DNA of 64,000 bases from Bdellovibrionales bacterium (lineage in GTDB: Bacteria; Bdellovibrionota; Bdellovibrionia; Bdellovibrionales; Bdellovibrionaceae): the NCBI GenBank assembly GCA_005793345.1, contig SXSU01000108.1, positions 1 to 64,000 of the forward strand, read 5' to 3'. The notes beneath the pieces were generated by a model. That model saw only the letters and a program-made list of their open reading frames with translations, searched no databases and was not told where the DNA came from. Position numbers and translations under genes: made by a program. This document shows positions 1 through 64,000 of this stretch, one piece after another. Each line of letters begins with the position of its first letter. Position 1 is the first letter of the stretch.

Positions 1-1212
1 TCTTAATAATTGATTGTATTTTGCAGTTCGCTCACTTCTACATAAACTTCCTGTTTTTATTTGGTGGCAATTTAAAGCAACTGCCAAATCAGCAATCGTA
101 GTGTCTTCAGTTTCACCACTTCTATGGGACATTACAGTTTTATAACTATTTCGTTGAGCTAATGAAACCGCATCCATAGTTTCAGATAAAGAACCAATTT
201 GATTTACTTTTACAAGTAAAGCATTTGCCAAACCTTCTTTAATTCCGTTTTCTAAACGTTTAGGATTTGTCACAAATAAATCATCACCCACAAGTTGAAG
301 TTTTGCCCCTAATTTATCAGTGATATGCTTCCAGCCTGAAAAATCATCTTCACTTAATCCATCTTCAATACTAATCATTGGAAATTCTTTTGTCCAAGAA
401 GAGTAAACACTAACTAATTCTTCTGCAGAAATTTGCTTACCTTCCCAAGTGTATTTTGAGTCTTTAAATAATTCAGTAGCAGCGACATCTAAGGCTACAA
501 ATACATCTTGCCCAGGTTTGTAACCTGCTTGGGTAATGGCTTCCATGAGTAATTCTAACGCTTCTTTATTTGACTTTAATTTTGGAGCAAATCCGCCTTC
601 ATCGCCAACAGCAGTTGATAAACCTTTTTGACCAAGAATTTTTTTAAGGGTATGAAAAATTTCGGCACCAGCTCTAAGTGACTCATTGAATCTCCCACCA
701 ACAACTGGAACAATCATAAACTCTTGAACATCTAAACCATTATTTGCATGGGCCCCACCATTTAAGACGTTCATTAAAGGAACTGGTAAATGATTTGCTT
801 TCGCTCCACCTACATAGCGGTAAAGAGGTAAATTACATTCCATGGCAGCAGCCTTAGCCGCAGCTAATGAAATTCCTAAGATCGAATTAGCTCCAAATTT
901 TCCTTTATTAGGAGTGCCATCTAAATCTATTAATATTTTGTCGATTAATGATTGTGAAGTCACTTCTGTTCCAATCAGTTCACCAGCTAAACGATGATTC
1001 ACATGAGTTAGGGCTGTCTTAACTCCTCTTCCCATATATCGAGTTTTATCTCCATCTCTTAATTCAATTGCTTCATGGGCTCCAGTAGATGCTCCTGAAG
1101 GTACCGCAGCTCTACCTTTTGATCCCAAAGCTGTAACTACCTCAACTTCAACTGTTGGATTACCTCTGCTATCTAATATTTCTCTCGCTTTAATGGATGT
1201 AATTTTTGACAT
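1..1212 (-). CDS. eno: Enolase (3' end beyond window)
   Basis: Enolase, the cytosolic glycolytic enzyme that interconverts 2-phosphoglycerate and phosphoenolpyruvate. The ATG at 1210-1212 follows an AAAGGAA ribosome-binding site. The N-terminus reads [18 protein letters not shown], the family signature, and the frame stays open to base 1 (404 codons). The last visible residues include [17 protein letters not shown], the conserved C-terminal substrate loop, so only about 20-25 residues are missing outside the window. It lies 53 bp downstream of the coiled-coil gene on the same strand and may be cotranscribed with it. No damage is visible. Confidence 0.97.
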
Positions 1213-1265
1213 AAAATTCCTTTCGTCTTTAGCTTTACTTTGTGAACCAATTTCTTTTTTAGACC

Positions 1266-2561
1266 CTATTCTATCATTGATAAAAAGTTGGGTTGAACTG
1301 GCTCTTTAGTGTGGGTTATATTTGAGTTCGAGTTTAATTTTGAGTTTGTTTTTGATTTTGTATCAGTAATACTTAATTTTTCTTTTTGTAAAAAGTCATC
1401 TTGCATTTTATTTTGATCATCGGTTATCTCAACTTTATCTAAATTTAAAAGTTGTGTTGTTGAGGATACTTTATCCGTCAAAATTGTTCCAATTGATTCT
1501 TGACTTCCTCTTCGCAAATCTGCACTTAATTTTCGAATAGAGTTTAAAGCATTATCACTTTCTTTTAAAGATTTATGAAAATAATTTTTAGCCCACTCCC
1601 AATCTACTCGCCTTAAAATTTCTTTTAACAAAGGTGAAGTCTTCTCAAGTCCATTCATTAAAGTAATAACTTGTTGTGCCCTTACCATGTAATCTTGCAT
1701 GCGTTGAATTTCTTGAGTTAATGTATCCGCAGGAATTTGTAAATCAGAAGCTACAACCATTGCAAATTCTGAGAGCCCCTTCATTTTTTCATTAAATAAT
1801 TTTTTATTTATATGACTTTGTAATTCTTTATGTGCAGCTTCCAACTCTTCATTTTTACGAACCAACTCTTCATTACGCTTTTCGAGCTCTCTTTGATTTT
1901 GTTCAAGTTGATCAATAATCGACTGCATAAGTTCGGGACTAATACGATGCCCTAATTGCTCAGTAGTTAATAACATATTGGTCGGCTCTTTAGACCAAGT
2001 TAAACTAAAATGAATATCTTCCCACTCACATTTTGCTTGCGATTGAGAGACATAACAAGGCAATACGGAAAATGCCGCTTTTAAAACTGAAGTGGTTAAT
2101 GGAAATTGTTCTGTAGAAATCGGTAAATCAAAGGCAACACGATTTTCTTCACGTCGCAAATTAGCTACTGGTGGAGCAGGAGAAATAAAATAACTTAAAA
2201 ATTTTTCTGGTTGATTCATGATTTCTTGTGGCCGAGGCATCATCTTAAGTACACTATCTAAAACTCCCCATGCTTTGAGTTCAGGAATTTGAGAACCTAC
2301 TTCTTCAAGTAAATCAGCTTTTTCTAGGGGGTGAAAAAAATCGACAAATAATTGTAACCAAGATTCAAGTTGTTCGGCATTAACCCAGTAAGCAGGATCT
2401 CTCATAAACTCTTCAGGAAAATCAATACGTTCGAGAACAGGGGAAAGATCCTCTCCTCTTCGGTCTAAATAACTCAGTATGGCATTGGTGATCTTACTAC
2501 TGAAATACACAAAGAGATTAGTATCCCATGTTTTTCGGAATATCCAGCCGGACTGTGCCAT
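1266..2561 (-). CDS. Hypothetical coiled-coil protein
   Basis: I do not recognise this 431-residue protein. It has no signal peptide or membrane segment, so it is probably cytoplasmic. Residues 1-215 look globular. Residues about 220-260 are a strong coiled coil, with many E/K/N residues in a repeating [18 protein letters not shown] style. Residues 260-370 are predicted mostly helical, and the last 60 are Ser/Thr/Lys/Asn-rich and probably disordered. The overall plan (sensor-like N-terminal domain, then a long helix) recalls a signalling protein that has lost its output domain, but no kinase, HTH or cyclase motif is visible. It lies directly upstream of eno on the same strand and diverges from recQ. 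Confidence 0.75.
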
Positions 2562-2590
2562 AAATGCAATTATTACTAGTTAATAAATGA

Positions 2591-2619
2591 TTAAGTTTTT
2601 GCATGATTAGTTATATAAT
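2591..2619 (+). promoter_or_regulatory. Candidate sigma-70 promoter for recQ
   Basis: A perfect TATAAT at 2614-2619 has a weak TTAAGT 17 bp upstream (2591-2596), about 50 bp before the recQ ATG. It is a sequence match only, in AT-rich DNA where such matches arise by chance. Confidence 0.35.
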
Positions 2620-2668
2620 CGGACTCTCTGTATTTTAAGCAAAATTCTAGCGCATTAGGAATTCTAAA

Positions 2669-4240
2669 ATGATAAATAACTTTGCCAATCTTGAAAGTAT
2701 TCTCACTAAAAATTTTAATTTGAATTCTTTTCGAAAGGGGCAAAAGGAGATCATTTCTACCATCTTATCCAATAAGGACGTTATGGGGGTTTTACCAACC
2801 GGAGGAGGTAAATCACTGTGTTATCAATTTATTGCTGTATATTATAATAAACTTGTTGTGGTAGTTTCTCCCTTAATCGCTCTTATGAAAGATCAAGTTT
2901 ATAATTTAAATAAAATTGGGATTCCTGCTGGGTGCATTTACTACAATCAACCCATTGAAGAAAAAAAAGAAGTTTTTGCTAAGATGGCACAAAAAGGTTC
3001 ATTTGTGCTTTATTTATCACCAGAGCGGATACAGAAGACTGGGTTTCATGAATGGATTAAAAATCAAGATGTTGCATTATTCGCAATAGATGATGCTCAT
3101 TGTATTTCTCAATGGGGACATGATTTTAGAGAAGAATACACTTCACTTTCTGTTTTGCGAAGTTTGCAACCCAATGTTCCCATCATTGCTCTAACAGCAT
3201 CTGCAACTCCACTAGTACTCAATGATATTGCAAAACAATTACAAATTCAAAATGCTGATCGAAAAGTATATGGATTTTACCGACCTAATTTATTTTATCA
3301 AGTGACCGAATGTGAAAATGAAGATGAAAAAATTGATTGGATTGCAAGTGCACTCAACAAATTTACAGAAGGACGAAAAATTATTTACTGTGGTACTCGT
3401 AAAAATACAGAATATGTTTGTGAAATTTTAAAACAAAACTTTCAAGGTGTTGCCCACTACCATGCAGGAATGAGCACCCAAGAACGCACGCAAATTCAAG
3501 ATGACTATCAAAATGGAAAGTTAAATATTTTAGTCGCAACCAATGCATTTGGAATGGGCGTTGATCAGCCAAATGTTCGTCTTGTTATTCACTACAATAT
3601 GCCCTCAAATATCGATTCACTTTATCAAGAAATGGGCCGTGCAGGCCGTGATGATAAAGATTCAACTTGTTTACTTTTATATTCCAAAAAAGATAAGGGC
3701 CTACAAGTATATTTTATTGAAAGTTCTGAATCAAATCCTGAAATTAAAAAATTAAGATGGAAAAATTTAAATGCATTGATCAGCTATAGTGAAGGTAGCG
3801 AATGTCGTCACTCCGAAATTTTAACTTATTTTAAAGACTCCCATCGAATAAAAAGGTGCGGACACTGCGATGTCTGTGAACCAAAATCAGAGCGCATGGT
3901 TCAGTTTTCAAAAAAACAAAAAAGTATTTTTTCACGAATTTTGAATAACAGTGAAGTAGAATCTTCGAAGAAAAACGCAGGAAATATAAAATCTATAAAA
4001 AATAATTCTACTTTAGATTTAGATGTCGAGAGTGAAAGTAGGTATCAAAAACTTCGCGTCTGGCGAAAAGAAATTGCTGAAGAAAAAGATCTTCCTGCAT
4101 TTGTTATTTTTCATGATAAAACTCTCAAAGAAATTGCAGCCATTAATCCTCAATCATTAGATGAGCTCAGAAAAATAAAAGGTATGGGCGATAAAAAAAT
4201 TGAAGACTACGGATGGGATATTTTGGCTGAGCTTAAATAA
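2669..4240 (+). CDS. recQ: RecQ-family ATP-dependent DNA helicase, short form
   Basis: 3'-5' superfamily 2 DNA helicase for recombination and replication repair. Walker A is GVLPTGGGKS (about 40-49). Motif II reads DDAH instead of the usual DEAH, followed by CISQWGHDFR. Motif III is TASATP, and motifs V/VI lie in GMGVDQPNVR and QEMGRAGRD. Four zinc-binding cysteines follow (SEC, then RCGHCDVC, about 376-402). A linker of about 45 residues then leads straight into a C-terminal HRDC domain (about 450-523). The winged-helix part of the RQC region, about 100 residues in E. coli RecQ (609 aa), appears absent. An AGGAA element precedes the ATG. It converges on the decayed gene at 4246 with a 5 bp gap. 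Confidence 0.9.
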   Translation: MINNFANLESILTKNFNLNSFRKGQKEIISTILSNKDVMGVLPTGGGKSLCYQFIAVYYNKLVVVVSPLIALMKDQVYNLNKIGIPAGCIYYNQPIEEKKEVFAKMAQKGSFVLYLSPERIQKTGFHEWIKNQDVALFAIDDAHCISQWGHDFREEYTSLSVLRSLQPNVPIIALTASATPLVLNDIAKQLQIQNADRKVYGFYRPNLFYQVTECENEDEKIDWIASALNKFTEGRKIIYCGTRKNTEYVCEILKQNFQGVAHYHAGMSTQERTQIQDDYQNGKLNILVATNAFGMGVDQPNVRLVIHYNMPSNIDSLYQEMGRAGRDDKDSTCLLLYSKKDKGLQVYFIESSESNPEIKKLRWKNLNALISYSEGSECRHSEILTYFKDSHRIKRCGHCDVCEPKSERMVQFSKKQKSIFSRILNNSEVESSKKNAGNIKSIKNNSTLDLDVESESRYQKLRVWRKEIAEEKDLPAFVIFHDKTLKEIAAINPQSLDELRKIKGMGDKKIEDYGWDILAELK

Positions 4241-4245
4241 AATTT

Positions 4246-5072
4246 TTAATTTACAAAAATTGAACTAATAAATTTATCAACTAAAATTAAAAACTCATTA
4301 TATTCTTTATCAGTAATATTCAAAATTGTTTTTATTTCTTCTGGTGGCATTTGTTTGGCTTTTAATTTTAAATAAAAAGGACTCTCTGTAGGTGACTTAA
4401 AATTTAACATTCCATTTCTCATGTCTGTTAAAATTTCTTCTGCAGAATTTTTTTGAAACTCAGAGTGACACATAGTGCAGTTTTTCTTTAAAAAAGGGAT
4501 CAATGGTTTAAAAGCTGAAATTACATCAAAATCTAAAGTAGTATTTTTTGCTAAATTATTTGAATCAATTTTGTCGTCTAACTCTGTATCGCTAGTGTCA
4601 TTAAAGTCTTTTAAAGACAATCTCAAAACTGCTCCATTTTTATCATCTAGAATTAATACTGAACCATCATTTAATTGAGTTAAACCAACAATCGGCCCTC
4701 TGGATCCATTACAATTCCGTTTGGTGTCGTTAATTTATTATTTGGAAATAAATTAACTAATTTTATTTGTGAGGTTTGCTTGTCAAAATTTAAAGCGTAA
4801 ACTGTACCTCGACCAAAGGCCCATCCATACATTTCTGTTATATAAATGGTTCCGTCTGGAGCTTCAACTGCATACCGTGGCATTTTTAAACCATCTTGTT
4901 TACTTGCCACTAAACCAACACAAGTACCTTCTATTGAAGATACATTTACCTTTGAAAAACCATCACATAGTTTTGAAGTATCTAAACGATAACCTGATTT
5001 TTCAATTACTTCAGCTGAAGCAATATTAAAATTGAATGATGCAATCACTAAAAATATAAACTTCAACTTCAT
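4246..5072 (-). pseudogene. Decayed sorbosone dehydrogenase-like / cytochrome c fusion
   Basis: Remnant of an exported beta-propeller sugar dehydrogenase (PQQ-dependent / L-sorbosone dehydrogenase-like) with a C-terminal cytochrome c domain. The 5' part starts at ATG 5070-5072 after AAGGAAAG, carries a signal peptide (MKLKFIFLVIASFNFNIASA) and a first propeller blade (PDGTIYITEMYGWAFGRG), and runs to a stop at 4680. In another frame the sequence resumes near 4700 with typical last-blade residues (GPIVGLTQLNDGSVLILDD), then a haem site CTMCH and a possible Met ligand in KQMPPEE, ending at 4246. Intact relatives have several more blades between these points, so an internal deletion with a frame change has joined the two ends. 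Two separate short proteins are possible but unlikely. Confidence 0.75.
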
Positions 5073-5237
5073 TGATACTTTCCTTATGAAATATAACTTT
5101 TCAAATGACAAAAAATCTGATTGTATTATTTAATGGATATTTATTTTTAAATGTGAAAAAAAGTATTCGAAAGTAAATTTTTCTTAACTGTAAATTAAAT
5201 CAACAGTAACTTTCAACAATATGGTGAATAAAAAAAT

Positions 5238-6434
5238 ATGAAACAACCTCGCTTAATTTTTATCTTCATTACTGTTGTTCTCGATGTCATAGGAATTGGA
5301 ATTATGATTCCATCTCTTCCTGAAGTTATTCGTCGATTTTCAGATTCACAACAGGACATGACCCACCTTTATGGGTATTTTATTTCAATTTTTTCAGTCA
5401 TGCAGTTTTTAGCTTCACCACTATTGGGTGTAATTTCTGATATATATGGTCGTCGTTCAATTTTGCTAACTTCACTTTTTGTAAGTGCCCTTGATTATAT
5501 TGTAATGGCAATTTCTCCGAATTTGACTGTGCTGTTTATTAGCCGGATGATCACTGGACTAACAAGTGCAAGCATGACCGTTGCAATGGCCTACATTACA
5601 GATATTTCTAAACTTGAGGATCGATCTAAAAATTACGGATTAATTGGTGCTGGTTTTGGATTAGGATTTATATTGGGACCTGCTATTGGTGGACTTCTTG
5701 GAAAGTATAATCCTCTTTTACCGTTTTATGCAGCAGCCTTAATGAATTTTTTAAATTTTTTATTTGGATTATTTATACTCCCTGAATCTTTACCTCCAGA
5801 AAAACGCAGTAAATTTGAATGGTCAAAAATAAATCCAATGAAATCACTTTTTAAAATATTTTCATTGCCAGGATTATTTACCTTATTAGTGGTGTACTTT
5901 TTATTTCAATTAGCGGGACAAACCCATCCTTCAATATGGACATTGTACACTCAAGCACGATTTGGCTGGGGTGTCACAGAGGTTGGTACTTCGCTAGCCT
6001 TTGTAGGATTACTTTCAGCCATCTCACAAGGTTATTTAACACGTATCTTAATTCCTAAATGGGGTGAGTTAAATACTGTTTTATGGAGTTTAATAGGTTT
6101 TACTGTAGCATTTGTACTTTATGGTTTAGCCTATGAAGGCTGGATGGTCTATGCTATTTTATTTACTTCTTCTATATTTTGGATTTCAGGCCCAGCTCTT
6201 TCATCTATAATTTCAAAACGAGTTGAAAGTACAGAACAAGGCGAGCTACAAGGCTCCCTCGTTAGTTTAATGAGTTTAGCAAGTATAATTTCACCTATTG
6301 TAACAACTCAATTATTTGGCTATTTTACTTCAGATAATTTCGAACCTAAAATTTATGGTGCTCCATATTTTTTTGCAGCGGTTGTGTCCTTTATTTGTCT
6401 TATATTATTTTATAAGCTCCACAGAACCGCTTAA
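5238..6434 (+). CDS. Tet-like MFS efflux transporter (DHA1 family)
   Basis: Proton-driven multidrug or tetracycline-type exporter in the inner membrane. The 398 residues hold about 12 hydrophobic segments. MFS motif A between TM2 and TM3 reads GVISDIYGRRSILL, close to the TetA consensus. The motif C region has GFGLGFILGPAIGGLLG, and the central loop begins LPESLPPEKR as in Tet-family pumps. Length matches TetA (about 400). Substrate cannot be told from sequence, and many members export other compounds. It diverges from the decayed dehydrogenase and converges with the nitroreductase. No dedicated TetR-type regulator is adjacent. Confidence 0.88.
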   Translation: MKQPRLIFIFITVVLDVIGIGIMIPSLPEVIRRFSDSQQDMTHLYGYFISIFSVMQFLASPLLGVISDIYGRRSILLTSLFVSALDYIVMAISPNLTVLFISRMITGLTSASMTVAMAYITDISKLEDRSKNYGLIGAGFGLGFILGPAIGGLLGKYNPLLPFYAAALMNFLNFLFGLFILPESLPPEKRSKFEWSKINPMKSLFKIFSLPGLFTLLVVYFLFQLAGQTHPSIWTLYTQARFGWGVTEVGTSLAFVGLLSAISQGYLTRILIPKWGELNTVLWSLIGFTVAFVLYGLAYEGWMVYAILFTSSIFWISGPALSSIISKRVESTEQGELQGSLVSLMSLASIISPIVTTQLFGYFTSDNFEPKIYGAPYFFAAVVSFICLILFYKLHRTA

Positions 6435-6531
6435 ATATCGCGTTCAACTATTCTAAATTTGGCTTTTGAATGGTCAGGTTTGAATATAAGAATAAAGTCG
6501 AGTTAAGGACCGAATTAAAGAATTTGAAAAA

Positions 6532-7197
6532 CTAGATCCACTCGATGACATCACTTTTATCAAAGCGAACTTTTTTGATGGATTGATATTTATCATCATC
6601 ACTGCGATACCCAAGAGCCACGGCAGCGATAGTTTCCCACCCTGTGTTTTCTAATTTTAAAATTTTGTTATATTCTTCAGGAGACATCCCTTCAATGGGG
6701 CAAGCATCAATTTGAAGTAAAGAAGCTGTTTCTAATAAAAAACCCATTGCTATATAGGCTTGTCGTTGGGCCCAAAAGCGAATTGTTTTAAATCGATCTG
6801 ATTTAAGTAAGTTCTCAGTCATCATATTACGATAGCCCGTTAAAGTTTCAGAACTTACCCCACGCAAATCGCTCACACGAGCTAAATGTTTATCAATATG
6901 CTCAATATCTAATTGTTGCTTTGCTAAAAAAACAACGTAATGGGACGCATCTGTAACTTGTGATTGGTTCCAAGTGTGAACTCGTAAATCTTGTCGAAGT
7001 TTTGGATTTTTAATAATTAAAAACTTCCAGGGTTGTAATCCGTAAGATGAAGGAGCTTTTATTAAACAGTCCTCTAATAAATTCCAATTTTCGTCTGAAA
7101 TTTTTTTATTTTTATTAAAAATTTTAGTTGCATATCTCCAATCCAAAGCTGCTTGAATTTCGTTTTTAATATCAGATTGGTTTAAATTTGAACTCAT
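6532..7197 (-). CDS. Nitroreductase-family NAD(P)H-dependent oxidoreductase
   Basis: Cytosolic FMN-dependent oxidoreductase of the NfsB/YfkO type (221 aa), which reduces nitro compounds, quinones or similar electrophiles. Visible family features are the N-terminal RYATKIFNKNKKIS and APSSYGLQPWKF (FMN-phosphate binding), the central WAQRQAYIAMGFLLETA helix, PIEGMSPEEY, and the C-terminal IAAVALGYR. The ATG at 7195-7197 follows AAAGGAAA. It is divergent to an Rrf2-type regulator with inverted repeats between them, so redox-responsive control is likely (inference). It converges with the MFS pump gene about 100 bp away. Confidence 0.88.
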   Translation of the reverse strand: MSSNLNQSDIKNEIQAALDWRYATKIFNKNKKISDENWNLLEDCLIKAPSSYGLQPWKFLIIKNPKLRQDLRVHTWNQSQVTDASHYVVFLAKQQLDIEHIDKHLARVSDLRGVSSETLTGYRNMMTENLLKSDRFKTIRFWAQRQAYIAMGFLLETASLLQIDACPIEGMSPEEYNKILKLENTGWETIAAVALGYRSDDDKYQSIKKVRFDKSDVIEWI

Positions 7198-7217
7198 AAC
7201 TATTTCCTTTCATAATG

Positions 7218-7327
7218 TAACAATGAAAAGCACATTTAAACTATTTTAATTAAAATGCAACAATAATTGTTATATTTAAATACTAATTTGAAATTTTTGC
7301 TTATTGTTAAAAATTTAAATTTATAAT
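7218..7327. promoter_or_regulatory. Divergent control region with AACAAT/ATTGTT inverted repeats
   Basis: Between the nitroreductase and the Rrf2 regulator lies a perfect 13 bp palindrome, AACAATAATTGTT (7259-7271). It is flanked by further half-sites in inverted orientation, TAACAAT (7218-7224) and ATTGTTA (7303-7309). A TATAAT at 7322-7327 lies just 13 bp before the regulator ATG. The arrangement suits an Rrf2 autoregulatory operator, which is inference. Confidence 0.55.
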
Positions 7328-7340
7328 ATAACTGCTACCT

Positions 7341-7760
7341 ATGGTTGATAATAAATTTGCAGTATCATTAAATATTTTAACATTGTTAGCTTATTATTAT
7401 AATAGTGACGACTCAAAAGTAACATCCGAATACATTGCTTCTTCAATAAAAACTAATCCAACAGTTATTCGCCGTCATGTTGCTCAATTGGTAAAAGCCA
7501 ATTTAGTTATATCTTCAAAAGGAAAAATGGGTGGACTAAAACTTAAACGCCCTCCAGATAAGATTACATTAGATGAAATTTACTTAAGTATTCAAACAAA
7601 GCCCATTCTGGCTTGTTCTGACAAAACCCCTAATAAAAAATGCCTGGTGAGCACCTCATTTCAAGGTGCTTTTCACAAACTCACTGAAGGTCTTGAGCAT
7701 TCAATCACTCATTACCTCAAAAAAGAAAAACTATCTGATTTTTTAAAAACTACACTTTAG
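7341..7760 (+). CDS. Rrf2/BadM-family transcriptional regulator
   Basis: Cytosolic winged-helix repressor of 139 aa. The N-terminal helix-turn-helix (about 5-60) contains TSEYIASSIKTNPTVIRRHV and the wing SSKGKMGGLKL. The dimerisation helix ends at DFLKTTL. Two cysteines, ACSDKTPNKKC, sit in the loop where iron-sulfur Rrf2 proteins carry three cysteines and thiol-sensing YwnA/HypR-like ones carry one or two. Thiol or electrophile sensing is therefore more likely than an Fe-S cluster (inference). No Shine-Dalgarno is visible, and the -10-like TATAAT leaves a leader of only about 7 nt. It probably controls the divergent nitroreductase. Confidence 0.85.
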   Translation: MVDNKFAVSLNILTLLAYYYNSDDSKVTSEYIASSIKTNPTVIRRHVAQLVKANLVISSKGKMGGLKLKRPPDKITLDEIYLSIQTKPILACSDKTPNKKCLVSTSFQGAFHKLTEGLEHSITHYLKKEKLSDFLKTTL

Positions 7761-7800
7761 TGAATTCTCTAGTTGCGCTCCTTGAAATTCAACATAACTG

Positions 7801-7820
7801 TTCTAAAGCTAGTTTTAGAA
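7801..7820. terminator. Hairpin between convergent genes
   Basis: TTCTAAA and TTTAGAA pair around a short loop between the Rrf2 gene and the convergent HExxH gene. The stop codon of the latter (7815-7817) lies inside the stem. It is a weak candidate bidirectional terminator. Confidence 0.4.
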
Positions 7821-8807
7821 TAACTTCCACCGGGGTTCATAAAATTCTTCTGAATATATTGAAGATTTATCAATTACTGCCGATTGCATATTCGAATAAT
7901 CTTTTAATTTGAAACTTATAAAAATTTTGTAATCGTTAATAATTTCTATATTTTTTTGAGCATTCTCACAATTTAGTATTAAATTTCCAATTAAAGAATA
8001 TTTTCCTTCCGAATTTAATTGACCATTATTACTCCAATGCAAATTAAATAAAAAAACTGAAATGGGTTTTTTCCCGCGACGTTTAAAAATTGATTCTGCT
8101 GGACAATAAAATTCATCTTTTAGTTCTGAAGCTAGGCTAATAAAATCTTCTCCTGAAGATAAAATAAATTCCGGAAATCCATTTTTATTATCAGAATTTA
8201 CTAGCAACCCAGACAATTCTTTTTGTCTAGGTAATTGAGGAAGCATTTCAATGTGCCTATTTAAAAACATTGTGATTTTCGCAGCTAGCCCATCTAGTTC
8301 TGACTCACTAAAATTACCATGATGATGACCCATTTCATGAATTAGTATCCCTGCAATTTCAGCTAGCGAAAGTGGTATTAAATTTAAATTTGTTTCATTT
8401 TTTTTATAAAGAAGCTCTCTGTTAAGAAAAATCGGACTTGAAACATAAGAACCAGTCACTGCAACCTTCATTTCATTATCAATTAAAAATAATTCAGGCC
8501 TATCTTTACTTGATAAAATAGTTATCTGGTTTTCATTCACTTGTTCTACTGGTAAAGTAGAAATAATAATCTCTAATAAAGACTCCTCAGATTGGTTTAA
8601 ATCACAAGTTCTTGCTTTAAGACAAAGTTTTGATAAGTTTTCTAATTTTAAATATGCATATTTCACTGTGAGATCTATTATGCTTTCTCCATTATATACA
8701 TCGTCTCCATTATGCTGATATGCAAAATTCAAAGGCGAATAACAAATTATAATTGCAACTAAGTTTGTTAAATTTCGTTTTAAATTATTACTTTTAATTT
8801 TTAACAT
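7815..8807 (-). CDS. Exported protein with HExxH metalloprotease-like motif
   Basis: 330-residue protein of unknown family. A signal peptide covers about residues 1-30 (basic start, then LTNLVAIIICYSPLNFAYQ). The motif ILIHEMGHHHG (about 155-165) matches zincin HExxH, and the nearby SESELDGLAAKI offers a possible third ligand glutamate. A metallopeptidase acting in the periplasm or outside is therefore plausible. The C-terminal 120 residues are beta-rich and not recognised. It lies 18 bp downstream of the TIGR02147 regulator gene on the same strand, a likely two-gene operon. Similar regulator-exported protein pairs are common in Bdellovibrio-type genomes (inference). Confidence 0.7.
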   Translation of the reverse strand: MLKIKSNNLKRNLTNLVAIIICYSPLNFAYQHNGDDVYNGESIIDLTVKYAYLKLENLSKLCLKARTCDLNQSEESLLEIIISTLPVEQVNENQITILSSKDRPELFLIDNEMKVAVTGSYVSSPIFLNRELLYKKNETNLNLIPLSLAEIAGILIHEMGHHHGNFSESELDGLAAKITMFLNRHIEMLPQLPRQKELSGLLVNSDNKNGFPEFILSSGEDFISLASELKDEFYCPAESIFKRRGKKPISVFLFNLHWSNNGQLNSEGKYSLIGNLILNCENAQKNIEIINDYKIFISFKLKDYSNMQSAVIDKSSIYSEEFYEPRWKLF

Positions 8808-8825
8808 TTTTTACTCCACTAAATT

Positions 8826-9593
8826 TTAATATTTATCTTTTGAATCAGTTGGTTTCTTTTTATAATTTTCTACTGGAAATAACTGGTATGAAAATACATA
8901 GACTGAATCTGGTTCATCTTTCTCTAAAATTTTACCTACTTTTTGCTTTGCTTTGAGCAAATACTCTTTAGCTTGTTTTAATTGTGATTTTGAAATAGCC
9001 ATTGTCGTTGAAGAATAATCTCTATCCTCAATAGGAACATTTACTAAAGCTTCACTTGCTAATTTTAAATTATCTGTATGATGTTTTTTTACTGCGAGTG
9101 AAGGAATATCCCGTAATGTGCCAAGGGGATGAGTTGTTCGAATTAATTTACCTTTTTGAATTTTTATAAATTTTAACCTTGTTAATCTTTGAAGTGCTTG
9201 ATTTACTTCTTCAACTGTTAGAGCAAGTCGTTCAGCAATCCAAACAGGATTACTACTATTATTTTTAATCTTGGCTAAATTTAAAATTGCAAAATAGTAC
9301 CAATCAGCAACACATCGAAATGTATCTTCTTCTAAAATCAATCGCGAAAAATCATTTGAACTAATTTTTGAAGGTGCAAAATAATATTGCTTTTGGAGTT
9401 GAGTTAATTGTAAAGCATTACTTATTTTATCGATATTAGATTTTGAAAAATTTCTTTTACCATTTAAAACATCAGATAATGCTGTTGCACTTACTCCAAT
9501 ATCACGAGCAAATGCCCGCATTGAGTAAGAACTATTTCGGAACTGACGAGCAGATAATTCACTTTTTAAAAGTTGTAAATAATCATGAGTCAC
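8826..9593 (-). CDS. TIGR02147-type transcriptional regulator (DUF4423)
   Basis: 255-residue cytosolic protein matching the TIGR02147 family of Bdellovibrio and Fibrobacter. The N-terminal Cro/C1-like helix-turn-helix (about 22-70) includes SMRAFARDIGVSATALSDVL and NGKRNFSKSNIDKIS. A DUF4423-like region follows, with a second winged-helix-like part, WIAERLALTVEEVNQALQRL (about 122-145). Targets and ligands of this family are not known to me. It is transcribed with the exported HExxH gene and divergent from a small exported protein gene, with a perfect palindrome between. Confidence 0.85.
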   Translation of the reverse strand: MTHDYLQLLKSELSARQFRNSSYSMRAFARDIGVSATALSDVLNGKRNFSKSNIDKISNALQLTQLQKQYYFAPSKISSNDFSRLILEEDTFRCVADWYYFAILNLAKIKNNSSNPVWIAERLALTVEEVNQALQRLTRLKFIKIQKGKLIRTTHPLGTLRDIPSLAVKKHHTDNLKLASEALVNVPIEDRDYSSTTMAISKSQLKQAKEYLLKAKQKVGKILEKDEPDSVYVFSYQLFPVENYKKKPTDSKDKY

Positions 9594-9710
9594 TTAAAAC
9601 CCCTAAGAATTATAATCATGTGAGTCGCTAATAAATTAATTTGTCACTTTATTGTTTACTTTTTAATGCCTGTCCATGAGTTACTTCAATTATGCGCTTT
9701 GTCGGATAAC

Positions 9711-9746
9711 ATTGTTCCGATATCAGTTTCGGAACAAAATGTTCCG
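9711..9746. promoter_or_regulatory. Perfect operator-like palindrome CGGAACA-AAA-TGTTCCG
   Basis: 17 bp perfect palindrome at 9730-9746. An extra half-site, ATTGTTCCGA, at 9711-9720 pairs with the left arm to form an overlapping second inverted repeat. It lies between the TIGR02147 gene (start 9593) and the exported-protein gene (start 9854), just upstream of a TTGCCA/TATACA promoter-like pair (9755-9781; 15 bp spacer, shorter than ideal). A repressor site is likely; the binding protein is unknown. Confidence 0.6.
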
Positions 9747-9853
9747 TCAACCTATTGCCAACTTTAATACTTTTTTATACACACCCTCACACAACAAAAA
9801 CAAACTCAAATAACTTGAGTAAATTAAACTTCTTAAATGAAGGAAAGGTATTT

Positions 9854-10348
9854 ATGAAAAAAACATTATTTGTTTTAGCATCTCTTTTTGTATCATCATT
9901 AGCAATGGCACAAGCCTCAATGTGGAGCTGTGATTTAAATTTTACAGCAAAAGGAGGAGGTGCCCAAATTTTATTTGGTGACTATGAGCTTCAAGGGTTA
10001 GGTGATCTTAAATGTAAAAATGGATTTGGTGAACAAGCTAACTTGCCAATAAAAATTAAAATGGGAACAGCACCCATCGATTTGCGAGTAGGCTTTGGTT
10101 ATATGAAAATTCTTGGTACTAGCTTTAATATCCCTCTTTTCTCATACAACCCATTAGAACTAATTGGTGAATATGCACTAGTTCAAGCCAATGCCGCTGT
10201 TGGATTAGGTGCAGGGGTTTTTGTCGGTAAAAGTTTAAAGTTAATTGATTTTTCAATCCCTGTTTCGATAAAATTATTATCAGGTTTTGGCGTTGATGTT
10301 GGGTTATCAAATATGATAATTGATATTGATCATTCAAGATTACAATAA
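9854..10348 (+). CDS. Small exported protein of unknown function
   Basis: 164-residue protein with a clear signal peptide (MKKTLFVLASLFVSSLAMAQA). The ATG at 9854 is chosen because AGGAAAGG lies just upstream and the signal peptide starts there; an upstream in-frame extension has neither. The mature part is glycine-rich with alternating hydrophobic strands and two cysteines near the start (SC, KC), suggesting a small beta-rich periplasmic or outer-membrane protein. No family is recognised. The palindrome at 9730-9746 probably controls it. A strong hairpin follows its stop codon. Confidence 0.75.
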   Translation: MKKTLFVLASLFVSSLAMAQASMWSCDLNFTAKGGGAQILFGDYELQGLGDLKCKNGFGEQANLPIKIKMGTAPIDLRVGFGYMKILGTSFNIPLFSYNPLELIGEYALVQANAAVGLGAGVFVGKSLKLIDFSIPVSIKLLSGFGVDVGLSNMIIDIDHSRLQ

Positions 10349-10370
10349 AAAGTTATACATCAATTTTCTT

Positions 10371-10407
10371 GTTTATTGTGGTGATTTTGCGAATCACCAC
10401 AATAAAC
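10371..10407. terminator. Strong bidirectional terminator (solo module B repeat)
   Basis: A 16 bp perfect stem (GTTTATTGTGGTGATT with its complement) around a TTGCG loop, then AATATTTTT. It separates the convergent exported-protein and rpoN genes. Its flank (TTTTCTTGTTT) and core (GTGGTGATT/AATCACCAC) match module B of the dispersed repeat family. Confidence 0.85.
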
Positions 10408-10420
10408 AATATTTTTAGTA

Positions 10421-11905
10421 CTATACTAATTTTTTACGGCGGCTGCTTGGTAAAATCTTTAACATCTCTCGGTACTTTGCTATAGTTCTTCGCGCAATTT
10501 GTAAACCATCTTTTTTGAGAGCATCAACAATTTGTTGATCCGATAATGGTTTTTTAGAATCTTCTTTTGAAACTAAATCTTTTATTTTCAATTTAACAGC
10601 TTCACTAGCTAGGGCATCACTACCATCTGTACTGTTTATGCCTGAATTGAAAAAATACTTTAATTCAAAAATACCTTGAACAGTATGAACATATTTTGCA
10701 GTAGTGACTCGTGACACTGTTGACTCATGCATACCTATATCATTAGCAATATCTCTTAATATCATTGGTCGCAAATGTGATGGACCTTTTTCAAAAAAAT
10801 CTTTTTGATATTTAACTATACTCTCAGCCACTTTATAAATTGTACGATTTCGTTGATGAATTGACTTTATCAACCAGACGGCAGATCTTAATTTATCTTG
10901 AATATAATCTTGAGTATTTTTAGTATCAACGTTACTTGCCACATTGGCTGCAGAAGTATTTGCATCTGATTTAGTATTTTTTGCTAAAACAGTTTTATAT
11001 AAATTTGATATTCTTAAACGAGGCAATCCATCATCATTAAGTGAAATAATAAATTCATCACCTACTTTATAAATGTAAACATCAGGAGTTACATAGTGAG
11101 TGTCATTGGCAGAAAATGATCGACCTGGTTTAGGATCCATTGCAAAAATTATTTTACACATTTCAATCACTGTAGATTTGGGAATTCCCATTGCTTTTGC
11201 AATAGCATCAAAGTTTTTCTTTTCTAAATCTTTAAGATGATTTTGTATCAACTGAACGAGATCATTAGTATCTTCCTCAATGCTTTTCGCCTGCAGAATT
11301 AAACATTCTTTTAAATCTCGGGCCCCAACTCCTGGAGGATCTAACTCTTGAACAAATTTTAAAATATCTTCAAGGTCTTGAACACTCACTTCTTCTTCGG
11401 TGCTTATCTGTTCTAGAGGAGTTTTAAGATAACCATCATCATCAATATAACTCACTAAAATATGAGCGATGGTTTCTTCTTCTTCATTAAAACCGTACAT
11501 TTTTACTTGCCAAGTTAAATAATCATGTAGGGATTCGTGAGCCGTAATGACATTCTCATAATTCATGATTTCTTCAGAACCCATCATGGATTGTTGATTC
11601 ATTGGTTTTTGGCTCGACTCATAATAGCTTTCCCAATCAAAATCGTCTTGTTTTGAACTTTCAGCTGGATTTTTATCATTGATTGTTGGAGCTTCAACCT
11701 CAGATGCTAATTCTTGTGTTCGCTTTAAATCTTCTTCTTTAAGTTCTTGAACTTCTTCTAAAATTGGATTTTCATCTAGTTCTTTTCGTACAGCACCTTC
11801 AAGCTCCATGCGAGACATCTGTAACAATTTAATTGCTTGCTGCAATTGAGGAGTCATTCGAAGTTGTTGGCTTAAATTCATTGATTGCTTTAATTGTCCG
11901 GCCAT
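10421..11905 (-). CDS. rpoN: RNA polymerase sigma-54 factor
   Basis: Sigma-54 directs RNA polymerase to -24/-12 promoters and needs an AAA+ activator. The 494 residues show all regions. Region I reads SQQLRMTPQLQQAIKLLQMS (about 12-31, activator contact). An acidic linker covers about 45-115. The core-binding domain includes LDPPGVGARDLKECL. The helix-turn-helix is RDIANDIGMHESTVSRV (about 385-402). The RpoN box is ARRTIAKYRE near the C-terminus. It sits just downstream of lptB, the widespread lptB-rpoN order, and is probably cotranscribed. Confidence 0.97.
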   Translation of the reverse strand: MAGQLKQSMNLSQQLRMTPQLQQAIKLLQMSRMELEGAVRKELDENPILEEVQELKEEDLKRTQELASEVEAPTINDKNPAESSKQDDFDWESYYESSQKPMNQQSMMGSEEIMNYENVITAHESLHDYLTWQVKMYGFNEEEETIAHILVSYIDDDGYLKTPLEQISTEEEVSVQDLEDILKFVQELDPPGVGARDLKECLILQAKSIEEDTNDLVQLIQNHLKDLEKKNFDAIAKAMGIPKSTVIEMCKIIFAMDPKPGRSFSANDTHYVTPDVYIYKVGDEFIISLNDDGLPRLRISNLYKTVLAKNTKSDANTSAANVASNVDTKNTQDYIQDKLRSAVWLIKSIHQRNRTIYKVAESIVKYQKDFFEKGPSHLRPMILRDIANDIGMHESTVSRVTTAKYVHTVQGIFELKYFFNSGINSTDGSDALASEAVKLKIKDLVSKEDSKKPLSDQQIVDALKKDGLQIARRTIAKYREMLKILPSSRRKKLV

Positions 11906-11931
11906 ATTTTTTACCCCTACCTTTTTACACT

Positions 11932-12654
11932 CTACATCTTAAAATTTTCACCCAAATAAAACCGACGCGCAATCTCGCTTTGTGTGATTTCTTCGGGCGT
12001 ACCTACGACTTGTATTTTTCCATCTTTAAGTAAATATGCAAAGTCGCATATTCCCAATGTTTCTCTAACATTATGATCGGTTATTAAAATTCCAATATTT
12101 TTCTTTTTAAGTGCTAAAATAATATTTTGAATATCATGAACAGCAATAGGATCAATTCCAGCAAAAGGTTCATCTAATAATAAAAATTTTGGACTTCCCG
12201 CAAGTGCACGAGCAATTTCTACTCGCCGACGTTCGCCTCCAGATAGAGCATAACCAAAACTATTTTTGATATGCTCAATATGAAACTCATTTAAAAGCTC
12301 TTGAAGTCGCTCCTCTTTCCTAGATGAGGTATAACCGTGCGCTTCAAGGGCCACAACAATATTTTCTATAACTGTGAGCTTTCTAAAAATACTGGGTTCT
12401 TGAGCTAAATAACTTAAACCAATCCGTGCTCTTTTATACATTGGCAAAGGAGTGATCTCTTCGTCATCTAAAAAAATTTTTCCTGCATCAGGAGATACAA
12501 TACCCACAACAGTATAAAAACTTGTGGTTTTACCCGCTCCATTTGGTCCCAATAATCCAACAACTTGACCTGATTCCACAGTAAAACTGACATCAGTTAC
12601 GACAGGTCTTTTCTTATAAGATTTTGCAATATGTTCTGCTCTTAGTGCGCTCAC
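11932..12654 (-). CDS. lptB: LPS export ABC transporter ATPase
   Basis: Cytoplasmic ATPase of the LptB2FG complex that extracts lipopolysaccharide from the inner membrane. The 240 residues carry Walker [11 protein letters not shown]-loop [14 protein letters not shown], signature LSGGERRR, and Walker [16 protein letters not shown] with the switch His in ITDHNV. The [10 protein letters not shown] segment is typical of LptB. It lies between lptC and rpoN, 17 bp after the lptC stop. Its presence supports a Gram-negative envelope with LPS. Confidence 0.97.
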
Positions 12655-12671
12655 AAGTTGTTTCCATTCAT

Positions 12672-13652
12672 TTATTTTTTATCAGTAGTATCATCCAACA
12701 CTGCATTTGCATTTTCAACTCTTACGGACTCTCCACCATTAAGAAAAATGATTCTTTCTCCCTTTATCTCATCTCCATCTTGCACTACTTTGGGAGATCC
12801 ACGCAATACATATTGATCTTGCAAAACATCAATTTTAACATTTTCAGCAGTTGCTTGCCTTTGTTCTCCCTCAATAAGCACTCCTCCATTTATAAGAATA
12901 CTTTCTGGTGAATCATTTTTTTCTTTATAAACAAAAAAAGCTTCAGGGGCTAAAACCTCAAATTTTTCATAACTAATTTTAACTTTTTCAAAAAATCTCA
13001 ATAAATTAGATTTACCACTCAAATGAGCCATTCCACTTTTTATACGAACTAACTTAGGTCCTGATGACGTATTTAAAGTTCGCTCTGCAGTAATTTTTGA
13101 TTTCATAATCATCAAACTATTTTCAAGAAAAGTCTCCATACCTGTACTTTTTAAAAATAATCGATATCCAAAGTTATCTTTTGGACCTACAACTGAAATT
13201 TCATTCGGAATTTTAAGAATTTTATCTTTTGAAATATATTGGACTAAATTAGTTTTGACTTCATAACCATTCGAGGACGATGTAAAAACTTTACCAGAGA
13301 TAACAATATCTTTTGTTGCATAATTTATTTCACCCTGGTCACCAACAACTGTGTAAGTATCTCCTGCCTGGCTATAAAAAATGACGCGAACTACTTTTAG
13401 TTTCCATACACCTTGACCAATAAAACCATCTGCTATTTCACTATAAAGTTCCCATTCTTTACTGTCCCCTTGTCCTTCAACAAGATGGACACCTTCCATC
13501 CGTTGATCACCTTTATTGCCCATTGGGGATGATTGTTCTATTTCATTAATAAGATCTGTTTTTTCAACTGACTTAGGAGTTAAAAAAACAATTTGGAAAA
13601 AAATAAAAATAATAAATACCAACAAAAGTATTTCTTGAGATTTACGACTCAT
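12672..13652 (-). CDS. lptC: LptC-type LPS export protein, possibly fused to an LptA-like domain
   Basis: Inner-membrane anchored periplasmic protein that passes LPS from LptBFG toward the outer membrane. One N-terminal membrane helix ([16 protein letters not shown], about 8-24) is followed by a beta-rich region typical of the OstA/LptA/LptC fold. At 326 residues it is well over LptC size (about 190). The C-terminal third ([39 protein letters not shown]) resembles the LptA repeat pattern with its alternating strands and GD.I.G.R motif. One protein may therefore span both parts of the bridge (inference). It is upstream of lptB in the same operon. Confidence 0.75.
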
Positions 13653-13694
13653 GTTAAGAGCTTAACCTGATTTACATGAGTGTTCCAGAAAAAA

Positions 13695-14279
13695 TTATTG
13701 TTTTTCTTCAGGATGCTTAATCACAGCAAAATTAATTTCATGAGCACCCGCCTCACTAAGGGTAAATAAAACTTTTTTTACAGTTAAGAAATCTATTTCT
13801 TTATCTGCTTGAACTGTAATTTTGCGCCATGCATTTTCATCAACAGGTTCTTGCATACCTGTATTTACAGCTGACCTGATATCAGTTAAAACACCTTCTT
13901 TGACAGCTTTAGCCTTGGCTTTTTCAAGTGACTTTTGAGCTTCAACATAAAGAGATTGAATCATCCAATCTTTTTGTTCTTTAACTTGTTCAAATGTCGA
14001 AACACTTAAATCATCAATCTTAATTTCATTATTTGAAATTGAAACAACAATGGATGGTTTTAATTCTTTAATTATACTAGCTTGAGGTAAAATAATATCA
14101 TTTGGGATATTTACAATCAATCCACTCGTATTATAGTTTTGCAAAAGAAATATCGCAAGAACTGTAAACATATCCACCATTGCTGTTAATGATAGAAGAG
14201 CTACAACATCTCTTTTGGTGCCTTTGCGACTTAAAAGTCTATGGTATCTAAATTTTTTACCAGGAGTATGAATTGCCAT
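13695..14279 (-). CDS. TolR/ExbD-family proton-channel subunit (second copy)
   Basis: 194-residue inner-membrane protein. A basic N-terminus (HRLLSRKGTKRD) precedes a single transmembrane helix, LLSLTAMVDMFTVLAIFLLQ (about 28-48), whose aspartate is the expected proton-relay residue. The rest is periplasmic, longer than in E. coli TolR (142 aa), with a helical insertion around 90-140. It starts 2 bp after the other TolR gene. Together with TolQ the pair recalls Myxococcus AglR/AglQ/AglS, where one TolQ homologue works with two TolR homologues to energise Glt gliding complexes. Confidence 0.88.
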   Translation of the reverse strand: MAIHTPGKKFRYHRLLSRKGTKRDVVALLSLTAMVDMFTVLAIFLLQNYNTSGLIVNIPNDIILPQASIIKELKPSIVVSISNNEIKIDDLSVSTFEQVKEQKDWMIQSLYVEAQKSLEKAKAKAVKEGVLTDIRSAVNTGMQEPVDENAWRKITVQADKEIDFLTVKKVLFTLSEAGAHEINFAVIKHPEEKQ

Positions 14280-14281
14280 AA

Positions 14282-14752
14282 CTAGGGCCCTCCTGCAGCT
14301 ACACTGACTTGAGGAAATCCAGTTTTTAAAATAATATCCATACCAGAAATTAATAACTCGTAAGATAAAGATTCATCCATAGCAATCATAGCATCTTGTT
14401 TAGCAGGAAACTTTTGCTTTGCTTGAATTAATTTTTCTTCAAGTGCCGCTAAATCATAATCTTGACCTTTTTTAGGAATCACGATTTTTTCTAATCCAAC
14501 TGTTAATAAATATCCATCAGCTCTTATATCTAGTTTTAAAACTTTATCAATCTCTGGAGTTAACGTAACCAATTGATCGTCCGTTTTTTTACCAAAAACA
14601 GAAGTTCCGATTTGCATCATTGAAACTTGAGTCCAAACCGCTGTGATTAACAAAAATGTAATCAACACGCTCATCAAGTCAATGAACGGAACAAGATTGA
14701 CTTCAAAATGAGTTTTTCTTCCGGAGGAGCCTCCTCCCTCAATTTGAGCCAT
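14282..14752 (-). CDS. TolR/ExbD-family proton-channel subunit (first copy)
   Basis: 156-residue inner-membrane protein. After a short cytoplasmic tail the membrane helix (about 20-42) begins LVPFIDLMSVLITFLLITAVW, with the conserved aspartate that couples proton flow to force. A periplasmic domain follows. It lies 10 bp downstream of the TolQ gene and directly precedes the second TolR gene, so all three are cotranscribed. It is not simply the cell-division TolR, because no tolA, tolB or pal is adjacent and its partners are TPR and FHA-TonB proteins. Confidence 0.9.
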   Translation of the reverse strand: MAQIEGGGSSGRKTHFEVNLVPFIDLMSVLITFLLITAVWTQVSMMQIGTSVFGKKTDDQLVTLTPEIDKVLKLDIRADGYLLTVGLEKIVIPKKGQDYDLAALEEKLIQAKQKFPAKQDAMIAMDESLSYELLISGMDIILKTGFPQVSVAAGGP

Positions 14753-14762
14753 AAATTACCTC

Positions 14763-15419
14763 TCAATCTCTTATTTTATCACGGTTAGCGGACACTAAAT
14801 TTAACATTTGCATTGAACTTTCCATCATTTCATTTTCAGCTCTTTGTATCATCATTTGAAAGTATGCAAACGATATAATTGAAGTGATAGCAACAATTAA
14901 ACCAAAAGCAGTACAGTTTAATGCGTGTGAAATACCTTTTGAAAGTTCAATAGCTTTTGTTGCATTATCGGCATCTGCAACTGCACTAAAAGATTTAATC
15001 ATACCTACGATTGTACCCAGTAATCCAGCAAGAACAGCAACGTTACCAAACACTGCTAAAAACGAAGTCCAACCTTCAAGTTTTGGCGTTTCTCGTAAAA
15101 CAGCTGCATCCATTGCCACTTGTACTTCTTCATCTGGACGACGATTCAGAACAGCTACTAAACCAGCCTTAACTGTATTTGTTAATGGAGCTGGTCGCGC
15201 ATCACAATATGCTAATGCTTGCTTAAGATCTCCTTTTAAGATCATTCCAAAAATATTTTCGTTAAATTCTCGACGATTGATTCTTAATGAACCTAATGCC
15301 AGCCATCTTTCAACGATTAATAGAACTGTTAAAACTCCGATTATCGCAATGACATACATCACTGGACCACCTTGTTCAAAAGCTCTTTGTATAAACGATA
15401 TGTTTTCGACTTGATTCAC
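14763..15419 (-). CDS. TolQ/ExbB/MotA-family proton-channel protein
   Basis: 218-residue inner-membrane protein with three membrane helices: GGPVMYVIAIIGVLTVLLIV (about 17-36), WTSFLAVFGNVAVLAGLLGTIVGMI (about 117-141) and LNCTAFGLIVAITSIISFAYF (about 167-187). The LLGTIVGMI..F motif and the long cytoplasmic loop are characteristic. With the two downstream TolR proteins it should form a proton-driven motor that energises the FHA-TonB protein encoded immediately upstream. An AAGGAGG element precedes the ATG. Confidence 0.93.
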   Translation of the reverse strand: MNQVENISFIQRAFEQGGPVMYVIAIIGVLTVLLIVERWLALGSLRINRREFNENIFGMILKGDLKQALAYCDARPAPLTNTVKAGLVAVLNRRPDEEVQVAMDAAVLRETPKLEGWTSFLAVFGNVAVLAGLLGTIVGMIKSFSAVADADNATKAIELSKGISHALNCTAFGLIVAITSIISFAYFQMMIQRAENEMMESSMQMLNLVSANRDKIRD

Positions 15420-15442
15420 ACAAGCCTCCTTTCAATTAAAAC

Positions 15443-17566
15443 CTATTTTTTCTTTGTAAATGTATATGGGAAACTAACATTAGCAACGTCTCCACTTGGC
15501 GCTTCTGGAAATCGCCAAGACTGATATTCGTTAACAATACACGATTCAACAGATGTATCTTCAATTGTTGAACCCTTTATACTCACATTTTTAGCACGAC
15601 CTTGATCATCAATTAAAAAGTTGACTGTAACTTTTCCACCAAGGTCAGCTTTAAACCTAAGTTCTTTTTCATAGCATCTTACAATATCTGGGTGATGCGA
15701 TTTGATTACTCTTAAAACAGCCTCTCTATCAATAGTTCCATTAAAAGCAGAAAAGCCAGGAGATGAAACTTCTATACCACGATGATCTCCTAAACCAGAT
15801 CCGTTACTTCCGTAAGTTCCAGTACCTGTAGATCGTCCTTTAGTTATTCCTCCTGCAATCCCCTCAGTAGCAGTGCCCTTGCCACCTGCACCTGTATCTT
15901 TAAACTGAGATCCAAAATCATCACCAGCACGATTTGCTCCAAATCCAACCGTACCTGTTGCTTTATTTGAATCCCCGATAATATCACCTGCTCCAGAAAC
16001 TGCTTGATCTAATTTAGATCGCATTCCACCACCGGTTAGTGCGCTTGCTAAACCAAATTGTGAAGGATCAACTGGCTTAGTAGTTTGTGATCCACTACTT
16101 CCAGCTTGTTGTCCTAACTTAATTGCGCCACCTTGTTTAGAGCTAGTAAATGTTTTTGGTTTATTTAAATTTTTATTGGGTCGAACATCGGCAGCTTGAC
16201 CTGGTGAGTTTTTTCCAGCGGCCACATGATTCGGTTTTGGTGCCGTTATGTTTGAAGTTTTAGGAGTGTTTTGACCGACTTGAGAATTTACAGTCTTTTT
16301 ACCTAAATCTACAACTTTTGGTGGCACCTTCACAGGTGGTTTTTCAACAGGAGGAGGCGGCGGTGGTTGAACCGGTGGTTTTTCAACGGGCATAACAGGT
16401 TTAGGCATATCAGGCACTTTATAAATAATTTGAGCAATTCGAATTTGTTCTTCTTCTTTTGGTTTTTCTTCAATTACTGTTTTTACAGAAATATATAAAA
16501 ATAAAAAACCAACTAAACCAATTGCGACTAAAACGCTTCCTATTTCACCAACAGTTAATGGAATAAAAGGTAAAAGGTTTGGTTTTTTACTTTGCGGAAT
16601 ATAACGAATAAAAATATTAATATCATCGCCACTTAAGCAAAGTCGTAATACTTCTCCTTGATCAATTTTTATTTGAGAAGTAGCTCCTCTTCTATTAAGT
16701 CGTGAACGTTTATCTAAATCTGCAAGTGAAAGAATTCCAGTTTGTGTTACTAAATCACCAGACATATCTGGACGAACATTAACTATTGCTCCAGAAGAAT
16801 TCAAAGATTCAACCAAAGTATATTCGCCACCTGATAAAATATTTGCAGGAAGTTGAATTTGAGACTTTTTACTCGAACCAATTACAACTTTAGTTGTTTG
16901 AGCAGAAAAATGATAAGTTTCTAAAACTCTCTCTTTCCAGGAAATCGATATTTCTAAAACGGTTCCTCGAGAAGGTTTAAAAATTTGATTTAAATCTTTA
17001 TTAACACTAGGAGGTGCAAAAGTTTTCTTAGATAATATATTCTCGTAAGAAAAACTTGTTTTTTCGATTTCATATTTTTTTTCTGAATGTTTAGAAATTG
17101 TAGACTTTTTAACTTCAGAAGGTGAATTTAATATCGGTTTAGAATTTTCTGAATTATGTGAATCAGTTTTAAAATTCGTTTTAAATTCAAAAGGTGATTC
17201 TTTTGGTAATCCAGGTGCCATCTCCTCAAAAGCCGTACTTACTTCAGGAGCTTTTGTTTTAGGTTTTGGAATTCCCACATTAAAATGTAAAGTATATTCT
17301 CCTATTTGAATTTGATCACCAGAATCAATTGGCTCATCAAGAATTTGTATTCCATTTTTATAAGTACCAGTTTGGGAACCAAGATCGCAAATAAAATATC
17401 TATCATTGCGTTTTTCAATCATAGCATGAATTGCTGAAACTTGAGAATCTGCAAGATCTAAATCGACCTCAGCGTTTTGTCCAATAACAATTTGATCAAG
17501 ATGAAACTGCTTCACCTCTTTAATTTGGTTATTTTTAAAAATTCTCAAGATCAATGGTAAACTCAA
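15443..17566 (-). CDS. FHA-domain TonB-like energy transducer (GltG/AgmX-type)
   Basis: 707-residue inner-membrane spanning protein. An N-terminal cytoplasmic FHA domain (about 25-95, with QVSAIHAMIEKR and SQTGTYKNGIQI) should bind phosphothreonine. A second FHA-like fold lies around 205-325. One membrane helix (about 340-362) is followed by a proline-rich stretch (VQPPPPPPVEKPP, about 395-410), a long Gly/Ser-rich periplasmic linker, and a C-terminal TonB-like domain (about 605-705, HHPDIVRCYEKEL, GGKVTVNFLIDDQG) of the AgmX/PglI type. The layout matches Myxococcus GltG. It lies directly upstream of TolQ and its start overlaps the preceding gene by 4 bp. Confidence 0.85.
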   Translation of the reverse strand: MSLPLILRIFKNNQIKEVKQFHLDQIVIGQNAEVDLDLADSQVSAIHAMIEKRNDRYFICDLGSQTGTYKNGIQILDEPIDSGDQIQIGEYTLHFNVGIPKPKTKAPEVSTAFEEMAPGLPKESPFEFKTNFKTDSHNSENSKPILNSPSEVKKSTISKHSEKKYEIEKTSFSYENILSKKTFAPPSVNKDLNQIFKPSRGTVLEISISWKERVLETYHFSAQTTKVVIGSSKKSQIQLPANILSGGEYTLVESLNSSGAIVNVRPDMSGDLVTQTGILSLADLDKRSRLNRRGATSQIKIDQGEVLRLCLSGDDINIFIRYIPQSKKPNLLPFIPLTVGEIGSVLVAIGLVGFLFLYISVKTVIEEKPKEEEQIRIAQIIYKVPDMPKPVMPVEKPPVQPPPPPPVEKPPVKVPPKVVDLGKKTVNSQVGQNTPKTSNITAPKPNHVAAGKNSPGQAADVRPNKNLNKPKTFTSSKQGGAIKLGQQAGSSGSQTTKPVDPSQFGLASALTGGGMRSKLDQAVSGAGDIIGDSNKATGTVGFGANRAGDDFGSQFKDTGAGGKGTATEGIAGGITKGRSTGTGTYGSNGSGLGDHRGIEVSSPGFSAFNGTIDREAVLRVIKSHHPDIVRCYEKELRFKADLGGKVTVNFLIDDQGRAKNVSIKGSTIEDTSVESCIVNEYQSWRFPEAPSGDVANVSFPYTFTKKK

Positions 17567-17886
17567 TTTTTACTCCTACCTTCTCTCAAGTAATCAGAAG
17601 TCTCTCTCATCTCGGGAAGGAAATTTTCTCTCAATCTTACTAGTTTCTTAAAGTTAAAATTCTTACGTTGAATTAAATAAAATAAATCAGGTTTCTGTAC
17701 ACCCCCCTCTACAAGCTCATCTTCAAAGTTAAGATTATGAACCTTTGGTTGTTTAAGAGTGTTTTCTTGCTGTTGAGGTGGATTATCTTGTGCTTTTACT
17801 TTAGCTAATTCACCAATAGTAATCAAACTCATAATAAAGAAAGATAAAAAAGTATTTAAAAATCTGCGGTTTATTTTCAATTCCAT
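17563..17886 (-). CDS. Small exported protein in the Glt-like operon
   Basis: 107-residue protein with a hydrophobic N-terminal segment (FLNTFLSFFIMSLITIG, about 9-25) that is a signal peptide or anchor. A Gln/Pro-rich spacer follows, then a compact conserved-looking part: VEGGVQKPDLFYLIQRKNF and LVRLRENFLPEM. The VxGxVxxPD pattern followed by a basic stretch and RENFLPEM recalls small proteins beside FHA-TonB genes in myxobacterial gliding clusters (recollection, unchecked). It overlaps the FHA-TonB gene by 4 bp (ATGA), so the two are translationally coupled. Confidence 0.7.
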   Translation of the reverse strand: MELKINRRFLNTFLSFFIMSLITIGELAKVKAQDNPPQQQENTLKQPKVHNLNFEDELVEGGVQKPDLFYLIQRKNFNFKKLVRLRENFLPEMRETSDYLREGRSKN

Positions 17887-17889
17887 TTG

Positions 17890-18741
17890 TTACCTCTTGA
17901 TACTTTCTTCTAAATTTAAAATTACATTTTTTCGATCTGTAGCAGCTCCTATAAAGTTTATCTTATTTAAAATCTCTTTTCCTTTTACATAATTCTTTTT
18001 AATCCGAATCAAATATATACTATAATTAATTAAAAAATCGACATTTGCTGTACCCGTTGAATTTAATTTTAAACCTGCTTCAAAAATGTCATCAGCCTGT
18101 TCTCCTAGTGCCATTAATGTCACTGCATAATTGTTTAAAAGTGACAAATTTGTTGGACTTTTTTTATAAGCAGTCTCAAGTAAGTATCGAGCATTACCGT
18201 AATCTTTAGTTTCTGCAAAATACGAGCCTAAATTAATAAGAGATGTTAAATAGTCAGGATTTATTTCTAAAGATTTTTTATAAAACCTAATACCATCTCT
18301 TTTATTTCCTTTTTGAAACTGTAACCATCCAAGACTACTATAAATTACTTCTGTTTTATCATTTAATTTTAGAGCCTTATTCAAAATCATTTCAGCTAAA
18401 GCAAACCTCCCTCGACTTGCATGGTAAAGCCCAATCGCGTTTAAGGTTTTTACATCTGAAACATTTAATGTTAATAGTTGGGATGCAATTTTTTCAACAG
18501 CCGTGTCATCTTTTGCAATAATTGAAAAAGTCAGTTCTTTATATTTTTTATTTTGGTCCTCAATTTTTTTTAGTTTGTCCTCTGGTGTATTTTGTTCATC
18601 ATTATTTTCTTTTGATAAGATAGATTCATTTGCTAATGAATCAGTTGAAGACTCTTTTTTTGCTTTACTTCCACATCCATGATTTAAAAGTAGTAAGACA
18701 GCCACTATACTCAAAAAGAAAGTTTGATTAAATTTAATCAT
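17890..18741 (-). CDS. TPR-repeat lipoprotein (GltE-like)
   Basis: 283-residue probable lipoprotein. The signal peptide ends LLLLNHGCGS, giving a lipidated cysteine at about residue 23. The -3 and -2 residues (Asn, His) are unusual for a lipobox, but Gly-Cys fits. After an acidic, Glu/Asp/Lys-rich spacer come tandem TPR units (about 95-270), including NAIGLYHASRGRFALAEMIL and LGWLQFQKGNKRDGIRFYKK. Such proteins scaffold periplasmic or outer-membrane complexes, and GltE in Myxococcus is a TPR lipoprotein. It overlaps the upstream 1046-residue TPR gene by 4 bp. Confidence 0.82.
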   Translation of the reverse strand: MIKFNQTFFLSIVAVLLLLNHGCGSKAKKESSTDSLANESILSKENNDEQNTPEDKLKKIEDQNKKYKELTFSIIAKDDTAVEKIASQLLTLNVSDVKTLNAIGLYHASRGRFALAEMILNKALKLNDKTEVIYSSLGWLQFQKGNKRDGIRFYKKSLEINPDYLTSLINLGSYFAETKDYGNARYLLETAYKKSPTNLSLLNNYAVTLMALGEQADDIFEAGLKLNSTGTANVDFLINYSIYLIRIKKNYVKGKEILNKINFIGAATDRKNVILNLEESIKR

Positions 18742-21700
18742 AGTACACCTAATCCATCAAAATTATTTATCGAAATGATTTTTTCATCATTATCAAAAGT
18801 GAACGTAGAATCTAAATCTTTTAAACTTTTTAAACTTAAAAAATAATATTCATTATATGTATTGAATTCTCGTCCCTGTTTTATTGCTGCTTTAAAACTA
18901 TCTGTTGCTTTATCCTTAAAAGGTTTTGCACTTGCTGCGACACTTTCTTTATACTTCTTAATTACATTTTCATCTTTACCTAATTCTTTTGGAATAGGTG
19001 CTTTTAAAAATGACTCTAACATATGTTTATTTGCTCTACCCACTAATGATAAGGCGTGAACTATTTCATCAGGATTATCATATTTTACAATTTCAGATAA
19101 TTCAGAATTAAGCTGATTTAATAAACTTAACTTCATATCAACTGCTTTTTTTATTTTTGCTGAATCGGTGGGGATTGTAATTGTTCTTAGTTGATTAAAA
19201 AGTAATTCTGATTTTTCCATTTGAAACTTCGAAGCAAACTCAGCTCCGGGGCCTTTTAGCAATGGAACTAATTCTTTTTGTTTTTTAATTGTTTGAAATT
19301 TCCAATATCGCGCCTTTTCTTCGTCCTTTAAAGCCATATAGTGAATGGCATTATCATAATGAGATTCAATTAACATATATGGATCTTTACCAGTTGCTAT
19401 ATAGTTTTTACTCATCTCAATTGCTTGTTGATACCTCTTATTTCGTTTATTAAGTTGTGATAATTTATAATAAATATCAGGTTTTTCATGTTCTTTAGCG
19501 AGCTTTAAAAAATTTTGATAATTTCTTATAGCTCTTTCGACATCATTTAAAGCATCAAACAAAAGAGCACCGTTATAATAATAGTTTGCAGCTTGTGGAG
19601 ATCTACCTTCTTGATCTGCAGCAATTATATATGAGTATGCTGCATTTTGGTAAAGTCCCATATCTTGAAACATTTTCGGTAAAATTTTATTTACTTTAAA
19701 TTTAAGAGCTTGTGATTCTTTCGTAGTACTTTTCTGAACATTTTCAAAACTAGCAATTGCTTTTAAAGGAAGGTTTGCACGATCATAATTAACACCTGCA
19801 TTAAATTGTGAAGCAGGATATAAATTTGAACGAGGATATTTTATTCCAAACTCTTGATATTTAATTGCGCTACCCACAAAATCTTTTTTTTCTTCTAAAT
19901 CTTGTGCTGCTTTGAATGCCGCTTTTTCTAATACAGATTTTACTTCTGTGGCCGACTCAGTATCAGCAAATTTCTCATTAGAAAGTAAATCTGTAGCTGT
20001 TTTTTCAAGTCCAACATAATCTTTTTTCAAACTATAAATATCTAAAAGTAAATTAGATGAATATTCAGCTTGCTTTGACTTTGGATAGTCTTTCACTATT
20101 ATTTTAAAGTGTTTTTCAGCCTCATCAAAATGATTTGATAAATAGTATAATCGCGCCATTCTAAATCTCAGTTCTACATTTTTTTCTCCCTTTGGATAAG
20201 TAACGAGATACCATTCACCATTCTCTACAAACTTTTTAACTTTAGGATCGAAATCAATTCGTTCTGTTGATTTGTTAACTCTTTTTTGCATTTCCTCTTC
20301 AGTTGGAAGATCTTTTTCTAATCCCAAGATCATATTCATTGAAGATTTTGCTCCATATTTACCATTTGGAGCATTTTTTGCAACCCATTGATATTGCTCG
20401 GCAGCTTCACCGTAATGTTGCATATCGTACAAAAGTTCTCCATAGAAAAACATCATATCAGGATAATAGCTTGAGTCTTTAAACTCAGCTAAATATAGTT
20501 TATACCCCTCCAAAGTCATTTCTTGAGAAACTTTTCCTTTTGAGTTCTGAGCGGCTTGATGATGATGTAAAATATAAGCTCTTAAAAAACTTTCACTCAT
20601 TTTTAGACTATTTTGAACAAGTTCAGATTTTGCACTATTTGCTTTATGCCAATCTGATTCTTTTCCATAATTTTTTATTAAATCATATAACTCTTTTCTA
20701 AATGTTTGATTATTTAATAAATTAACATACGAACTAACAATTTGATATTGATAATCATAAGTTTTGGGATGAGTAGGATTTAATTCTATTAGTTTTTTAA
20801 AAATAATATGGGATTTTTCTTTATATCCCTTATCAGTATAAAAATATGCTAATTTTTCTAACTCGGCAAAAACTTTCGATTCACCAAACATATCTTTAAA
20901 GTAATCATAAGCATTACTCGGATCACCGACATCAACATAAAAAACAACTAAATCTCTTTTTGCTTCATCATCAAGTTTTGCAAAGTTAGCTTGTTTATCA
21001 CTCAATCTAACAATCATTTCTAAATACTTCATTCCCTCTTTGGTTCGACCTTGTTTATATAAACACCAAGCTCCTTTATAAATAGCAAAAGCAAAAAGTC
21101 TAGAGTCTTTACTTTTTATCACACGACTATAATTCTCATACGCTACAGACCATTGATTTGTATCAAAGTAATATTCACCAACCGAGAAGTATGCTTCATT
21201 GACATAATGACTATTAGGATATTCAGTAAATAACCGAGTATAATATGCAGTTCCCTTTTTTACTTCTCCAATTTCAAAATAATTAAAACCTAAAAAGTAA
21301 AGGGCCTGATCCATCTTTTTTTCGTTTTTAAAATCACGAACATAATACTCATAAAGCTGAATGGACTTTTTATTGTATTCTCGTGATTCACTCAAATCAA
21401 TAATAGGCTTTCGTGATATTTTTTTTTCATTAAACAATTTAAGTTTAGCTTCATATTCAATTTGTTTTCGACTCGAAATATAGTCCGCTTTTTCTACATA
21501 AAGTTCTGCTAATCGCAACCAAAGTTCGCCACGATTGGGGCTATTTTTTAATTTTTGAGTGAGTTTAAATAATTCTTTAATTTGTTGGTCCGTTACTTTT
21601 TCTAAGGCTACTCGATTGTTATCGACTCCTTCTGATGACATTATTTCTGAACTTCGAGGTGGCTGAATTGAACCAAAATCAACATGCTGTCTTTTACTAT

Positions 21701-21878
21701 TATTATAATATGTTTGTTGCGGAAGAGTAATCGATTGTTTAGTTGACATAGTATTATTCTCTTTGGACATTTCTACTCGTCTTAAAAGTTCGCCAACTGT
21801 TTTTTCTGCTCCAATTGCATTTGAATTAACAAATATAAATAGTGTACCCAATAATTTTATCGCTAATTTAAATTGCAT
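18738..21878 (-). CDS. Large periplasmic TPR protein (GltD/AgnA-like)
   Basis: 1046-residue exported protein. A signal peptide (about 1-24, ending SNAIGA) is followed by an array of TPR-type helical hairpins over almost the full length, for example ALYFLGFNYFEIGEVKKGTA, YFSVGEYYFDTNQWSVAYEN, ASQFNAGVNYDRANLPLKAI and YYNGALLFDALNDVERAIRN. It probably acts as a long periplasmic scaffold between the inner-membrane FHA-TonB/TolQR unit and outer-membrane parts, as proposed for the large TPR protein of the Glt complex (inference by analogy). An AGGAGA element precedes the ATG. A palindromic repeat array separates it from the upstream TPR gene. Confidence 0.85.
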   Translation of the reverse strand: MQFKLAIKLLGTLFIFVNSNAIGAEKTVGELLRRVEMSKENNTMSTKQSITLPQQTYYNNSKRQHVDFGSIQPPRSSEIMSSEGVDNNRVALEKVTDQQIKELFKLTQKLKNSPNRGELWLRLAELYVEKADYISSRKQIEYEAKLKLFNEKKISRKPIIDLSESREYNKKSIQLYEYYVRDFKNEKKMDQALYFLGFNYFEIGEVKKGTAYYTRLFTEYPNSHYVNEAYFSVGEYYFDTNQWSVAYENYSRVIKSKDSRLFAFAIYKGAWCLYKQGRTKEGMKYLEMIVRLSDKQANFAKLDDEAKRDLVVFYVDVGDPSNAYDYFKDMFGESKVFAELEKLAYFYTDKGYKEKSHIIFKKLIELNPTHPKTYDYQYQIVSSYVNLLNNQTFRKELYDLIKNYGKESDWHKANSAKSELVQNSLKMSESFLRAYILHHHQAAQNSKGKVSQEMTLEGYKLYLAEFKDSSYYPDMMFFYGELLYDMQHYGEAAEQYQWVAKNAPNGKYGAKSSMNMILGLEKDLPTEEEMQKRVNKSTERIDFDPKVKKFVENGEWYLVTYPKGEKNVELRFRMARLYYLSNHFDEAEKHFKIIVKDYPKSKQAEYSSNLLLDIYSLKKDYVGLEKTATDLLSNEKFADTESATEVKSVLEKAAFKAAQDLEEKKDFVGSAIKYQEFGIKYPRSNLYPASQFNAGVNYDRANLPLKAIASFENVQKSTTKESQALKFKVNKILPKMFQDMGLYQNAAYSYIIAADQEGRSPQAANYYYNGALLFDALNDVERAIRNYQNFLKLAKEHEKPDIYYKLSQLNKRNKRYQQAIEMSKNYIATGKDPYMLIESHYDNAIHYMALKDEEKARYWKFQTIKKQKELVPLLKGPGAEFASKFQMEKSELLFNQLRTITIPTDSAKIKKAVDMKLSLLNQLNSELSEIVKYDNPDEIVHALSLVGRANKHMLESFLKAPIPKELGKDENVIKKYKESVAASAKPFKDKATDSFKAAIKQGREFNTYNEYYFLSLKSLKDLDSTFTFDNDEKIISINNFDGLGVL

Positions 21879-21956
21879 TCTTATCTCCTCATTATAACAG
21901 ATATCGGAAATTTATTTTTAAATTCAAAATCTTTAATCCAACCAAAAAAAACGTCG

Positions 21957-22010
21957 CTTGATTATGTCTGATAAAATCGCGAAGCGATCAGACTTAATCA
22001 TTAGCAGTTA
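21957..22010 (-). repeat. Palindromic repeat module A, copy 1
   Basis: Outer arms GATTATGTCTG and CAGACTTAATC enclose an inner hairpin ATCGC-GAA-GCGAT, with tail ATTAGCAGTTA. Read on the minus strand it is the fourth element of an A-B-C-A array. Confidence 0.85.
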
Positions 22011-22051
22011 GTTATTAAGAAAATTCAAACTCCATTTTGGATTTTCTTAAT
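22011..22051 (-). repeat. Palindromic repeat module C, copy 1
   Basis: Stem AAGAAAAT/ATTTTCTT around a CAAACT-containing loop. It corresponds to the TGAAAA...TTTTCA hairpin at 41091-41120. Confidence 0.65.
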
Positions 22052-22090
22052 TCTGGGGTGATTGAAAATCACCCCCAACAAACAAGAAAA
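22052..22090 (-). repeat. Palindromic repeat module B, copy 1
   Basis: Hairpin GGGGTGATT-GAA-AATCACCCC at 22055-22075, flanked by AACAAACAAGAAAA, the reverse complement of the TTTTCTTGTTT flank of other copies. Confidence 0.8.
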
Positions 22091-22155
22091 TAACTGCTTA
22101 TGATTATGTCTGATATAATCAGCGCAAGCTGATCAGACTTAATCATTAGCAGTTA
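22091..22155 (-). repeat. Palindromic repeat module A, copy 2 (supplies a stop codon)
   Basis: Full-length copy: TAACTGCTTATGATTATGTC to ATTAGCAGTTA, with inner hairpin ATCAGC-GCAA-GCTGAT in place of ATCGC-GAA-GCGAT. The last three bases (22153-22155) are the TAA stop of the TPR gene read on the minus strand. Confidence 0.88.
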
Positions 22156-23706
22156 TTTTTTTTCGCAAGAATTCTTCCCAATATAAAAATAATTACCAAT
22201 TTCATCGAGCCAAAACTCTCCTCGAAAAGGATAATATTCGTATCCATTTTTTACATAAAACTCACGATCAACATCTTCGTTTATTGATTTTGGATCTTCT
22301 TTCTTTTGACCCAAAATTTGCATTTGAAGTTTTTCCTTTTGAAGATTTATTAATTCATATCTCAGAAATCCTACCTGTTCGTTAAGATCTTTTAATTCTG
22401 CACGCACAAAAACTAAATGAGCTTTTGTTTTAATTCCAATAAATGCTTTAGTATTTTTAATTCGATTTTCGATTAAGCGAATTGAATACTTACCTAAATT
22501 TGAAGATGTAAAAGAATAACTCATATTTTCAATTTCTTTTTTCTCTTCAAATAATTTTCGTAAATAATTTAAGTTATTTGAAACATTCCCTCTACCTATT
22601 ATATATCTTTGAATATTATATGGAATTTTTCCTTCATTACTTTTTTTATTATTTTTTAAATTTGTAAGGTTGAGCAGTCCTTTCTCGACTTCACCATAAA
22701 AAGCAAGTGGTTCATTTGTGTTTCGAAGAAAATTTCCAATGATTTCTTCTGAACGTCCATAGTTTTCTTCATATAGTTTTAATACTTTTTCTAATTCATC
22801 ATACTGGCAAATAAATAAATATACGATAGACCTTAATATTAAATATTCTGGGTTATAAATATCGCTATAATAATCTGAATGTATCGATTGAAAATTTCCA
22901 AGGGAAGATCTAATTCTTCCTGATCGCAAAAAAGCCCATGTTGATTCAAATAATGATTGATGCCAAAACTCGTGATCTCGTGGAATTTTTAAATAATAAG
23001 AAATACTTTTATCCCATTTTTGCATTTGATAATATGTTCTCGCTAATCCAAGAGTAGCTGCTAGTTTTAAATCATCAATTGGACCTTTCTTTTTTCTTAA
23101 ATTCAAGAGCTGTTGAAATTTATCTATTGCAATTTCTGTTTCATTTAAATGTGCATAAGACATTGCTTGATAATATAATGCTTCTTCGTAGTATCTATGG
23201 TTATCGCTAACTTTATCAAAAGCTTGGGTAGCTCCTTTATAATCTTGATTATCGAACTTAACTTCGCCCATACGATAATAAAGCATATCCCTGTGTTCTG
23301 CTGGAAATTCATTTAATTTTATTTTAGAAAATGCGTAGTTTAAAATTGTTTTATCTCCTAGTTCATCTGCAACAACCATTAACATTGAAACTGCCCGTTG
23401 AAAGTTTTTACTATCATTTGAGGTAATTACGTTTACAAATTGCCAAGCTGCAACTTGTGGTAAATTTAGTTCAATCAATATTTTTCCAAGATTGAGGTAG
23501 ATTTCACCTCTTTGATTTTTTAATTCTGGTCGCCTAACTAAATTAAAAAGAGCTGCAGCTGCTGCTGTGTAATTTTTCTTTTGAGCCATACCATATGCTT
23601 CTTGCAGAGCTTCTTGATAAGAAGCAAGCGCTCCAACAGGAGTCAAAAAAATAATAAATTGAATAGCAAAAACAATTTTTAATATGGATTTAATTTTTAT
23701 TCTCAT
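22153..23706 (-). CDS. Exported TPR-repeat protein of the Glt-like cluster
   Basis: 517-residue exported protein. A signal peptide (about 1-28, ending VGALA) is followed by TPR-like helices through about residue 260, for example AYGMAQKKNYTAAAAALFNL, YRMGEVKFDNQDYKGATQAF and YYQAMSYAHLNETEIAIDKF. The C-terminal half is helical and charged, perhaps coiled coil (about 400-460), and ends in GYEYYPFRGEFWLDEIGNY. Its start overlaps the upstream beta-barrel gene by 4 bp, so the two are coupled. Its stop codon lies in a repeat. A GltC-like role at the outer-membrane side is a guess from size, TPR content and position. Confidence 0.8.
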   Translation of the reverse strand: MRIKIKSILKIVFAIQFIIFLTPVGALASYQEALQEAYGMAQKKNYTAAAAALFNLVRRPELKNQRGEIYLNLGKILIELNLPQVAAWQFVNVITSNDSKNFQRAVSMLMVVADELGDKTILNYAFSKIKLNEFPAEHRDMLYYRMGEVKFDNQDYKGATQAFDKVSDNHRYYEEALYYQAMSYAHLNETEIAIDKFQQLLNLRKKKGPIDDLKLAATLGLARTYYQMQKWDKSISYYLKIPRDHEFWHQSLFESTWAFLRSGRIRSSLGNFQSIHSDYYSDIYNPEYLILRSIVYLFICQYDELEKVLKLYEENYGRSEEIIGNFLRNTNEPLAFYGEVEKGLLNLTNLKNNKKSNEGKIPYNIQRYIIGRGNVSNNLNYLRKLFEEKKEIENMSYSFTSSNLGKYSIRLIENRIKNTKAFIGIKTKAHLVFVRAELKDLNEQVGFLRYELINLQKEKLQMQILGQKKEDPKSINEDVDREFYVKNGYEYYPFRGEFWLDEIGNYFYIGKNSCEKK

Positions 23707-24545
23707 CTGTACTTTGCTCCTGGAAATAATAAACTGACACCTATACCTAAAAATAAATCATTAAATTGTTGTTTTTTGGCCGCTCCAGTAGAACCCGAAG
23801 TCATTGAAGATATTTGATCAACGTCAACGCTGTAATTATTGGAACTTAAATCCCATCTAAAAACTAAATCTTTATTGATTGCTAAAGTTTGCCCTAAACC
23901 TAAATGTAAAGTCGGAGCTGATTTTGAAGTTGTAGTTTTAGTTGATCCAAGTCCTAAAGTAATAAATGTATCAAAAGGGACAATTGCTCGATCTAACCAA
24001 GTCATTTTTCCATAAAATGGCGAATATATTAAATCTACTCCTGTGTATGAATCGGAACTTACAAGTGTTGCTGTTTTTACTTTATGAAAATCACTTAAGT
24101 CTTGAGTAACTTGTTTAGGATTTATATTTAATTTCATCGCTGATACTTCTAATCCTAAATACTCCGTAAAATAAAACCCTAATCGTCCAATTAATCCTAC
24201 ACCTTGAAAAAATGGATTATTTGTCAAATAATTTCCGCCTAAATTTAATTGCATTCGATTAGTTTTTGGTAAATATCTTTTTTGAATTACTGTAACTTGT
24301 GAAAAAGGAGCCAAATATTTTAAATCTGAATATTTAAAATTAGTTTTTTTTTCTGGCTCATTATTTACTTTTTCATTTGGTTTAGGTTCAGGGGGTGAAC
24401 TTTTTAATAATTCAGCTTCGATCGCATCTAAATCAGGATCTCCCTCTGACGTTGCGACTTGTGCCTCACTTAAATTAGGTTGAACTAAAATTAATATTAT
24501 TAAAAAAATTAATAACAACTCAGATTTAATCGAAAATTTAGCCAT
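23703..24545 (-). CDS. Outer-membrane beta-barrel protein of the Glt-like cluster
   Basis: 280-residue exported protein. Signal peptide residues about 8-28 (LLLIFLIILILVQPNLSEA) are followed by an acidic Pro/Glu linker (about 35-70), then alternating strands with aromatic girdles: RMQLNLGGNYLTNN, VGLIGRLGFYFTEYLGLEVS and TFITLGLGSTK. This fits an 8-10 stranded outer-membrane barrel with a periplasmic N-terminal extension. Several small barrels (GltA, GltB, GltH) occur in the Myxococcus Glt system. It is the first gene of the operon by direction; AAAGGAA precedes the ATG. Confidence 0.8.
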   Translation of the reverse strand: MAKFSIKSELLLIFLIILILVQPNLSEAQVATSEGDPDLDAIEAELLKSSPPEPKPNEKVNNEPEKKTNFKYSDLKYLAPFSQVTVIQKRYLPKTNRMQLNLGGNYLTNNPFFQGVGLIGRLGFYFTEYLGLEVSAMKLNINPKQVTQDLSDFHKVKTATLVSSDSYTGVDLIYSPFYGKMTWLDRAIVPFDTFITLGLGSTKTTTSKSAPTLHLGLGQTLAINKDLVFRWDLSSNNYSVDVDQISSMTSGSTGAAKKQQFNDLFLGIGVSLLFPGAKYR

Positions 24546-24755
24546 ACTGTAAATTCCTTTTTAGCAGCATTAACTAAATTTTAATAAACTTAAAATGTGC
24601 TTCGTCATTCGACAAATAGTTGCACAATTAAATCTAAAAAAATTTAGCAACAGACTAGGACCAGCAAAAAAATGCATAGATCTACTATTACTAAACTACA
24701 GAATTTATTTATATTTATGTACTATTCTATATCAAACTAGACATTAGTCTTAATA

Positions 24756-25241
24756 CTATGAGCGCATATTATTGAATTGTAGAGGGACTTTATAATCTTG
24801 TCCTCTTAACAAAGAAATAGTTGCTTGTAAATCATCAATGCTTTTGGACGTTACACGAATTTTTTCATCGGCGATTTGAGCTTGAACTTTTAATTTACTA
24901 TCTTTTATGGCTTTTATTATATCTTTAGAGATTTCTTTATCAATACCTTGGGCTAGGGTAATTTTTTGTTTTAGCATATTACCACCAACTGGATTTGCAT
25001 CATCAACTTTTAAAGATTTTATATCAATTCCACGTTTATGTACTTTTGATTGAAGAATACTAAGCATAGCACCAATTTTGTATTCATCTTCGGCTTGCAA
25101 AGTAATTTCTTTTTTATCCCAAACAATTTCTGCTTTACTGCCTTTAAAATCATAACGCCCTTCAACTTCTTTACGAGCTTGATTTACAGCATTGTCAACT
25201 TCTTGCATATTAACTTCAGAAACCACATCAAAAGAGGGCAT
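24756..25241 (-). CDS. yajQ: YajQ-family nucleotide-binding protein
   Basis: 161-residue cytosolic protein of the YajQ/UPF0234 family, whose members bind nucleotides; some have been reported as cyclic di-GMP effectors. Family features: MPSFDVVSEVNMQEVDNAVN at the start, GRYDFKGS, DEYKIGAMLSILQSK, and the C-terminal RVTSKSIDDLQATISLLRG. Length matches the family (about 160). It is separated from the downstream barrel gene by about 210 bp and from the OmpA-like gene by a hairpin, so it is probably monocistronic. In a predator-like genome a cyclic di-GMP link would be of interest, but sequence alone cannot show it. Confidence 0.95.
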   Translation of the reverse strand: MPSFDVVSEVNMQEVDNAVNQARKEVEGRYDFKGSKAEIVWDKKEITLQAEDEYKIGAMLSILQSKVHKRGIDIKSLKVDDANPVGGNMLKQKITLAQGIDKEISKDIIKAIKDSKLKVQAQIADEKIRVTSKSIDDLQATISLLRGQDYKVPLQFNNMRS

Positions 25242-25264
25242 ATTTTTATCCTACTAATTGGAAA

Positions 25265-25285
25265 GGGGCGAAATTCATTCGCCCC
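25265..25285 (-). terminator. Hairpin after the OmpA-like lipoprotein gene
   Basis: Perfect 8 bp stem GGGGCGAA/TTCGCCCC with a 5-base loop between the ompA-like stop (25298) and the yajQ start. The T-run on the minus strand is short (TTT). Confidence 0.65.
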
Positions 25286-25297
25286 AAAATATTAGAC

Positions 25298-25972
25298 TTA
25301 TTTTTTAACTTCTTCTTGAGGAACTTTATTTGGATCAACAGCGATTTCAATTTCTACACGACGATTTTTTGAACGACCATCTGTAGTTTTATTATCAGCT
25401 ACTGGTACGCTCTCACCCATTCCGACAATTGTAACTGTTTCAGCTGGAACTCCAGTTTTAATTAGTTGTTGTTTAACATTTTCAGCTCTTTTTTCTGATA
25501 ATGTTTTATTTAAATCATCAGCCCCTTGATCATCAGTATGACCTTTAACTGTAATAATATTTTCTGGATATTTTTTTAGAATATCACCAAGCTTTGTAAT
25601 GCTCTCTAGTGCTTTTGGTTTTAAATCTGATTTTCCAGATTCAAATAAAATATCACTTTTAAGTTGAGTCACAATTCCTTGTTCTGTTCTTTTTGTTTCA
25701 GCAACTTGTTTTAATTCTTTTGCTTGTTTATCTAAACGATGTCCAATAGTACCACCCAGTGCACCACCAAGTACTGCACCAATAGCAGCTCCTTTTTCTT
25801 TGTTACCCGATTGATTTCCAACAACTGCTCCTAATACTGCTCCAGCGGCAGCACCGATACCAGCACCAGCAACAGTTTTTTTATTATCAGAAGCACAGCC
25901 CTGCAATAAACTAATTATTAGTGCAGTTGACAAAGTTACGACAACAGATCTTTTAATTGAAACAAAATTCAT
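25298..25972 (-). CDS. OmpA-family lipoprotein with glycine zipper (YiaD-like)
   Basis: 224-residue outer-membrane lipoprotein that should bind peptidoglycan. The signal peptide ends ISLLQGCAS (lipobox, Cys at about 27). A glycine-zipper segment follows (AGAGIGAAAGAVLGAVVGNQ, about 35-75). The C-terminal OmpA domain (about 105-215) has FESGKSDLKPKALESI, ITVKGHTDDQGADDLNKTLS and GRSKNRRVEIEI, with the diaminopimelate-binding Asp and Arg in place. YiaD in E. coli has the same plan and size. Confidence 0.93.
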   Translation of the reverse strand: MNFVSIKRSVVVTLSTALIISLLQGCASDNKKTVAGAGIGAAAGAVLGAVVGNQSGNKEKGAAIGAVLGGALGGTIGHRLDKQAKELKQVAETKRTEQGIVTQLKSDILFESGKSDLKPKALESITKLGDILKKYPENIITVKGHTDDQGADDLNKTLSEKRAENVKQQLIKTGVPAETVTIVGMGESVPVADNKTTDGRSKNRRVEIEIAVDPNKVPQEEVKK

Positions 25973-26068
25973 TTTTTCTCCTTTTTTAAATGTTAATAAA
26001 TATTAATTATAATTAGTTTTATATAAAAACATAAATTTAAACTAATTTCAAATTTTTTTGTAGTGAAT

Positions 26069-27214
26069 CTACTTGATAAAGTCTAACAAACTGGGTTGCA
26101 TTAATTTACCTGAGGTCTCCAAAGTAGCTTTTAATGCTGACTCTGTTTTATTGATATCACTGACCAATTGAAACACATCAGAATCTTCAATTTGAGAGGC
26201 TTTTACTCTATTATCCATAATAGATTTCTGCAAAGACTCGGAGTCGTTATTCAAAGCCATGACTCGGGCACCCACTTGAGCTCGCGTTTCAACGACTTGA
26301 TTTAAAGCCTGATCTAAAATATCAAGAGTTTCTTGAACACCTTCTTTGCTATTAGTCCGTAAAGAAACAGAAAGAGATTTAAGGGTATCAAAAACATTTA
26401 CATTTTTATTTTTATAATCTTTAAGGAGATACTCTTCACCCTCTCCATTTTCTATAAGTTCATTTTTTATATCTTCAAATTGTTCAACTCTCTCATCTGA
26501 CGATACAGATGCCAAGCCTCGCCCCTGACCTGAATATACTTTAAAAGGATTTTTATTTTCTTGTTCAAGTTCTTTTAAGTTTTCACGTGTCTCAAGATTT
26601 TTAATTAGTTCATCAGAATTTTTTGGAACTTGATTTCGTTTTTCGGTAATTCCAAAATCAGTACTTTCTTCACCCATAAAAGGCTGGTAACCAGGTATAT
26701 TCATAGTAATATATGAGTCTTTATTTACTTGTATTTGAATTTCACCTTTATCACCTTTATAGTTTCCAAATCTATCAAAAGGGGCAGATGTCGTTTTAAA
26801 GCCTCCAAAAATATATCTATCTCCCAATTTGCGATTACCAATTTGTATTGATTGATTGATGAGTTGTTCAATCTCAGTAGCTGCTACTCGGCGAGTTTCT
26901 TCACTAGCAGATGAATCACTAGCCTGACCAACTGCTAATTCTTTTGCACGCATTAATATTTCAGATAATTCTCCCAAAGATTGATCTGTCAGCTCTAAGA
27001 ACCCTTTTGCCAAATTAAGTGATTTTAAAAATTGTCTTTGCTGATTTTCTTCTGATTTTGCACCCATTACCCTTGCTGTTCCAAGTGGGTCATCAGATGG
27101 TTTATTAATTTTTTTTTGTGTAGCAGCTTGGTTTTGCAAATCATTCATCTCAGCTCTATTTTTAGAGAGATTATTATTCACTTGAGCAAAAGTCATTTTA
27201 TCTGCCACACGCAT
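26069..27214 (-). CDS. flgL: Flagellar hook-associated protein 3 (hook-filament junction)
   Basis: FlgL forms, with FlgK, the junction between hook and filament outside the cell, exported by the flagellar type III system. The 381 residues have the flagellin-like N-terminal D0/D1 helices (RVADKMTFAQVNNNLSKN, INKPSDDPLGTARVM, RAKELAVGQASDSSASEETR) and matching C-terminal helices (QVGARVMALNNDSESLQ). The central D2 region is short. The start lies 6 bp after flgK. Confidence 0.93.
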   Translation of the reverse strand: MRVADKMTFAQVNNNLSKNRAEMNDLQNQAATQKKINKPSDDPLGTARVMGAKSEENQQRQFLKSLNLAKGFLELTDQSLGELSEILMRAKELAVGQASDSSASEETRRVAATEIEQLINQSIQIGNRKLGDRYIFGGFKTTSAPFDRFGNYKGDKGEIQIQVNKDSYITMNIPGYQPFMGEESTDFGITEKRNQVPKNSDELIKNLETRENLKELEQENKNPFKVYSGQGRGLASVSSDERVEQFEDIKNELIENGEGEEYLLKDYKNKNVNVFDTLKSLSVSLRTNSKEGVQETLDILDQALNQVVETRAQVGARVMALNNDSESLQKSIMDNRVKASQIEDSDVFQLVSDINKTESALKATLETSGKLMQPSLLDFIK

Positions 27215-27220
27215 AACTTA

Positions 27221-28633
27221 TTACAACCTTTTTAAATTTAATACAGTGTCAAACATCTCATCAGCTGTTCTAATCATTCTTGCTGATGCATCAAAAGATT
27301 TTTGAAACTCAATCATTTTTGTTGCTTCTTCATCCAAACTTACTCCACTGATACTTTCACGAACATTATTTAGTTGACTCACGATATTTTTTTGTGACTC
27401 ACTTGAACGATTCATTCTTTGAGCGTAAACACCCACTTCACCAATTTTTGCATGATAATAATCTTCAAAAGTCGTTGTACCATCATTCATCACTGCTTTT
27501 GCTTGAATATTTGAAATCACATTTGCAACTGTATTGTCAGCAGGTCCACCCTTTGCCAATCCAGTTACTATCCTATTGGCGTCAGAATTAATTTCTGCAT
27601 CAATTCCAATAGTTCTACAGGCATCATTAATATTTTCAGAAATAGTAAAAAAATTTCCGCCTTGTTTTCCTTTTAAATCAACTCCCAGATTATGGATATC
27701 GTTTACCTCTTTAGTAAATGTAAAAGCCATCTCATTCATATTAGCTTTTAAATCTTCAACATAATTATCACGTACATCAATTGCAGCGCCAAGAGCTCCA
27801 CCATTGATTCTTTTAGTCATTTGAGAAAGTTGTCCCGTGCTAGGGTTTTCAAAAAATACTTCGACTCGATCTCGATCATTAATATGATGAGCTTTCAATC
27901 TCTGAGAAGTAAAACCTGATACTAAAACTGCCGCTCTTGCTCCTGTAATTGTAACTTGACCGGTTTCATTCTCACCCCAAGTTATATCTATTTTTTCATT
28001 TAACTTTTTAATTAATAAATCTCTACGATCACGTTCATCATTTGCATCAATCCCTTGTAGCTCGACTTGTGATATTTTTTCATTGAGAGAAGCGATTTCT
28101 GTTGTTATTTGATTTACCTCTTCGACTTGAGTTATAATTTGAGTGTCTAAATCTTTTTGCACATTCTCTAAATCAGAATAGACACGACTAAATTCTTTAG
28201 ATAATGCATGACCACTTTCACGTACTAATGTTCTGGCAGGCGCACTTTCTGGTGTATTTGATAACTCTCTATAGGAATTAAAAAATGAACTCATGGCCTC
28301 GCCCAAACCTTTATTTAATTGTTCATTATAAATTTGTTCAACGCGATTAATTGCATCAGCCTTAGAATTTAAATAACTTGATTGAGAGTTTTCTTTTTGA
28401 ATTTGTTTTTCCAAAAACGAATTATTAATACGAGTAACTTTAACAGCCTTTGAGCCGGTACCTATTCTAAGATTTCCTTCTCCAATAGGATTGTTTGTCT
28501 GCTGTTCAACTCGCTGACGAGAAAATCCTTCAGTTGCTTTACTAGCAATGTTATGTCCAGTGGTAGCTAGCGCCGTTTGACTGTTCATCATTGAGCGTTT
28601 GCCAGTGTCCATCAGCGATGATAAGCGAGACAT
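27221..28633 (-). CDS. flgK: Flagellar hook-associated protein 1
   Basis: FlgK is the first hook-filament junction protein. The N-terminus carries the flagellar rod/hook signature (SQTALATTGHNIASKATEGFS, about 18-40). The C-terminal helix VSLDEEATKMIEFQKSFDAS (about 425-445) is the conserved D0 segment. At 470 residues it is compact, with a reduced outer domain compared with E. coli (547). GAGGGAAAAGG precedes the ATG. It heads the flgK-flgL pair; the 204 bp upstream gap to flgN holds a module A repeat and a G+C-rich patch (28694-28720) that may contain a promoter. Confidence 0.94.
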   Translation of the reverse strand: MSRLSSLMDTGKRSMMNSQTALATTGHNIASKATEGFSRQRVEQQTNNPIGEGNLRIGTGSKAVKVTRINNSFLEKQIQKENSQSSYLNSKADAINRVEQIYNEQLNKGLGEAMSSFFNSYRELSNTPESAPARTLVRESGHALSKEFSRVYSDLENVQKDLDTQIITQVEEVNQITTEIASLNEKISQVELQGIDANDERDRRDLLIKKLNEKIDITWGENETGQVTITGARAAVLVSGFTSQRLKAHHINDRDRVEVFFENPSTGQLSQMTKRINGGALGAAIDVRDNYVEDLKANMNEMAFTFTKEVNDIHNLGVDLKGKQGGNFFTISENINDACRTIGIDAEINSDANRIVTGLAKGGPADNTVANVISNIQAKAVMNDGTTTFEDYYHAKIGEVGVYAQRMNRSSESQKNIVSQLNNVRESISGVSLDEEATKMIEFQKSFDASARMIRTADEMFDTVLNLKRL

Positions 28634-28799
28634 CCTTTTCCCTCTTTCATTTATTTACAATTTTAATCGCTACTTTGTTAGAGTAAAAACAGTCGGGGGG
28701 ACATCCTATCCGCCCCTCTGTCCAACAACAATTTAATTATTCATGAAGTTATTTTTATTTTCAACTTCATTTTAAAATTTTAAAAAACAATCAAAAAAC

Positions 28800-28843
28800 A
28801 ACTACTAATATTATTGCCTGTTACAATCGCGAAGCAATCAGAT
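28800..28843 (-). repeat. Palindromic repeat module A, degenerate copy at the flgN stop
   Basis: Read on the minus strand it is ATCTGATTGCTTCGCGATTG, then AACAGGCAATAATATTAGTAGTT. The inner hairpin is kept (ATTGC-TTC-GCGAT, one G-T wobble) and the outer arms have drifted. The flgN stop codon (TGA, 28838-28840) lies inside the element. Confidence 0.65.
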
Positions 28844-29353
28844 TTCTTTTTTAACAAAATGACCTGCGCGCTCAGGTCCTCTTTCTACATTTCCAGTTCG
28901 ATGATAAGTTTTTTGACCGGCTAAATTATCTTTAACATTGTCCATAGCTGTTTTTAAGTATCGAAGTGCTGATTTTGCGTATTCTTCATTTTCTTTATTT
29001 AATTCTGGAATTCTTTTAAATAAGATTTCTAAAGCCGAATGCATACCGCGCAATTTATTACCACGATCACCTTCAAATTGCCGAGCTAACTCTAATAATC
29101 TAGGTTGGTTATCATCAAGATTAAGTTCTTTTGCTAACTCTGTAGCATACTTCATTCTTAATGAATCCAAAGATTTTATTTTCATCAAAAAAAAATCTTT
29201 CATTTTAGTAGATTCATTAATTTTCTCAGCATCTCCCGAAAGTAGAACTTCTTTTTCTTTTCTAAGTTGCTCTACTAATTGGCGATATAATTTAGTGAGT
29301 TCTTCTAAATTAAATTCAAGTTTAGTATATAAACGATCCTTGTTTGCGTCCAT
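28838..29353 (-). CDS. flgN: Flagellar chaperone FlgN
   Basis: FlgN is the cytosolic export chaperone for FlgK and FlgL, which are encoded just downstream. The 171-residue, almost fully helical protein has the FlgN-like start LYTKLEFNLEELTKLYRQLVE, VLLSGDAEKINESTKMKDFF, a leucine-rich middle, and a basic C-terminal tail. The ATG at 29351-29353 is preferred because GGAG lies 5 bases upstream; a TTG 15 bp further up overlaps the flgM stop. The identification combines position and helical pattern. Confidence 0.85.
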   Translation of the reverse strand: MDANKDRLYTKLEFNLEELTKLYRQLVEQLRKEKEVLLSGDAEKINESTKMKDFFLMKIKSLDSLRMKYATELAKELNLDDNQPRLLELARQFEGDRGNKLRGMHSALEILFKRIPELNKENEEYAKSALRYLKTAMDNVKDNLAGQKTYHRTGNVERGPERAGHFVKKEI

Positions 29354-29364
29354 GCTCACTCCGA

Positions 29365-29700
29365 TCAATCTGTGTAATCAGTTGAGAGCAAAAACTCATC
29401 AACCATTTTATCGGCAACATCTTTTGTGTTTACCTTGTATTTACCTTCGTCAATTAATTTTTGAAACTTAGCTACCTTATCCATATCAACATCAGGTTCT
29501 TTCATAGCAAGCTCTTTAATTTTTTTCATTTCCTGTGCCCGCTGTGATAAATCAACTCGAGCAGCATCACTTTTTTCTTTTGCTAAAAGAGAATCCGCAC
29601 CTAAAGCCTTATCTTTTGATTTTGAATTTTTAATATCTAATCGATCGACCCTTTGAGCATCTGCTCCTGTCACTTGACTTGGATTATTTTGAATTTTCAT
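29365..29700 (-). CDS. flgM: Anti-sigma-28 factor FlgM
   Basis: FlgM holds sigma-28 (FliA) inactive until it is exported through the completed hook-basal body. The 111-residue protein has a disordered N-terminal half (VTGADAQRVDRLDIK) and the conserved C-terminal sigma-binding region, ARVDLSQRAQEMKKIKELA and KFQKLIDEGKYKVNTKDVA. AGGAGG lies 7 bases before the ATG. It is first in the flgM-flgN-flgK-flgL order, and a sigma-28-like promoter precedes it. Confidence 0.92.
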   Translation of the reverse strand: MKIQNNPSQVTGADAQRVDRLDIKNSKSKDKALGADSLLAKEKSDAARVDLSQRAQEMKKIKELAMKEPDVDMDKVAKFQKLIDEGKYKVNTKDVADKMVDEFLLSTDYTD

Positions 29701-29731
29701 TGGGAAACCTCCTAGAAAACCTCTTTGAACC

Positions 29732-29759
29732 TTATCTCAGTGTAATCGAAGTCTCTTTA
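29732..29759 (-). promoter_or_regulatory. Candidate sigma-28 promoter for flgM
   Basis: On the minus strand TAAA is followed after 16 bases by TGAGATAA, close to the sigma-28 pattern TAAA-N15-GCCGATAA. It ends about 30 bp before the flgM start. Spacing is one base long and two -10 positions differ, so support is moderate. Confidence 0.4.
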
Positions 29760-29846
29760 ATAACAAAACGAATTTGCACAATATCGTAAAACTTTTCAAC
29801 AAAAGCTAGACATGGGTCGTGAAATATTGCGAACAAACAAAATTAA

Positions 29847-31016
29847 TCATAAACAGGTATATGTAAAATGAACTTGAGCTGATGGGTCTAGAGGGCGACC
29901 AAAAACAATAGTATCACCATCCATTGAATATGAACTTTCAGCAGAACTCGGAGAGAATTTAACTTCAAGATTTTGTGGACTAGCACAATGCAATTTAAAA
30001 GTTTTAACTTGTTTTACTATGGCTGCACCAATTCTTCCCATTTGCTCTCCCCAATTGGTTTCACATACAGAACCTTTGTATCCTTTTGTTAAATCACTAA
30101 ATTGTTCATAATTCGTACCTTCATTTCCTTTAATTAAACTGAGCTGGTTATTTTGTTGATTTAAGCATGCCGTATCACCTGTAGGCACCACAACCGAGTG
30201 AACCTGTAATGTTTTTTCTGTAGATGCATATTTTTTATCTACAAAATCTATAAGAGTTTGCGGTAAATCACCCTTTTCAAGAGCATAAGGAGTCCCCTTT
30301 TTGGTATTTCCAAAGGATCTATTATCTTCATCTGTTAAAAATACAATCGCAAGATGTGCTTTAGGTCTAATGAATTGAGATTCATTATTATAAATTGCTT
30401 TTAATGCAGCAAACACGCCTCGCTCATCACCACTTGGACAATTTTTATAGTAATCAATTTGATATTGAGTAGATTTAGTATCAACATTATTTGCAATTGC
30501 ATTTTGAATAAATTTATCACATTTTATAGTTTCATCCCTTTTCATAGTATTTGCAAATAGGGTTTCTTTATCTGGTGTATTGGGTATTAAAAACTTCATT
30601 CCTGATTGAAATTCGATAAGTTTTCCATCTTGTAATGCACCGTTTAGATTAATATCACGAGGTGAATTGTCATTATTACTAATATCTGTTGTGGTGATTG
30701 CAATATGATAGTCAAGCATTCGCTCGTCTAATTTTTTTAATAAATCTGGAAAATGTGAGCCCATATTTTTTTGTTCGAAGGACATGGAGCCTGAGTTATC
30801 ATCCACAAAAAGAATATCAACCATTCCCCCAGAACCATATATTATATAATCAAATTTACATTTATTATCTACATTCACACAACCTGCAGGATCAGTTTTT
30901 GAAAAATTAACTTTTGAACACGCTATTGCAAATGAAAGTGCTGGAAGTATCACAAATAAATTTATGATTACATTTAATTTGTTACTTCTCATTTTTTTAT
31001 TACTACTGGCATGCAT
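29847..31016 (-). CDS. Lipoprotein with von Willebrand A-like domain
   Basis: 389-residue probable lipoprotein; the signal peptide ends PALSFAIACSK (Cys at about 33). The vWA-like domain starts at about 62: MVDILFVDDNSGSMS carries the MIDAS signature (DxSxS as DNSGS), and LAIVFLTDEDNRSF holds the second conserved Asp. Several cysteines may form disulfides. The C-terminal part (KTFKLHCASPQNLEVKFS) is beta-rich. Similar vWA lipoproteins are common in myxobacteria and Bdellovibrio; their ligands are mostly unknown. GAGGAG precedes the ATG. It is divergent from the membrane-protein operon at 31249. Confidence 0.82.
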   Translation of the reverse strand: MHASSNKKMRSNKLNVIINLFVILPALSFAIACSKVNFSKTDPAGCVNVDNKCKFDYIIYGSGGMVDILFVDDNSGSMSFEQKNMGSHFPDLLKKLDERMLDYHIAITTTDISNNDNSPRDINLNGALQDGKLIEFQSGMKFLIPNTPDKETLFANTMKRDETIKCDKFIQNAIANNVDTKSTQYQIDYYKNCPSGDERGVFAALKAIYNNESQFIRPKAHLAIVFLTDEDNRSFGNTKKGTPYALEKGDLPQTLIDFVDKKYASTEKTLQVHSVVVPTGDTACLNQQNNQLSLIKGNEGTNYEQFSDLTKGYKGSVCETNWGEQMGRIGAAIVKQVKTFKLHCASPQNLEVKFSPSSAESSYSMDGDTIVFGRPLDPSAQVHFTYTCL

Positions 31017-31118
31017 AGAAAACTCCTCATCTCAAAGCGATACAACATTTATGCCAGAATTAAATGATTGTTGCGAATTCTTATAATATTGATTTTTTTA
31101 AAATTATCTTGTTGAAAT

Positions 31119-31142
31119 TGGTATGTTAATTAAAACATACCA
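31119..31142. promoter_or_regulatory. Inverted repeat in divergent intergenic region
   Basis: TGGTATGTT and AACATACCA form a perfect 9 bp inverted repeat around six A/T bases, midway between the vWA lipoprotein and the operon at 31249. It is an operator candidate; no cognate regulator is adjacent. Confidence 0.4.
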
Positions 31143-31248
31143 CCAATTGATTATGCCTTTAAGTAGAGTGTCAAAGTTAATTACAGTTGAATAAATTGAA
31201 TTCATAAATCAATATCACGCTGGCTCTAAGCTTGAAGAGAGGATTTTT

Positions 31249-31650
31249 ATGAAAAAGTATATTTTGTTTTTAGTCTTACAAATTCTTGTGATTTTTATCG
31301 TAACCCTTTTCTTTAATTTGATTGATAGCAGACAAGTGGCTTCAGTTTGGGCCGGCTTTACATTTTTATTTTCTGCAATGTTATATTTTTATTCAGAGTT
31401 AAAAACTCCTGGATTAAAATACAAAAACCCCCTTCTTATTACATCTGGTATTTTTATATTATTAATAGCAATTCCAATGTTGGTCACTCGTATTATTAAT
31501 TGGGGTGCCGACTTTTCAAGTCTGTATGTATTAGGGTTACCGGGACCTGTTTTTCATAAAGTCTCAAATTATTTTTATATTGCAATGATGGTTTCTTCTA
31601 TTATTTTAATCTTCCAAAAATTTAAATCTTCGAGTAAATCAACAATCTAA
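31249..31650 (+). CDS. Small integral membrane protein, unknown family
   Basis: 133 residues with four hydrophobic helices: about 4-23 (YILFLVLQILVIFIVTLFF), 33-50, 61-82 (LLITSGIFILLIAIPMLVT) and 105-122. The N-terminus is inside by the positive-inside rule. No family motif is recognised. GAAGAGAGG precedes the ATG. It is the first of three tightly packed genes (1 bp gap, then a 4 bp overlap), so it probably works with the two downstream soluble proteins. Confidence 0.7.
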   Translation: MKKYILFLVLQILVIFIVTLFFNLIDSRQVASVWAGFTFLFSAMLYFYSELKTPGLKYKNPLLITSGIFILLIAIPMLVTRIINWGADFSSLYVLGLPGPVFHKVSNYFYIAMMVSSIILIFQKFKSSSKSTI

Positions 31651-31651
31651 T

Positions 31652-32401
31652 ATGCCTGATTCGTTATTCGTATTTCTTCAGAAAATTAAATTTTATTACA
31701 ACAGTAACTTTATTCATCCCTCAGAGGCCATCGCTCTAACTATTTTAGCTCATGTGGTTTTTAATGAGCCAAAAAAATGGAAGCAGGGGGTTCGAAATTC
31801 TCGAGACCTAAACATTCCAATTAACCAATTACAAAATTTTAGCCTCGAAGATCTATGGAACGAGTTTCAAGAGCACTTCAATTTAAATAAATTCCAGCCT
31901 GAAAAAGATAAGATTTCGTTTTGGGATTTTTTTATTTCATATCGAATTAAAAATATTTCGGAACGTGTTTTTACAACTTTGTATTCTTGGAGATTTTTAG
32001 ATTGGAATTTAATTTTATATGAAAGAGTCCTCACTCCCACTGAGGTTTTAATCCTTCAAGCCAATGGTCAACGATGTGTGAGTGTATTTTGGAATGCAGA
32101 ACAATATAATTCTCATATATTAAAAGATAAGAATTCTTTTGAATTTACAATTCACGATTTAGAACATGCCGAGAGATTTTTCTACAATAATGAAATCAAA
32201 GAGGGGCAAATCATATTCTATAAAAAACTACTAAATGAAGTAAATAGCGGAATCTGGAATATTCCACTCACAGAATTAAAGTTTAAAGAGGATTTTGAAT
32301 ATCTTCTTAGCGATATGAACACTCACCCCGAGCATCAAAAACAGTATCTCGCTGCAATTTTGTTTAATTATCAAAAACGCAACAGGAATTGTAATTTATG
32401 A
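31652..32401 (+). CDS. Conserved-looking soluble protein with HDLEHAERFF motif
   Basis: 249-residue cytosolic protein that I cannot assign. It is rich in aromatic residues and contains HDLEHAERFFYNNEI (about 168-182), where His, Asp, Glu and His could bind a metal. No kinase, nucleotidyltransferase or nuclease motif is seen; in particular the GSxAR...DxD pattern of MNT partners of HEPN proteins is absent. It starts 1 bp after the membrane-protein gene and overlaps the HEPN gene by 4 bp (ATGA), so the three are cotranscribed and coupled. Confidence 0.65.
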   Translation: MPDSLFVFLQKIKFYYNSNFIHPSEAIALTILAHVVFNEPKKWKQGVRNSRDLNIPINQLQNFSLEDLWNEFQEHFNLNKFQPEKDKISFWDFFISYRIKNISERVFTTLYSWRFLDWNLILYERVLTPTEVLILQANGQRCVSVFWNAEQYNSHILKDKNSFEFTIHDLEHAERFFYNNEIKEGQIIFYKKLLNEVNSGIWNIPLTELKFKEDFEYLLSDMNTHPEHQKQYLAAILFNYQKRNRNCNL

Positions 32402-32793
32402 CAAAAGAACAACGTTTTAAAAAAGAATACGCATTTGAATTACTTAAGATTGCCGAAGGTGATTTAGAAACTACTAAAATTTTACTTCAAGCAACCTCTG
32501 GTCGAAAAGAAAATGTTTGTTTTAATGCTCAACAGGTGGTTAAAAAATCACTAATATCAGTCCTTTGTTTTCTTGAAGTTCCTTTTCCTTTTACTCATAA
32601 TCTCGATATTTTAATTGGTCGAATACCAAATAATTTTAGTTTTAATGGACCAGAAAATATCAATGAACTTACAGATTATGCAACAATCCGCCGTTACGAA
32701 GAAGGCGTATTTGAATTGGACGAGGAAGATTTAAGTTTGGCTTACAATCTTGCCAAAGTTACTTTTGAATGGGCGAAAAAAATCTGTAAATAA
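32398..32793 (+). CDS. HEPN-domain protein
   Basis: 131-residue all-helical cytosolic protein with HEPN-family features: LLKIAEGDLETTKILLQ, CFNAQQVVKKSLISVLCFL (the usual HAQQAxEKxLKA helix), THNLDILIGRIP, and TDYATIRRYEEGVFELDEED near the C-terminus. The RxxxxxH RNase motif of toxin-type HEPN proteins is not evident, so it may bind nucleotides or protein rather than cleave RNA. Unusually, no MNT nucleotidyltransferase is adjacent; the upstream partner is an unassigned protein. A module A repeat begins 2 bp after its stop. Confidence 0.8.
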   Translation: MTKEQRFKKEYAFELLKIAEGDLETTKILLQATSGRKENVCFNAQQVVKKSLISVLCFLEVPFPFTHNLDILIGRIPNNFSFNGPENINELTDYATIRRYEEGVFELDEEDLSLAYNLAKVTFEWAKKICK

Positions 32794-32795
32794 AT

Positions 32796-32838
32796 TTGAT
32801 AATATCGAGAAGCGATCAGACTTACTCATGGGGAGTTA
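32796..32838. repeat. Palindromic repeat module A between convergent genes
   Basis: Partial copy TTTGATAATATCGAGAAGCG then ATCAGACTTACTCATG, with tail GGGGAGTTA. It fills the gap between the HEPN gene (stop 32793) and the convergent exported gene, whose TAA stop (32836-32838) is the terminal TTA of the element. Confidence 0.75.
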
Positions 32839-33729
32839 ATTTGAAATAAGAGCAATTGCATTTACTATGGAGTTGGAATCTCTAATTTTAACGAACCCGA
32901 TGTTTCCTTGATATGAATCTAAAGTAATCAAAATATCCTCATTAATAGAGGGATGTTTAAATGTACCAACAATGACAACGGAATGACCACCATTAGCAGA
33001 ATAGCGTGATGATGGATAGACTATATTTTCTAATAATTCATTTTTATTATTTATAAAATATATTAATTGAGTCGATACTTGTGCAAAATAATCTAATAAT
33101 ATTGGTACGCCTTTACGGGCAAATTTGACTACCAAATCATAATTATATAGTAACTTATAATTTACATTCAATTCTTTTAATAATTGAAATCTGTAATTTT
33201 GTTGATCTGAGGGTTTGTTACACAAACCAGAGTAGGGACAAAATTTTTCAATTACATCTTCAGTAAGTTGTTCATTCTCTATAAACTGGTTTAACAAAAT
33301 ATTAGGTTTTTGATTGTAAATTTTAAGACCATTTATAATTGCATTTCCTAAACAAGACTGCCCCACTTGAATTTTCGGTATAAATGTTTTCATTAAGTTA
33401 ATTGAGTTAAAATCATTAATTAAATCACTTTCAATTTTTATAATTTTAAACTTATTAATCGGACTGACATATACAAATTCAGGTGTAGCAATTAGAAAAA
33501 TATATTTGTTTGTTTGACCATTAATAATAGCATTAACTTTATCACCTGGTTTTATTTTTTTCGAAAAACTGAATCCTGCTTTTTTTAAATTGATAGAAGC
33601 TTTTTGGAATAATGCAGTCTCGAATAATTGATTGCATGTTTGGATATGATCATTCACACCATATGAATCCGAATGAAAAAATAAAACAAAACAACATAGT
33701 AAATATATCAATTTTATTTGATTTTTCAT
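32836..33729 (-). CDS. Exported protein, possible papain-like cysteine peptidase
   Basis: 297-residue exported protein. The signal peptide covers about 1-24 (LIYLLCCFVLFFHSDSYG). Three spaced motifs look like a papain-fold catalytic triad: GQSCLGNAIINGLK (Cys at about 122), NGGHSVVIVGTF (His at about 245) and ILITLDSYQGNIG (Asp at about 267). Such order and spacing occur in C39-like and related peptidases or transferases. No propeptide, toxin or binding domain is recognised. Secretion suits a hydrolase acting on other cells or the cell's own envelope, but this is inference. Confidence 0.65.
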   Translation of the reverse strand: MKNQIKLIYLLCCFVLFFHSDSYGVNDHIQTCNQLFETALFQKASINLKKAGFSFSKKIKPGDKVNAIINGQTNKYIFLIATPEFVYVSPINKFKIIKIESDLINDFNSINLMKTFIPKIQVGQSCLGNAIINGLKIYNQKPNILLNQFIENEQLTEDVIEKFCPYSGLCNKPSDQQNYRFQLLKELNVNYKLLYNYDLVVKFARKGVPILLDYFAQVSTQLIYFINNKNELLENIVYPSSRYSANGGHSVVIVGTFKHPSINEDILITLDSYQGNIGFVKIRDSNSIVNAIALISN

Positions 33730-33821
33730 TAAATTATCACCTTACTGATACCTTTCTAACTTTACCATTTTAGGGTATTTGTGTGATTAAATATAACTTA
33801 TGTTGAAAAAATAAAAAACTG

Positions 33822-33971
33822 TAGATTAATGTACATTCAGACAATAAAGGTCACTATAAAAGGCGAAGGTCAATTGATGAAATTATTACAGAAATTATTC
33901 CTGGATTTAAAATTAATAACTTTCCCTTATTAAGAAAATGTTTAATAAAGTTGGTTTATAAATCTTTTTGA
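33822..33971 (+). pseudogene. Possible short gene remnant
   Basis: A 49-codon open stretch without a plausible start, ending TGA at 33969-33971. It reads RRSIDEIITEIIPGFKIN, then NFPLLRKCLIKLVYKSF, which has the composition of a real protein and distantly recalls a region of lysophospholipid acyltransferase-like proteins. It has no ribosome-binding site and is cut at both ends. It may be debris or chance. Confidence 0.3.
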
Positions 33972-33980
33972 ATTTAAAAA

Positions 33981-34526
33981 TTAGTTTGAGCTTAAGAGTT
34001 CAGACAGCTCTTTAACTGTATTACAAATAATTAAGTATTTTTGATGTTCTTTCGAGATAAATCCATCATCTACAGCACGTTGTACAAATTTTAAAAAAAG
34101 ATCATAATAGCCATCAATATTTAAAATATAAATAGGCATTTGATGAAATCCAAGTTGCTTCCATGTTAGTATTTCATTGAGTTCATCAAGAGTGCCAAAA
34201 CCTCCGGGCATTGCTACAACTATATCAGATAAATTTTCCATTAATGCTTTTCGCTCATGCATTGAATCTACGACACGAAGTTCTGTTAGTTTTTTGTGGG
34301 ATAATTCTCGTTCTAATAAACTTTTGGGAATTACTCCAATAACTTCACCACCTAAGGCAATGCATGAATCAGCCATTATTCCCATTAATCCAACATGACC
34401 ACCACCATAAACCAGTCGAAAATCTTTTTGTGCAATCAACTCCCCTACATCTTCTGCGGCGTCGATATAATTTTGATTATTCCCTTTTTGAGATCCACAA
34501 AAAACACATACTGATTTTAATTTCAT
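33981..34526 (-). CDS. LOG-family nucleotide 5'-monophosphate phosphoribohydrolase (TIGR00730)
   Basis: 181-residue cytosolic Rossmann-fold enzyme of the LOG/YvdD type, which removes ribose 5'-phosphate from AMP or cytokinin-type nucleotides. Motifs: SVCVFCGSQKGNN at the start, YGGGHVGLMG, VIGVIPKSL, MHERKALMENLSD, and PGGFGTLDELNEILTWKQLG, the diagnostic PGGxGTxxE motif. The ATG at 34524-34526 is chosen because GGAG lies 8 bases upstream and family members begin a few residues before VCVFCGS. An upstream in-frame ATG lacks a ribosome-binding site. Confidence 0.93.
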   Translation of the reverse strand: MKLKSVCVFCGSQKGNNQNYIDAAEDVGELIAQKDFRLVYGGGHVGLMGIMADSCIALGGEVIGVIPKSLLERELSHKKLTELRVVDSMHERKALMENLSDIVVAMPGGFGTLDELNEILTWKQLGFHQMPIYILNIDGYYDLFLKFVQRAVDDGFISKEHQKYLIICNTVKELSELLSSN

Positions 34527-34740
34527 AAAATTACTCCAAAATTTTAACTCCATCTTTAAAGATAGCTCTAGACTTGTCTCAAATCAATATTTTGTGTGAT
34601 TTTTTAAACAAATGCTCCAATTTTGCCAATATCTCCAAATTTTAAAATTTTTGAACGGAGAATTAAATTCCCAATTCATTTCAGGCTTTTTAAAGCGTTA
34701 AAAAAAGCCAATTCCCGACAAAAAGTTTTACACCCCTAAT

Positions 34741-34756
34741 TGGTCCAATGGTTGCA
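34741..34756 (+). promoter_or_regulatory. Candidate sigma-54 (-24/-12) promoter
   Basis: TGGTCCAATGGTTGCA has TGG and TTGCA at exactly the sigma-54 spacing (GG to GC 10 bases), 31 bp before the ATG of the exported protein gene. The predicted start site (about 34767) leaves room for the AGGAAAGG ribosome-binding site. An 8 bp inverted repeat (GGCTTTTT/AAAAAGCC, 34684-34709) lies upstream. Confidence 0.5.
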
Positions 34757-34786
34757 GTACTGTTTTAGTAGGAAAGGGGTATTATT

Positions 34787-35980
34787 ATGAAAATAAAATT
34801 TAATCCAAAAAATATTTTTTATTTTTTATTTATAATATCAATTATGATTTTCAAAATTGATACCTTTGCAAATTTAGATACTAATGCACCTGAAGATAAA
34901 ACAGATACAGATATTGTTAATTTTCAGGATGATCCAACTAACTCTAGAAAAACTTCCCTAATAACTAGTTGCTCTTTCTCTAAAGAAAAGAAAGATGAGT
35001 TAATTGCAAAACAACAAATTAAAAAAACTGGAAAAACACTTGGCGACTATTATTATGTTGAAATAAAATTAACTCCTGAACTCAGAAATAAAAATTGCAA
35101 AGACTACAAGGGTGAAACCCTCATAGGACTCATCGATAAAAAAAAATTTGATAATTCAACAACGAGTAGCTCTGATAGTACTTTTTCATATGGAGCAAAT
35201 GCATTAACTAAAATACCTCTTAGTTCGATATTAGCTGATGCTACAAGCAAATCACCTTTTGCAAAAGCCACTGAAGATATTCCATTTGGTTACTGCGATC
35301 GAGGGGATGAGTATTTAAGAACTACTCAAGATAATTCTTCATGGAATTCTTTTAAATCCAACTCTAGCCCCTTAATGAGTAAAAAACAAACTATAGAAGA
35401 ATTAAAACCATATCAACAAGTTGCAAGTTTACTTAACCCAAGCTTAGATCCTTTTGATAAATTATCTCAAGCTTTAAGTACAGATAATCAGTTGAATAAT
35501 CTAACTGAAATTTTAGAACAAAATACTTCAAAGTTATATAACACAAAAAAACACACCTTTTTTGGAGAAAAAGAAAAATCTCAATGGAAGTTTTTGTGTG
35601 TAAATTACATAAAGGAAGCTTTACTAAGATCTAATTATACAGATAAATACATTGGAGGGGAAGACTCTGTTGCTATGGCAGAAGTATTAATAAAGGATTA
35701 TGGTTGGAAAGATATTTATAATGAAGAATATTTTAAAGCTAAAATTAAAAATTGTAATGATATTCCTCAAAATACTCTATTGATTTATGGTGGCGGCGAT
35801 GGACATTCTGAATTTAAACTTGCTGAAAATAAATATGGAAGCGACCATATATCAGACTCAATTAGAACAAGAGATTGTAGTTCCTTTAGTGGTGAAGGAA
35901 GGACTCTTAAAAAAATCTTAGTACCACCAGATGTTTATCAAAAGGCCACTAGCAATAACTCAAATCTTGCGACAAATTAA
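34787..35980 (+). CDS. Exported protein with NlpC/CHAP-like C-terminal signature
   Basis: 397-residue exported protein. The hydrophobic N-terminus (IFYFLFIISIMIFKIDTFA, about 10-29) is a signal peptide. Residues 30-260 are low-complexity Ser/Thr/Lys/Asp-rich with no recognised domain. The last 135 residues have the order expected of a CHAP or NlpC/P60-type cell-wall hydrolase: KFLCVNYIKEALLRS (Cys with helix), then LLIYGGGDGHSEFKL (His in GHSEF), then DHISDSIRTRD. Assignment rests on these spaced Cys/His motifs only. The upstream -24/-12 promoter suggests sigma-54 control. A hairpin follows the stop. Confidence 0.6.
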   Translation: MKIKFNPKNIFYFLFIISIMIFKIDTFANLDTNAPEDKTDTDIVNFQDDPTNSRKTSLITSCSFSKEKKDELIAKQQIKKTGKTLGDYYYVEIKLTPELRNKNCKDYKGETLIGLIDKKKFDNSTTSSSDSTFSYGANALTKIPLSSILADATSKSPFAKATEDIPFGYCDRGDEYLRTTQDNSSWNSFKSNSSPLMSKKQTIEELKPYQQVASLLNPSLDPFDKLSQALSTDNQLNNLTEILEQNTSKLYNTKKHTFFGEKEKSQWKFLCVNYIKEALLRSNYTDKYIGGEDSVAMAEVLIKDYGWKDIYNEEYFKAKIKNCNDIPQNTLLIYGGGDGHSEFKLAENKYGSDHISDSIRTRDCSSFSGEGRTLKKILVPPDVYQKATSNNSNLATN

Positions 35981-36001
35981 TAATGAACAATATAATTTCG
36001 A

Positions 36002-36021
36002 GGAAGTTAACTCTAACTTCC
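36002..36021. terminator. Bidirectional hairpin between convergent genes
   Basis: Perfect 8 bp stem GGAAGTTA-ACTC-TAACTTCC between the exported CHAP-like gene and fadJ. No strong T-run on either side. Confidence 0.5.
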
Positions 36022-36045
36022 CCCATGTCATTCAATTCAAATCCA

Positions 36046-38199
36046 CTAACTATAAAACTTACGTTGAGTCTTAGCCATATTACGTAATGGATTGTTTGCC
36101 TTCAATCTTGCACCCTTAGATTGAGCGTAAAATTCTAATTGATCCACAATATATTCAGTTCCAACGGCGTCTGCATACTTTAATAACCCCCCTCTAAACG
36201 GAGGAAACCCTGTACCCATAATCATTGCTAAATCCACTTCATGTGGAGTTTCAACAATTCGATCTTCGTATAAAGCTAAAGAACATTCATTGATCATCAT
36301 AAATACACCGCGCTCTAAACATTCTTTATTAGTTAAAGGATTTGTTGGTTCCTTTAAAGTAAGTTCAGCATATATTGTTGGGTCAACTGCTAATCTTTTT
36401 CCGCTTTCAGAGTAAGTATAAAATCCTTTATTATTTTTACGACCTAGACGTCCTGTTTTCTCAAGTGCATCTAAACATGAAGCCATTTCAATTCGTGCTC
36501 CAAAAGCCTTTTTAAATATTTTTAAAACTTTAATACAAACATCTAATCCCACTTCATCCATCAATGCAAAGGGTCCCATTGGCATTCCAAACTCATTCAC
36601 ATAGGCAGTATCAACGGTTTCAATCGACATGCCTTCATTAAGTAAATGCGCAGCCTCTGCCATGTATGGAAGTAATAATCGATTAACTAAAAATCCAGGT
36701 CCATCTTTTACAACAACTGGCATTTTACCCATTCGTTTTGATAATTCAAAAATAGTTGCCACAGCTTCATGGCTTGTGCTCTCTCCACGGATAACTTCAA
36801 CTAATGGCATTTTATGAACAGGATTAAAAAAGTGCATACCAACAAAATTTTCTGGCTTTGGATGTGCCTTTCCCATTTCTGTGACACTTAAACTTGAAGT
36901 GTTTGTTGCGATGATGGCACTCTCTTTACAATGCTTTGCTGTTTCAGCAATGACTTTCTTTTTAATTTCGATATCCTCAACAATAGCTTCAACCACAACA
37001 TCTAAAGTCTTGAATCCTGAAAAATCCAAAGTCCCAGTTACAAGATCCATTCTTTGTTGCAATTCAAATTTGTTGATAACTTTTTTCTTTACAAGTTTTG
37101 ACCATAAATCATAGGCATGCTTAAATCCGCGAGCAAGAGCATCATTATTAATGTCCTTCATGCGAACATGAACACCCTTATCTGCAGCAACATAGGCAAT
37201 ACCACCACCCATTGTTCCAGCACCAAGAATCCCCATGGCATTTACAGGTTTTGCTTCAACTTTTATTCCCTGTGGTAAACCGTTTTGCTTTTTTACCATT
37301 TCAGTTAAGTAAAAAACATGAATCAAACTTCGACTCACATCAGTAAGAGCTAAATCACAAAAAGTATCTCGCTCTATTCTTAAAGCTTCAGTTCTATCAC
37401 TCATTCCAAGAGTTTTTGAAATCACTTCAATTGCTTTGATAGGAGCCGGATAATGACCATGGGTCGCCTCTAAAACTGTTTGCTTTGCTTTTGAAAAAAC
37501 AATTGGTTTTCCAACAAAACTTTCCAAAACTATATTAACTGTTCCTTTAGCACAAAATTCTTTACGACGCTTCTTTGCACCTTGATCAATAATTTCATGT
37601 GCCCATTTTAAAGTTTCTTTTTCAAGTAATGCGGGATGAACTATTTTATCTACAAGACCAACTTTTAGAGCTTTTTTAGGATTTAATAATTTTCCTTGTA
37701 AAATAACATCTAAGGAAGCCTGTAATCCAATTATTCTCGGCATTCTTACACAGCCACCAAATCCTGGTATGATACCAAGTTTTGTTTCAGGCAATCCAAT
37801 ACGAGTAGAATTATCTTCGCTCGCAATTCGATAATCGCAAGCCATTATCATCTCACATCCACCCCCAGCGCAAGCTCCATTTACAGAAGCAATAACTGGT
37901 ATTGGAAGATCCTCAAGCATATTAAAAATATTTTGACCACTTTCAACAGCAGCTTCAAACTCTTCGCGTTTATTCATGCTTTTTATCTCTTCGATATCAG
38001 CACCAGCAATAAATATTTTTGGTTTTCCAGATCTAATAATTACAGCTCTGTATTTGGAACTTTTTAATTCTTCAATAATTTCTTTAAATCTCATCATTAT
38101 TGGAGTATTTAATTTATTTGCTTTCTCTCCTACCAAATCAAATTCAACGATTGCAATTTCGCCATTAGGAATTAATTTTATACTTTCTTGAATGCTCAT
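36046..38199 (-). CDS. fadJ: Fatty acid oxidation multifunctional enzyme (enoyl-CoA hydratase / 3-hydroxyacyl-CoA dehydrogenase)
   Basis: 717-residue alpha subunit of the beta-oxidation trifunctional complex. The N-terminal crotonase half has the oxyanion-hole motifs FIAGADIEEIKSM and GACAGGGCEMIMACDYRIA, with IGLPETKLGIIPGFGG. The central NAD-binding domain starts VNAMGILGAGTMGGGIAYVA (about 323-342) and includes SIVATNTSSL-type residues and FVGMHFFNPVHKMPLVEVI. Two C-terminal HAD domains follow. The ATG at 38197-38199 is chosen because AGGAGG, lying within the last codons of fadI, precedes it. It is coupled to the thiolase gene (4 bp gap). The name fadJ rather than fadB rests on the anaerobic-type thiolase partner and is tentative. 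Confidence 0.92.
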   Translation of the reverse strand: MSIQESIKLIPNGEIAIVEFDLVGEKANKLNTPIMMRFKEIIEELKSSKYRAVIIRSGKPKIFIAGADIEEIKSMNKREEFEAAVESGQNIFNMLEDLPIPVIASVNGACAGGGCEMIMACDYRIASEDNSTRIGLPETKLGIIPGFGGCVRMPRIIGLQASLDVILQGKLLNPKKALKVGLVDKIVHPALLEKETLKWAHEIIDQGAKKRRKEFCAKGTVNIVLESFVGKPIVFSKAKQTVLEATHGHYPAPIKAIEVISKTLGMSDRTEALRIERDTFCDLALTDVSRSLIHVFYLTEMVKKQNGLPQGIKVEAKPVNAMGILGAGTMGGGIAYVAADKGVHVRMKDINNDALARGFKHAYDLWSKLVKKKVINKFELQQRMDLVTGTLDFSGFKTLDVVVEAIVEDIEIKKKVIAETAKHCKESAIIATNTSSLSVTEMGKAHPKPENFVGMHFFNPVHKMPLVEVIRGESTSHEAVATIFELSKRMGKMPVVVKDGPGFLVNRLLLPYMAEAAHLLNEGMSIETVDTAYVNEFGMPMGPFALMDEVGLDVCIKVLKIFKKAFGARIEMASCLDALEKTGRLGRKNNKGFYTYSESGKRLAVDPTIYAELTLKEPTNPLTNKECLERGVFMMINECSLALYEDRIVETPHEVDLAMIMGTGFPPFRGGLLKYADAVGTEYIVDQLEFYAQSKGARLKANNPLRNMAKTQRKFYS

Positions 38200-38203
38200 T
38201 TGA

Positions 38204-39556
38204 CTACGCCTCCTTCTCAATAATTATAGATCCACCTTGACCGCCACCAATGCAAAGTGTTGCAAGACCAAACTGAACATTTCTTTTTTGCATTTCTTTC
38301 ATCAATGTAACAACTAAGCGAGTCCCTGTTGCACCAACGGGATGCCCTAATGCAATAGCTCCACCATTTACATTAAGTAAATCCATATTCACATCACCAA
38401 TTTTTTCTGATAATCCCAATTTATTTTGAGCAAATTCTTTACTCTCAAAAGCTTTCACACAAGATAAAACTTGTGCAGCAAATGCTTCATTAAGTTCAAT
38501 TAAACCTATATCTTTTAATTGAAGCCCCGCACGTTTTAAAGCAAGTGGAGTTGAATATGCAGGTCCAAGTCCCATTCGCTCTGGTTCAAGTCCCGCAAAA
38601 GCATAACTTCTAATTTTAGCAATTGGTTTATATCCAAGAGCATTTGCTTTTGCTCGACTCATTAATAAAACTGCAGCAGCACCATCGGTAATTGGACAAG
38701 AATTACCTGCAGTGATTGTTCCAGTGGCTTTATCAAAAAATGGTTTTAATTTTGCGAGTTGTTCAATACTTTGTGATTCACGTGGTCCGACATCTTCAGA
38801 AATTACTTCTTTAAAATCTGGAGATTTAAACACTGGTGTTATTTCTAATTTAAAGCGACCATCTTTCATTGCTTTAGAAGCTAATTGATGACTTCGCAAA
38901 GCAAACTGATCTTGTTCCAGCCGACTCAGACCAAATTCTTTCGCCAAGATTTCGGCAGTTTGACCCATATTGATTCCAACAAAAGGATCAGTTAAACCTT
39001 TCATAACAGAAATAATAGGTTTATATGGAGTTTCTGCCATAGGACTTGTTGTAACCATATCAATGATTTGTTTAAAATCTGCTTTCAGTAGAGAACCTAA
39101 GATACCAAGACGTTGCCCTGTGGTTTTTGCACTACCTAATTTTTCAAATAGTTTAACAAATGCACTACTCATTAAAAGTGGCATTTGTGACATGTTTTCA
39201 GTACCACCTGCAATTACAGCAGATAACGTGCCTGATTTAATTTTATCAAATCCAGTAGCGATACTCTCCATGGCAGAAGCACAATTTCTATGAACTGTGA
39301 AGGCTGATGTTTTAAGTGGAAAGCCAGATCCAAGGGCTACCACTCTTGAAATATTGACTGCATCCGCAGGGTTCCCTGCATTTCCAAAAATCACTTCATC
39401 AACTTCATTTACATCCAAGTTAGTTTTTGCAATTAAATCTTTAACCGCTGTTTTACCAAGATCAGCAGCATGTACATTTTTAAAAGTACCACCAGCTTTT
39501 ACGAAAGGAGTTCTAACCCCTTCAACAATCACAACATCATTGTCATTTAATGACAT
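38204..39556 (-). CDS. fadI: Acetyl-CoA C-acyltransferase (beta-oxidation thiolase)
   Basis: 450-residue thiolase, beta subunit of the fatty-acid oxidation complex, which releases acetyl-CoA from 3-ketoacyl-CoA. The nucleophile Cys is in VHRNCASAMESIATG (about 90). ELNEAFAAQVL and the C-terminal GGAIALGHPVGATGTR plus TLCIGGGQGG carry the other catalytic His and Cys. The extended loop and 450-residue length fit FadI/trifunctional-type thiolases rather than the 387-residue FadA type. AAGGAG precedes the ATG. It forms an operon with fadJ. Confidence 0.93.
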   Translation of the reverse strand: MSLNDNDVVIVEGVRTPFVKAGGTFKNVHAADLGKTAVKDLIAKTNLDVNEVDEVIFGNAGNPADAVNISRVVALGSGFPLKTSAFTVHRNCASAMESIATGFDKIKSGTLSAVIAGGTENMSQMPLLMSSAFVKLFEKLGSAKTTGQRLGILGSLLKADFKQIIDMVTTSPMAETPYKPIISVMKGLTDPFVGINMGQTAEILAKEFGLSRLEQDQFALRSHQLASKAMKDGRFKLEITPVFKSPDFKEVISEDVGPRESQSIEQLAKLKPFFDKATGTITAGNSCPITDGAAAVLLMSRAKANALGYKPIAKIRSYAFAGLEPERMGLGPAYSTPLALKRAGLQLKDIGLIELNEAFAAQVLSCVKAFESKEFAQNKLGLSEKIGDVNMDLLNVNGGAIALGHPVGATGTRLVVTLMKEMQKRNVQFGLATLCIGGGQGGSIIIEKEA

Positions 39557-39703
39557 AAACTCTTCTCCTTATAAAATTTTACTCGATAGGCAAAAGTAAA
39601 TTTGTTTGACAGTAGATTAGCGAAGAGTTTTTAAGATGTCACATTTAGATAATATTTTTAAATTTTGATGCGCTACATTTGGTATGGCACATCCCAACTA
39701 TAA

Positions 39704-39760
39704 ATGCTCATGATTAAGTCTGATCGACTGCGCGATTTTATCAGACATTACTTTTAATTA
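39704..39760 (-). repeat. Palindromic repeat module A
   Basis: CTCATGATTAAGTCTGATCG, loop ACTGCG, then CGATTTTATCAGACATTA, with tail CTTTTAATTA. The final TTA (39758-39760) is the TAA stop of the gene at 39758-40909. The inner pairing is reduced to ATCG/CGAT. Confidence 0.8.
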
Positions 39761-40909
39761 ATGGCAAGTGAAGCCCCAGTTATTACTGATCCCCTTTGGA
39801 ACACATTGATGAACCCAAATTTCGACACAAAATTCTTTTTCAGTTGGATTTACATACCAATGATAATTACTTTGTGATGTCAGAAATAATTCTCCAGGAT
39901 TTAAAAGCCTTGCAACTAACGTATGAGTTAAATCATAACTTAACTTACTTCCATTTGGCAGAACAGCGGATGAATTTGATTTTCCATAAACGACTGGCAG
40001 TTGTAAGGACTCAATGCTATTTACAATACTCTCAGCAGCATCACCAATTTTATGCAATCCTGCTCCTGATGGAACACCAAATTTTTTCTCCGCATCAAAT
40101 TGTCTCCCCTGAAAACAAGTATATAAATGTTTTAGCTGGGAATCTATTCCTGGGGTTACAAGCCAAGTTGATACCCCTCCAACTGAAGTGGTTAACCAGG
40201 TATTTTCAGTTAATGGATATTCTCCATGAACACTATCACTCCAATATGCCATACTATTATATCCAGGTCCCCATTGATGCTTTTTAAATGCATCCAGTGA
40301 TGAAGACTTGTCTTTTTTTAACTCCAATTTTATCTTCTCTGGATCAGGCAATGTTCTATTTGCAGAAAGTTGAGCAATTGAGCCAAGTTCATTTACAACT
40401 TTTGATATTTCATAAGACTCTATTTTAAACGAAACATAAAACCAATCTCTCCAAGATTTTGGTTTAAAGAATAAATCATCCTGATTGATTTTTATTATAT
40501 TGAGTTCATCAGGATTATTTACAATATTAAGCGACGCATCCCATTCGAAATAATCTTTCACTTCTCCTGATTTTAAAACCTCACGTCGAACTATAACAAT
40601 TGGATTTTTACTCTTCCAATAATTACCATAATTAAAAGTCGCATTAGATTGTCCATCACCAAAAGGATGATGGTTACTTTCTAAAATTTTAACTGGAATT
40701 CCAATTAATATTTCTTTAATTTTTGAATTTAGATTTGAAGAATTAAATTGATTCATTAGTTTGTTCGCTAATACTGCCTCAAAGGCTAAATTATCACTTC
40801 CCTCTCCCCCAAATGGAATCTCATTATGAGCAAAAACAGTAGGGTGATATTGCAAAATAAAAAAACTGATAATAAAGCCTGAAAAAATATTTGGAATTGA
40901 TTTATTCAA
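39758..40909 (-). CDS. Exported protein of unknown function
   Basis: 383-residue exported protein; signal peptide about 1-27 (IFSGFIISFFILQYHPTVFA). No family recognised. The mature part begins HNEIPFGGEGSDNLAFEAVL and is rich in Trp, Tyr and Asn. The segment 290-335 (GAGLHKIGDAAESIVNSIES) is helical, and the C-terminus has three cysteines (EFCVEIWVHQCV, FTCH) that may form disulfides. It lies between a module A repeat that supplies its stop codon and a composite repeat upstream of its start. CAGGAGTTTACTTTG just before the ATG supplies an AGGAG site. Confidence 0.65.
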   Translation of the reverse strand: MNKSIPNIFSGFIISFFILQYHPTVFAHNEIPFGGEGSDNLAFEAVLANKLMNQFNSSNLNSKIKEILIGIPVKILESNHHPFGDGQSNATFNYGNYWKSKNPIVIVRREVLKSGEVKDYFEWDASLNIVNNPDELNIIKINQDDLFFKPKSWRDWFYVSFKIESYEISKVVNELGSIAQLSANRTLPDPEKIKLELKKDKSSSLDAFKKHQWGPGYNSMAYWSDSVHGEYPLTENTWLTTSVGGVSTWLVTPGIDSQLKHLYTCFQGRQFDAEKKFGVPSGAGLHKIGDAAESIVNSIESLQLPVVYGKSNSSAVLPNGSKLSYDLTHTLVARLLNPGELFLTSQSNYHWYVNPTEKEFCVEIWVHQCVPKGISNNWGFTCH

Positions 40910-40948
40910 AGTAAACTCCTGTTTATGGTTTCAACGAATTTTAAATTA

Positions 40949-40990
40949 AGAAAAATAGACACAAACTAAAGTTTCGATTTTCATAATAAC
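40949..40990 (+). repeat. Palindromic repeat module C (left copy)
   Basis: AGAAAAATAGACACAAACTA, then AAGTTTCGATTTTCATAATAAC. It matches the right copy at 41090-41129 over about 30 bases (ACACAAACTAAAGTTT, then ATTTTCATAATAAC), so the two C modules form direct repeats around A-B. Confidence 0.8.
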
Positions 40991-41049
40991 TACTCATGAT
41001 TAAGTCTGATCGCTTCGCGATTATATCAGACATAATCATAAGCAGTTAT
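40991..41049 (+). repeat. Palindromic repeat module A (best preserved)
   Basis: Arms ATGATTAAGTCTGAT and ATCAGACATAATCAT (one mismatch) enclose ATCGC-TTC-GCGAT; tail AAGCAGTTA. Used here as the reference copy. Confidence 0.9.
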
Positions 41050-41089
41050 TTTCCTGTTTGATTGGGGTGATTTTTAATCACCCCAAATT
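41050..41089 (+). repeat. Palindromic repeat module B
   Basis: TTTTCCTGTTTGATT leads into hairpin GGGGTGATT-TTT-AATCACCCC (41064-41084), then AAATTATG. Same core as 22055-22075 and the terminator at 10371-10407. Confidence 0.85.
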
Positions 41090-41129
41090 ATGAAAACACA
41101 AACTAAAGTTTGTATTTTCATAATAACCT
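41090..41129 (+). repeat. Palindromic repeat module C (right copy)
   Basis: Nested hairpin: outer TGAAAA/TTTTCA (41091-41120), inner ACAAACT-AA-AGTTTGT (41098-41113). Followed by TAATAACC, the same junction that leads into module A on the left side of this array. Confidence 0.85.
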
Positions 41130-41367
41130 AATTACTTCTAATCAATACACGAGTAGTGGCGAAAATTTTATTTGTTTTATTGCAAGTGAATTAATTACCC
41201 TTGCCTTTCAAAATTCGGCACACTTTAACTTAGATTTTAGAATTGAATCTGAACTAAAATAATTAAATGAATTTGTAATTTTTTTTTTGGAAATTAAGAT
41301 TTCAAAAGAAAATCGGAGAACCTAGGGCAAAAAGCCAAGGTATATGATTAAAATTGACTTATGAGAG

Positions 41368-41390
41368 TTGACATGGTTTTTTAATGTCAA
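41368..41390 (+). promoter_or_regulatory. Inverted repeat over the Bor-like translation start
   Basis: TTGACAT and ATGTCAA (7 bp arms) end one base before the ATG at 41392, where a ribosome-binding site would sit; none is visible. It may be an operator or a translation-control hairpin. Confidence 0.35.
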
Positions 41391-41391
41391 T

Positions 41392-41796
41392 ATGAAAAAT
41401 AAATTTATTTTTATAGCACTAATGGTTTTCCTAAGTGGTTGTTCAAGTGTTCAACACATTCGGAAAGATGATTATTATAGTTATGATTACGGGGTCTCAG
41501 GAATGGTGGTTGGACAAAGAAACGAAGCCTTTCGCCATCACCCAATTTTTGCGGACATTAAGGAATTAAGTTTAGAAGGACCCGCAAATAAAGAACAAAA
41601 TTTAAATTACTTTTTATTTGGAACCTTTCCTCTTAGACCAGAAGTTAAACTGAGTGAAGTCTGTGGAAAAGAGTCTTTTCGACAAGCCTATGTTTCAAAT
41701 AATTTATGGCAAGGTTTAGTTTCTATTTTAACTATTGGTATTTATACTCCTAGAACTCTACAAGTGTGGTGCGGTGATGCGAAAAAAAGTATTTAA
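41392..41796 (+). CDS. Bor/Iss-family-like lipoprotein (first of pair)
   Basis: 134-residue outer-membrane lipoprotein. The signal peptide ends MVFLSGCSSVQ (typical lipobox, Cys at about 17). The C-terminal half fits the phage lambda Bor pattern: NYFLFGTFPLRPEVKLSEVCG, then WQGLVSILTIGIYTPRTLQVWC, with two conserved cysteines. Bor and Iss raise serum resistance in E. coli; the role here is unknown. The ATG at 41392 is chosen because the signal peptide begins there (MKNKFIFIA). It overlaps the second Bor-like gene by 20 bp. Confidence 0.8.
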   Translation: MKNKFIFIALMVFLSGCSSVQHIRKDDYYSYDYGVSGMVVGQRNEAFRHHPIFADIKELSLEGPANKEQNLNYFLFGTFPLRPEVKLSEVCGKESFRQAYVSNNLWQGLVSILTIGIYTPRTLQVWCGDAKKSI

Positions 41797-42082
41797 ATCA
41801 TTATTGTTGGTAGTTTGTTTTCTTCACCTAGGTTGTGCTGGTGTTAAAATTGTTGAAGATCGTAAACCCAATGAAAAAACTCAATTGGTGGAAGATTATT
41901 CTTACGATATTCATATCCCATTTTTTAGATATGTTTCAACTCCCGTAGATATTGTGAAGTTATGTAAAGGCAAAGAGTGGAAAGATCTTTATGTAAGTGG
42001 AACTGTCTTAGGTGGTTTTGTTTCAGTTTTTACTCTTGGAATTGTTTATCCTCAAAAAGTTGAAGCCACTTGTCTTAATTGA
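41777..42082 (+). CDS. Bor-family-like lipoprotein (second of pair)
   Basis: 101-residue paralogue of the preceding gene. The signal peptide starts MRKKVFKSLLLVVCFLHLG and the lipidated Cys follows in GCAG. The C-terminal part keeps the same pattern: TPVDIVKLCKGKEW, GGFVSVFTLGIVYPQKVEATC. The ATG at 41777 lies inside the end of the first gene in another frame, giving a 20 bp overlap and probable translational coupling. A tandem duplication followed by divergence is likely. A clear terminator follows. Confidence 0.75.
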   Translation: MRKKVFKSLLLVVCFLHLGCAGVKIVEDRKPNEKTQLVEDYSYDIHIPFFRYVSTPVDIVKLCKGKEWKDLYVSGTVLGGFVSVFTLGIVYPQKVEATCLN

Positions 42083-42104
42083 TTTTCTCATTTTAAGATT
42101 TAAT

Positions 42105-42134
42105 AAGGCTCAATATATAAGATTTGAGCCTTTT
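42105..42134 (+). terminator. Rho-independent terminator after Bor-like pair
   Basis: Perfect 9 bp stem AAGGCTCAA/TTGAGCCTT with a 10-base loop, followed by TT. It starts 23 bp after the stop codon. Confidence 0.75.
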
Positions 42135-42182
42135 CCATCCTCTTGAAGCAACACTCAAGTATCACACCCCTCTGGTAACATA

Positions 42183-42212
42183 TATAAACTACTATAAACT
42201 ACTATAAACTCC
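42183..42212. repeat. Short tandem repeat, 3 x 10 bp
   Basis: TATAAACTAC is repeated about three times, the last unit imperfect, in the gap between the Bor-like pair and the disrupted gene. Confidence 0.7.
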
Positions 42213-42303
42213 TTAACTTTAAGATATTGCTCACTCAAAAGAATTTAGATTTTGGCATTCGATGCATGTGAATATCATTATCTAATAATTTATAGGAGAA
42301 GTT

Positions 42304-43057
42304 ATGTTAAAGTTTTTTACATCTGTTTTACTTTTTTTGTCTTTCACATGTTTTGCATCCATAGAAAATTCTTGCAAAAGTTTATTCAATTACTCATCGG
42401 CTTCAACTTCTCTTATATCAATTGGCAATAAAAAAAAATTTGGAAATTCTAGTTAATAATAATGGCCAATTAGTAGTAAAGAAAAAAAATAATCTACTTC
42501 GGAAGGTATTATTTGCTAAAGAAAAACTAAGTGTTATTACAACTGGACGACAATTTTTAGATTTGTTTACCCAAAAAGAAAACGAAATGGGTAGTTTTAA
42601 TTGTTTAATTTCAATATTAGAAAATGAGATTCCAATAGCGATATCTGTATCACAGAACTACACTTCCAGAAAAGAACCTCCATTTCCAGTTTCAATAAGA
42701 GTTTTCCTTCCAGCAATGCCTGAAGAATTGGTTCAACAAGTTTCAGGTTACAATCAATCGCAATATGCTCATGGAGAAGAGCTATTTGGAGCAATGTTTC
42801 AAGAAATCATAAATGTTTATAATGGTTACTCTAGAAATGAAGGATCATTTAACGAGCTTGAAAATGAGTCTTGGTCTAGAGATGGACTCACTTATATTTA
42901 AACAGGGTATATTGAGGGTGTAGTTGATTCTGATAGAAACAACAAAAATCAGGAATATTTGAAGATTTATATGCACAATGGTCGTGCTGAAGAAACATTT
43001 TCAGAAAGACTTTTAGATGCTCTATTTAAATCTGCAAACTTACGTTTTGTACCGTAG
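42304..43057 (+). pseudogene. Disrupted exported-protein gene (frameshift plus in-frame stop)
   Basis: An ORF starts at ATG 42304 after AGGAGAAG with a signal peptide (MLKFFTSVLLFLSFTCFA), then stops after 50 codons at 42454-42456. A run of nine A residues (42430-42438) precedes the shift. Losing one A would join it to the next frame (NLEILVNNNGQLVVKKK onward), which runs to a TAA at 42899-42901. The same frame continues for 51 more codons (TGYIEGVVDSDRNNKNQE to NLRFVP) to TAG 43055-43057. The inferred intact protein is about 250 residues. The family is not recognised. A sequencing error in the A-run cannot be excluded, but the second lesion makes decay more likely. Confidence 0.7.
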
Positions 43058-43209
43058 CATTTTAGCTTTAAAATTTGATAGCTCTTTTGAGAGCAGATTT
43101 ATTTTAAATTTTTTTCAATGGAAAATATGATTTTGAATTCTCTATATTCGCTCCTAAATTGCTTGCCCTTTTTTTATCCCCTATCTAGTCTACACCCTTA
43201 ATGATTATA

Positions 43210-43269
43210 TCCTTTCTTTTAATAAGGGAAAGAATATGCTATTTCTTTCCTTGATTTAAGGAAAGAAAT
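43210..43269 (+). promoter_or_regulatory. Two inverted repeats upstream of the AAA ATPase
   Basis: Perfect 12 bp arms ATTTCTTTCCTT and AAGGAAAGAAAT with a 5-base loop (43241-43269). A related imperfect repeat precedes it, CTTTC to GGAAAG (43212-43233). They end 26 bp before the start codon. Either an operator or a leader hairpin. Confidence 0.55.
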
Positions 43270-43295
43270 CCAATATCCTTAATATAGGAGTTAAT

Positions 43296-44564
43296 GTGGA
43301 ACTTTCAGAACTTATCCAAGAAATTTCGAAGGAAAATTTAGAGTTAATAAAAAATGAATCTATAAAACTTAGATCCATTAACTTTCAATTTTATCCAAAT
43401 AAAATTATGACAATAATTGGAGTTCGAAGAGGTGGAAAAAGCTCAATTCAAAAAAAAGTTATCCAGCGATTACTTAGTGAAAACCGGAATTTTGAATCCA
43501 TATTTTTTGTAAATTTTGAGGATGATCGACTTTCAAATATGTCTGCCCATGAGTTTGGAGCAGCTCTTGATAATTATTTATTAACCTTCAACCACGAAAA
43601 ATCTAAATTTTTTTTCTTTGATGAAATTCAAAATCTTGAAAATTGGGAAAAATTAGTTCGTAGGCTTACAGAACAAAAACATAAAGTTTGTATAACCGGC
43701 TCCTCCGCAAAAACACTAAGTAAAGAAATTGCAACTTCACTCAGAGGGAGATCTTTAACATATACAATATACCCCTTATCTTTTTTTGAGTGGCTTGATT
43801 TTAAGGGACTCCATAATCTTTTAGAGAGAATACTAAAATCAGATTTTCTCCTCAGTGATATTTATCAACCTCTAATGGAATTTTTGAATACTGGAGGTTT
43901 TCCTGAACTCAGTCTCCTCCCCAAAAAAATCCACAGAGAAATTCTAAAAGATTATGTAGATGTAATGCTTTTTAGAGATGTTATTGAGCGCAATAACTTT
44001 ACTGATGAAAAACTTGTTCGGGAAATTTTTAAATTTTCTATTCAGCAAGTAGCTCAATCTTTTTCAGTAAATAAACTAAATAATGATTTAAAATCTAGAG
44101 GATATTCATTTTCAAAAAATTTTACTTATCAAGTTATTGAAGCATTTCAAGATGCATTTGCTATATTTTCCATTCCAATATTTTCATCGTCTATTCGGAA
44201 ACAACAATCAAATCCCAAAAAATGTTATAATATTGATAATGGATTAAAGACCCTTTACTCTTTATCAAATCAATCAGATTTTGGTCGACGTTTTGAAAAT
44301 TTAATATTTTTAGATTTACTCAGAACTAAACATGAGGTTTTTTATTATTTAACCGAAAAAAGCAGATTAGAAATCGATTTTATTTGTGTAAAAAATAATA
44401 TAACTACAGCCTATCAGGTCAGCTTTAATTCAAAAACAAAAAATGAACCCTTAGAAAAAAAAGCCCAATCCGAAGTTTTTAACGAATTAGGGTTGAATGT
44501 CGAATATATCAGCCCTGAAAATTACATTCAATTTTTAAAAAAAATAATAACAGCTCATGATTAA
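43296..44564 (+). CDS. AAA ATPase with DUF4143 domain
   Basis: 422-residue cytosolic protein of the AAA_14/DUF4143 group, a family common in prokaryotes with largely unknown roles. Walker A is GVRRGGKSS (about 42-50). Walker B is KFFFFDEIQNLENW (about 107-120). Sensor 1 lies in VCITGSSAKTL, followed by SLRGRSLTYTIYPLSFFEWL. DUF4143 (about 220-400) has RDVIERNNF and the nuclease-like C-terminal part ENLIFLDLLR, SRLEIDFICVKN, AYQVSF, where E, D and Q-V residues fit a PD-(D/E)xK fold. The start is GTG after AGGAG. Its last residues (AHD) and stop are encoded by a module A repeat. Confidence 0.88.
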   Translation: MELSELIQEISKENLELIKNESIKLRSINFQFYPNKIMTIIGVRRGGKSSIQKKVIQRLLSENRNFESIFFVNFEDDRLSNMSAHEFGAALDNYLLTFNHEKSKFFFFDEIQNLENWEKLVRRLTEQKHKVCITGSSAKTLSKEIATSLRGRSLTYTIYPLSFFEWLDFKGLHNLLERILKSDFLLSDIYQPLMEFLNTGGFPELSLLPKKIHREILKDYVDVMLFRDVIERNNFTDEKLVREIFKFSIQQVAQSFSVNKLNNDLKSRGYSFSKNFTYQVIEAFQDAFAIFSIPIFSSSIRKQQSNPKKCYNIDNGLKTLYSLSNQSDFGRRFENLIFLDLLRTKHEVFYYLTEKSRLEIDFICVKNNITTAYQVSFNSKTKNEPLEKKAQSEVFNELGLNVEYISPENYIQFLKKIITAHD

Positions 44565-44602
44565 GTCTGATCAGCTAAGCTGGAGAAATCATACATAATC
44601 AT
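44547..44602 (+). repeat. Palindromic repeat module A (inner hairpin variant)
   Basis: CTCATGATTAAGTCTGATCAGC, inner hairpin CAGC-TAA-GCTG, then GAGAAATCATACATAATCAT. It overlaps the end of the AAA ATPase gene, whose codons GCT CAT GAT TAA are repeat sequence. Confidence 0.85.
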
Positions 44603-44608
44603 AAAAAT

Positions 44609-45229
44609 CTAGGCCATCGAACGAAAAATATATTGTGCCATTGCCTGCATAACTGACTGATGTGCATCTTCAACAATTGCATAATTAGAAAAATTCACGT
44701 GGAGAGCAATATCAGAAATTTCTTTTGATTGCCCACCTTGAAATCCTGTAAACCCAATTGTTTTTACGTCCATAATCTTAGCCTTTTCAATGGCCTTGAT
44801 TATATTTGGACTATTACCTGATGAAGAAATAGTTATTAATACATCGCCAGGATTTGCTAGCAACTCAAGTTGTTTTGAGAAAATCTCATCGTAAGTAAAG
44901 TCATTTGCAATTGCTGAAATTAATGATCCATTAGAAGAAAGTGACTGTGTTTTAATTTTTAATTTAGAACTAGATGCACCCTTTGTCCAATCACAGGTCA
45001 AATGTTCTGCAATTGCAGCTGATCCACCATTTCCACAAACAAAAATAGTTTTTCCTTTTTTAGCTGCATCAAGAACTAAACTAACAGCTTCAATAAAAAA
45101 AGTATCATTTACAGACTCAAGAGCTAATTCAACAGCTTTTTTATATTGTGACCAATAAGTTTTAGGTGATGTCGAATCGAACCAATTATTTTTATCCCGA
45201 GGATCAGTTTTATTTTTTGTAGTTTGCAT
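44609..45229 (-). CDS. gmhA: Phosphoheptose isomerase-like SIS protein
   Basis: 206-residue cytosolic sugar isomerase; GmhA converts sedoheptulose 7-phosphate to D-glycero-D-manno-heptose 7-phosphate for LPS core. SIS-domain motifs: FVCGNGGSAAIAEHLTCDW (about 70-90), VLITISSSGNSPNIIKAIE, VKTIGFTGFQGGQ, and the C-terminal VEDAHQSVMQAMAQYI, typical of GmhA/DiaA. The ATG at 45227-45229 is preferred. A TTG 12 bp upstream keeps the frame but lies only 2 bases from the AGGGGG element; the ATG lies 14 bases away, so the start is uncertain. DiaA is the main alternative. Confidence 0.85.
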   Translation of the reverse strand: MQTTKNKTDPRDKNNWFDSTSPKTYWSQYKKAVELALESVNDTFFIEAVSLVLDAAKKGKTIFVCGNGGSAAIAEHLTCDWTKGASSSKLKIKTQSLSSNGSLISAIANDFTYDEIFSKQLELLANPGDVLITISSSGNSPNIIKAIEKAKIMDVKTIGFTGFQGGQSKEISDIALHVNFSNYAIVEDAHQSVMQAMAQYIFRSMA

Positions 45230-45332
45230 ATAATAACACAATACCCCCTATTCTGCTTTTTTTTCAAGACTTTTTAATATTCGACTGCAATCCCATTGAC
45301 TTGCTGCCCACCCATTGATAGCAAAATTCTAT

Positions 45333-45998
45333 ATGTTTTCAGGAATAATCGAAGCTCACGAAAAAATAGTTAAAGTTGAACCCTTGGACCAAGCTCTTCG
45401 AGTTTGGATTGTTAAGCCATCCCACTTTGATGATCTTAAAATTGGAGACAGTATCGCTACCAATGGCGTCTGCCTCACCCTTGAAACTGAACCAATTATC
45501 AATAATACTCCAACAATGCAATTCACATTGGGTGCTGAAACACTTAAAGTTTTGAATCAAATAAATCCAAACGAATGGCTCAACAAAATTGTAAATCTCG
45601 AACGTTCATTAAGATTTGGTGATCGTATACATGGGCACCTTGTAAGTGGTCATGTTGAAGCTATGGGACAAGTTATAGAAAGTAGTAAACAAGGTGAAAA
45701 TTGGTTTTTAAATATAAGTATCCCACAAAATATTCAGAAATTCTGTTGGTCTAAAGGAAGTTTAACAGTAAACGGAGTAAGCTTAACTATAAACGATATT
45801 ACTCAACTTTCTTCTTTGTCAGAAAATCTAACTAACACTAATTTTCATATTAGTGCTGAATTTTGTTTAATTCCTGAAACACAAAAAAGAACTAATTTAC
45901 CATTACTTAAATTAGGTGACTCAGTTTGCCTTGAAGCTGATTACATGGTTAAAACAATTTTTCAGGGAGTCAAAAATGGAGAACTTAAAAATGTTTAA
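45333..45998 (+). CDS. ribE: Riboflavin synthase alpha chain
   Basis: Converts two molecules of 6,7-dimethyl-8-ribityllumazine to riboflavin. The 221 residues form the usual duplicated beta-barrel: MFSGIIEAHEKI at the start (the family MFTGIIE signature, which fixes the start at 45333), IGDSIATNGVCLTLE in the N-terminal half, RIHGHLVSGHVEAMG at the junction, and LTVNGVSLTIND plus LGDSVCLEADYMVKT in the second. No clear ribosome-binding site and no FMN riboswitch are visible upstream. It overlaps ribBA by 23 bp. Confidence 0.95.
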   Translation: MFSGIIEAHEKIVKVEPLDQALRVWIVKPSHFDDLKIGDSIATNGVCLTLETEPIINNTPTMQFTLGAETLKVLNQINPNEWLNKIVNLERSLRFGDRIHGHLVSGHVEAMGQVIESSKQGENWFLNISIPQNIQKFCWSKGSLTVNGVSLTINDITQLSSLSENLTNTNFHISAEFCLIPETQKRTNLPLLKLGDSVCLEADYMVKTIFQGVKNGELKNV

Positions 45999-47151
45999 TA
46001 CAACCGAAGAACTCATCCAAGAAATTAAATTAGGTAAAATGGTTATTCTAGTCGATGACGAAGAAAGAGAGAACGAAGGTGATATCGTTTGCAGTGCAGA
46101 TCATATAAACTCTCAAATGATAAATTTTATGGCTACTGAAGCGCGAGGTCTAATTTGCCTTGCACTTGCAAAAAAACAAATTGAACAATTGAATTTACCT
46201 TTAATGGTTCGCGATGAAGATAATCAAACTCCAAACAAAACAGCATTCACGGTTAGTATTGAAGCGGCCCATGGCGTTTCTACTGGAATCTCTGCTGCAG
46301 ATCGAGCTCATACAATTAAAGTTGCAGCTTCACATTATGCTAAACCTTCTGATGTTAGAACTCCAGGTCACATTTTTCCTATCCAAGCAAAAGACGGTGG
46401 TGTTTTAAAAAGAGCAGGACATACAGAAGGAAGTGTAGACCTTGCAAAGCTTGCAGGCCTAGCTCCAGCAGCTGTCATTTGCGAAGTTATGAATTCAGAT
46501 GGTACTATGGCTCGAGTTCCAGAACTTAAATTATTTGCTCAGAAACATGGTTTAAAAATTGGTACTATTGTTGATCTGATTGAATATAGATTAGCAAACG
46601 AAAGTCTTGTTGAAGAAACTTTTTCAAAAAAATTACCTGATGACAACTTACACTTAAAAATTTTTAAAAGTGTTGTGGACCATACAGAACATATTGTTAT
46701 TCAAAAAGGTATTATTTCACCAGATAAAAATTGTTTGGTACGAGTTCATGTTGAAAATAAATCTCGGGATTTAATATCAACCCTACTTAGTGGAAATTCT
46801 AGTTTACAAAGTGCACGCAAACTTATTTCAGAAAGTGACTGTGGTGTTTTACTTTATATGAGCAGCCCAACTACTCATGCAGCATCTCAAAATATAGAGA
46901 ATATTCAAACTCATAATCACTCATTTCATTCTTCAATTTTAGAAGACTCAAAACATTTTCTTGAAACCACTGATAAGAGTGCAATGTCATTTGGTCCATC
47001 ATTAGATGTTCTAGATTATGGAATTGGTGCTCAAATTCTACGTCATCTCGGAATAAAAAAAATGAAGCTACTATCAAGCAAACCTGAAAAACGTGTTGGC
47101 CTAAAAGCATATGGTATAGAAATTACAGAAGTCATTCCATTTAAAATTTAA
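45976..47151 (+). CDS. ribBA: 3,4-dihydroxy-2-butanone 4-phosphate synthase with degenerate GTP cyclohydrolase II domain
   Basis: 391-residue RibBA-type protein. The N-terminal RibB half (about 1-200) is intact: MVILVDDEERENEGDIVCSA, ARGLICLAL, RAGHTEGSVDLAKLAGL. It makes the four-carbon precursor of riboflavin from ribulose 5-phosphate. The C-terminal RibA half is recognisable by its end (DYGIGAQILRHLGIKKMKLL, VGLKAYGIEITEV). It lacks the zinc-binding GD.FGS.RCDCG.QL motif, for which RVHVENKSRDLIS continues without cysteines. GTP cyclohydrolase II activity is therefore unlikely here. The start at 45976 follows CAGGGAG. Confidence 0.92.
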   Translation: MENLKMFNTTEELIQEIKLGKMVILVDDEERENEGDIVCSADHINSQMINFMATEARGLICLALAKKQIEQLNLPLMVRDEDNQTPNKTAFTVSIEAAHGVSTGISAADRAHTIKVAASHYAKPSDVRTPGHIFPIQAKDGGVLKRAGHTEGSVDLAKLAGLAPAAVICEVMNSDGTMARVPELKLFAQKHGLKIGTIVDLIEYRLANESLVEETFSKKLPDDNLHLKIFKSVVDHTEHIVIQKGIISPDKNCLVRVHVENKSRDLISTLLSGNSSLQSARKLISESDCGVLLYMSSPTTHAASQNIENIQTHNHSFHSSILEDSKHFLETTDKSAMSFGPSLDVLDYGIGAQILRHLGIKKMKLLSSKPEKRVGLKAYGIEITEVIPFKI

Positions 47152-47181
47152 TGGAAATTCAATGAAAGTTTAATAAAAATT

Positions 47182-47709
47182 ATGAAAAACAAAGTACCAG
47201 TTAAATCTAAATTAAAAGTAAAAGCAAAGAATAAATCTCAATCTAAAGTGAGTAATAAAATTAAACCCGTACTTAAAATTGGTATAGTCACCTCACTGTT
47301 TAATCGAGAAATCACTGAGGGTTTAGAAAAAGGTGCTCTTGAGCAATTGCAAAAATTAAATATTAAAAGCAACCAAGTTATAAATACACATGTCCCCGGC
47401 GCTGTTGAAATTCCTATTGCAGCAAAATGGCTACTAGAAAATGGATGTGATGGCGTCATTACACTTGGCGCAGTCATCCGTGGTGAAACCTCTCACTATG
47501 ATTATGTTTGTAATAGTGTTGAACGTGGAGTTTCACAATTAATGTTAGAATACAATAAACCTGTTGCCTTTGGTGTTCTTACAACTGAAAATGAAGAACA
47601 AGCTTGGGATAGAGTTACTGGCTCCCATGGAAACAAAGGAGCTGAGGCCGCAACAGTAGTTATTGAAATGATTGCGTTGAAAAATAAATTATATGATAGC
47701 TACTCATGA
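47182..47709 (+). CDS. ribH: 6,7-dimethyl-8-ribityllumazine synthase
   Basis: Lumazine synthase, the step before riboflavin synthase; forms pentamers or icosahedral capsids. The 175 residues start with an unusual 30-residue Lys/Ser-rich extension (KSKLKVKAKNKSQSK), then the catalytic core: KIGIVTSLFNREITEGLEKG, THVPGAVEIPIAAKWL, GVITLGAVIRGETSHYDYV (with the conserved His), and TTENEEQAWDRVTGSHGNKG. It follows ribBA by 30 bp. Its last residues (SYS) and the TGA stop fall in a repeat half-site, CTACTCATGATTAA. Confidence 0.95.
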   Translation: MKNKVPVKSKLKVKAKNKSQSKVSNKIKPVLKIGIVTSLFNREITEGLEKGALEQLQKLNIKSNQVINTHVPGAVEIPIAAKWLLENGCDGVITLGAVIRGETSHYDYVCNSVERGVSQLMLEYNKPVAFGVLTTENEEQAWDRVTGSHGNKGAEAATVVIEMIALKNKLYDSYS

Positions 47710-47720
47710 TTAATACTGAA
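47698..47720 (+). repeat. Half-copy of palindromic repeat module A at the ribH stop
   Basis: AGCTACTCATGATTAATACTGA matches the left part of module A (CTACTCATGATTAAGTCTGA) with two differences. The right arm is missing. The ribH TGA is inside it. Confidence 0.55.
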
Positions 47721-47732
47721 AGATAAATATTA

Positions 47733-49976
47733 GTGATTGAACCAAAAGATAAAGATTTACAACTTCAACAAGGTCCTTTCGAAAATAAAAAAAGAAAAAG
47801 AGAAGTATTTTTTGTCGTCTTTATTTCTTTACTCTTTGTTTTATTAACATGGTTTGAAATGCGGCTTTTTGGCATTAGTCAACAACTCCCTTTTGTACAT
47901 TCTATCTTTTTCTTTGGTCTAGTTAACTTTAATATTATTTTACTATTACTCTTATTATTTTTAATTTTTAGAAATGTTGTAAAGGTTTTTGTTGAACGAC
48001 GTGGTAAAATTATTGGAAGCTCTCTTAAGGCCAAACTTATTGCCGCATTTGTTGCTTTTAGTTTTATACCAACTGTATTGATGTTTTTAATTTCCGTATT
48101 TTATATTAATTCAAGTTTTGATAAATGGTTTAGCGTTAAAATGGCAGGTGTTTTAAAGGGGTCGCTCGAAGTAACGAACTCTTATTACTTTAATGCAAAA
48201 AAACGAAATTATCATTTTGCACATGAAGTTGCACAATCCATTGCAAATGTTCCTCTTTCAAATACAAAAAATTTAACTAAAAAACTTCAAGATCTGCAAA
48301 GAACTTATAATTTAGATGCTGTAGAGTATTATCCAAATTTGTTTGATGATCGAATTTTAGTTTTATCAGAAGAAGAATCAATTCCAGAAATCCCTTCCCT
48401 ATCGCTTGAATTTTTACAAAAGGGAATAAAAAATAAAACAGAAGCAAGCACTATACATCAATTCGGCGAGGGAAATCTTGTTCGAGTTATTGTTCCACTA
48501 GATGAAAAATCTGAATTAGGTGCAGTTGTCATTTCAAGTTATGTTCCATTATCATTAATGACCAAAATGAATGATATCACTGCTGCCTACGAGGATTTTC
48601 GAGATATTAACCCTCTCGAATACCCACTAAAATCTATTTATACTATTATATTATTTTTAATGACTTTAGTTATTTTATTGTGCGCCACTTGGTTTGGATT
48701 TTATTTAGCAAAACAGCTTTCCATCCCCTTAGTTCTTGTTGGAAGAGCTTCTCGAAGAGTGGCTGAGGGAGATTATTCCCCTGTGCAAATTGATTCTGGC
48801 TCCGAAGAAATTCACGAACTCATCCATAGTTTTAACCAAATGACACAAAATCTAGAACAATCCGAGAAAAAAGTTAAAGATGCCCACAGAAATTTACAAA
48901 TCACGCTCGATCATCTAGATAAGCACAGTCGCTATATTGAAATCGTGCTCGCAAATGTAAGCGCGGGAATCATTTCAGTTGATCCCAAAGGTAATATTAC
49001 GACAATGAATCGACGAGCTGCAACCTTGCTCAATGTGGATGAGAGTAATTATATTGGTCACCACGCAAAAGAACTTTTTAGTCGAGAAAATTATAAAACT
49101 TTTTTAGAAGTTTTAAAACATATCCAAGAAAAAAATTTAGAGTCCATTCAAAAAGAAGTAACAATTAATATCAATGATCATGTTATCCCCCTTCAAGTTA
49201 CTTTATCAATTTTACGAGATGAAAAAAAGAAAGAAGTTGCACGCATTTTGGTTTTTGACGATCTCTCCATGATTGTTAATGCCCAAAGAGCTGCTGCATG
49301 GTCTGAAGTCGCAAAAAGAATTGCCCATGAAATTAAAAATCCACTTACTCCAATTAAATTATCAGCGGAGCGACTTCAAAGAAAATTCGGTCAAAAAATT
49401 GAGGACCCTGCATTTACAGACTGCACCCAAATGATTATCAAGCAAACTGATGAACTTCGTCACTTAGTTAATGAATTTTCTCAATTCGCTAGACTTCCAG
49501 AAGCAAACAAAGTTCCAGTGGCCCTTAATCCAATTGTTGAAGAGGCTCTCACTATTTTTAAAACTTCACATCCTAAAGTTACATTTGAATTTTCAAAAGA
49601 CGAGAATCTTCCTATTTTCAAAATGGATAAAGAACAAATTAAAAGGGTTCTCATTAATTTAGTTGATAATGCAATACAAGCGATTCCTCCTGAAACAAAA
49701 CCTCATATAAAGATCAGCACGAAATACGATAAAAATTTACAAATTGCCTCACTATCTGTTATCGATAATGGCAAAGGCATACCTGTTGATGATCGACTTA
49801 GAATATTTGAACCATACTATAGCACAAAAGAAACAGGCACTGGTTTAGGTTTACCAATTGTTAAAAGAATCATCGAAGATCATAACGGATTCATAAGAGC
49901 ACTTTCTGTGGAGCCCGATGCCAATCCACAAGATGGTACAAAAATGTTGATTGAGCTTCCTGTCCTAATAAGTTAA
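47733..49976 (+). CDS. ntrY: NtrY-like membrane sensor histidine kinase
   Basis: 747-residue two-component sensor. Three N-terminal membrane helices (about 25-45, 55-84, 98-125) precede a periplasmic domain (about 126-298), a fourth helix (about 302-327), HAMP (about 328-382), PAS (about 400-515, starting IEIVLANVSAGIISVDPKGN), HisKA with AAWSEVAKRIAHEIKNPLTP (phospho-His at about 530), and HATPase with NLVDNAIQAI and GTGLGLPIVKRI. The order matches NtrY. It starts with GTG. It is followed 52 bp later by its likely partner. The signal sensed is unknown; nitrogen status is only the namesake. Confidence 0.93.
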   Translation: MIEPKDKDLQLQQGPFENKKRKREVFFVVFISLLFVLLTWFEMRLFGISQQLPFVHSIFFFGLVNFNIILLLLLLFLIFRNVVKVFVERRGKIIGSSLKAKLIAAFVAFSFIPTVLMFLISVFYINSSFDKWFSVKMAGVLKGSLEVTNSYYFNAKKRNYHFAHEVAQSIANVPLSNTKNLTKKLQDLQRTYNLDAVEYYPNLFDDRILVLSEEESIPEIPSLSLEFLQKGIKNKTEASTIHQFGEGNLVRVIVPLDEKSELGAVVISSYVPLSLMTKMNDITAAYEDFRDINPLEYPLKSIYTIILFLMTLVILLCATWFGFYLAKQLSIPLVLVGRASRRVAEGDYSPVQIDSGSEEIHELIHSFNQMTQNLEQSEKKVKDAHRNLQITLDHLDKHSRYIEIVLANVSAGIISVDPKGNITTMNRRAATLLNVDESNYIGHHAKELFSRENYKTFLEVLKHIQEKNLESIQKEVTININDHVIPLQVTLSILRDEKKKEVARILVFDDLSMIVNAQRAAAWSEVAKRIAHEIKNPLTPIKLSAERLQRKFGQKIEDPAFTDCTQMIIKQTDELRHLVNEFSQFARLPEANKVPVALNPIVEEALTIFKTSHPKVTFEFSKDENLPIFKMDKEQIKRVLINLVDNAIQAIPPETKPHIKISTKYDKNLQIASLSVIDNGKGIPVDDRLRIFEPYYSTKETGTGLGLPIVKRIIEDHNGFIRALSVEPDANPQDGTKMLIELPVLIS

Positions 49977-50028
49977 AGTTAAGACTTTATCTTATTAGCT
50001 TAAGCCAAATACCAAAATGGAGTTTAAT

Positions 50029-51378
50029 ATGAATGATAAACATAGAATATTAATTATTGATGACGAAGCTCCTATACGACAAACTTTATCAGCTTCTTTA
50101 GAAGATGAAGGCTTCCATGTATTACAAGCTAAGGATGGAGAGTCTGGCTTAGAGGCTATTAAAGTTGAAAATCCAGAAGTCATACTCTTAGATATTTGGA
50201 TGCCAGGTAAACTTGATGGAATGCAAGTTCTTTCCGAGGCTAAGAAAAAATATCCTCACTGTGATATAGTGATGATGTCTGGACATGGAACAATTGAAAC
50301 AGCTGTGAAGGCAACTAAATTAGGAGCCTGGGACTTTATTGAAAAACCACTTTCAACAGATAAAATCATTGTAACTTTACAAAATTTGTTTTTGTTTCGA
50401 CTTGAAAAAGAAGAAAAACTTGCACTTCTGAATAAACTTCGTCGAAATATTGCACTGATTGGTGAAAGCGAACCAATGCGAAATCTAAAACAACAAATTT
50501 CACAACTTGCTCCAACAAATCATCCCGTTTTAATCAAAGGAGAACAAGGCACAGGCAAAGCTCTTATCTCACAAAATCTTCATTATCTAAGCACAAAAGC
50601 TTCTCATCCCTTTGTTGATATTTCCTGCAACGTTATACCTCCGTCTTTAATGGAAAGTGAAATCTTTGGATTTGAAAAAGGTGCTTACCCTGGAGCTGAC
50701 AAAACCAGAAAAGGTAAATTAGAACTTGCACACTCGGGAACATTATTTATTGATGATATCCACGAATTAACAATTGAAGCACAAAAAAAACTACTCATAT
50801 TTCTTAAGGAAAAATATTTTATTCGCTTAGGATCGTTAGAGAAAACCACGTCGGACGTACGAATTATTTGCGCCACAAATAAAGATTTAAATCTAGAAGC
50901 TAAAGAGGGTCGATTTTTAGAAGAATTATTTTTTGAATTATCCCAAAATACTATTCAAGTATCACCTCTTAAGGATAGAGCCAGTGATCTTCCTTCGCTT
51001 ATTAGTCATTTTAGCGATATGATGGTCAGAGAAGGTGCTTTTGCTCGTAAAACATTTAGTGCTCATGCACTTGAGACTATGCAACTTCATTCTTGGACTG
51101 GAAATGTTCGTGAGTTAAAGAATTTTATTGAACGAATTTATATTTTGACTCCAATCGAATTTGTAGATGTTCATGATTTACATTTTGCTGGGCTTATCCC
51201 AGCTTCAACTAATGATGAAAACACTTTTAGAGATGCAAGAGCAAAATTTGAACGTGAATTTCTTATTCAAAAATTAAACGAAAATAATGGTAACATTACT
51301 AAAACAGCAGAACTCATAGGTTTAGAACGAAGCTACTTACATCGTAAAATTAAAACTTATGGAATTAATGTTGATTAA
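50029..51378 (+). CDS. ntrX: NtrX-like response regulator with degenerate AAA+ domain
   Basis: 449-residue regulator. The receiver domain (about 1-115) has ILIIDDEAPIR, phospho-acceptor Asp in VILLDIWMPG and the switch residues MMSGHG and FIEKP. The AAA+ domain (about 135-375) has Walker A GEQGTGKALI instead of the usual GESGTGKE. The sigma-54 contact loop is EKGAYPGAD instead of GAFTGA, and Walker B is LFIDDIHEL instead of FLDEI. SWTGNVRELKNFIERI is typical. The C-terminal Fis-type helix-turn-helix is GNITKTAELIGLERSYLHRK. GGAG lies 6 bases before the ATG at 50029. It may not activate sigma-54 in the normal way. Confidence 0.9.
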   Translation: MNDKHRILIIDDEAPIRQTLSASLEDEGFHVLQAKDGESGLEAIKVENPEVILLDIWMPGKLDGMQVLSEAKKKYPHCDIVMMSGHGTIETAVKATKLGAWDFIEKPLSTDKIIVTLQNLFLFRLEKEEKLALLNKLRRNIALIGESEPMRNLKQQISQLAPTNHPVLIKGEQGTGKALISQNLHYLSTKASHPFVDISCNVIPPSLMESEIFGFEKGAYPGADKTRKGKLELAHSGTLFIDDIHELTIEAQKKLLIFLKEKYFIRLGSLEKTTSDVRIICATNKDLNLEAKEGRFLEELFFELSQNTIQVSPLKDRASDLPSLISHFSDMMVREGAFARKTFSAHALETMQLHSWTGNVRELKNFIERIYILTPIEFVDVHDLHFAGLIPASTNDENTFRDARAKFEREFLIQKLNENNGNITKTAELIGLERSYLHRKIKTYGINVD

Positions 51379-51407
51379 TCCAAATATCTTTTTCAATGGA
51401 GCACATT

Positions 51408-53141
51408 ATGAAATGGTCAAAGCTACATATTTATACTCTTAAAGAAGCCCCTGCTGATGCAGAAATTATAAGTCACAAATTACTTGTTCGAGGTGGATTT
51501 ATAAAAAAACTAGCACCAGGTATTTACACTTACGGAAATTTACTTGTAAGGTCACTTCGTAAATTTGAAAATATAATTAGAGAAGAACTTAATAAAAGAA
51601 ATTGCATTGAAGTTCTTATGCCTGTTGTCCACCCGCAAGCTCTCTGGGAAGAAACTGGTCGCTGGAACGAAATGGGTGATGGGTTATTAAAATTCAAAAA
51701 TCGAAATGATCAGGGGTTTTGTTTAGCAGCGACTCACGAAGAAGCTGTAACCGATTATGTTCGACATGATATTAAAAGTTACCGTGATCTTCCAAAAAAT
51801 ATTTATCAAATCCAAACAAAATACCGAGACGAAATTCGCCCTCGCTTTGGCTTAATGCGCGGTCGTGAATTTACTATGAAGGATGCTTATAGTTTTGATA
51901 TTAATCCTGAAGAAGCACTCAAATCCTATCAATCAATGTATGATGCATATAAAGCAATTTTTGATCGTCTTGGACTTAATTATCGTATAGTTCAAGCAGA
52001 TGCAGGCAATATTGGTGGAAGCCAAACCCATGAATTTCAAGTGTTAGCCGACGCAGGAGAAGATGCATTGTTAGTAAGTACTGAATCTGATTTTGCCGCC
52101 AACGTTGAAGTTGCACCTGCCATTGATGCTGTCCCATATATTTCTAAAGAAACAACTCTAAAAGACAAAGAAAAGTTTGCTACTCCAAACTTAAAAACAA
52201 TTGCTCAACTTTCAAAATCTTTAAAGGTACCAGAAAATGAATTAGTAAAAACATTGTTTTTCTCAAGCAACGAAGGCTTTAATCCAAAGGACCAAACAAT
52301 AAAACCTTTTTGTGTGCTACTTCGAGGTTCTGACGAAGTAAATCCAGTTAAATTAAAAAATATGTTAGGAATGGTAAATCCACCATTAATGTTAACAGAC
52401 GAAGAAGTACATTCCGTAAGTGGTGCCATGCCTGGTAGTTGTGGACCTGTAGGTTTAAATATTCCAATTTATATTGATAATGGTGTACTAGGTTTAAAGA
52501 ATTTTATCGTCGGCGCTAACGAAGATAATTTTCATTTCAAAAATATAAATATAGATCGTGATTTTAAAGTTACAAAAAGTGGTGATCTTCGAATGGCAAA
52601 AGAGGGTGACAAATGCCCTTCAGGAAAGGGTACTTTAAAATCGTACCGTGGTATCGAAGTAGGTCATGTTTTTTATTTAGGTACTAAATATTCGCAAAAA
52701 ATGAGGGCTCAATATCTTGATAAAAACGGCAAGGCTCAACCCATAGAAATGGGTTGTTACGGAATAGGTGTAACCAGAACTCTTCAAGCTGCCATTGAAC
52801 AATGTTTTGATGTGGATGGAATTATTTGGCCTAAAAGTATTGCTCCATTTCATGTTCATATTTGTGTTTTAGATATAAATAAAGAAGCAGTAATGAGTGT
52901 TGCTGAAAAAATAATGACAGATTTAGAAAATCAAAATATCGAAGTTTTAATGGATGATAGAGATGAGCGCCCTGGATCTAAATTTAAAGATGCTGATTTA
53001 CTTGGTATGCCAGTGCGAATTGTCATTGGAGAAAAGGGTCTTAACAATAATGAAATCGAAGTTGTTGAAAGAAAAACAAAATCTGTTTCAAAAGTGAATC
53101 CTACACAAGTTGTGGAACTTGTAAAAAGCTTACTAAAATAA
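51408..53141 (+). CDS. proS: Prolyl-tRNA synthetase, bacterial type
   Basis: 577-residue class II aminoacyl-tRNA synthetase. Motif 1 lies in APGIYTYGNLLVRSLRKFEN, motif 2 in YQIQTKYRDEIRPRFGLMRGREFTMKDAYSF, and motif 3 in MGCYGIGVTRTLQAAIEQ. An editing (INS) domain is present between motifs 2 and 3 (about 230-395, including GAMPGSCGPVGL). The C-terminal anticodon domain has LMDDRDERPGSKFKDADLLGMP. The ATG at 51408 is chosen because GGAG lies 7 bases upstream. Its end overlaps a convergent gene by 9 bp. Confidence 0.96.
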   Translation: MKWSKLHIYTLKEAPADAEIISHKLLVRGGFIKKLAPGIYTYGNLLVRSLRKFENIIREELNKRNCIEVLMPVVHPQALWEETGRWNEMGDGLLKFKNRNDQGFCLAATHEEAVTDYVRHDIKSYRDLPKNIYQIQTKYRDEIRPRFGLMRGREFTMKDAYSFDINPEEALKSYQSMYDAYKAIFDRLGLNYRIVQADAGNIGGSQTHEFQVLADAGEDALLVSTESDFAANVEVAPAIDAVPYISKETTLKDKEKFATPNLKTIAQLSKSLKVPENELVKTLFFSSNEGFNPKDQTIKPFCVLLRGSDEVNPVKLKNMLGMVNPPLMLTDEEVHSVSGAMPGSCGPVGLNIPIYIDNGVLGLKNFIVGANEDNFHFKNINIDRDFKVTKSGDLRMAKEGDKCPSGKGTLKSYRGIEVGHVFYLGTKYSQKMRAQYLDKNGKAQPIEMGCYGIGVTRTLQAAIEQCFDVDGIIWPKSIAPFHVHICVLDINKEAVMSVAEKIMTDLENQNIEVLMDDRDERPGSKFKDADLLGMPVRIVIGEKGLNNNEIEVVERKTKSVSKVNPTQVVELVKSLLK

Positions 53142-53918
53142 TATTCCAATACCAAATGTGAGAGCAGAATAAAACAAAGTCTGCTCTCCAGAATTTAAAT
53201 TTTTTAATTTATATTTTTGATTAAGCCAGCTTCCGCTCCAAAGAGTTGAAAGATAAAACTTAGAGTTGTAGATATATAAAAGTTCAATATCTCCACCAAT
53301 AAAAAACTTTGACGTAGCCGTATATGATGCCGTCATCGGCAGTAAATATTTAAAGTGAGTTTCAAATAATAATTTTGAGCTCAAACGTCCATCAACCCCT
53401 AAGCCAATTACCGCTGTTTGTAATTTTTCAGACTCAGATAAAAAAGTAGTTGATGTTGGTGCGTATAATATTGGAAATTGATGAAATTCATACCCAACTA
53501 ATCCCATTAACTTTATTTTTGTCTCTACTATGTTAAAATAATACATAGGATGAGCATAATTTAATTCAAAGAATTTCCAGGAATAATTTTTTGTTCCACT
53601 AATTTCTTTTTGATTTGAAGAATATTGACCAGGGTTTACTTTATAAGTTGTCTTTACTTTTTTTGAATTCAAACTCCATGTTAAATCTAAAACAGAAACT
53701 AAACTTCCAAATCCTGCATTTTTACTATATAGTAATGTTCCACTTTGAGTGTTTATAAAATAATTTGCACCAAAACCTAATCCAATCCGTCCATTATTTT
53801 TAACAGAATTTTTATTTGGATTTATTTTCTTATTTTGTGCCTCTTCAGCATTACTATAGGAGAATAAACTAAAACTGAGTAAGATATTTATTAAAATATA
53901 AGTTCTAAACACATTCAC
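53133..53918 (-). CDS. Probable outer-membrane beta-barrel protein
   Basis: 261-residue exported protein, unknown family. Signal peptide about 1-24 (YILINILLSFSLFSYSNA), then a Lys/Asn-rich linker and alternating amphipathic strands: GRIGLGFGANYFIN, KLMGLVGYEFHQF, TAVIGLGVDGRLSSKLLFET, ending FYSALTFGIGILF with a terminal Phe as in many outer-membrane proteins. The last codons overlap the end of proS by 9 bp, and the proS terminator hairpin lies inside its coding sequence. Confidence 0.72.
   Translation of the reverse strand: MNVFRTYILINILLSFSLFSYSNAEEAQNKKINPNKNSVKNNGRIGLGFGANYFINTQSGTLLYSKNAGFGSLVSVLDLTWSLNSKKVKTTYKVNPGQYSSNQKEISGTKNYSWKFFELNYAHPMYYFNIVETKIKLMGLVGYEFHQFPILYAPTSTTFLSESEKLQTAVIGLGVDGRLSSKLLFETHFKYLLPMTASYTATSKFFIGGDIELLYIYNSKFYLSTLWSGSWLNQKYKLKNLNSGEQTLFYSALTFGIGILF
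53160..53188 (+). terminator. proS terminator inside the convergent gene
   Basis: Perfect 9 bp stem GAGAGCAGA/TCTGCTCTC, 18 bp after the proS stop, within the 3' coding end of the beta-barrel gene. There is no clear T-run. Confidence 0.55.
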
Positions 53919-54137
53919 AATAAATTCTCCAATTTCGCCCTATCTAAAGCTTAAAGGTATTCGACAAAAATATAAAAAGTTATCTTTTTATTTGGACTTT
54001 TGTACCCTTCTCTACCCTCATACCTTTTCTTCCCTAGCCCCCTTAGTTTTGATTTTCCAAACTCTTCTTAAGTTCAGTAATTAAATTAGCAAAAATACCG
54101 ATAGTTAATTAATATTTTCTAACTTTGAGGTTGGTAT

Positions 54138-56846
54138 ATGTTTCAAATAATTTTAGTAGTATTTTATTTCTTAGCGTTAAGTGCTTGTTCGGTTGGGGGC
54201 AGCAGTGGAAGTTCAGTCTCTGGAGATGGTACAAGTTCATCTTCTAATTTATCGGGTACTTTAACAGGGACCGTAGCTGCAGATACCGGAGTAGACCCTA
54301 CAACTATAGCCAATGCTAAAGTTGAAATTGAATCCCATCCTGAATTATCAACAACAACGGATTCACAAGGTAAGTATGCTCTAAACAATATAAACCCAGG
54401 TAGCTATACGATCTATATCTCATCTGCTGTTTTAGGTGGAGCAACAATCAAAACTAACAAAAGTTCGATAAAAGAACTATCTGCCTCCAATTATGGAGTT
54501 AAAATATCCGACGTAGTTGTGACTCAAAATCAAGATACAACTGTTTCAGAAAAAAAATTGAAACCAACTGGCAGTTTTACTGGAACAATAGATTTCTTTC
54601 AAAACCCTAACAACATAGATAAAGCGGGAACAGATGTTTATATACCAGGAACAAATTTTATTTCGAAAACCGATAGTAATGGAAATTTTGCATTAGCAGG
54701 TTTACCAGAAGGAACTTATGACTTACGAATGGATCATTTAGGTTTCCAATCTTTTACTTTAAAAGGTGTTAGTATAATCTCTGGGCAAGTAACTAATATC
54801 GGAAGCAAATTTCTTGATTTATCACGAGGTCCGCAAGGTGGAGTTATTGTTGATTCCACAACAATAAATTATGTCAGCACTCAAACTTCAGGTGCATCTC
54901 TTCCTATCTATAAAAACCGAAGTGTCCCTTTAAAAATTAGTTTCAATGCAGATGCTGTTTGGATGAAAGTTAGCGATGAATCTGCATTTTTAAATAGACA
55001 ATTAGAAACTGTTGCATCAACCAAAACTTGGGATTTTACGACTGATGGATTAAAACACATTTATGTTCAATTTTATGATTTAAATGCACTTCCTTCCTCA
55101 GTTTATTCGATTGACTTTTATGTTGATACTGAAGCACCAACTATATCAAAATTATCTATTTTGAACGGTTGGGCCCAGTCTGCAAAACAAAATGTTTATA
55201 TTGATACAACTGCAACAGATACAGGATCTGGCATAAAAGAAATTATATTTAGTAATACTTCCTCGGTATTCAATACTGGAGAATCTTGGATTAATTATAA
55301 TTCTCAACTGAGTTGGGTTTTATCATCAGGTGCTGGTTCAAAAACAGTTTTTGCAAAAGTAAAAGACTTTGTTGGTAATGTTTCAACTGTGTTGAGTGAT
55401 TCAATTAATTTAGGTGATTATACTTTAGTTTATCTAACAACCTATAATGATAAAATCACTTTTTATAAAGAACAGTCGCCTTATTTAATTGTGGGAAATA
55501 TAATATTTAATAATGACGTAGAAATAAAACCAGGTGCAATTATTTATATATCACAAAGTAGCTCACAAATGACTATTAATGGAAAAGTAACCGCCATTGG
55601 TACAAATTCTGATAGAATAACAATAGCACAAGCAGAATCTGGAGGTTCTTGTGATAGTATGATGGATATGCAACCCACAGGAAACTCTTTGGATCTTTCA
55701 CAAGGTGCTCCCGGAATAAGTCAAGAAAGTATTTTTGAAAAAGTAGACTTTGTACTAAATAATAATTTAATAGTTAATGGAGGAACTTTTACAAATAATA
55801 CATTTAGCGCTGCTTGTACGAATACAAATAATTTTGGCGGTTATATTAAAAAAACTGGACTAGATAATTTAGTCATCGATGGAAATGTTTTTACAAAATG
55901 GTACTCAGTTATAAATGTCTTTGAAGGCTCAAGTAATACTCTAGTAAAAAACAATGCTGGTACTATTAAACACTTTTTTAATCAAACAGGAACTGGATCT
56001 GGTTCTATATTAGAAAATAATAATTTCAGCTCTGCTACAGGAAAAATTTACTCTTTAAGTTCAGGCACATTTATAAAAACAAATAATCTTTTCGGCGGAA
56101 GTTGCAATACATATCTTGATTATAATTCTAGTTCAAATGTTTCTATTAGCGAAACGAATTCACCAAACTGTGGTATTGCAATAAATAAAAGTGGAACTGG
56201 AACATTAACAGCAAGTGGTCTGTCGACCATAAATAGCGCTAAAGCAATAATATTATCAAGTGGTAGTTTAATTATTTCTAATTCAACTTTTTCAAATGCT
56301 GTGATTGGTGCGGATATTTCAGGTACCTCTTCTTCTTTAACTGTTACCTCTTCATCTTTTACGATTACCGAAAAATTAATATCAACTTACTCAAATATCA
56401 AAGCCACATTTTCTAATAATTATTTATCTTGTGCTAATGCGACTAAGTATTGCGATTTCTTATTTACTTCAGACCCAGCGAATAAAACTTTCGATTTAAC
56501 TTTTACTTCAAATCAAATTTTTTGTTCAGGAAATAGCACTCCTGCAAACAATGACTTTGGTTGTCGCGGAATGGCCTTTCAACAGTCCTATACTGGTGCT
56601 GTGACTGCTAGCTTAACCCTAAATTTTTCAAATAATGTATGGAAAACAACAGGTGGCAAAACACTAAACTCTGATCTAGCCAATACAGCTATTGTAGATT
56701 TCAATTCTATTATAAATAGTCAATCAGTGCCTCCAGATAGATCATCTGGTGAATTTAGTTTATTTAAATTTGTGGCTGATGGGGCAACGTCTATAACTTT
56801 CTCTCCCGTTAGCATAATAAATACTGGCAACACAACAACACCATAA
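54138..56846 (+). CDS. Large lipoprotein with carboxypeptidase-regulatory-like and repeat domains
   Basis: 902-residue surface or periplasmic lipoprotein. The signal peptide ends FLALSACSVGG (lipobox, Cys at about 17), then a Ser/Gly linker. Two prealbumin-like regulatory domains follow, about 40-118 (KVEIESHPELSTTTDSQGKY, LNNINPGSYTIYIS) and about 145-225 (TDSNGNFALAGLPEGTYDLR). Residues 250-430 look Ig-like. From about 440 the protein is rich in short Asn/Ser/Thr repeats (LVVKNN, ILENNNFSS, FSNN patterns), as in right-handed beta-helix proteins. Adhesion or surface binding is plausible but unproven. The gene stands alone. Confidence 0.75.
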   Translation: MFQIILVVFYFLALSACSVGGSSGSSVSGDGTSSSSNLSGTLTGTVAADTGVDPTTIANAKVEIESHPELSTTTDSQGKYALNNINPGSYTIYISSAVLGGATIKTNKSSIKELSASNYGVKISDVVVTQNQDTTVSEKKLKPTGSFTGTIDFFQNPNNIDKAGTDVYIPGTNFISKTDSNGNFALAGLPEGTYDLRMDHLGFQSFTLKGVSIISGQVTNIGSKFLDLSRGPQGGVIVDSTTINYVSTQTSGASLPIYKNRSVPLKISFNADAVWMKVSDESAFLNRQLETVASTKTWDFTTDGLKHIYVQFYDLNALPSSVYSIDFYVDTEAPTISKLSILNGWAQSAKQNVYIDTTATDTGSGIKEIIFSNTSSVFNTGESWINYNSQLSWVLSSGAGSKTVFAKVKDFVGNVSTVLSDSINLGDYTLVYLTTYNDKITFYKEQSPYLIVGNIIFNNDVEIKPGAIIYISQSSSQMTINGKVTAIGTNSDRITIAQAESGGSCDSMMDMQPTGNSLDLSQGAPGISQESIFEKVDFVLNNNLIVNGGTFTNNTFSAACTNTNNFGGYIKKTGLDNLVIDGNVFTKWYSVINVFEGSSNTLVKNNAGTIKHFFNQTGTGSGSILENNNFSSATGKIYSLSSGTFIKTNNLFGGSCNTYLDYNSSSNVSISETNSPNCGIAINKSGTGTLTASGLSTINSAKAIILSSGSLIISNSTFSNAVIGADISGTSSSLTVTSSSFTITEKLISTYSNIKATFSNNYLSCANATKYCDFLFTSDPANKTFDLTFTSNQIFCSGNSTPANNDFGCRGMAFQQSYTGAVTASLTLNFSNNVWKTTGGKTLNSDLANTAIVDFNSIINSQSVPPDRSSGEFSLFKFVADGATSITFSPVSIINTGNTTTP

Positions 56847-56856
56847 TAAGTGAATT

Positions 56857-57270
56857 TTAATCGATAACTTTTCGGTTTTTCTTTTTCTCTGAATGAATTT
56901 TTTTAGTGTCCAGTCGTTTTAATTTTGAAGAATAAGTTGGTTTTGTCTTAATTCTTTTACGTTGAACAAATAGAGCTTTTCGAATTATTTGTTCCAATTT
57001 ATCATAAACTAATTTTATATTTTGAGCCTGATCTCGGGATTCAGTACTTTTTAATATTAGCTCACCTTCTGTGGTCAGTTGTGATCCAAGCTTTAAAAAA
57101 CATAAGTTGCGTTCACGTTCAGATAAAGCAAGTGTATTCGCCAGTGACCAGCGAAGCTGAGCAGCTGAATTGGTTTTATTAACATTCTGTCCACCTGGCC
57201 CAGAACTTCTAACAAACTTAATTTCAGACTCTCTTTTAATAGCTACAATTTTATCATCAAGTTTATTCAT
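56857..57270 (-). CDS. arfB: Peptidyl-tRNA hydrolase ArfB (YaeJ)
   Basis: 137-residue ribosome-rescue factor that frees peptides from stalled ribosomes lacking a stop codon. The catalytic GGQ motif is in VRSSGPGGQNVNKTNSAAQL (about 19-38). The C-terminal tail is strongly basic (FVQRKRIKTKPTYSSKLKRL, KKIHSEKKKNRK) and would enter the empty mRNA channel. Length equals E. coli YaeJ (140). The start codon lies 6 bp after the stop of a gene remnant on the same strand, so it may once have been second in an operon. Confidence 0.93.
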   Translation of the reverse strand: MNKLDDKIVAIKRESEIKFVRSSGPGGQNVNKTNSAAQLRWSLANTLALSERERNLCFLKLGSQLTTEGELILKSTESRDQAQNIKLVYDKLEQIIRKALFVQRKRIKTKPTYSSKLKRLDTKKIHSEKKKNRKVID

Positions 57271-57276
57271 GTAAAA

Positions 57277-57408
57277 TTATTTTTTCTTCTCCGATAAATT
57301 AATTTGGACCGTAACAAGATCACCTACTACATCTACCTCATGAATCACTAGAGGTAAACCAAATAGTTCAACCCATTTGGTTTCACATTCAAAGCTTCTA
57401 GTAAATCA
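57277..57408 (-). pseudogene. Remnant of a gene once upstream of arfB
   Basis: Minus-strand open stretch of about 42 codons with no start, reading TKWVELFGLPLVIHEVDVVG, then DLVTVQINLSEKKK and TAA at 57277-57279. Just upstream another frame reads KANKVLNKYPIDLLEAL, suggesting a frameshifted and truncated gene. The C-terminal segment looks like real protein, but the family is not recognised. Confidence 0.35.
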
Positions 57409-58122
57409 ATCGGATATTTATTTAAAACTTTATTAGCTTTAAAGTTGATAATCTAGTAAAAGATATAATCCATCAGTTATTGTTCTAAATCCATTTTTAA
57501 CATCGCCAAACAATCCATTATCCAAAGAATCGATCCCTATTGGTTTATGGCTTCACAAAAGATATGGTATTATTTTCGAAATCAAAAACTTGTACGAGCC
57601 GATGACTCTCGTTTTGAAAAATGGATTTTTTTTCATATTCCACCAAATTCAATAATTGATGTTCAAGAATTAGATCCTGAAATTTACGAAGAACATTTTA
57701 CAACGAAATAAAAAATACAGGATTACAATTCTTTTATATAATATAATATTTCTAATATATAATTTTATTAATTTGACTAACAATCCAAAAAAGTATTTTC
57801 AATCATATTCACCAATAAATCTTGACTTACTTATGAGTTAACACTTTGAATTAATTCAATAATTCCTTGAATACCTAAATAGCAAGATCTATATTAATTC
57901 AATTCACAAACAACTTTTCGCAACTTAAATCAATCTTTATCATTTTTCATCAGAAAAATTTTTGGACTTATTTTCTTTCTTGTTAAGTAGTAAGTGTTAA
58001 GTGCATATTAAATCCACCAATATTATAATATAAATGGTTAATACTATTTTGACTATTCGACCAAATAAAATCATGATCTTCTATGAAAATACAAAAAATC
58101 ATTAACTAATTAATGAGGAACA
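57278..58122. other. Long gene-poor intergenic region, about 850 bp
   Basis: Between arfB and pyrF. It holds two coding remnants (57277-57408 minus; 57547-57711 plus) and then about 400 bp of very AT-rich DNA (57712-58122) in which I see no supportable gene, RNA or repeat copy. It looks like a decaying locus. Confidence 0.6.
57547..57711 (+). pseudogene. Short conserved-looking ORF, possible gene fragment
   Basis: 54 codons from ATG 57547 to TAA 57709-57711: MASQKIWYYFRNQKLVRADD, SRFEKWIFFHIPPNSIIDV, QELDPEIYEEHF. In-frame upstream sequence without a stop for about 23 codons also looks coding (IFNIAKQSIIQRIDPYWF). There is no ribosome-binding site at the ATG. It is probably the C-terminal end of a lost gene, though a small functional protein is possible. 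Confidence 0.4.
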
Positions 58123-58890
58123 ATGGACTATAAAAATATTAATTATAAAAAAAAATCTCTCCCCCTATTAAATCCACTTTGCGTTGCCTTAGACGTTGAC
58201 GATAAGAAATCATGCTTAAAGTTAGTCGATGAAATTGGAGATGTTGCCGGTGGATATAAAGTTGGTCCACGATTAATCTTAAGAGAAGGCTCCAGTTTAA
58301 TAACTACTATCGCCAAAACTGCTCCAGTATTTTTAGATTTCAAATTTTTTGATATTCCTTCTACAATGGTTTCTGCAGTTAAAGCAGGATTTGATGCTGG
58401 TGCAAGTTTAGTAACAGTGCACGCCCAAGCTGGTATTGAAGCTTTAAGTCAACTTGCAATTCTAGAACAAGAGTACCAAAAAACTAAGCCTGTAAAAATT
58501 TTGGCAGTTACTATTTTAACTAGTTTTGATGAAAAAACTTTACCCTCTATATTAAAAACTCAATCAATTCAAACTCATGTTCACGAATTAGTAAACTTAG
58601 TTCAGCAATCAGGTTTAACTGGAGTTGTTTGCTCTCCTCACGAATTAAGTAGTTTGCACGAAATTGAACAATTTAATTCGATGTATTTTGTTACTCCAGG
58701 TATTAGAGGGGCCACATCTAATCAATTAAACTCAATGAACGCAAATCAACTTCAAGATCAAAAAAGAGTTATGAGTGCCAAAGAAGCTATTGAGTTAGGT
58801 GCTAGCGGATTAGTTGTTGGTCGACCTATCATTGAATCCAAAAATCCTAGGGAAGAAGCTCTCAAGTATTCTATCTCAATTTTTGAATAA
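58123..58890 (+). CDS. pyrF: Orotidine 5'-phosphate decarboxylase
   Basis: Last step of UMP synthesis, cytosolic TIM barrel. The 255 residues have PLCVALDVDDKKSCLKLVDE at strand 1 and the catalytic Asp/Lys/Asp array in VFLDFKFFDIPSTM (usually DLKFHDIPNT). Phosphate-binding motifs are VTPGIRG and GASGLVVGRPI. A short N-terminal extension precedes the barrel. TGAGGAAC lies just before the ATG. The stop codon abuts a module A repeat. Confidence 0.93.
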   Translation: MDYKNINYKKKSLPLLNPLCVALDVDDKKSCLKLVDEIGDVAGGYKVGPRLILREGSSLITTIAKTAPVFLDFKFFDIPSTMVSAVKAGFDAGASLVTVHAQAGIEALSQLAILEQEYQKTKPVKILAVTILTSFDEKTLPSILKTQSIQTHVHELVNLVQQSGLTGVVCSPHELSSLHEIEQFNSMYFVTPGIRGATSNQLNSMNANQLQDQKRVMSAKEAIELGASGLVVGRPIIESKNPREEALKYSISIFE

Positions 58891-58960
58891 CTACTTTTGA
58901 TTAATATCTGATTGCTTCGCGAATATATCAGACATAACCATAAGCAGTTTTTTTGCCTGT
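58888..58960 (+). repeat. Palindromic repeat module A plus partial B after pyrF
   Basis: AACTACTTTTGATTAATATCTG, inner ATTGC-TTC-GCGAAT, then ATATCAGACATAACCATAAG, CAGTTT and the module B lead TTTTTTGCCTGTTG, after which it breaks off. It starts inside the pyrF stop codon and ends before the yraN stop at 58971. Confidence 0.8.
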
Positions 58961-58970
58961 TGCTTGCATG

Positions 58971-59444
58971 CTAAATCATATCTTCTATTGCAAGTTCGAT
59001 AATTTCGTTTGTATTTTTAACAACTATGAATCTAAATAAATAGCTTACAGAAGATGTTTCTAGATTAGATTCTGAAATCAATTTTGCTATTTTAATAAAT
59101 CTATTTTTTTGACGACGGGACCATCTCTCTTCAATGAGGCTGTTTTCACTCAAAGATTTAACTTCAACAATTAAATAGTATATTTGCTTATCATTGGTAA
59201 TTTTAGAAAAAAATAAATCAATTTCCACACCCCAAATCTTAATCCTTTGAGCTTCAAGTTTCCAACCTTGATCAATATAGTATGAAATTACTTTTTCTTC
59301 GCAATATTTTCCAAGTTGTTGAAAATTATTAGCAGAACTCTCGCACTCCTTCGAAGGTTTTACGATGGACTGGTGTCGGGCCCCATTCTTTAATTGCCTT
59401 TCGGTGGATCTCTGTTGCATAGCCTTTGTGTTTTTCAAAACCAT
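58971..59444 (-). CDS. YraN/UPF0102-family protein
   Basis: 157-residue cytosolic protein of the YraN group (restriction-endonuclease-like fold, role unknown, possibly DNA processing). Core motifs: LGKYCEEKVISYYIDQGWKL, then GVEIDLFFSK (family GEIDLI, here with Val before the Glu) and YYLIVEVKSLSE (family VEVK). The Asp and the Glu-x-Lys triad are kept. The start is unclear: the only in-frame ATGs (59444 or 59420) lie inside rnhB, giving an overlap of about 90-115 bp, and no alternative start is seen closer to the core. rnhB-yraN adjacency is widespread in bacteria. Confidence 0.8.
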   Translation of the reverse strand: MVLKNTKAMQQRSTERQLKNGARHQSIVKPSKECESSANNFQQLGKYCEEKVISYYIDQGWKLEAQRIKIWGVEIDLFFSKITNDKQIYYLIVEVKSLSENSLIEERWSRRQKNRFIKIAKLISESNLETSSVSYLFRFIVVKNTNEIIELAIEDMI

Positions 59445-59952
59445 AATTAGGGTACTTTCTTGCTAGTTCCATCATTTTTTGATCACGAGCAACTTTAGCA
59501 CATATTGCCGCTGCAGAAATTGGCGCAGCCCTCAGATCCCCTTTAATCAATGGTGTTTGTGTAAAGTGTGGCATATTCGGAATCGGAAATTTTCCGTCCA
59601 CCAAAATGTGGCCACCATTTACACCTAATCCTTCAACAGCTCTTTTCATAGCAAGTAGTGAAGCTTGAAAAATATTTATTTTTTCAATTTCATCTTCGGT
59701 GGCCCAGGCTATTGAAATTTTATAATATTTTTTTATTTGTTCACTTAATAGGTCTCTCTTTTTAGGTGTTAGCAACTTAGAGTCAGTTAATAAACTTTCA
59801 ACTTCACGAGACTCAGTTGTTGTTAATAATGAGTCATCAATAATAGCTGCTCCAGCATAAACCGGCCCAGCCAAGCAACCTCGTCCCACCTCATCTACAC
59901 CAATAACTGGATTAGGATTATACTCTCTCCAATTTATTAATTCTAACTCCAT
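59329..59952 (-). CDS. rnhB: Ribonuclease HII
   Basis: Removes ribonucleotides from DNA-RNA hybrids. The 207 residues carry VIGVDEVGRGCLAGPVYAGA with the catalytic DE pair (about 19-20), LVDGKFPIP (third Asp), AAAICAKVARDQKMMELARK (fourth acidic residue), and the C-terminal GYATEIHRKAIKEWGPTPVH. Usual length (about 200). It lies between rplS and yraN in the classical order; a terminator separates it from rplS. Confidence 0.95.
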   Translation of the reverse strand: MELELINWREYNPNPVIGVDEVGRGCLAGPVYAGAAIIDDSLLTTTESREVESLLTDSKLLTPKKRDLLSEQIKKYYKISIAWATEDEIEKINIFQASLLAMKRAVEGLGVNGGHILVDGKFPIPNMPHFTQTPLIKGDLRAAPISAAAICAKVARDQKMMELARKYPNYGFEKHKGYATEIHRKAIKEWGPTPVHRKTFEGVREFC

Positions 59953-60019
59953 AAATTTACACTTTCATTTTTGAAAAAAAATATATTATTTTTAAAAGTT
60001 CATTATTCATAAAAATAAA

Positions 60020-60049
60020 AATCCCCAATGTATTACTACAATGGGGATT
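60020..60049 (-). terminator. Rho-independent terminator after rplS
   Basis: On the minus strand AATCCCCATTGTA and TACATTGGGGATT pair (13 bp, one mismatch) around GTAA, followed by TTTATTTTT. Typical ribosomal-operon terminator. Confidence 0.85.
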
Positions 60050-60087
60050 CATTAAATTTATAAACTAAAAATAAGTAACTTTTTTAT

Positions 60088-60480
60088 TTATTTAGTAGCA
60101 GTTGCTTCTTTAGTCTTAGATGAAGTTGGAACCGCTAGTTCAAAATCAATTTTAGCAGCTTTACCTTTTAGATTTCTAAGGTAGTATAATCTTGATCTTC
60201 TAACTTTACCATGACTAATAAGTTCTACTTTTTCGATAGCCGGGCTATGAAAAGGAAATAATCTTTCAACTCCAACACCTGCTGAAATTTTTCTAACAGT
60301 AAAAGATTTTCCAATACCAGAACCTTGAATTTTAATAACAACACCTTTGTAAATCTGAACACGTTCTTTTTCACCTTCTTTAACTTTAACGTGAACATTA
60401 ACTGTGTCACCAGTATTGAAATTTGCGATGTGATTTGTTTTTTTATTGCCTAAAATTATCTTTTTGATGAGCTCAGTCAT
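60088..60480 (-). CDS. rplS: 50S ribosomal protein L19
   Basis: L19 sits at the 30S-50S interface. The 130 residues show [40 protein letters not shown], and the signature [19 protein letters not shown], then [20 protein letters not shown]. About 15 residues longer than E. coli L19 because of a C-terminal Ala/Ser/Thr/Lys tail. AATGAGGTAAATTTA precedes the ATG. Last ribosomal gene of the rpsP-rimM-trmD-rplS operon. Confidence 0.97.
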
Positions 60481-60530
60481 TTAAATTTACCTCATTATTC
60501 ATTTTTAACAAAATTTTGCTTTTGAGAGAA

Positions 60531-61106
60531 CTACCACGGTCCCATCAATCGGTCAAGACAGATACTTGCAGCTGATCTCACTGATAGATGTCGATAATCC
60601 AATGGAGGGGCTCCTCGAATAGACTCCAACACACCATCACAACTTTGCATAAACTCAGTTGTTAAACCAAACCCAGTTCCCAAAATCAAAAATACAGGTT
60701 TTTTCTCAATGTGCATGACACTTTTTAGCTCTGAAAAAGTAAAAGATTTAACACCTTCAACAGGACGGGCATGGGTAGCAATATATAACGCATCAGAAAC
60801 ATTCCATTGAGATTTTGCATGCTCCAATGAATTTGCAGTACAAACATTTGTTAGCGCAGTGCGCCTCATTCTATTAAACTCAGCTCCAGGTCCAACACGC
60901 CAGTGATCCAATATTCTATCAACAAACATGAGTTGTTCTTGCATTGGATGAATTAAAAAATACTTTTCAACACCATAGACTTTTGCAGCTCGTGCTATAT
61001 CATGAATATCAAAATTTGTAATATTTGTCGCAACAATATCACCAGCCCGATCTTTTATGGGAAAATGAACCAACCCCAAAGCTAAACGAGGAACATATAC
61101 ACTCAT
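60531..61106 (-). CDS. SPOUT-fold RNA methyltransferase next to trmD (PF09936-like)
   Basis: 191-residue protein resembling the SAM-dependent RNA methyltransferase family found between trmD and rplS in Bdellovibrio, delta-proteobacteria and some other phyla. Features: LALGLVHFPIKDRAGDIVAT at the start, NFDIHDIARAAKVYGVEKYF, and the knot region VFLILGTGFGLTTEFMQSCD with PLDYRHLSVRSAASICLDRL at the C-terminus. The knot with a Gly-rich loop is typical of SPOUT enzymes. The RNA target is not established as far as I know. It lies within the operon, 42 bp after trmD. Confidence 0.85.
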   Translation of the reverse strand: MSVYVPRLALGLVHFPIKDRAGDIVATNITNFDIHDIARAAKVYGVEKYFLIHPMQEQLMFVDRILDHWRVGPGAEFNRMRRTALTNVCTANSLEHAKSQWNVSDALYIATHARPVEGVKSFTFSELKSVMHIEKKPVFLILGTGFGLTTEFMQSCDGVLESIRGAPPLDYRHLSVRSAASICLDRLMGPW

Positions 61107-61148
61107 AATAAAACCACCCCGTATTTTCTAATTTGTTAAATTTAAATT

Positions 61149-61979
61149 TCATACTTGTGCTATAAAAATTAAGAATTCTTCAATCTCTTTTTTATTAATC
61201 GAAAGGGAATTTAATTCATTTTCTGATAAACTCAAGAGTAATTTTTCATACTTTTGAATTTGTTTGGTTGTAAACTTTTTAGATCTTAAATAATTTTCAA
61301 ACAGTTTTTTTCGTTTTTTAAATGTAACTATCATTGAAATTACATTTTTAAATTCATCAATTTTTTCATGATTCCCACTTAATAAAATGGATGGAACAAG
61401 TTGCTCTCTCCATTCACGTGGCCTTGTAAAGCTTACTGATTCTAATAACCCATCAAGGGCAAAACTATCTTTTTTAGAAGAATCCTCATGTCCAAGAACT
61501 CCATTAACCTGTCTCCCAATTGCATCTATCATTGATAGAGCAGCAAGTTCTCCACCGCTTAATACAAAATCACCAAGCGAAAGCTCTTCATCAACAAAAG
61601 TATTTATAAATCTTTGGTCTATACCACCATACCGTCCACATATAAAAACCATAGTTTTATCTTTTAACGAAGCCAATTCAACGGCCTTTGAATGACTAAA
61701 GACACTTCCATGAGGAGACATGTATATAGTTTTCAAATGCTCCCTTGACCCAAGTGATTCAATTAGATCAGCAAGAGGGTTTGCTAGCATCAACATACCA
61801 TCCCCTCCACCATAGGGTCGATCATCAACTGTTTTATGAATATCAGATACAAATTGCCTCGGTGACATTACATTAATTAGAATTTTACCTTCAGAAATTG
61901 CTTGTCCAATAACTCCCATTTCAAGTGTGTTTTTAACTATTTCTGGAAATAATGTAACCAATATAATTTTTATACTCAT
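61149..61979 (-). CDS. trmD: tRNA (guanine37-N1)-methyltransferase
   Basis: Methylates G37 next to the anticodon to prevent frameshifting. The 276 residues start MSIKIILVTLFPEIVKNTLE; this ATG (61977-61979) follows GGTGAG and fits the family start better than an upstream ATG. The SAM-binding knot comprises MSPHGSVFSHSKAVELA, FICGRYGGIDQRFI and DFVLSGGELAALSMIDAIGR. The C-terminal domain has SVSFTRPREWREQLVPSILL and SGNH. About 30 residues longer than E. coli TrmD, mostly at the basic C-terminus. Confidence 0.96.
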   Translation of the reverse strand: MSIKIILVTLFPEIVKNTLEMGVIGQAISEGKILINVMSPRQFVSDIHKTVDDRPYGGGDGMLMLANPLADLIESLGSREHLKTIYMSPHGSVFSHSKAVELASLKDKTMVFICGRYGGIDQRFINTFVDEELSLGDFVLSGGELAALSMIDAIGRQVNGVLGHEDSSKKDSFALDGLLESVSFTRPREWREQLVPSILLSGNHEKIDEFKNVISMIVTFKKRKKLFENYLRSKKFTTKQIQKYEKLLLSLSENELNSLSINKKEIEEFLIFIAQV

Positions 61980-62066
61980 ATAAAACTCACCATTAAAGTA
62001 CACTTTAAAATATATTTTATTGTAATTCTCTCAATACAAAAAGTTAAAAAGATATAAAGATAAAAA

Positions 62067-62618
62067 TTAAACTCTTTGAACCTCTATTAGCCCATCTGGC
62101 AATTCCATTAATATCACTTTTTGTTCAAATTTAATTTCCAGAATATAATCATCAACTAAGGGTATAGAATAAATCTCTCCCATTTCTGTCTTAACTTGAA
62201 TTAAGTCATGTGCACCATTAAAAGAAAAACTATCAATAATTCCAATGTAGCTCTCTTTATTATAAACTTTAAAATTTTCAATTTGAGTTAAATAAAAGCC
62301 CTCATCTTCAGATTGTAATTCAAATATTTTACCATCAACCCAAAAACTTAATCCCTTGAGGGCTTCCGATTGATTTCGATCAAGAACTTTATCTAATTTC
62401 GCAATAACCCCATCTTTATGAAAACTTGACTCAATAACTTTGAATTCTTTTAGTTTTGATAAATCTACTTTTTCATCATCAAAATTCTTGTCAAGATTAA
62501 CAAAAATGGATTCAACTTCAGTAAACCAATCTTTTTCTGATGAATAAATTAAAAGATATACTTCCCCCTTAAGTCCATGGGCATCTTTAATTTTGCCAAC
62601 ATTCCTCATATTACTCAC
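62067..62618 (-). CDS. rimM: Ribosome maturation factor RimM
   Basis: Assists late 30S assembly and binds S19. The 183 residues have the N-terminal RimM barrel (RNVGKIKDAHGLKGEVYLLI) and the C-terminal PRC barrel with GFYLTQIENFKVYNKESYIG and IPLVDDYILEIKFEQKVILM. Divergent in the middle but of usual length (about 175-185). Two ATGs 9 bp apart (62618, 62609) are possible starts. It is the third gene of the operon, separated from khpA by a perfect palindrome. Confidence 0.93.
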   Translation of the reverse strand: MSNMRNVGKIKDAHGLKGEVYLLIYSSEKDWFTEVESIFVNLDKNFDDEKVDLSKLKEFKVIESSFHKDGVIAKLDKVLDRNQSEALKGLSFWVDGKIFELQSEDEGFYLTQIENFKVYNKESYIGIIDSFSFNGAHDLIQVKTEMGEIYSIPLVDDYILEIKFEQKVILMELPDGLIEVQRV

Positions 62619-62643
62619 CGTGACTCCTAAATTTTTCTTATGA

Positions 62644-62685
62644 ACAAATAAAAAGGGGATGTTTAAACATCCCCTTTTTATTTGT
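62644..62685. terminator. Perfect 42 bp palindrome between khpA and rimM
   Basis: ACAAATAAAAAGGGGATGTTT followed at once by its exact reverse complement, so the stem is 21 bp with no spacer. The AAAAAGGGGATG core plus flanking A/T runs gives an intrinsic terminator in both directions. It sits inside an otherwise continuous operon, so partial termination or RNA processing is likely. Confidence 0.85.
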
Positions 62686-62729
62686 ATAAAATTAATCTAC
62701 AATATTTTTTAAAAAAATCTTAAAAATAA

Positions 62730-62972
62730 TTATTCAACAATTTCAAGTACGCTTCGCTTATGAATTTTTGTACTAGCCGCAGTTAATATAGTTCTCATTG
62801 ATCGAGCTGTACGTCCTTGCTTACCTATTACTTTTCCAAGATCTTGTTTTGCAACTTTCAACTCGATTACTGTTGTTTGTTCGCCAACAACTTCTTTAAC
62901 ATCAACTTGGTCAGGATAATCAACCAATGACTTTACCATAAACTCGATTAAATCTTTAAGGCTTGAACTCAT
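62730..62972 (-). CDS. khpA: KH-domain RNA-binding protein KhpA
   Basis: 80-residue single KH domain (KhpA/YlqC). [20 protein letters not shown] leads into [20 protein letters not shown], with the conserved GKxG loop (GKQG) that contacts RNA, and ends [10 protein letters not shown]. Its place between rpsP and rimM is the usual one. AGGGGGAAAAGTT precedes the ATG. In other bacteria it pairs with KhpB; no khpB is in the window. Confidence 0.93.
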
Positions 62973-63170
62973 AACTTTTCCCCCTCAATATTCCACTTCT
63001 AACAACAATTCGATCTTTAATTGTCTTTGGTTTAATAGGTCTATAATAAAAATGACCTTATACAATTATCAATACGAACTGTTAGATTAATCAATAAATT
63101 ATTTAATACTCAAGACTTTGGAATTAATTGTCTTAAATTATCCAATTTTCATCTTTTAAAACAAATAAAA

Positions 63171-63190
63171 ACCCATAATTAAGTCTGGTT
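63171..63190 (+). repeat. Half-copy of palindromic repeat module A
   Basis: ACCCATAATTAAGTCTGGTT matches the left arm of module A (CTCATAATTAAGTCTGATC) about 90 bp from the full copy at 63257. The right arm is absent. Confidence 0.45.
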
Positions 63191-63256
63191 AAAAAAAATA
63201 TTTTTCTTATTTTTTTTAAAGTTTTTACCTAAACTACATTTATTTCTAAAAACTAA

Positions 63257-63372
63257 ATAACCGCTCATAATTAAGTCTGATCGCTTCGCGATTATCTCAG
63301 ACATAATCATAAGCAATATTTTCTTGATTGTTAGGGATGATTTCTGAACCACCCCGAATTATGAAAACCCAA
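63257..63372 (+). repeat. Palindromic repeat array A-B-(C) downstream of rpsP
   Basis: Module A (63257-63318: CTCATAATTAAGTCTGATCG, TTCGCGATTATCTCAGAC, ATAATCATAAGC), then module B with a decayed stem (GGGATGATT versus AACCACCCC), then the first bases of module C (GAATTATGAAAAC). The order matches 40991-41129. It lies between rpsP and khpA inside the translation operon. Confidence 0.8.
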
Positions 63373-63407
63373 CCTCAGAATGAATTTAAATTTAATTTGA
63401 ATTAAAA

Positions 63408-63665
63408 TTAATTAGAAACAGATTGAGATGCTTTTTTTAAAAGATGTTTAACTCTATCAGTAGGTTGCGCACCTTTTTTAATCCATGAATCAATTTTAGC
63501 ATGATCAACATTAAGACTTTCTTTTTGAACTCCAACTTTAGGAATATAATGTCCAACTACCTCAATGAATTTTCCAGTTACATAACGTCGAGAATCTGCA
63601 ACAGTAACACGATATTTGGGCTTATGTTTAGTTCCAAAACGGGCTAAGCGAATTACAACAGCCAT
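63408..63665 (-). CDS. rpsP: 30S ribosomal protein S16
   Basis: 85-residue S16, an early assembly protein of the 30S body. MAVVIRLARFGTKHKPKYRV and VADSRRYVTGKFIEVVGHYI are the family N-terminus; DHAKIDSWIKKGAQPTDRVK is the conserved C-terminal helix region. GGGAG precedes the ATG. First gene after ffh in the operon; a 435 bp gap with repeat modules separates it from khpA. Confidence 0.96.
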   Translation of the reverse strand: MAVVIRLARFGTKHKPKYRVTVADSRRYVTGKFIEVVGHYIPKVGVQKESLNVDHAKIDSWIKKGAQPTDRVKHLLKKASQSVSN

Positions 63666-63771
63666 TTAATAAATCTCCCTTTTAACAATTACATTAGTAA
63701 AATTACACATAATAAATAAGATAATATCTTTTTTTATGCAAGACTTTGAATGGGTTTACTCATAAACCTTT

Positions 63772-63789
63772 TAAAACGCAAGCGTTTTA
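63772..63789 (-). terminator. Hairpin at the ffh stop codon
   Basis: TAAAACGC and GCGTTTTA form a perfect 8 bp stem around AA, starting next to the ffh TAA. Candidate terminator between ffh and rpsP; on the minus strand the stem itself supplies the T-run. Confidence 0.55.
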
Positions 63790-64000
63790 TTAGAATGGAA
63801 ATCGTCCACCTGGAAATCCACCTTTACCCTTACCTCCACCCATAAGTCCCCCCATACCCATTTTCATAAATTGACTCATCATTTTTTTGGCGTCTTCAAA
63901 TTGCTTAATGAATTTATTAACATCACGAACTTCTGTGCCACTTCCTTTAGCAATTCGCATTCGGCGAGATCCATTTAAAATTCTATGATTACGACGCTCC
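63790..64000 (-). CDS. ffh: Signal recognition particle protein Ffh (C-terminal end only)
   Basis: The window contains the last 69 codons and stop (63790-63792) of Ffh, the GTPase that delivers membrane proteins to FtsY. Visible is the end of the methionine-rich M domain: [20 protein letters not shown] contains the SRP-RNA binding SRRxRIAxGSG motif, then [19 protein letters not shown] and a Gly/Lys/Phe tail ending GGRFPF. The N and G domains lie beyond the right edge. ffh-rpsP adjacency is the classical order. Confidence 0.95.

Follow-up and report, generated by a model that had tools for sequence, protein, structure and literature searches.

Hairpin Family and Main Reading

We conclude with moderate confidence that the copies described here represent a non-autonomous, composite palindromic interspersed repeat that inserts 3′ of a host AATAA, most often that of a stop codon, and that is copied from its module A along a head-to-tail template, with copying stopping after one of the hairpins. 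The family has a unit of three hairpins (A, B, and C), a high copy number, a fixed module order, one sharp left end, variable right ends, an anchoring at stop codons, no target duplication, and a distribution restricted, among the genomes searched, to one species. It has the look of a miniature mobile element whose general type is known, the target and the manner of starting and stopping being unusual. The window, that is, the whole stretch of 64,000 nucleotides analyzed in this study, is contig C91 of a 3.96-Mb draft genome (138 contigs, 83% complete) and has a GC content of 32%. The prolyl-tRNA synthetase has its closest match (67%) in a metagenome-derived Bdellovibrionales genome, which makes a Bdellovibrionales bacterium the most likely source.

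Two Arrays and Further Copies in the Window

Profiles built from full module copies recognized nine A copies in the window, some of them decayed, in two arrays and at six further A sites (Table 1). The sequence-only reading had described the loci at 40949 and 21957 as C-A-B-C and A-B-C-A when read in one orientation, and the module profiles place both of them in this way, on the plus and the minus strand, respectively. At 40949, the order stands but the array is not complete: its first C is truncated, so that one A-B-C lies behind a C remnant. The A-B-C unit, expected to be roughly 140 bp, measures 137 bp and runs from [C]TGCT to CATAATAA. The two loci had also been credited with a common C-A junction. 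Genome-wide, 37 of 42 C-A junctions are indeed clean (AATAA/C, the slash marking the junction), and five are offset (e.g., by CTAA, CTTAA, CTACA, or CTGAA), among them the 21957 locus itself. The junction at 40949 reads CATAATAAC-TACTCATG (CATAATAACTACTC), and that at 21957 reads TTAATAA-CTAA-CTGCTAATG, with four extra bases.

Table 1. Modules of the repeat family located in the window.
Feature	Position	Strand	Basis or remark
Truncated C (right part), left end of C-A-B-C locus	40959-40989	+	Profile search
A, long imperfect hairpin starting at AATAAC	40986-41049	+	Profile search, fold; shares ATAA with end of C
B, linker and G+C-rich hairpin GGGGTGATT/AATCACCCC	41050-41084	+	Profile search, fold
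C, hairpin ATTATGAAAA...TTTTCATAATAA	41087-41126	+	Profile search, fold
A1, first module of A-B-C-A locus	22090-22156	-	Profile search
B of A-B-C-A locus	22055-22089	-	Profile search
C of A-B-C-A locus, diverged	22012-22051	-	Profile search
A2, degenerate second A of A-B-C-A locus	21951-22010	-	Profile search; junction to C with 4 extra bases (CTAA)
Solo A hairpin, degenerate	28802-28845	-	Profile search
Solo A, truncated	32796-32838	-	TAA is stop codon of ORF 32836-33729(-)
Solo A, right end lost	39700-39748	+	Profile search
Solo A, directly behind or overlapping end of ORF 43296-44564(+)	44547-44603	+	
Solo A	58887-58949	+	TAA is native stop of orotidine-phosphate decarboxylase gene 58123-58890(+)
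Solo A, then decayed B and start of C	63257-63315	+	Profile search

Copy Number, Module Order, and Structure

A 201-bp query gave 122 BLAST matches in the genome, and a strict pattern of the A hairpin gave 178 matches compared with 0 for a reversed-pattern control, which excludes chance as their source. Extrapolation from the nine A copies in the window yields an estimate of about 500 A hairpins genome-wide. The element catalogue represents a large sample of the loci in the genome and contains 130 distinct clusters and 25 held-out clusters, 155 in all. Arbitrary module orders and non-conserved junctions, named earlier as the observations that would contradict a shared unit, were not encountered: every cluster follows the cyclic order A, B, (C), A, none reads, for example, B-A-C, and the C-A junction is conserved in the proportion given above. 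Modules stand in direct orientation, and reversed modules are rare. The cluster forms counted are A (25), A-B (11), A-B-C (24), A-B-C-A (11), A-B-C-A-B (7), and A-B-C-A-B-C (6), together with A-B-A-B types without C and a few clusters beginning in C or B. Among multi-module forms, the single A-B-C and not an array is the most frequent, and both A-B and A-B-A-B without C also exist.

One unit folds as DNA into three hairpins with -36.6 kcal/mol (z -11.5), and the opposite strand with -41.1 (z -12.0). Across 64 units, standard pairs occupy 92% of the paired cells versus 34-44% when the arms are slid, and compensatory changes, in which a pair is altered on both sides, number 11 versus 4.1 in shuffles. 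The A stem carries a conserved A.A mismatch and a bulge. No known RNA of Rfam was found in the window at the gathering threshold, nor at E<=1 over two element loci (L001 and L025).

One Sharp Left End and Three Right Ends

Aligned to the tandem consensus, most copies start at AATAA/CTGCT or a few bases from there. The left end is sharp, with A at position -1 in 79 of 85 cases and a nearly invariant (A)ATAAC, and conservation stops 1-2 bases upstream of this motif; among the held-out loci, 24 of 25 start with A. Right ends cluster at unit positions 0-5 (after C), 61-75 (after A), and 100-107 (after B), and few fall inside hairpins. Taken together, these ends indicate that phase variation arises at the right end, apart from a minority of copies truncated on the left, the 40949 locus being one of them. 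The earlier view that the arrays were simply cut at different phases is not supported: the left end is nearly always A at AATAA/CTGCT, and the right end alone varies among the three linkers.

Copies that end in C often extend 1-5 bases into the next A; in 17 of 33 such copies, the following base is the C with which A begins (P = 1.6e-6). This run-on favors a template with head-to-tail units, and a multimeric or circular template would fit it.

AATAA and Stop Codons

Among the 104 elements whose left end is clean, there are 26 in which the gene upstream stops exactly at the TAA of AATAA (offset +4), compared with eight stops at other reading positions (+11, +14, and +18). Mere gene truncation would be expected to give the three reading frames equal shares; the other frames hold just these eight. 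Of the 44 stops close to the boundary, 42 are TAA, versus 29 of 53 for genes of the window. Within the window, the TAA of A1 (22153-22155) is the stop codon of ORF 22153-23706(-). The orotidine-phosphate decarboxylase (PyrF) that stops at a solo A matches its Pfam profile through 221/221 and ends within about 2 residues of the ends of its closest homologues, and matches of an ABC permease, a LysR regulator, and an EASG-like protein stopping at elements likewise reach the profile ends. The exact stops and the full length of those proteins that were checked make it probable that AATAA is host sequence and the target. Two of 13 upstream stops at held-out loci lie at +4 and four more at +1 (6/13 at +1 or +4); this is the same direction, but the low number at +4 speaks against the main reading. 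No target site duplication was seen, the two flanks being no more alike than expected whatever the offset (best z 1.7 among many tests).

How the Arrays May Lengthen

A units within an array are more alike than across arrays (mean of 7.0 versus 10.5 differences, 0/500 permutations). Four arrays (L064, L066, L095, and L131) consist of identical units (0 differences) with private variants, which points to local tandem duplication. Three two-unit arrays (L004, L012, and L099) show clean junctions between strongly differing units, and second A copies (A2) are often more decayed than A1. The likeness within some arrays and the differing units or decayed A2 in others make both the one-step insertion of a multimer and stepwise addition possible. 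The earlier proposal of a tandem or circular mobile form is partly supported: a head-to-tail template fits, and the circular or tandem intermediate is hypothetical, some arrays being local duplications and others resembling successive insertions of differing units.

It is possible, albeit doubtful in our judgment, that no multimeric or circular intermediate exists. Single A, A-B, or A-B-C units would then insert singly at AATAA, including the 5′ AATAA of an older A and the 3′ AATAA of an older C, and arrays would grow only by slippage or unequal crossing-over. The prevalence of the single A-B-C among multi-module forms is consistent with such a course, as are the five offset junctions (the 21957 locus included), which resemble two independent insertions, and the second A, often degenerate with a mismatched right arm; followed by duplication, it would also accommodate the four arrays of identical units. 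However, the 1-5 bases by which C-ended copies run into the next A are far above chance, and the three arrays of differing units would need a second insertion exactly at the common AATAA.

Several further observations concern array composition. A recurrent A variant, in which the right arm ATGCGAGACAAAATCATGCGCCGTTATT is mismatched to the left arm, occurs in L011, L024, L104, and L123, usually either standing alone or being the final A of an array, and looks like a chimera of two hairpin subtypes. At L082, L092, L070, and L136, arrays of the A-B type, most of which lack C, carry B variants private to them (e.g., TTAGGGCTATATTCGATAGCCCCC in L082) and repeat almost unchanged within one locus. 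Of the 148 ends of contigs C1-C74, at least 12 lie within ~160 bp of an A match; the assembly breaks at arrays, whose real length may therefore be greater. Directly behind the A-B-C-A-B-C array of L004 (~1670-1900) are two copies of a further inverted-repeat motif, AAAACATCGGATTTATAATTTGATTACAAACCCGATGTTT, and two palindromic copies, GTGCGTATAATATGTTT...AAACACATAATACGCAC, lie near the A-B-C-A array of L015 (~1700-1850), possibly as another small repeat family or an operator.

Candidate Enzymes and a Group II Intron

The transposase and reverse transcriptase inventory of the genome comprises five Y1 matches, one IS91-type Y2 gene, and one group II intron reverse transcriptase. A RAYT-like Y1 protein is encoded in several similar copies at contig ends (L110, 1431-2021(-); L150, end of C78; L278, start of C55; L279, end of C76), one of which adjoins an IS30-type gene, and the Y2 transposase gene lies directly behind a tyrosine recombinase gene (L265, G000:C86:5500-12500, at 1506-3591). 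A Y1 fragment considered as a neighbor of an A-B-C copy is ~900 bp away from it.

Single-strand transposition by an HUH enzyme (of the IS200/IS605 type, the RAYT type, or the rolling-circle type of IS91), in which A would be the left hairpin and AATAA the candidate cleavage site, would agree with the lack of target duplication, the hairpin ends, the fixed left end with read-through, and the presence of Y1 and Y2 transposase genes. We nevertheless regard it as unlikely, given that none of the module ends A, B, or C was found at the Y1 and Y2 loci, for which reason neither the Y1/RAYT genes nor the IS91-type gene were retained as mobilizers, and that relatives of the RAYT-like gene, often multicopy, are present in 82 of the 141 genomes of the order, whereas the repeat occurs in this one only.

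The group II intron (reverse transcriptase/maturase; domain V, Rfam) occupies ~141-2154 of L281 (G000:C36), with flanks at 1-140 and 2155-2252, and interrupts an A/B array at a point with an A′ hairpin on one side and a B′ hairpin on the other. The uninterrupted exon junction, GAGCTGTAAAG/TGATGATCG, is present in the repeat beside it. Group IIC introns home to DNA stem-loops (PMC10190682), and the repeat appears to be a stem-loop homing site for this intron. Its position would fit group IIC homing if the intron belongs to that class, and does not show that the intron moves the repeat.

Retroposition of a SINE-like kind seems improbable to us. It would involve an opposite-strand RNA (C′-B′-A′) ending in GCAGUUAUU, which pairs by its 3′ UUAUU with a nicked AATAA-3′OH and is reverse transcribed into cDNA that ends at RNA hairpins. 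This course is compatible with a single fixed end and with right ends that fall at hairpin boundaries, and the only reverse transcriptase of the genome is that of the intron inside the A/B array; this placement is, however, explained by stem-loop homing of group IIC introns without mobilization of the repeat (PMC10190682). Mismatches are mostly A.C on the top strand, equivalent to G.U on the opposite one (79 versus 6 cells in A and 26 versus 4 in C), but about five shared polymorphisms account for this strand asymmetry, which is weak by column (12 versus 7) and suggestive only. Its fuller form has an equally low probability: a bacterial SINE-like retroposon whose C′-B′-A′ RNA would undergo target-primed reverse transcription at AATAA stop codons, possibly with the resident group II intron supplying the reverse transcriptase, 5′ truncation occurring at RNA hairpins and multimers arising where the template is tandem.

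Genomic Placement and Distribution

No element lies inside an ORF, and among the 89 elements with both neighbors known, 29 stand between convergent genes and 13 between divergent genes. The relatives searched include no genome of the same genus, and no empty site of an element was found. The A-B-C repeat is absent from 39 relatives searched and from 140 other genomes of the order Bdellovibrionales, a covariance model of A found no match in 65 other genomes of the family, the C-A junction pattern had no match in GTDB 220 contigs, and no relatives of the repeat were found in viral contigs. Within the genomes searched, the A-B-C family is confined to one species. Hairpins at 3′ gene ends that serve the host (as terminators, mRNA protectors, or sites for nucleoid proteins) and that gene conversion has multiplied without their being mobile would suit the avoidance of ORFs and the convergent placements but are a remote prospect in view of the elements between divergent genes and the confinement to one species.

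Proposed Course of Copying

We return to the interspersed repeat that inserts 3′ of AATAA. That the copies insert at all is inferred, as are the polarity of insertion, the form of the template, and the enzyme. Copying would start at the A end on a template of head-to-tail units, which may be an array transcript, a multimer, or a circle, and would halt after one of the hairpins, giving the series A, A-B, A-B-C, A-B-C-A, A-B-C-A-B, and A-B-C-A-B-C. The right end of an A-B-C copy would recreate AATAA, allowing more units to join head to tail; some arrays may afterwards be homogenized by local tandem duplication.

The means by which small palindromic repeats spread through bacterial genomes are for the most part unsettled, and the clues here are unusually clean: one sharp end at AATAA (frequently a native stop), three alternative ends at hairpin boundaries, and a fixed head-to-tail order make the start, the stop, and the template testable. 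A stop-codon target would explain the tolerance of hundreds of copies in a compact genome.

Comparison With Known Repeat Systems

Similar to REP, BIME, and REPIN sequences (PMC2817692; PMC3733652; PMC3116915), the repeat consists of extragenic palindromes with bulged stems, more than 100 copies, compensatory changes, and both clusters and tandem clusters. Different from them, it has no GTAG/CGTC tag, its units are direct and not alternating as in BIMEs, each unit holds three unrelated hairpins, and no RAYT is linked to it. The GTAG/CGTC tags are absent from the consensus of A, B, and C, CTAC occurring solely in a minority TAACTACT variant. No REPtron (a RAYT gene flanked by palindromes) was found at the Y1 loci of this genome, which is 83% complete and may lack such a locus.

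The composite modular A-B-C architecture is shared with BOX of Streptococcus pneumoniae (boxA-boxB-boxC; PMC3049150), also an intergenic repeat of typically <200 bp with hairpins, missing or repeated modules, a high copy number, and a nearly species-restricted occurrence. In BOX, the middle module is repeated between fixed outer ones, and there are terminal inverted repeats and target duplications (PMC3049150), whereas here the whole unit is repeated head to tail, with neither terminal repeats of the element as a whole nor target duplication. SPRITE of pneumococcus is likewise a hairpin repeat enriched near 3′ gene ends but consists of a single 18-bp duplex and a U-rich tail (PMC3049150), whereas the repeat described here starts exactly at AATAA.

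The unit ends AATAACTGCT and CATAATAA are not inverted copies of each other; the insertion-sequence loci compared were those of Y1 and Y2 only. Integron attC sites were rejected because their boxes R″ (RYYYAAC) and R′ (GTTRRRY) do not fit the A ends AATAAC and GTTATT. PATE and MITE derivatives of IS200/IS605 have palindromic ends, no target duplication, and a fixed short target at the left. The repeat resembles them in all three traits, the fixed left side being AATAA, and differs in its variable right end; a parent insertion sequence with such ends was not found at the Y1 and Y2 loci inspected. Considering its likeness to REP/BIME/REPIN and BOX together with its departures from them in tag, orientation, and target duplication, we class the repeat as a new variant of the REP/BIME/BOX kind that is a member of no single one of these families.
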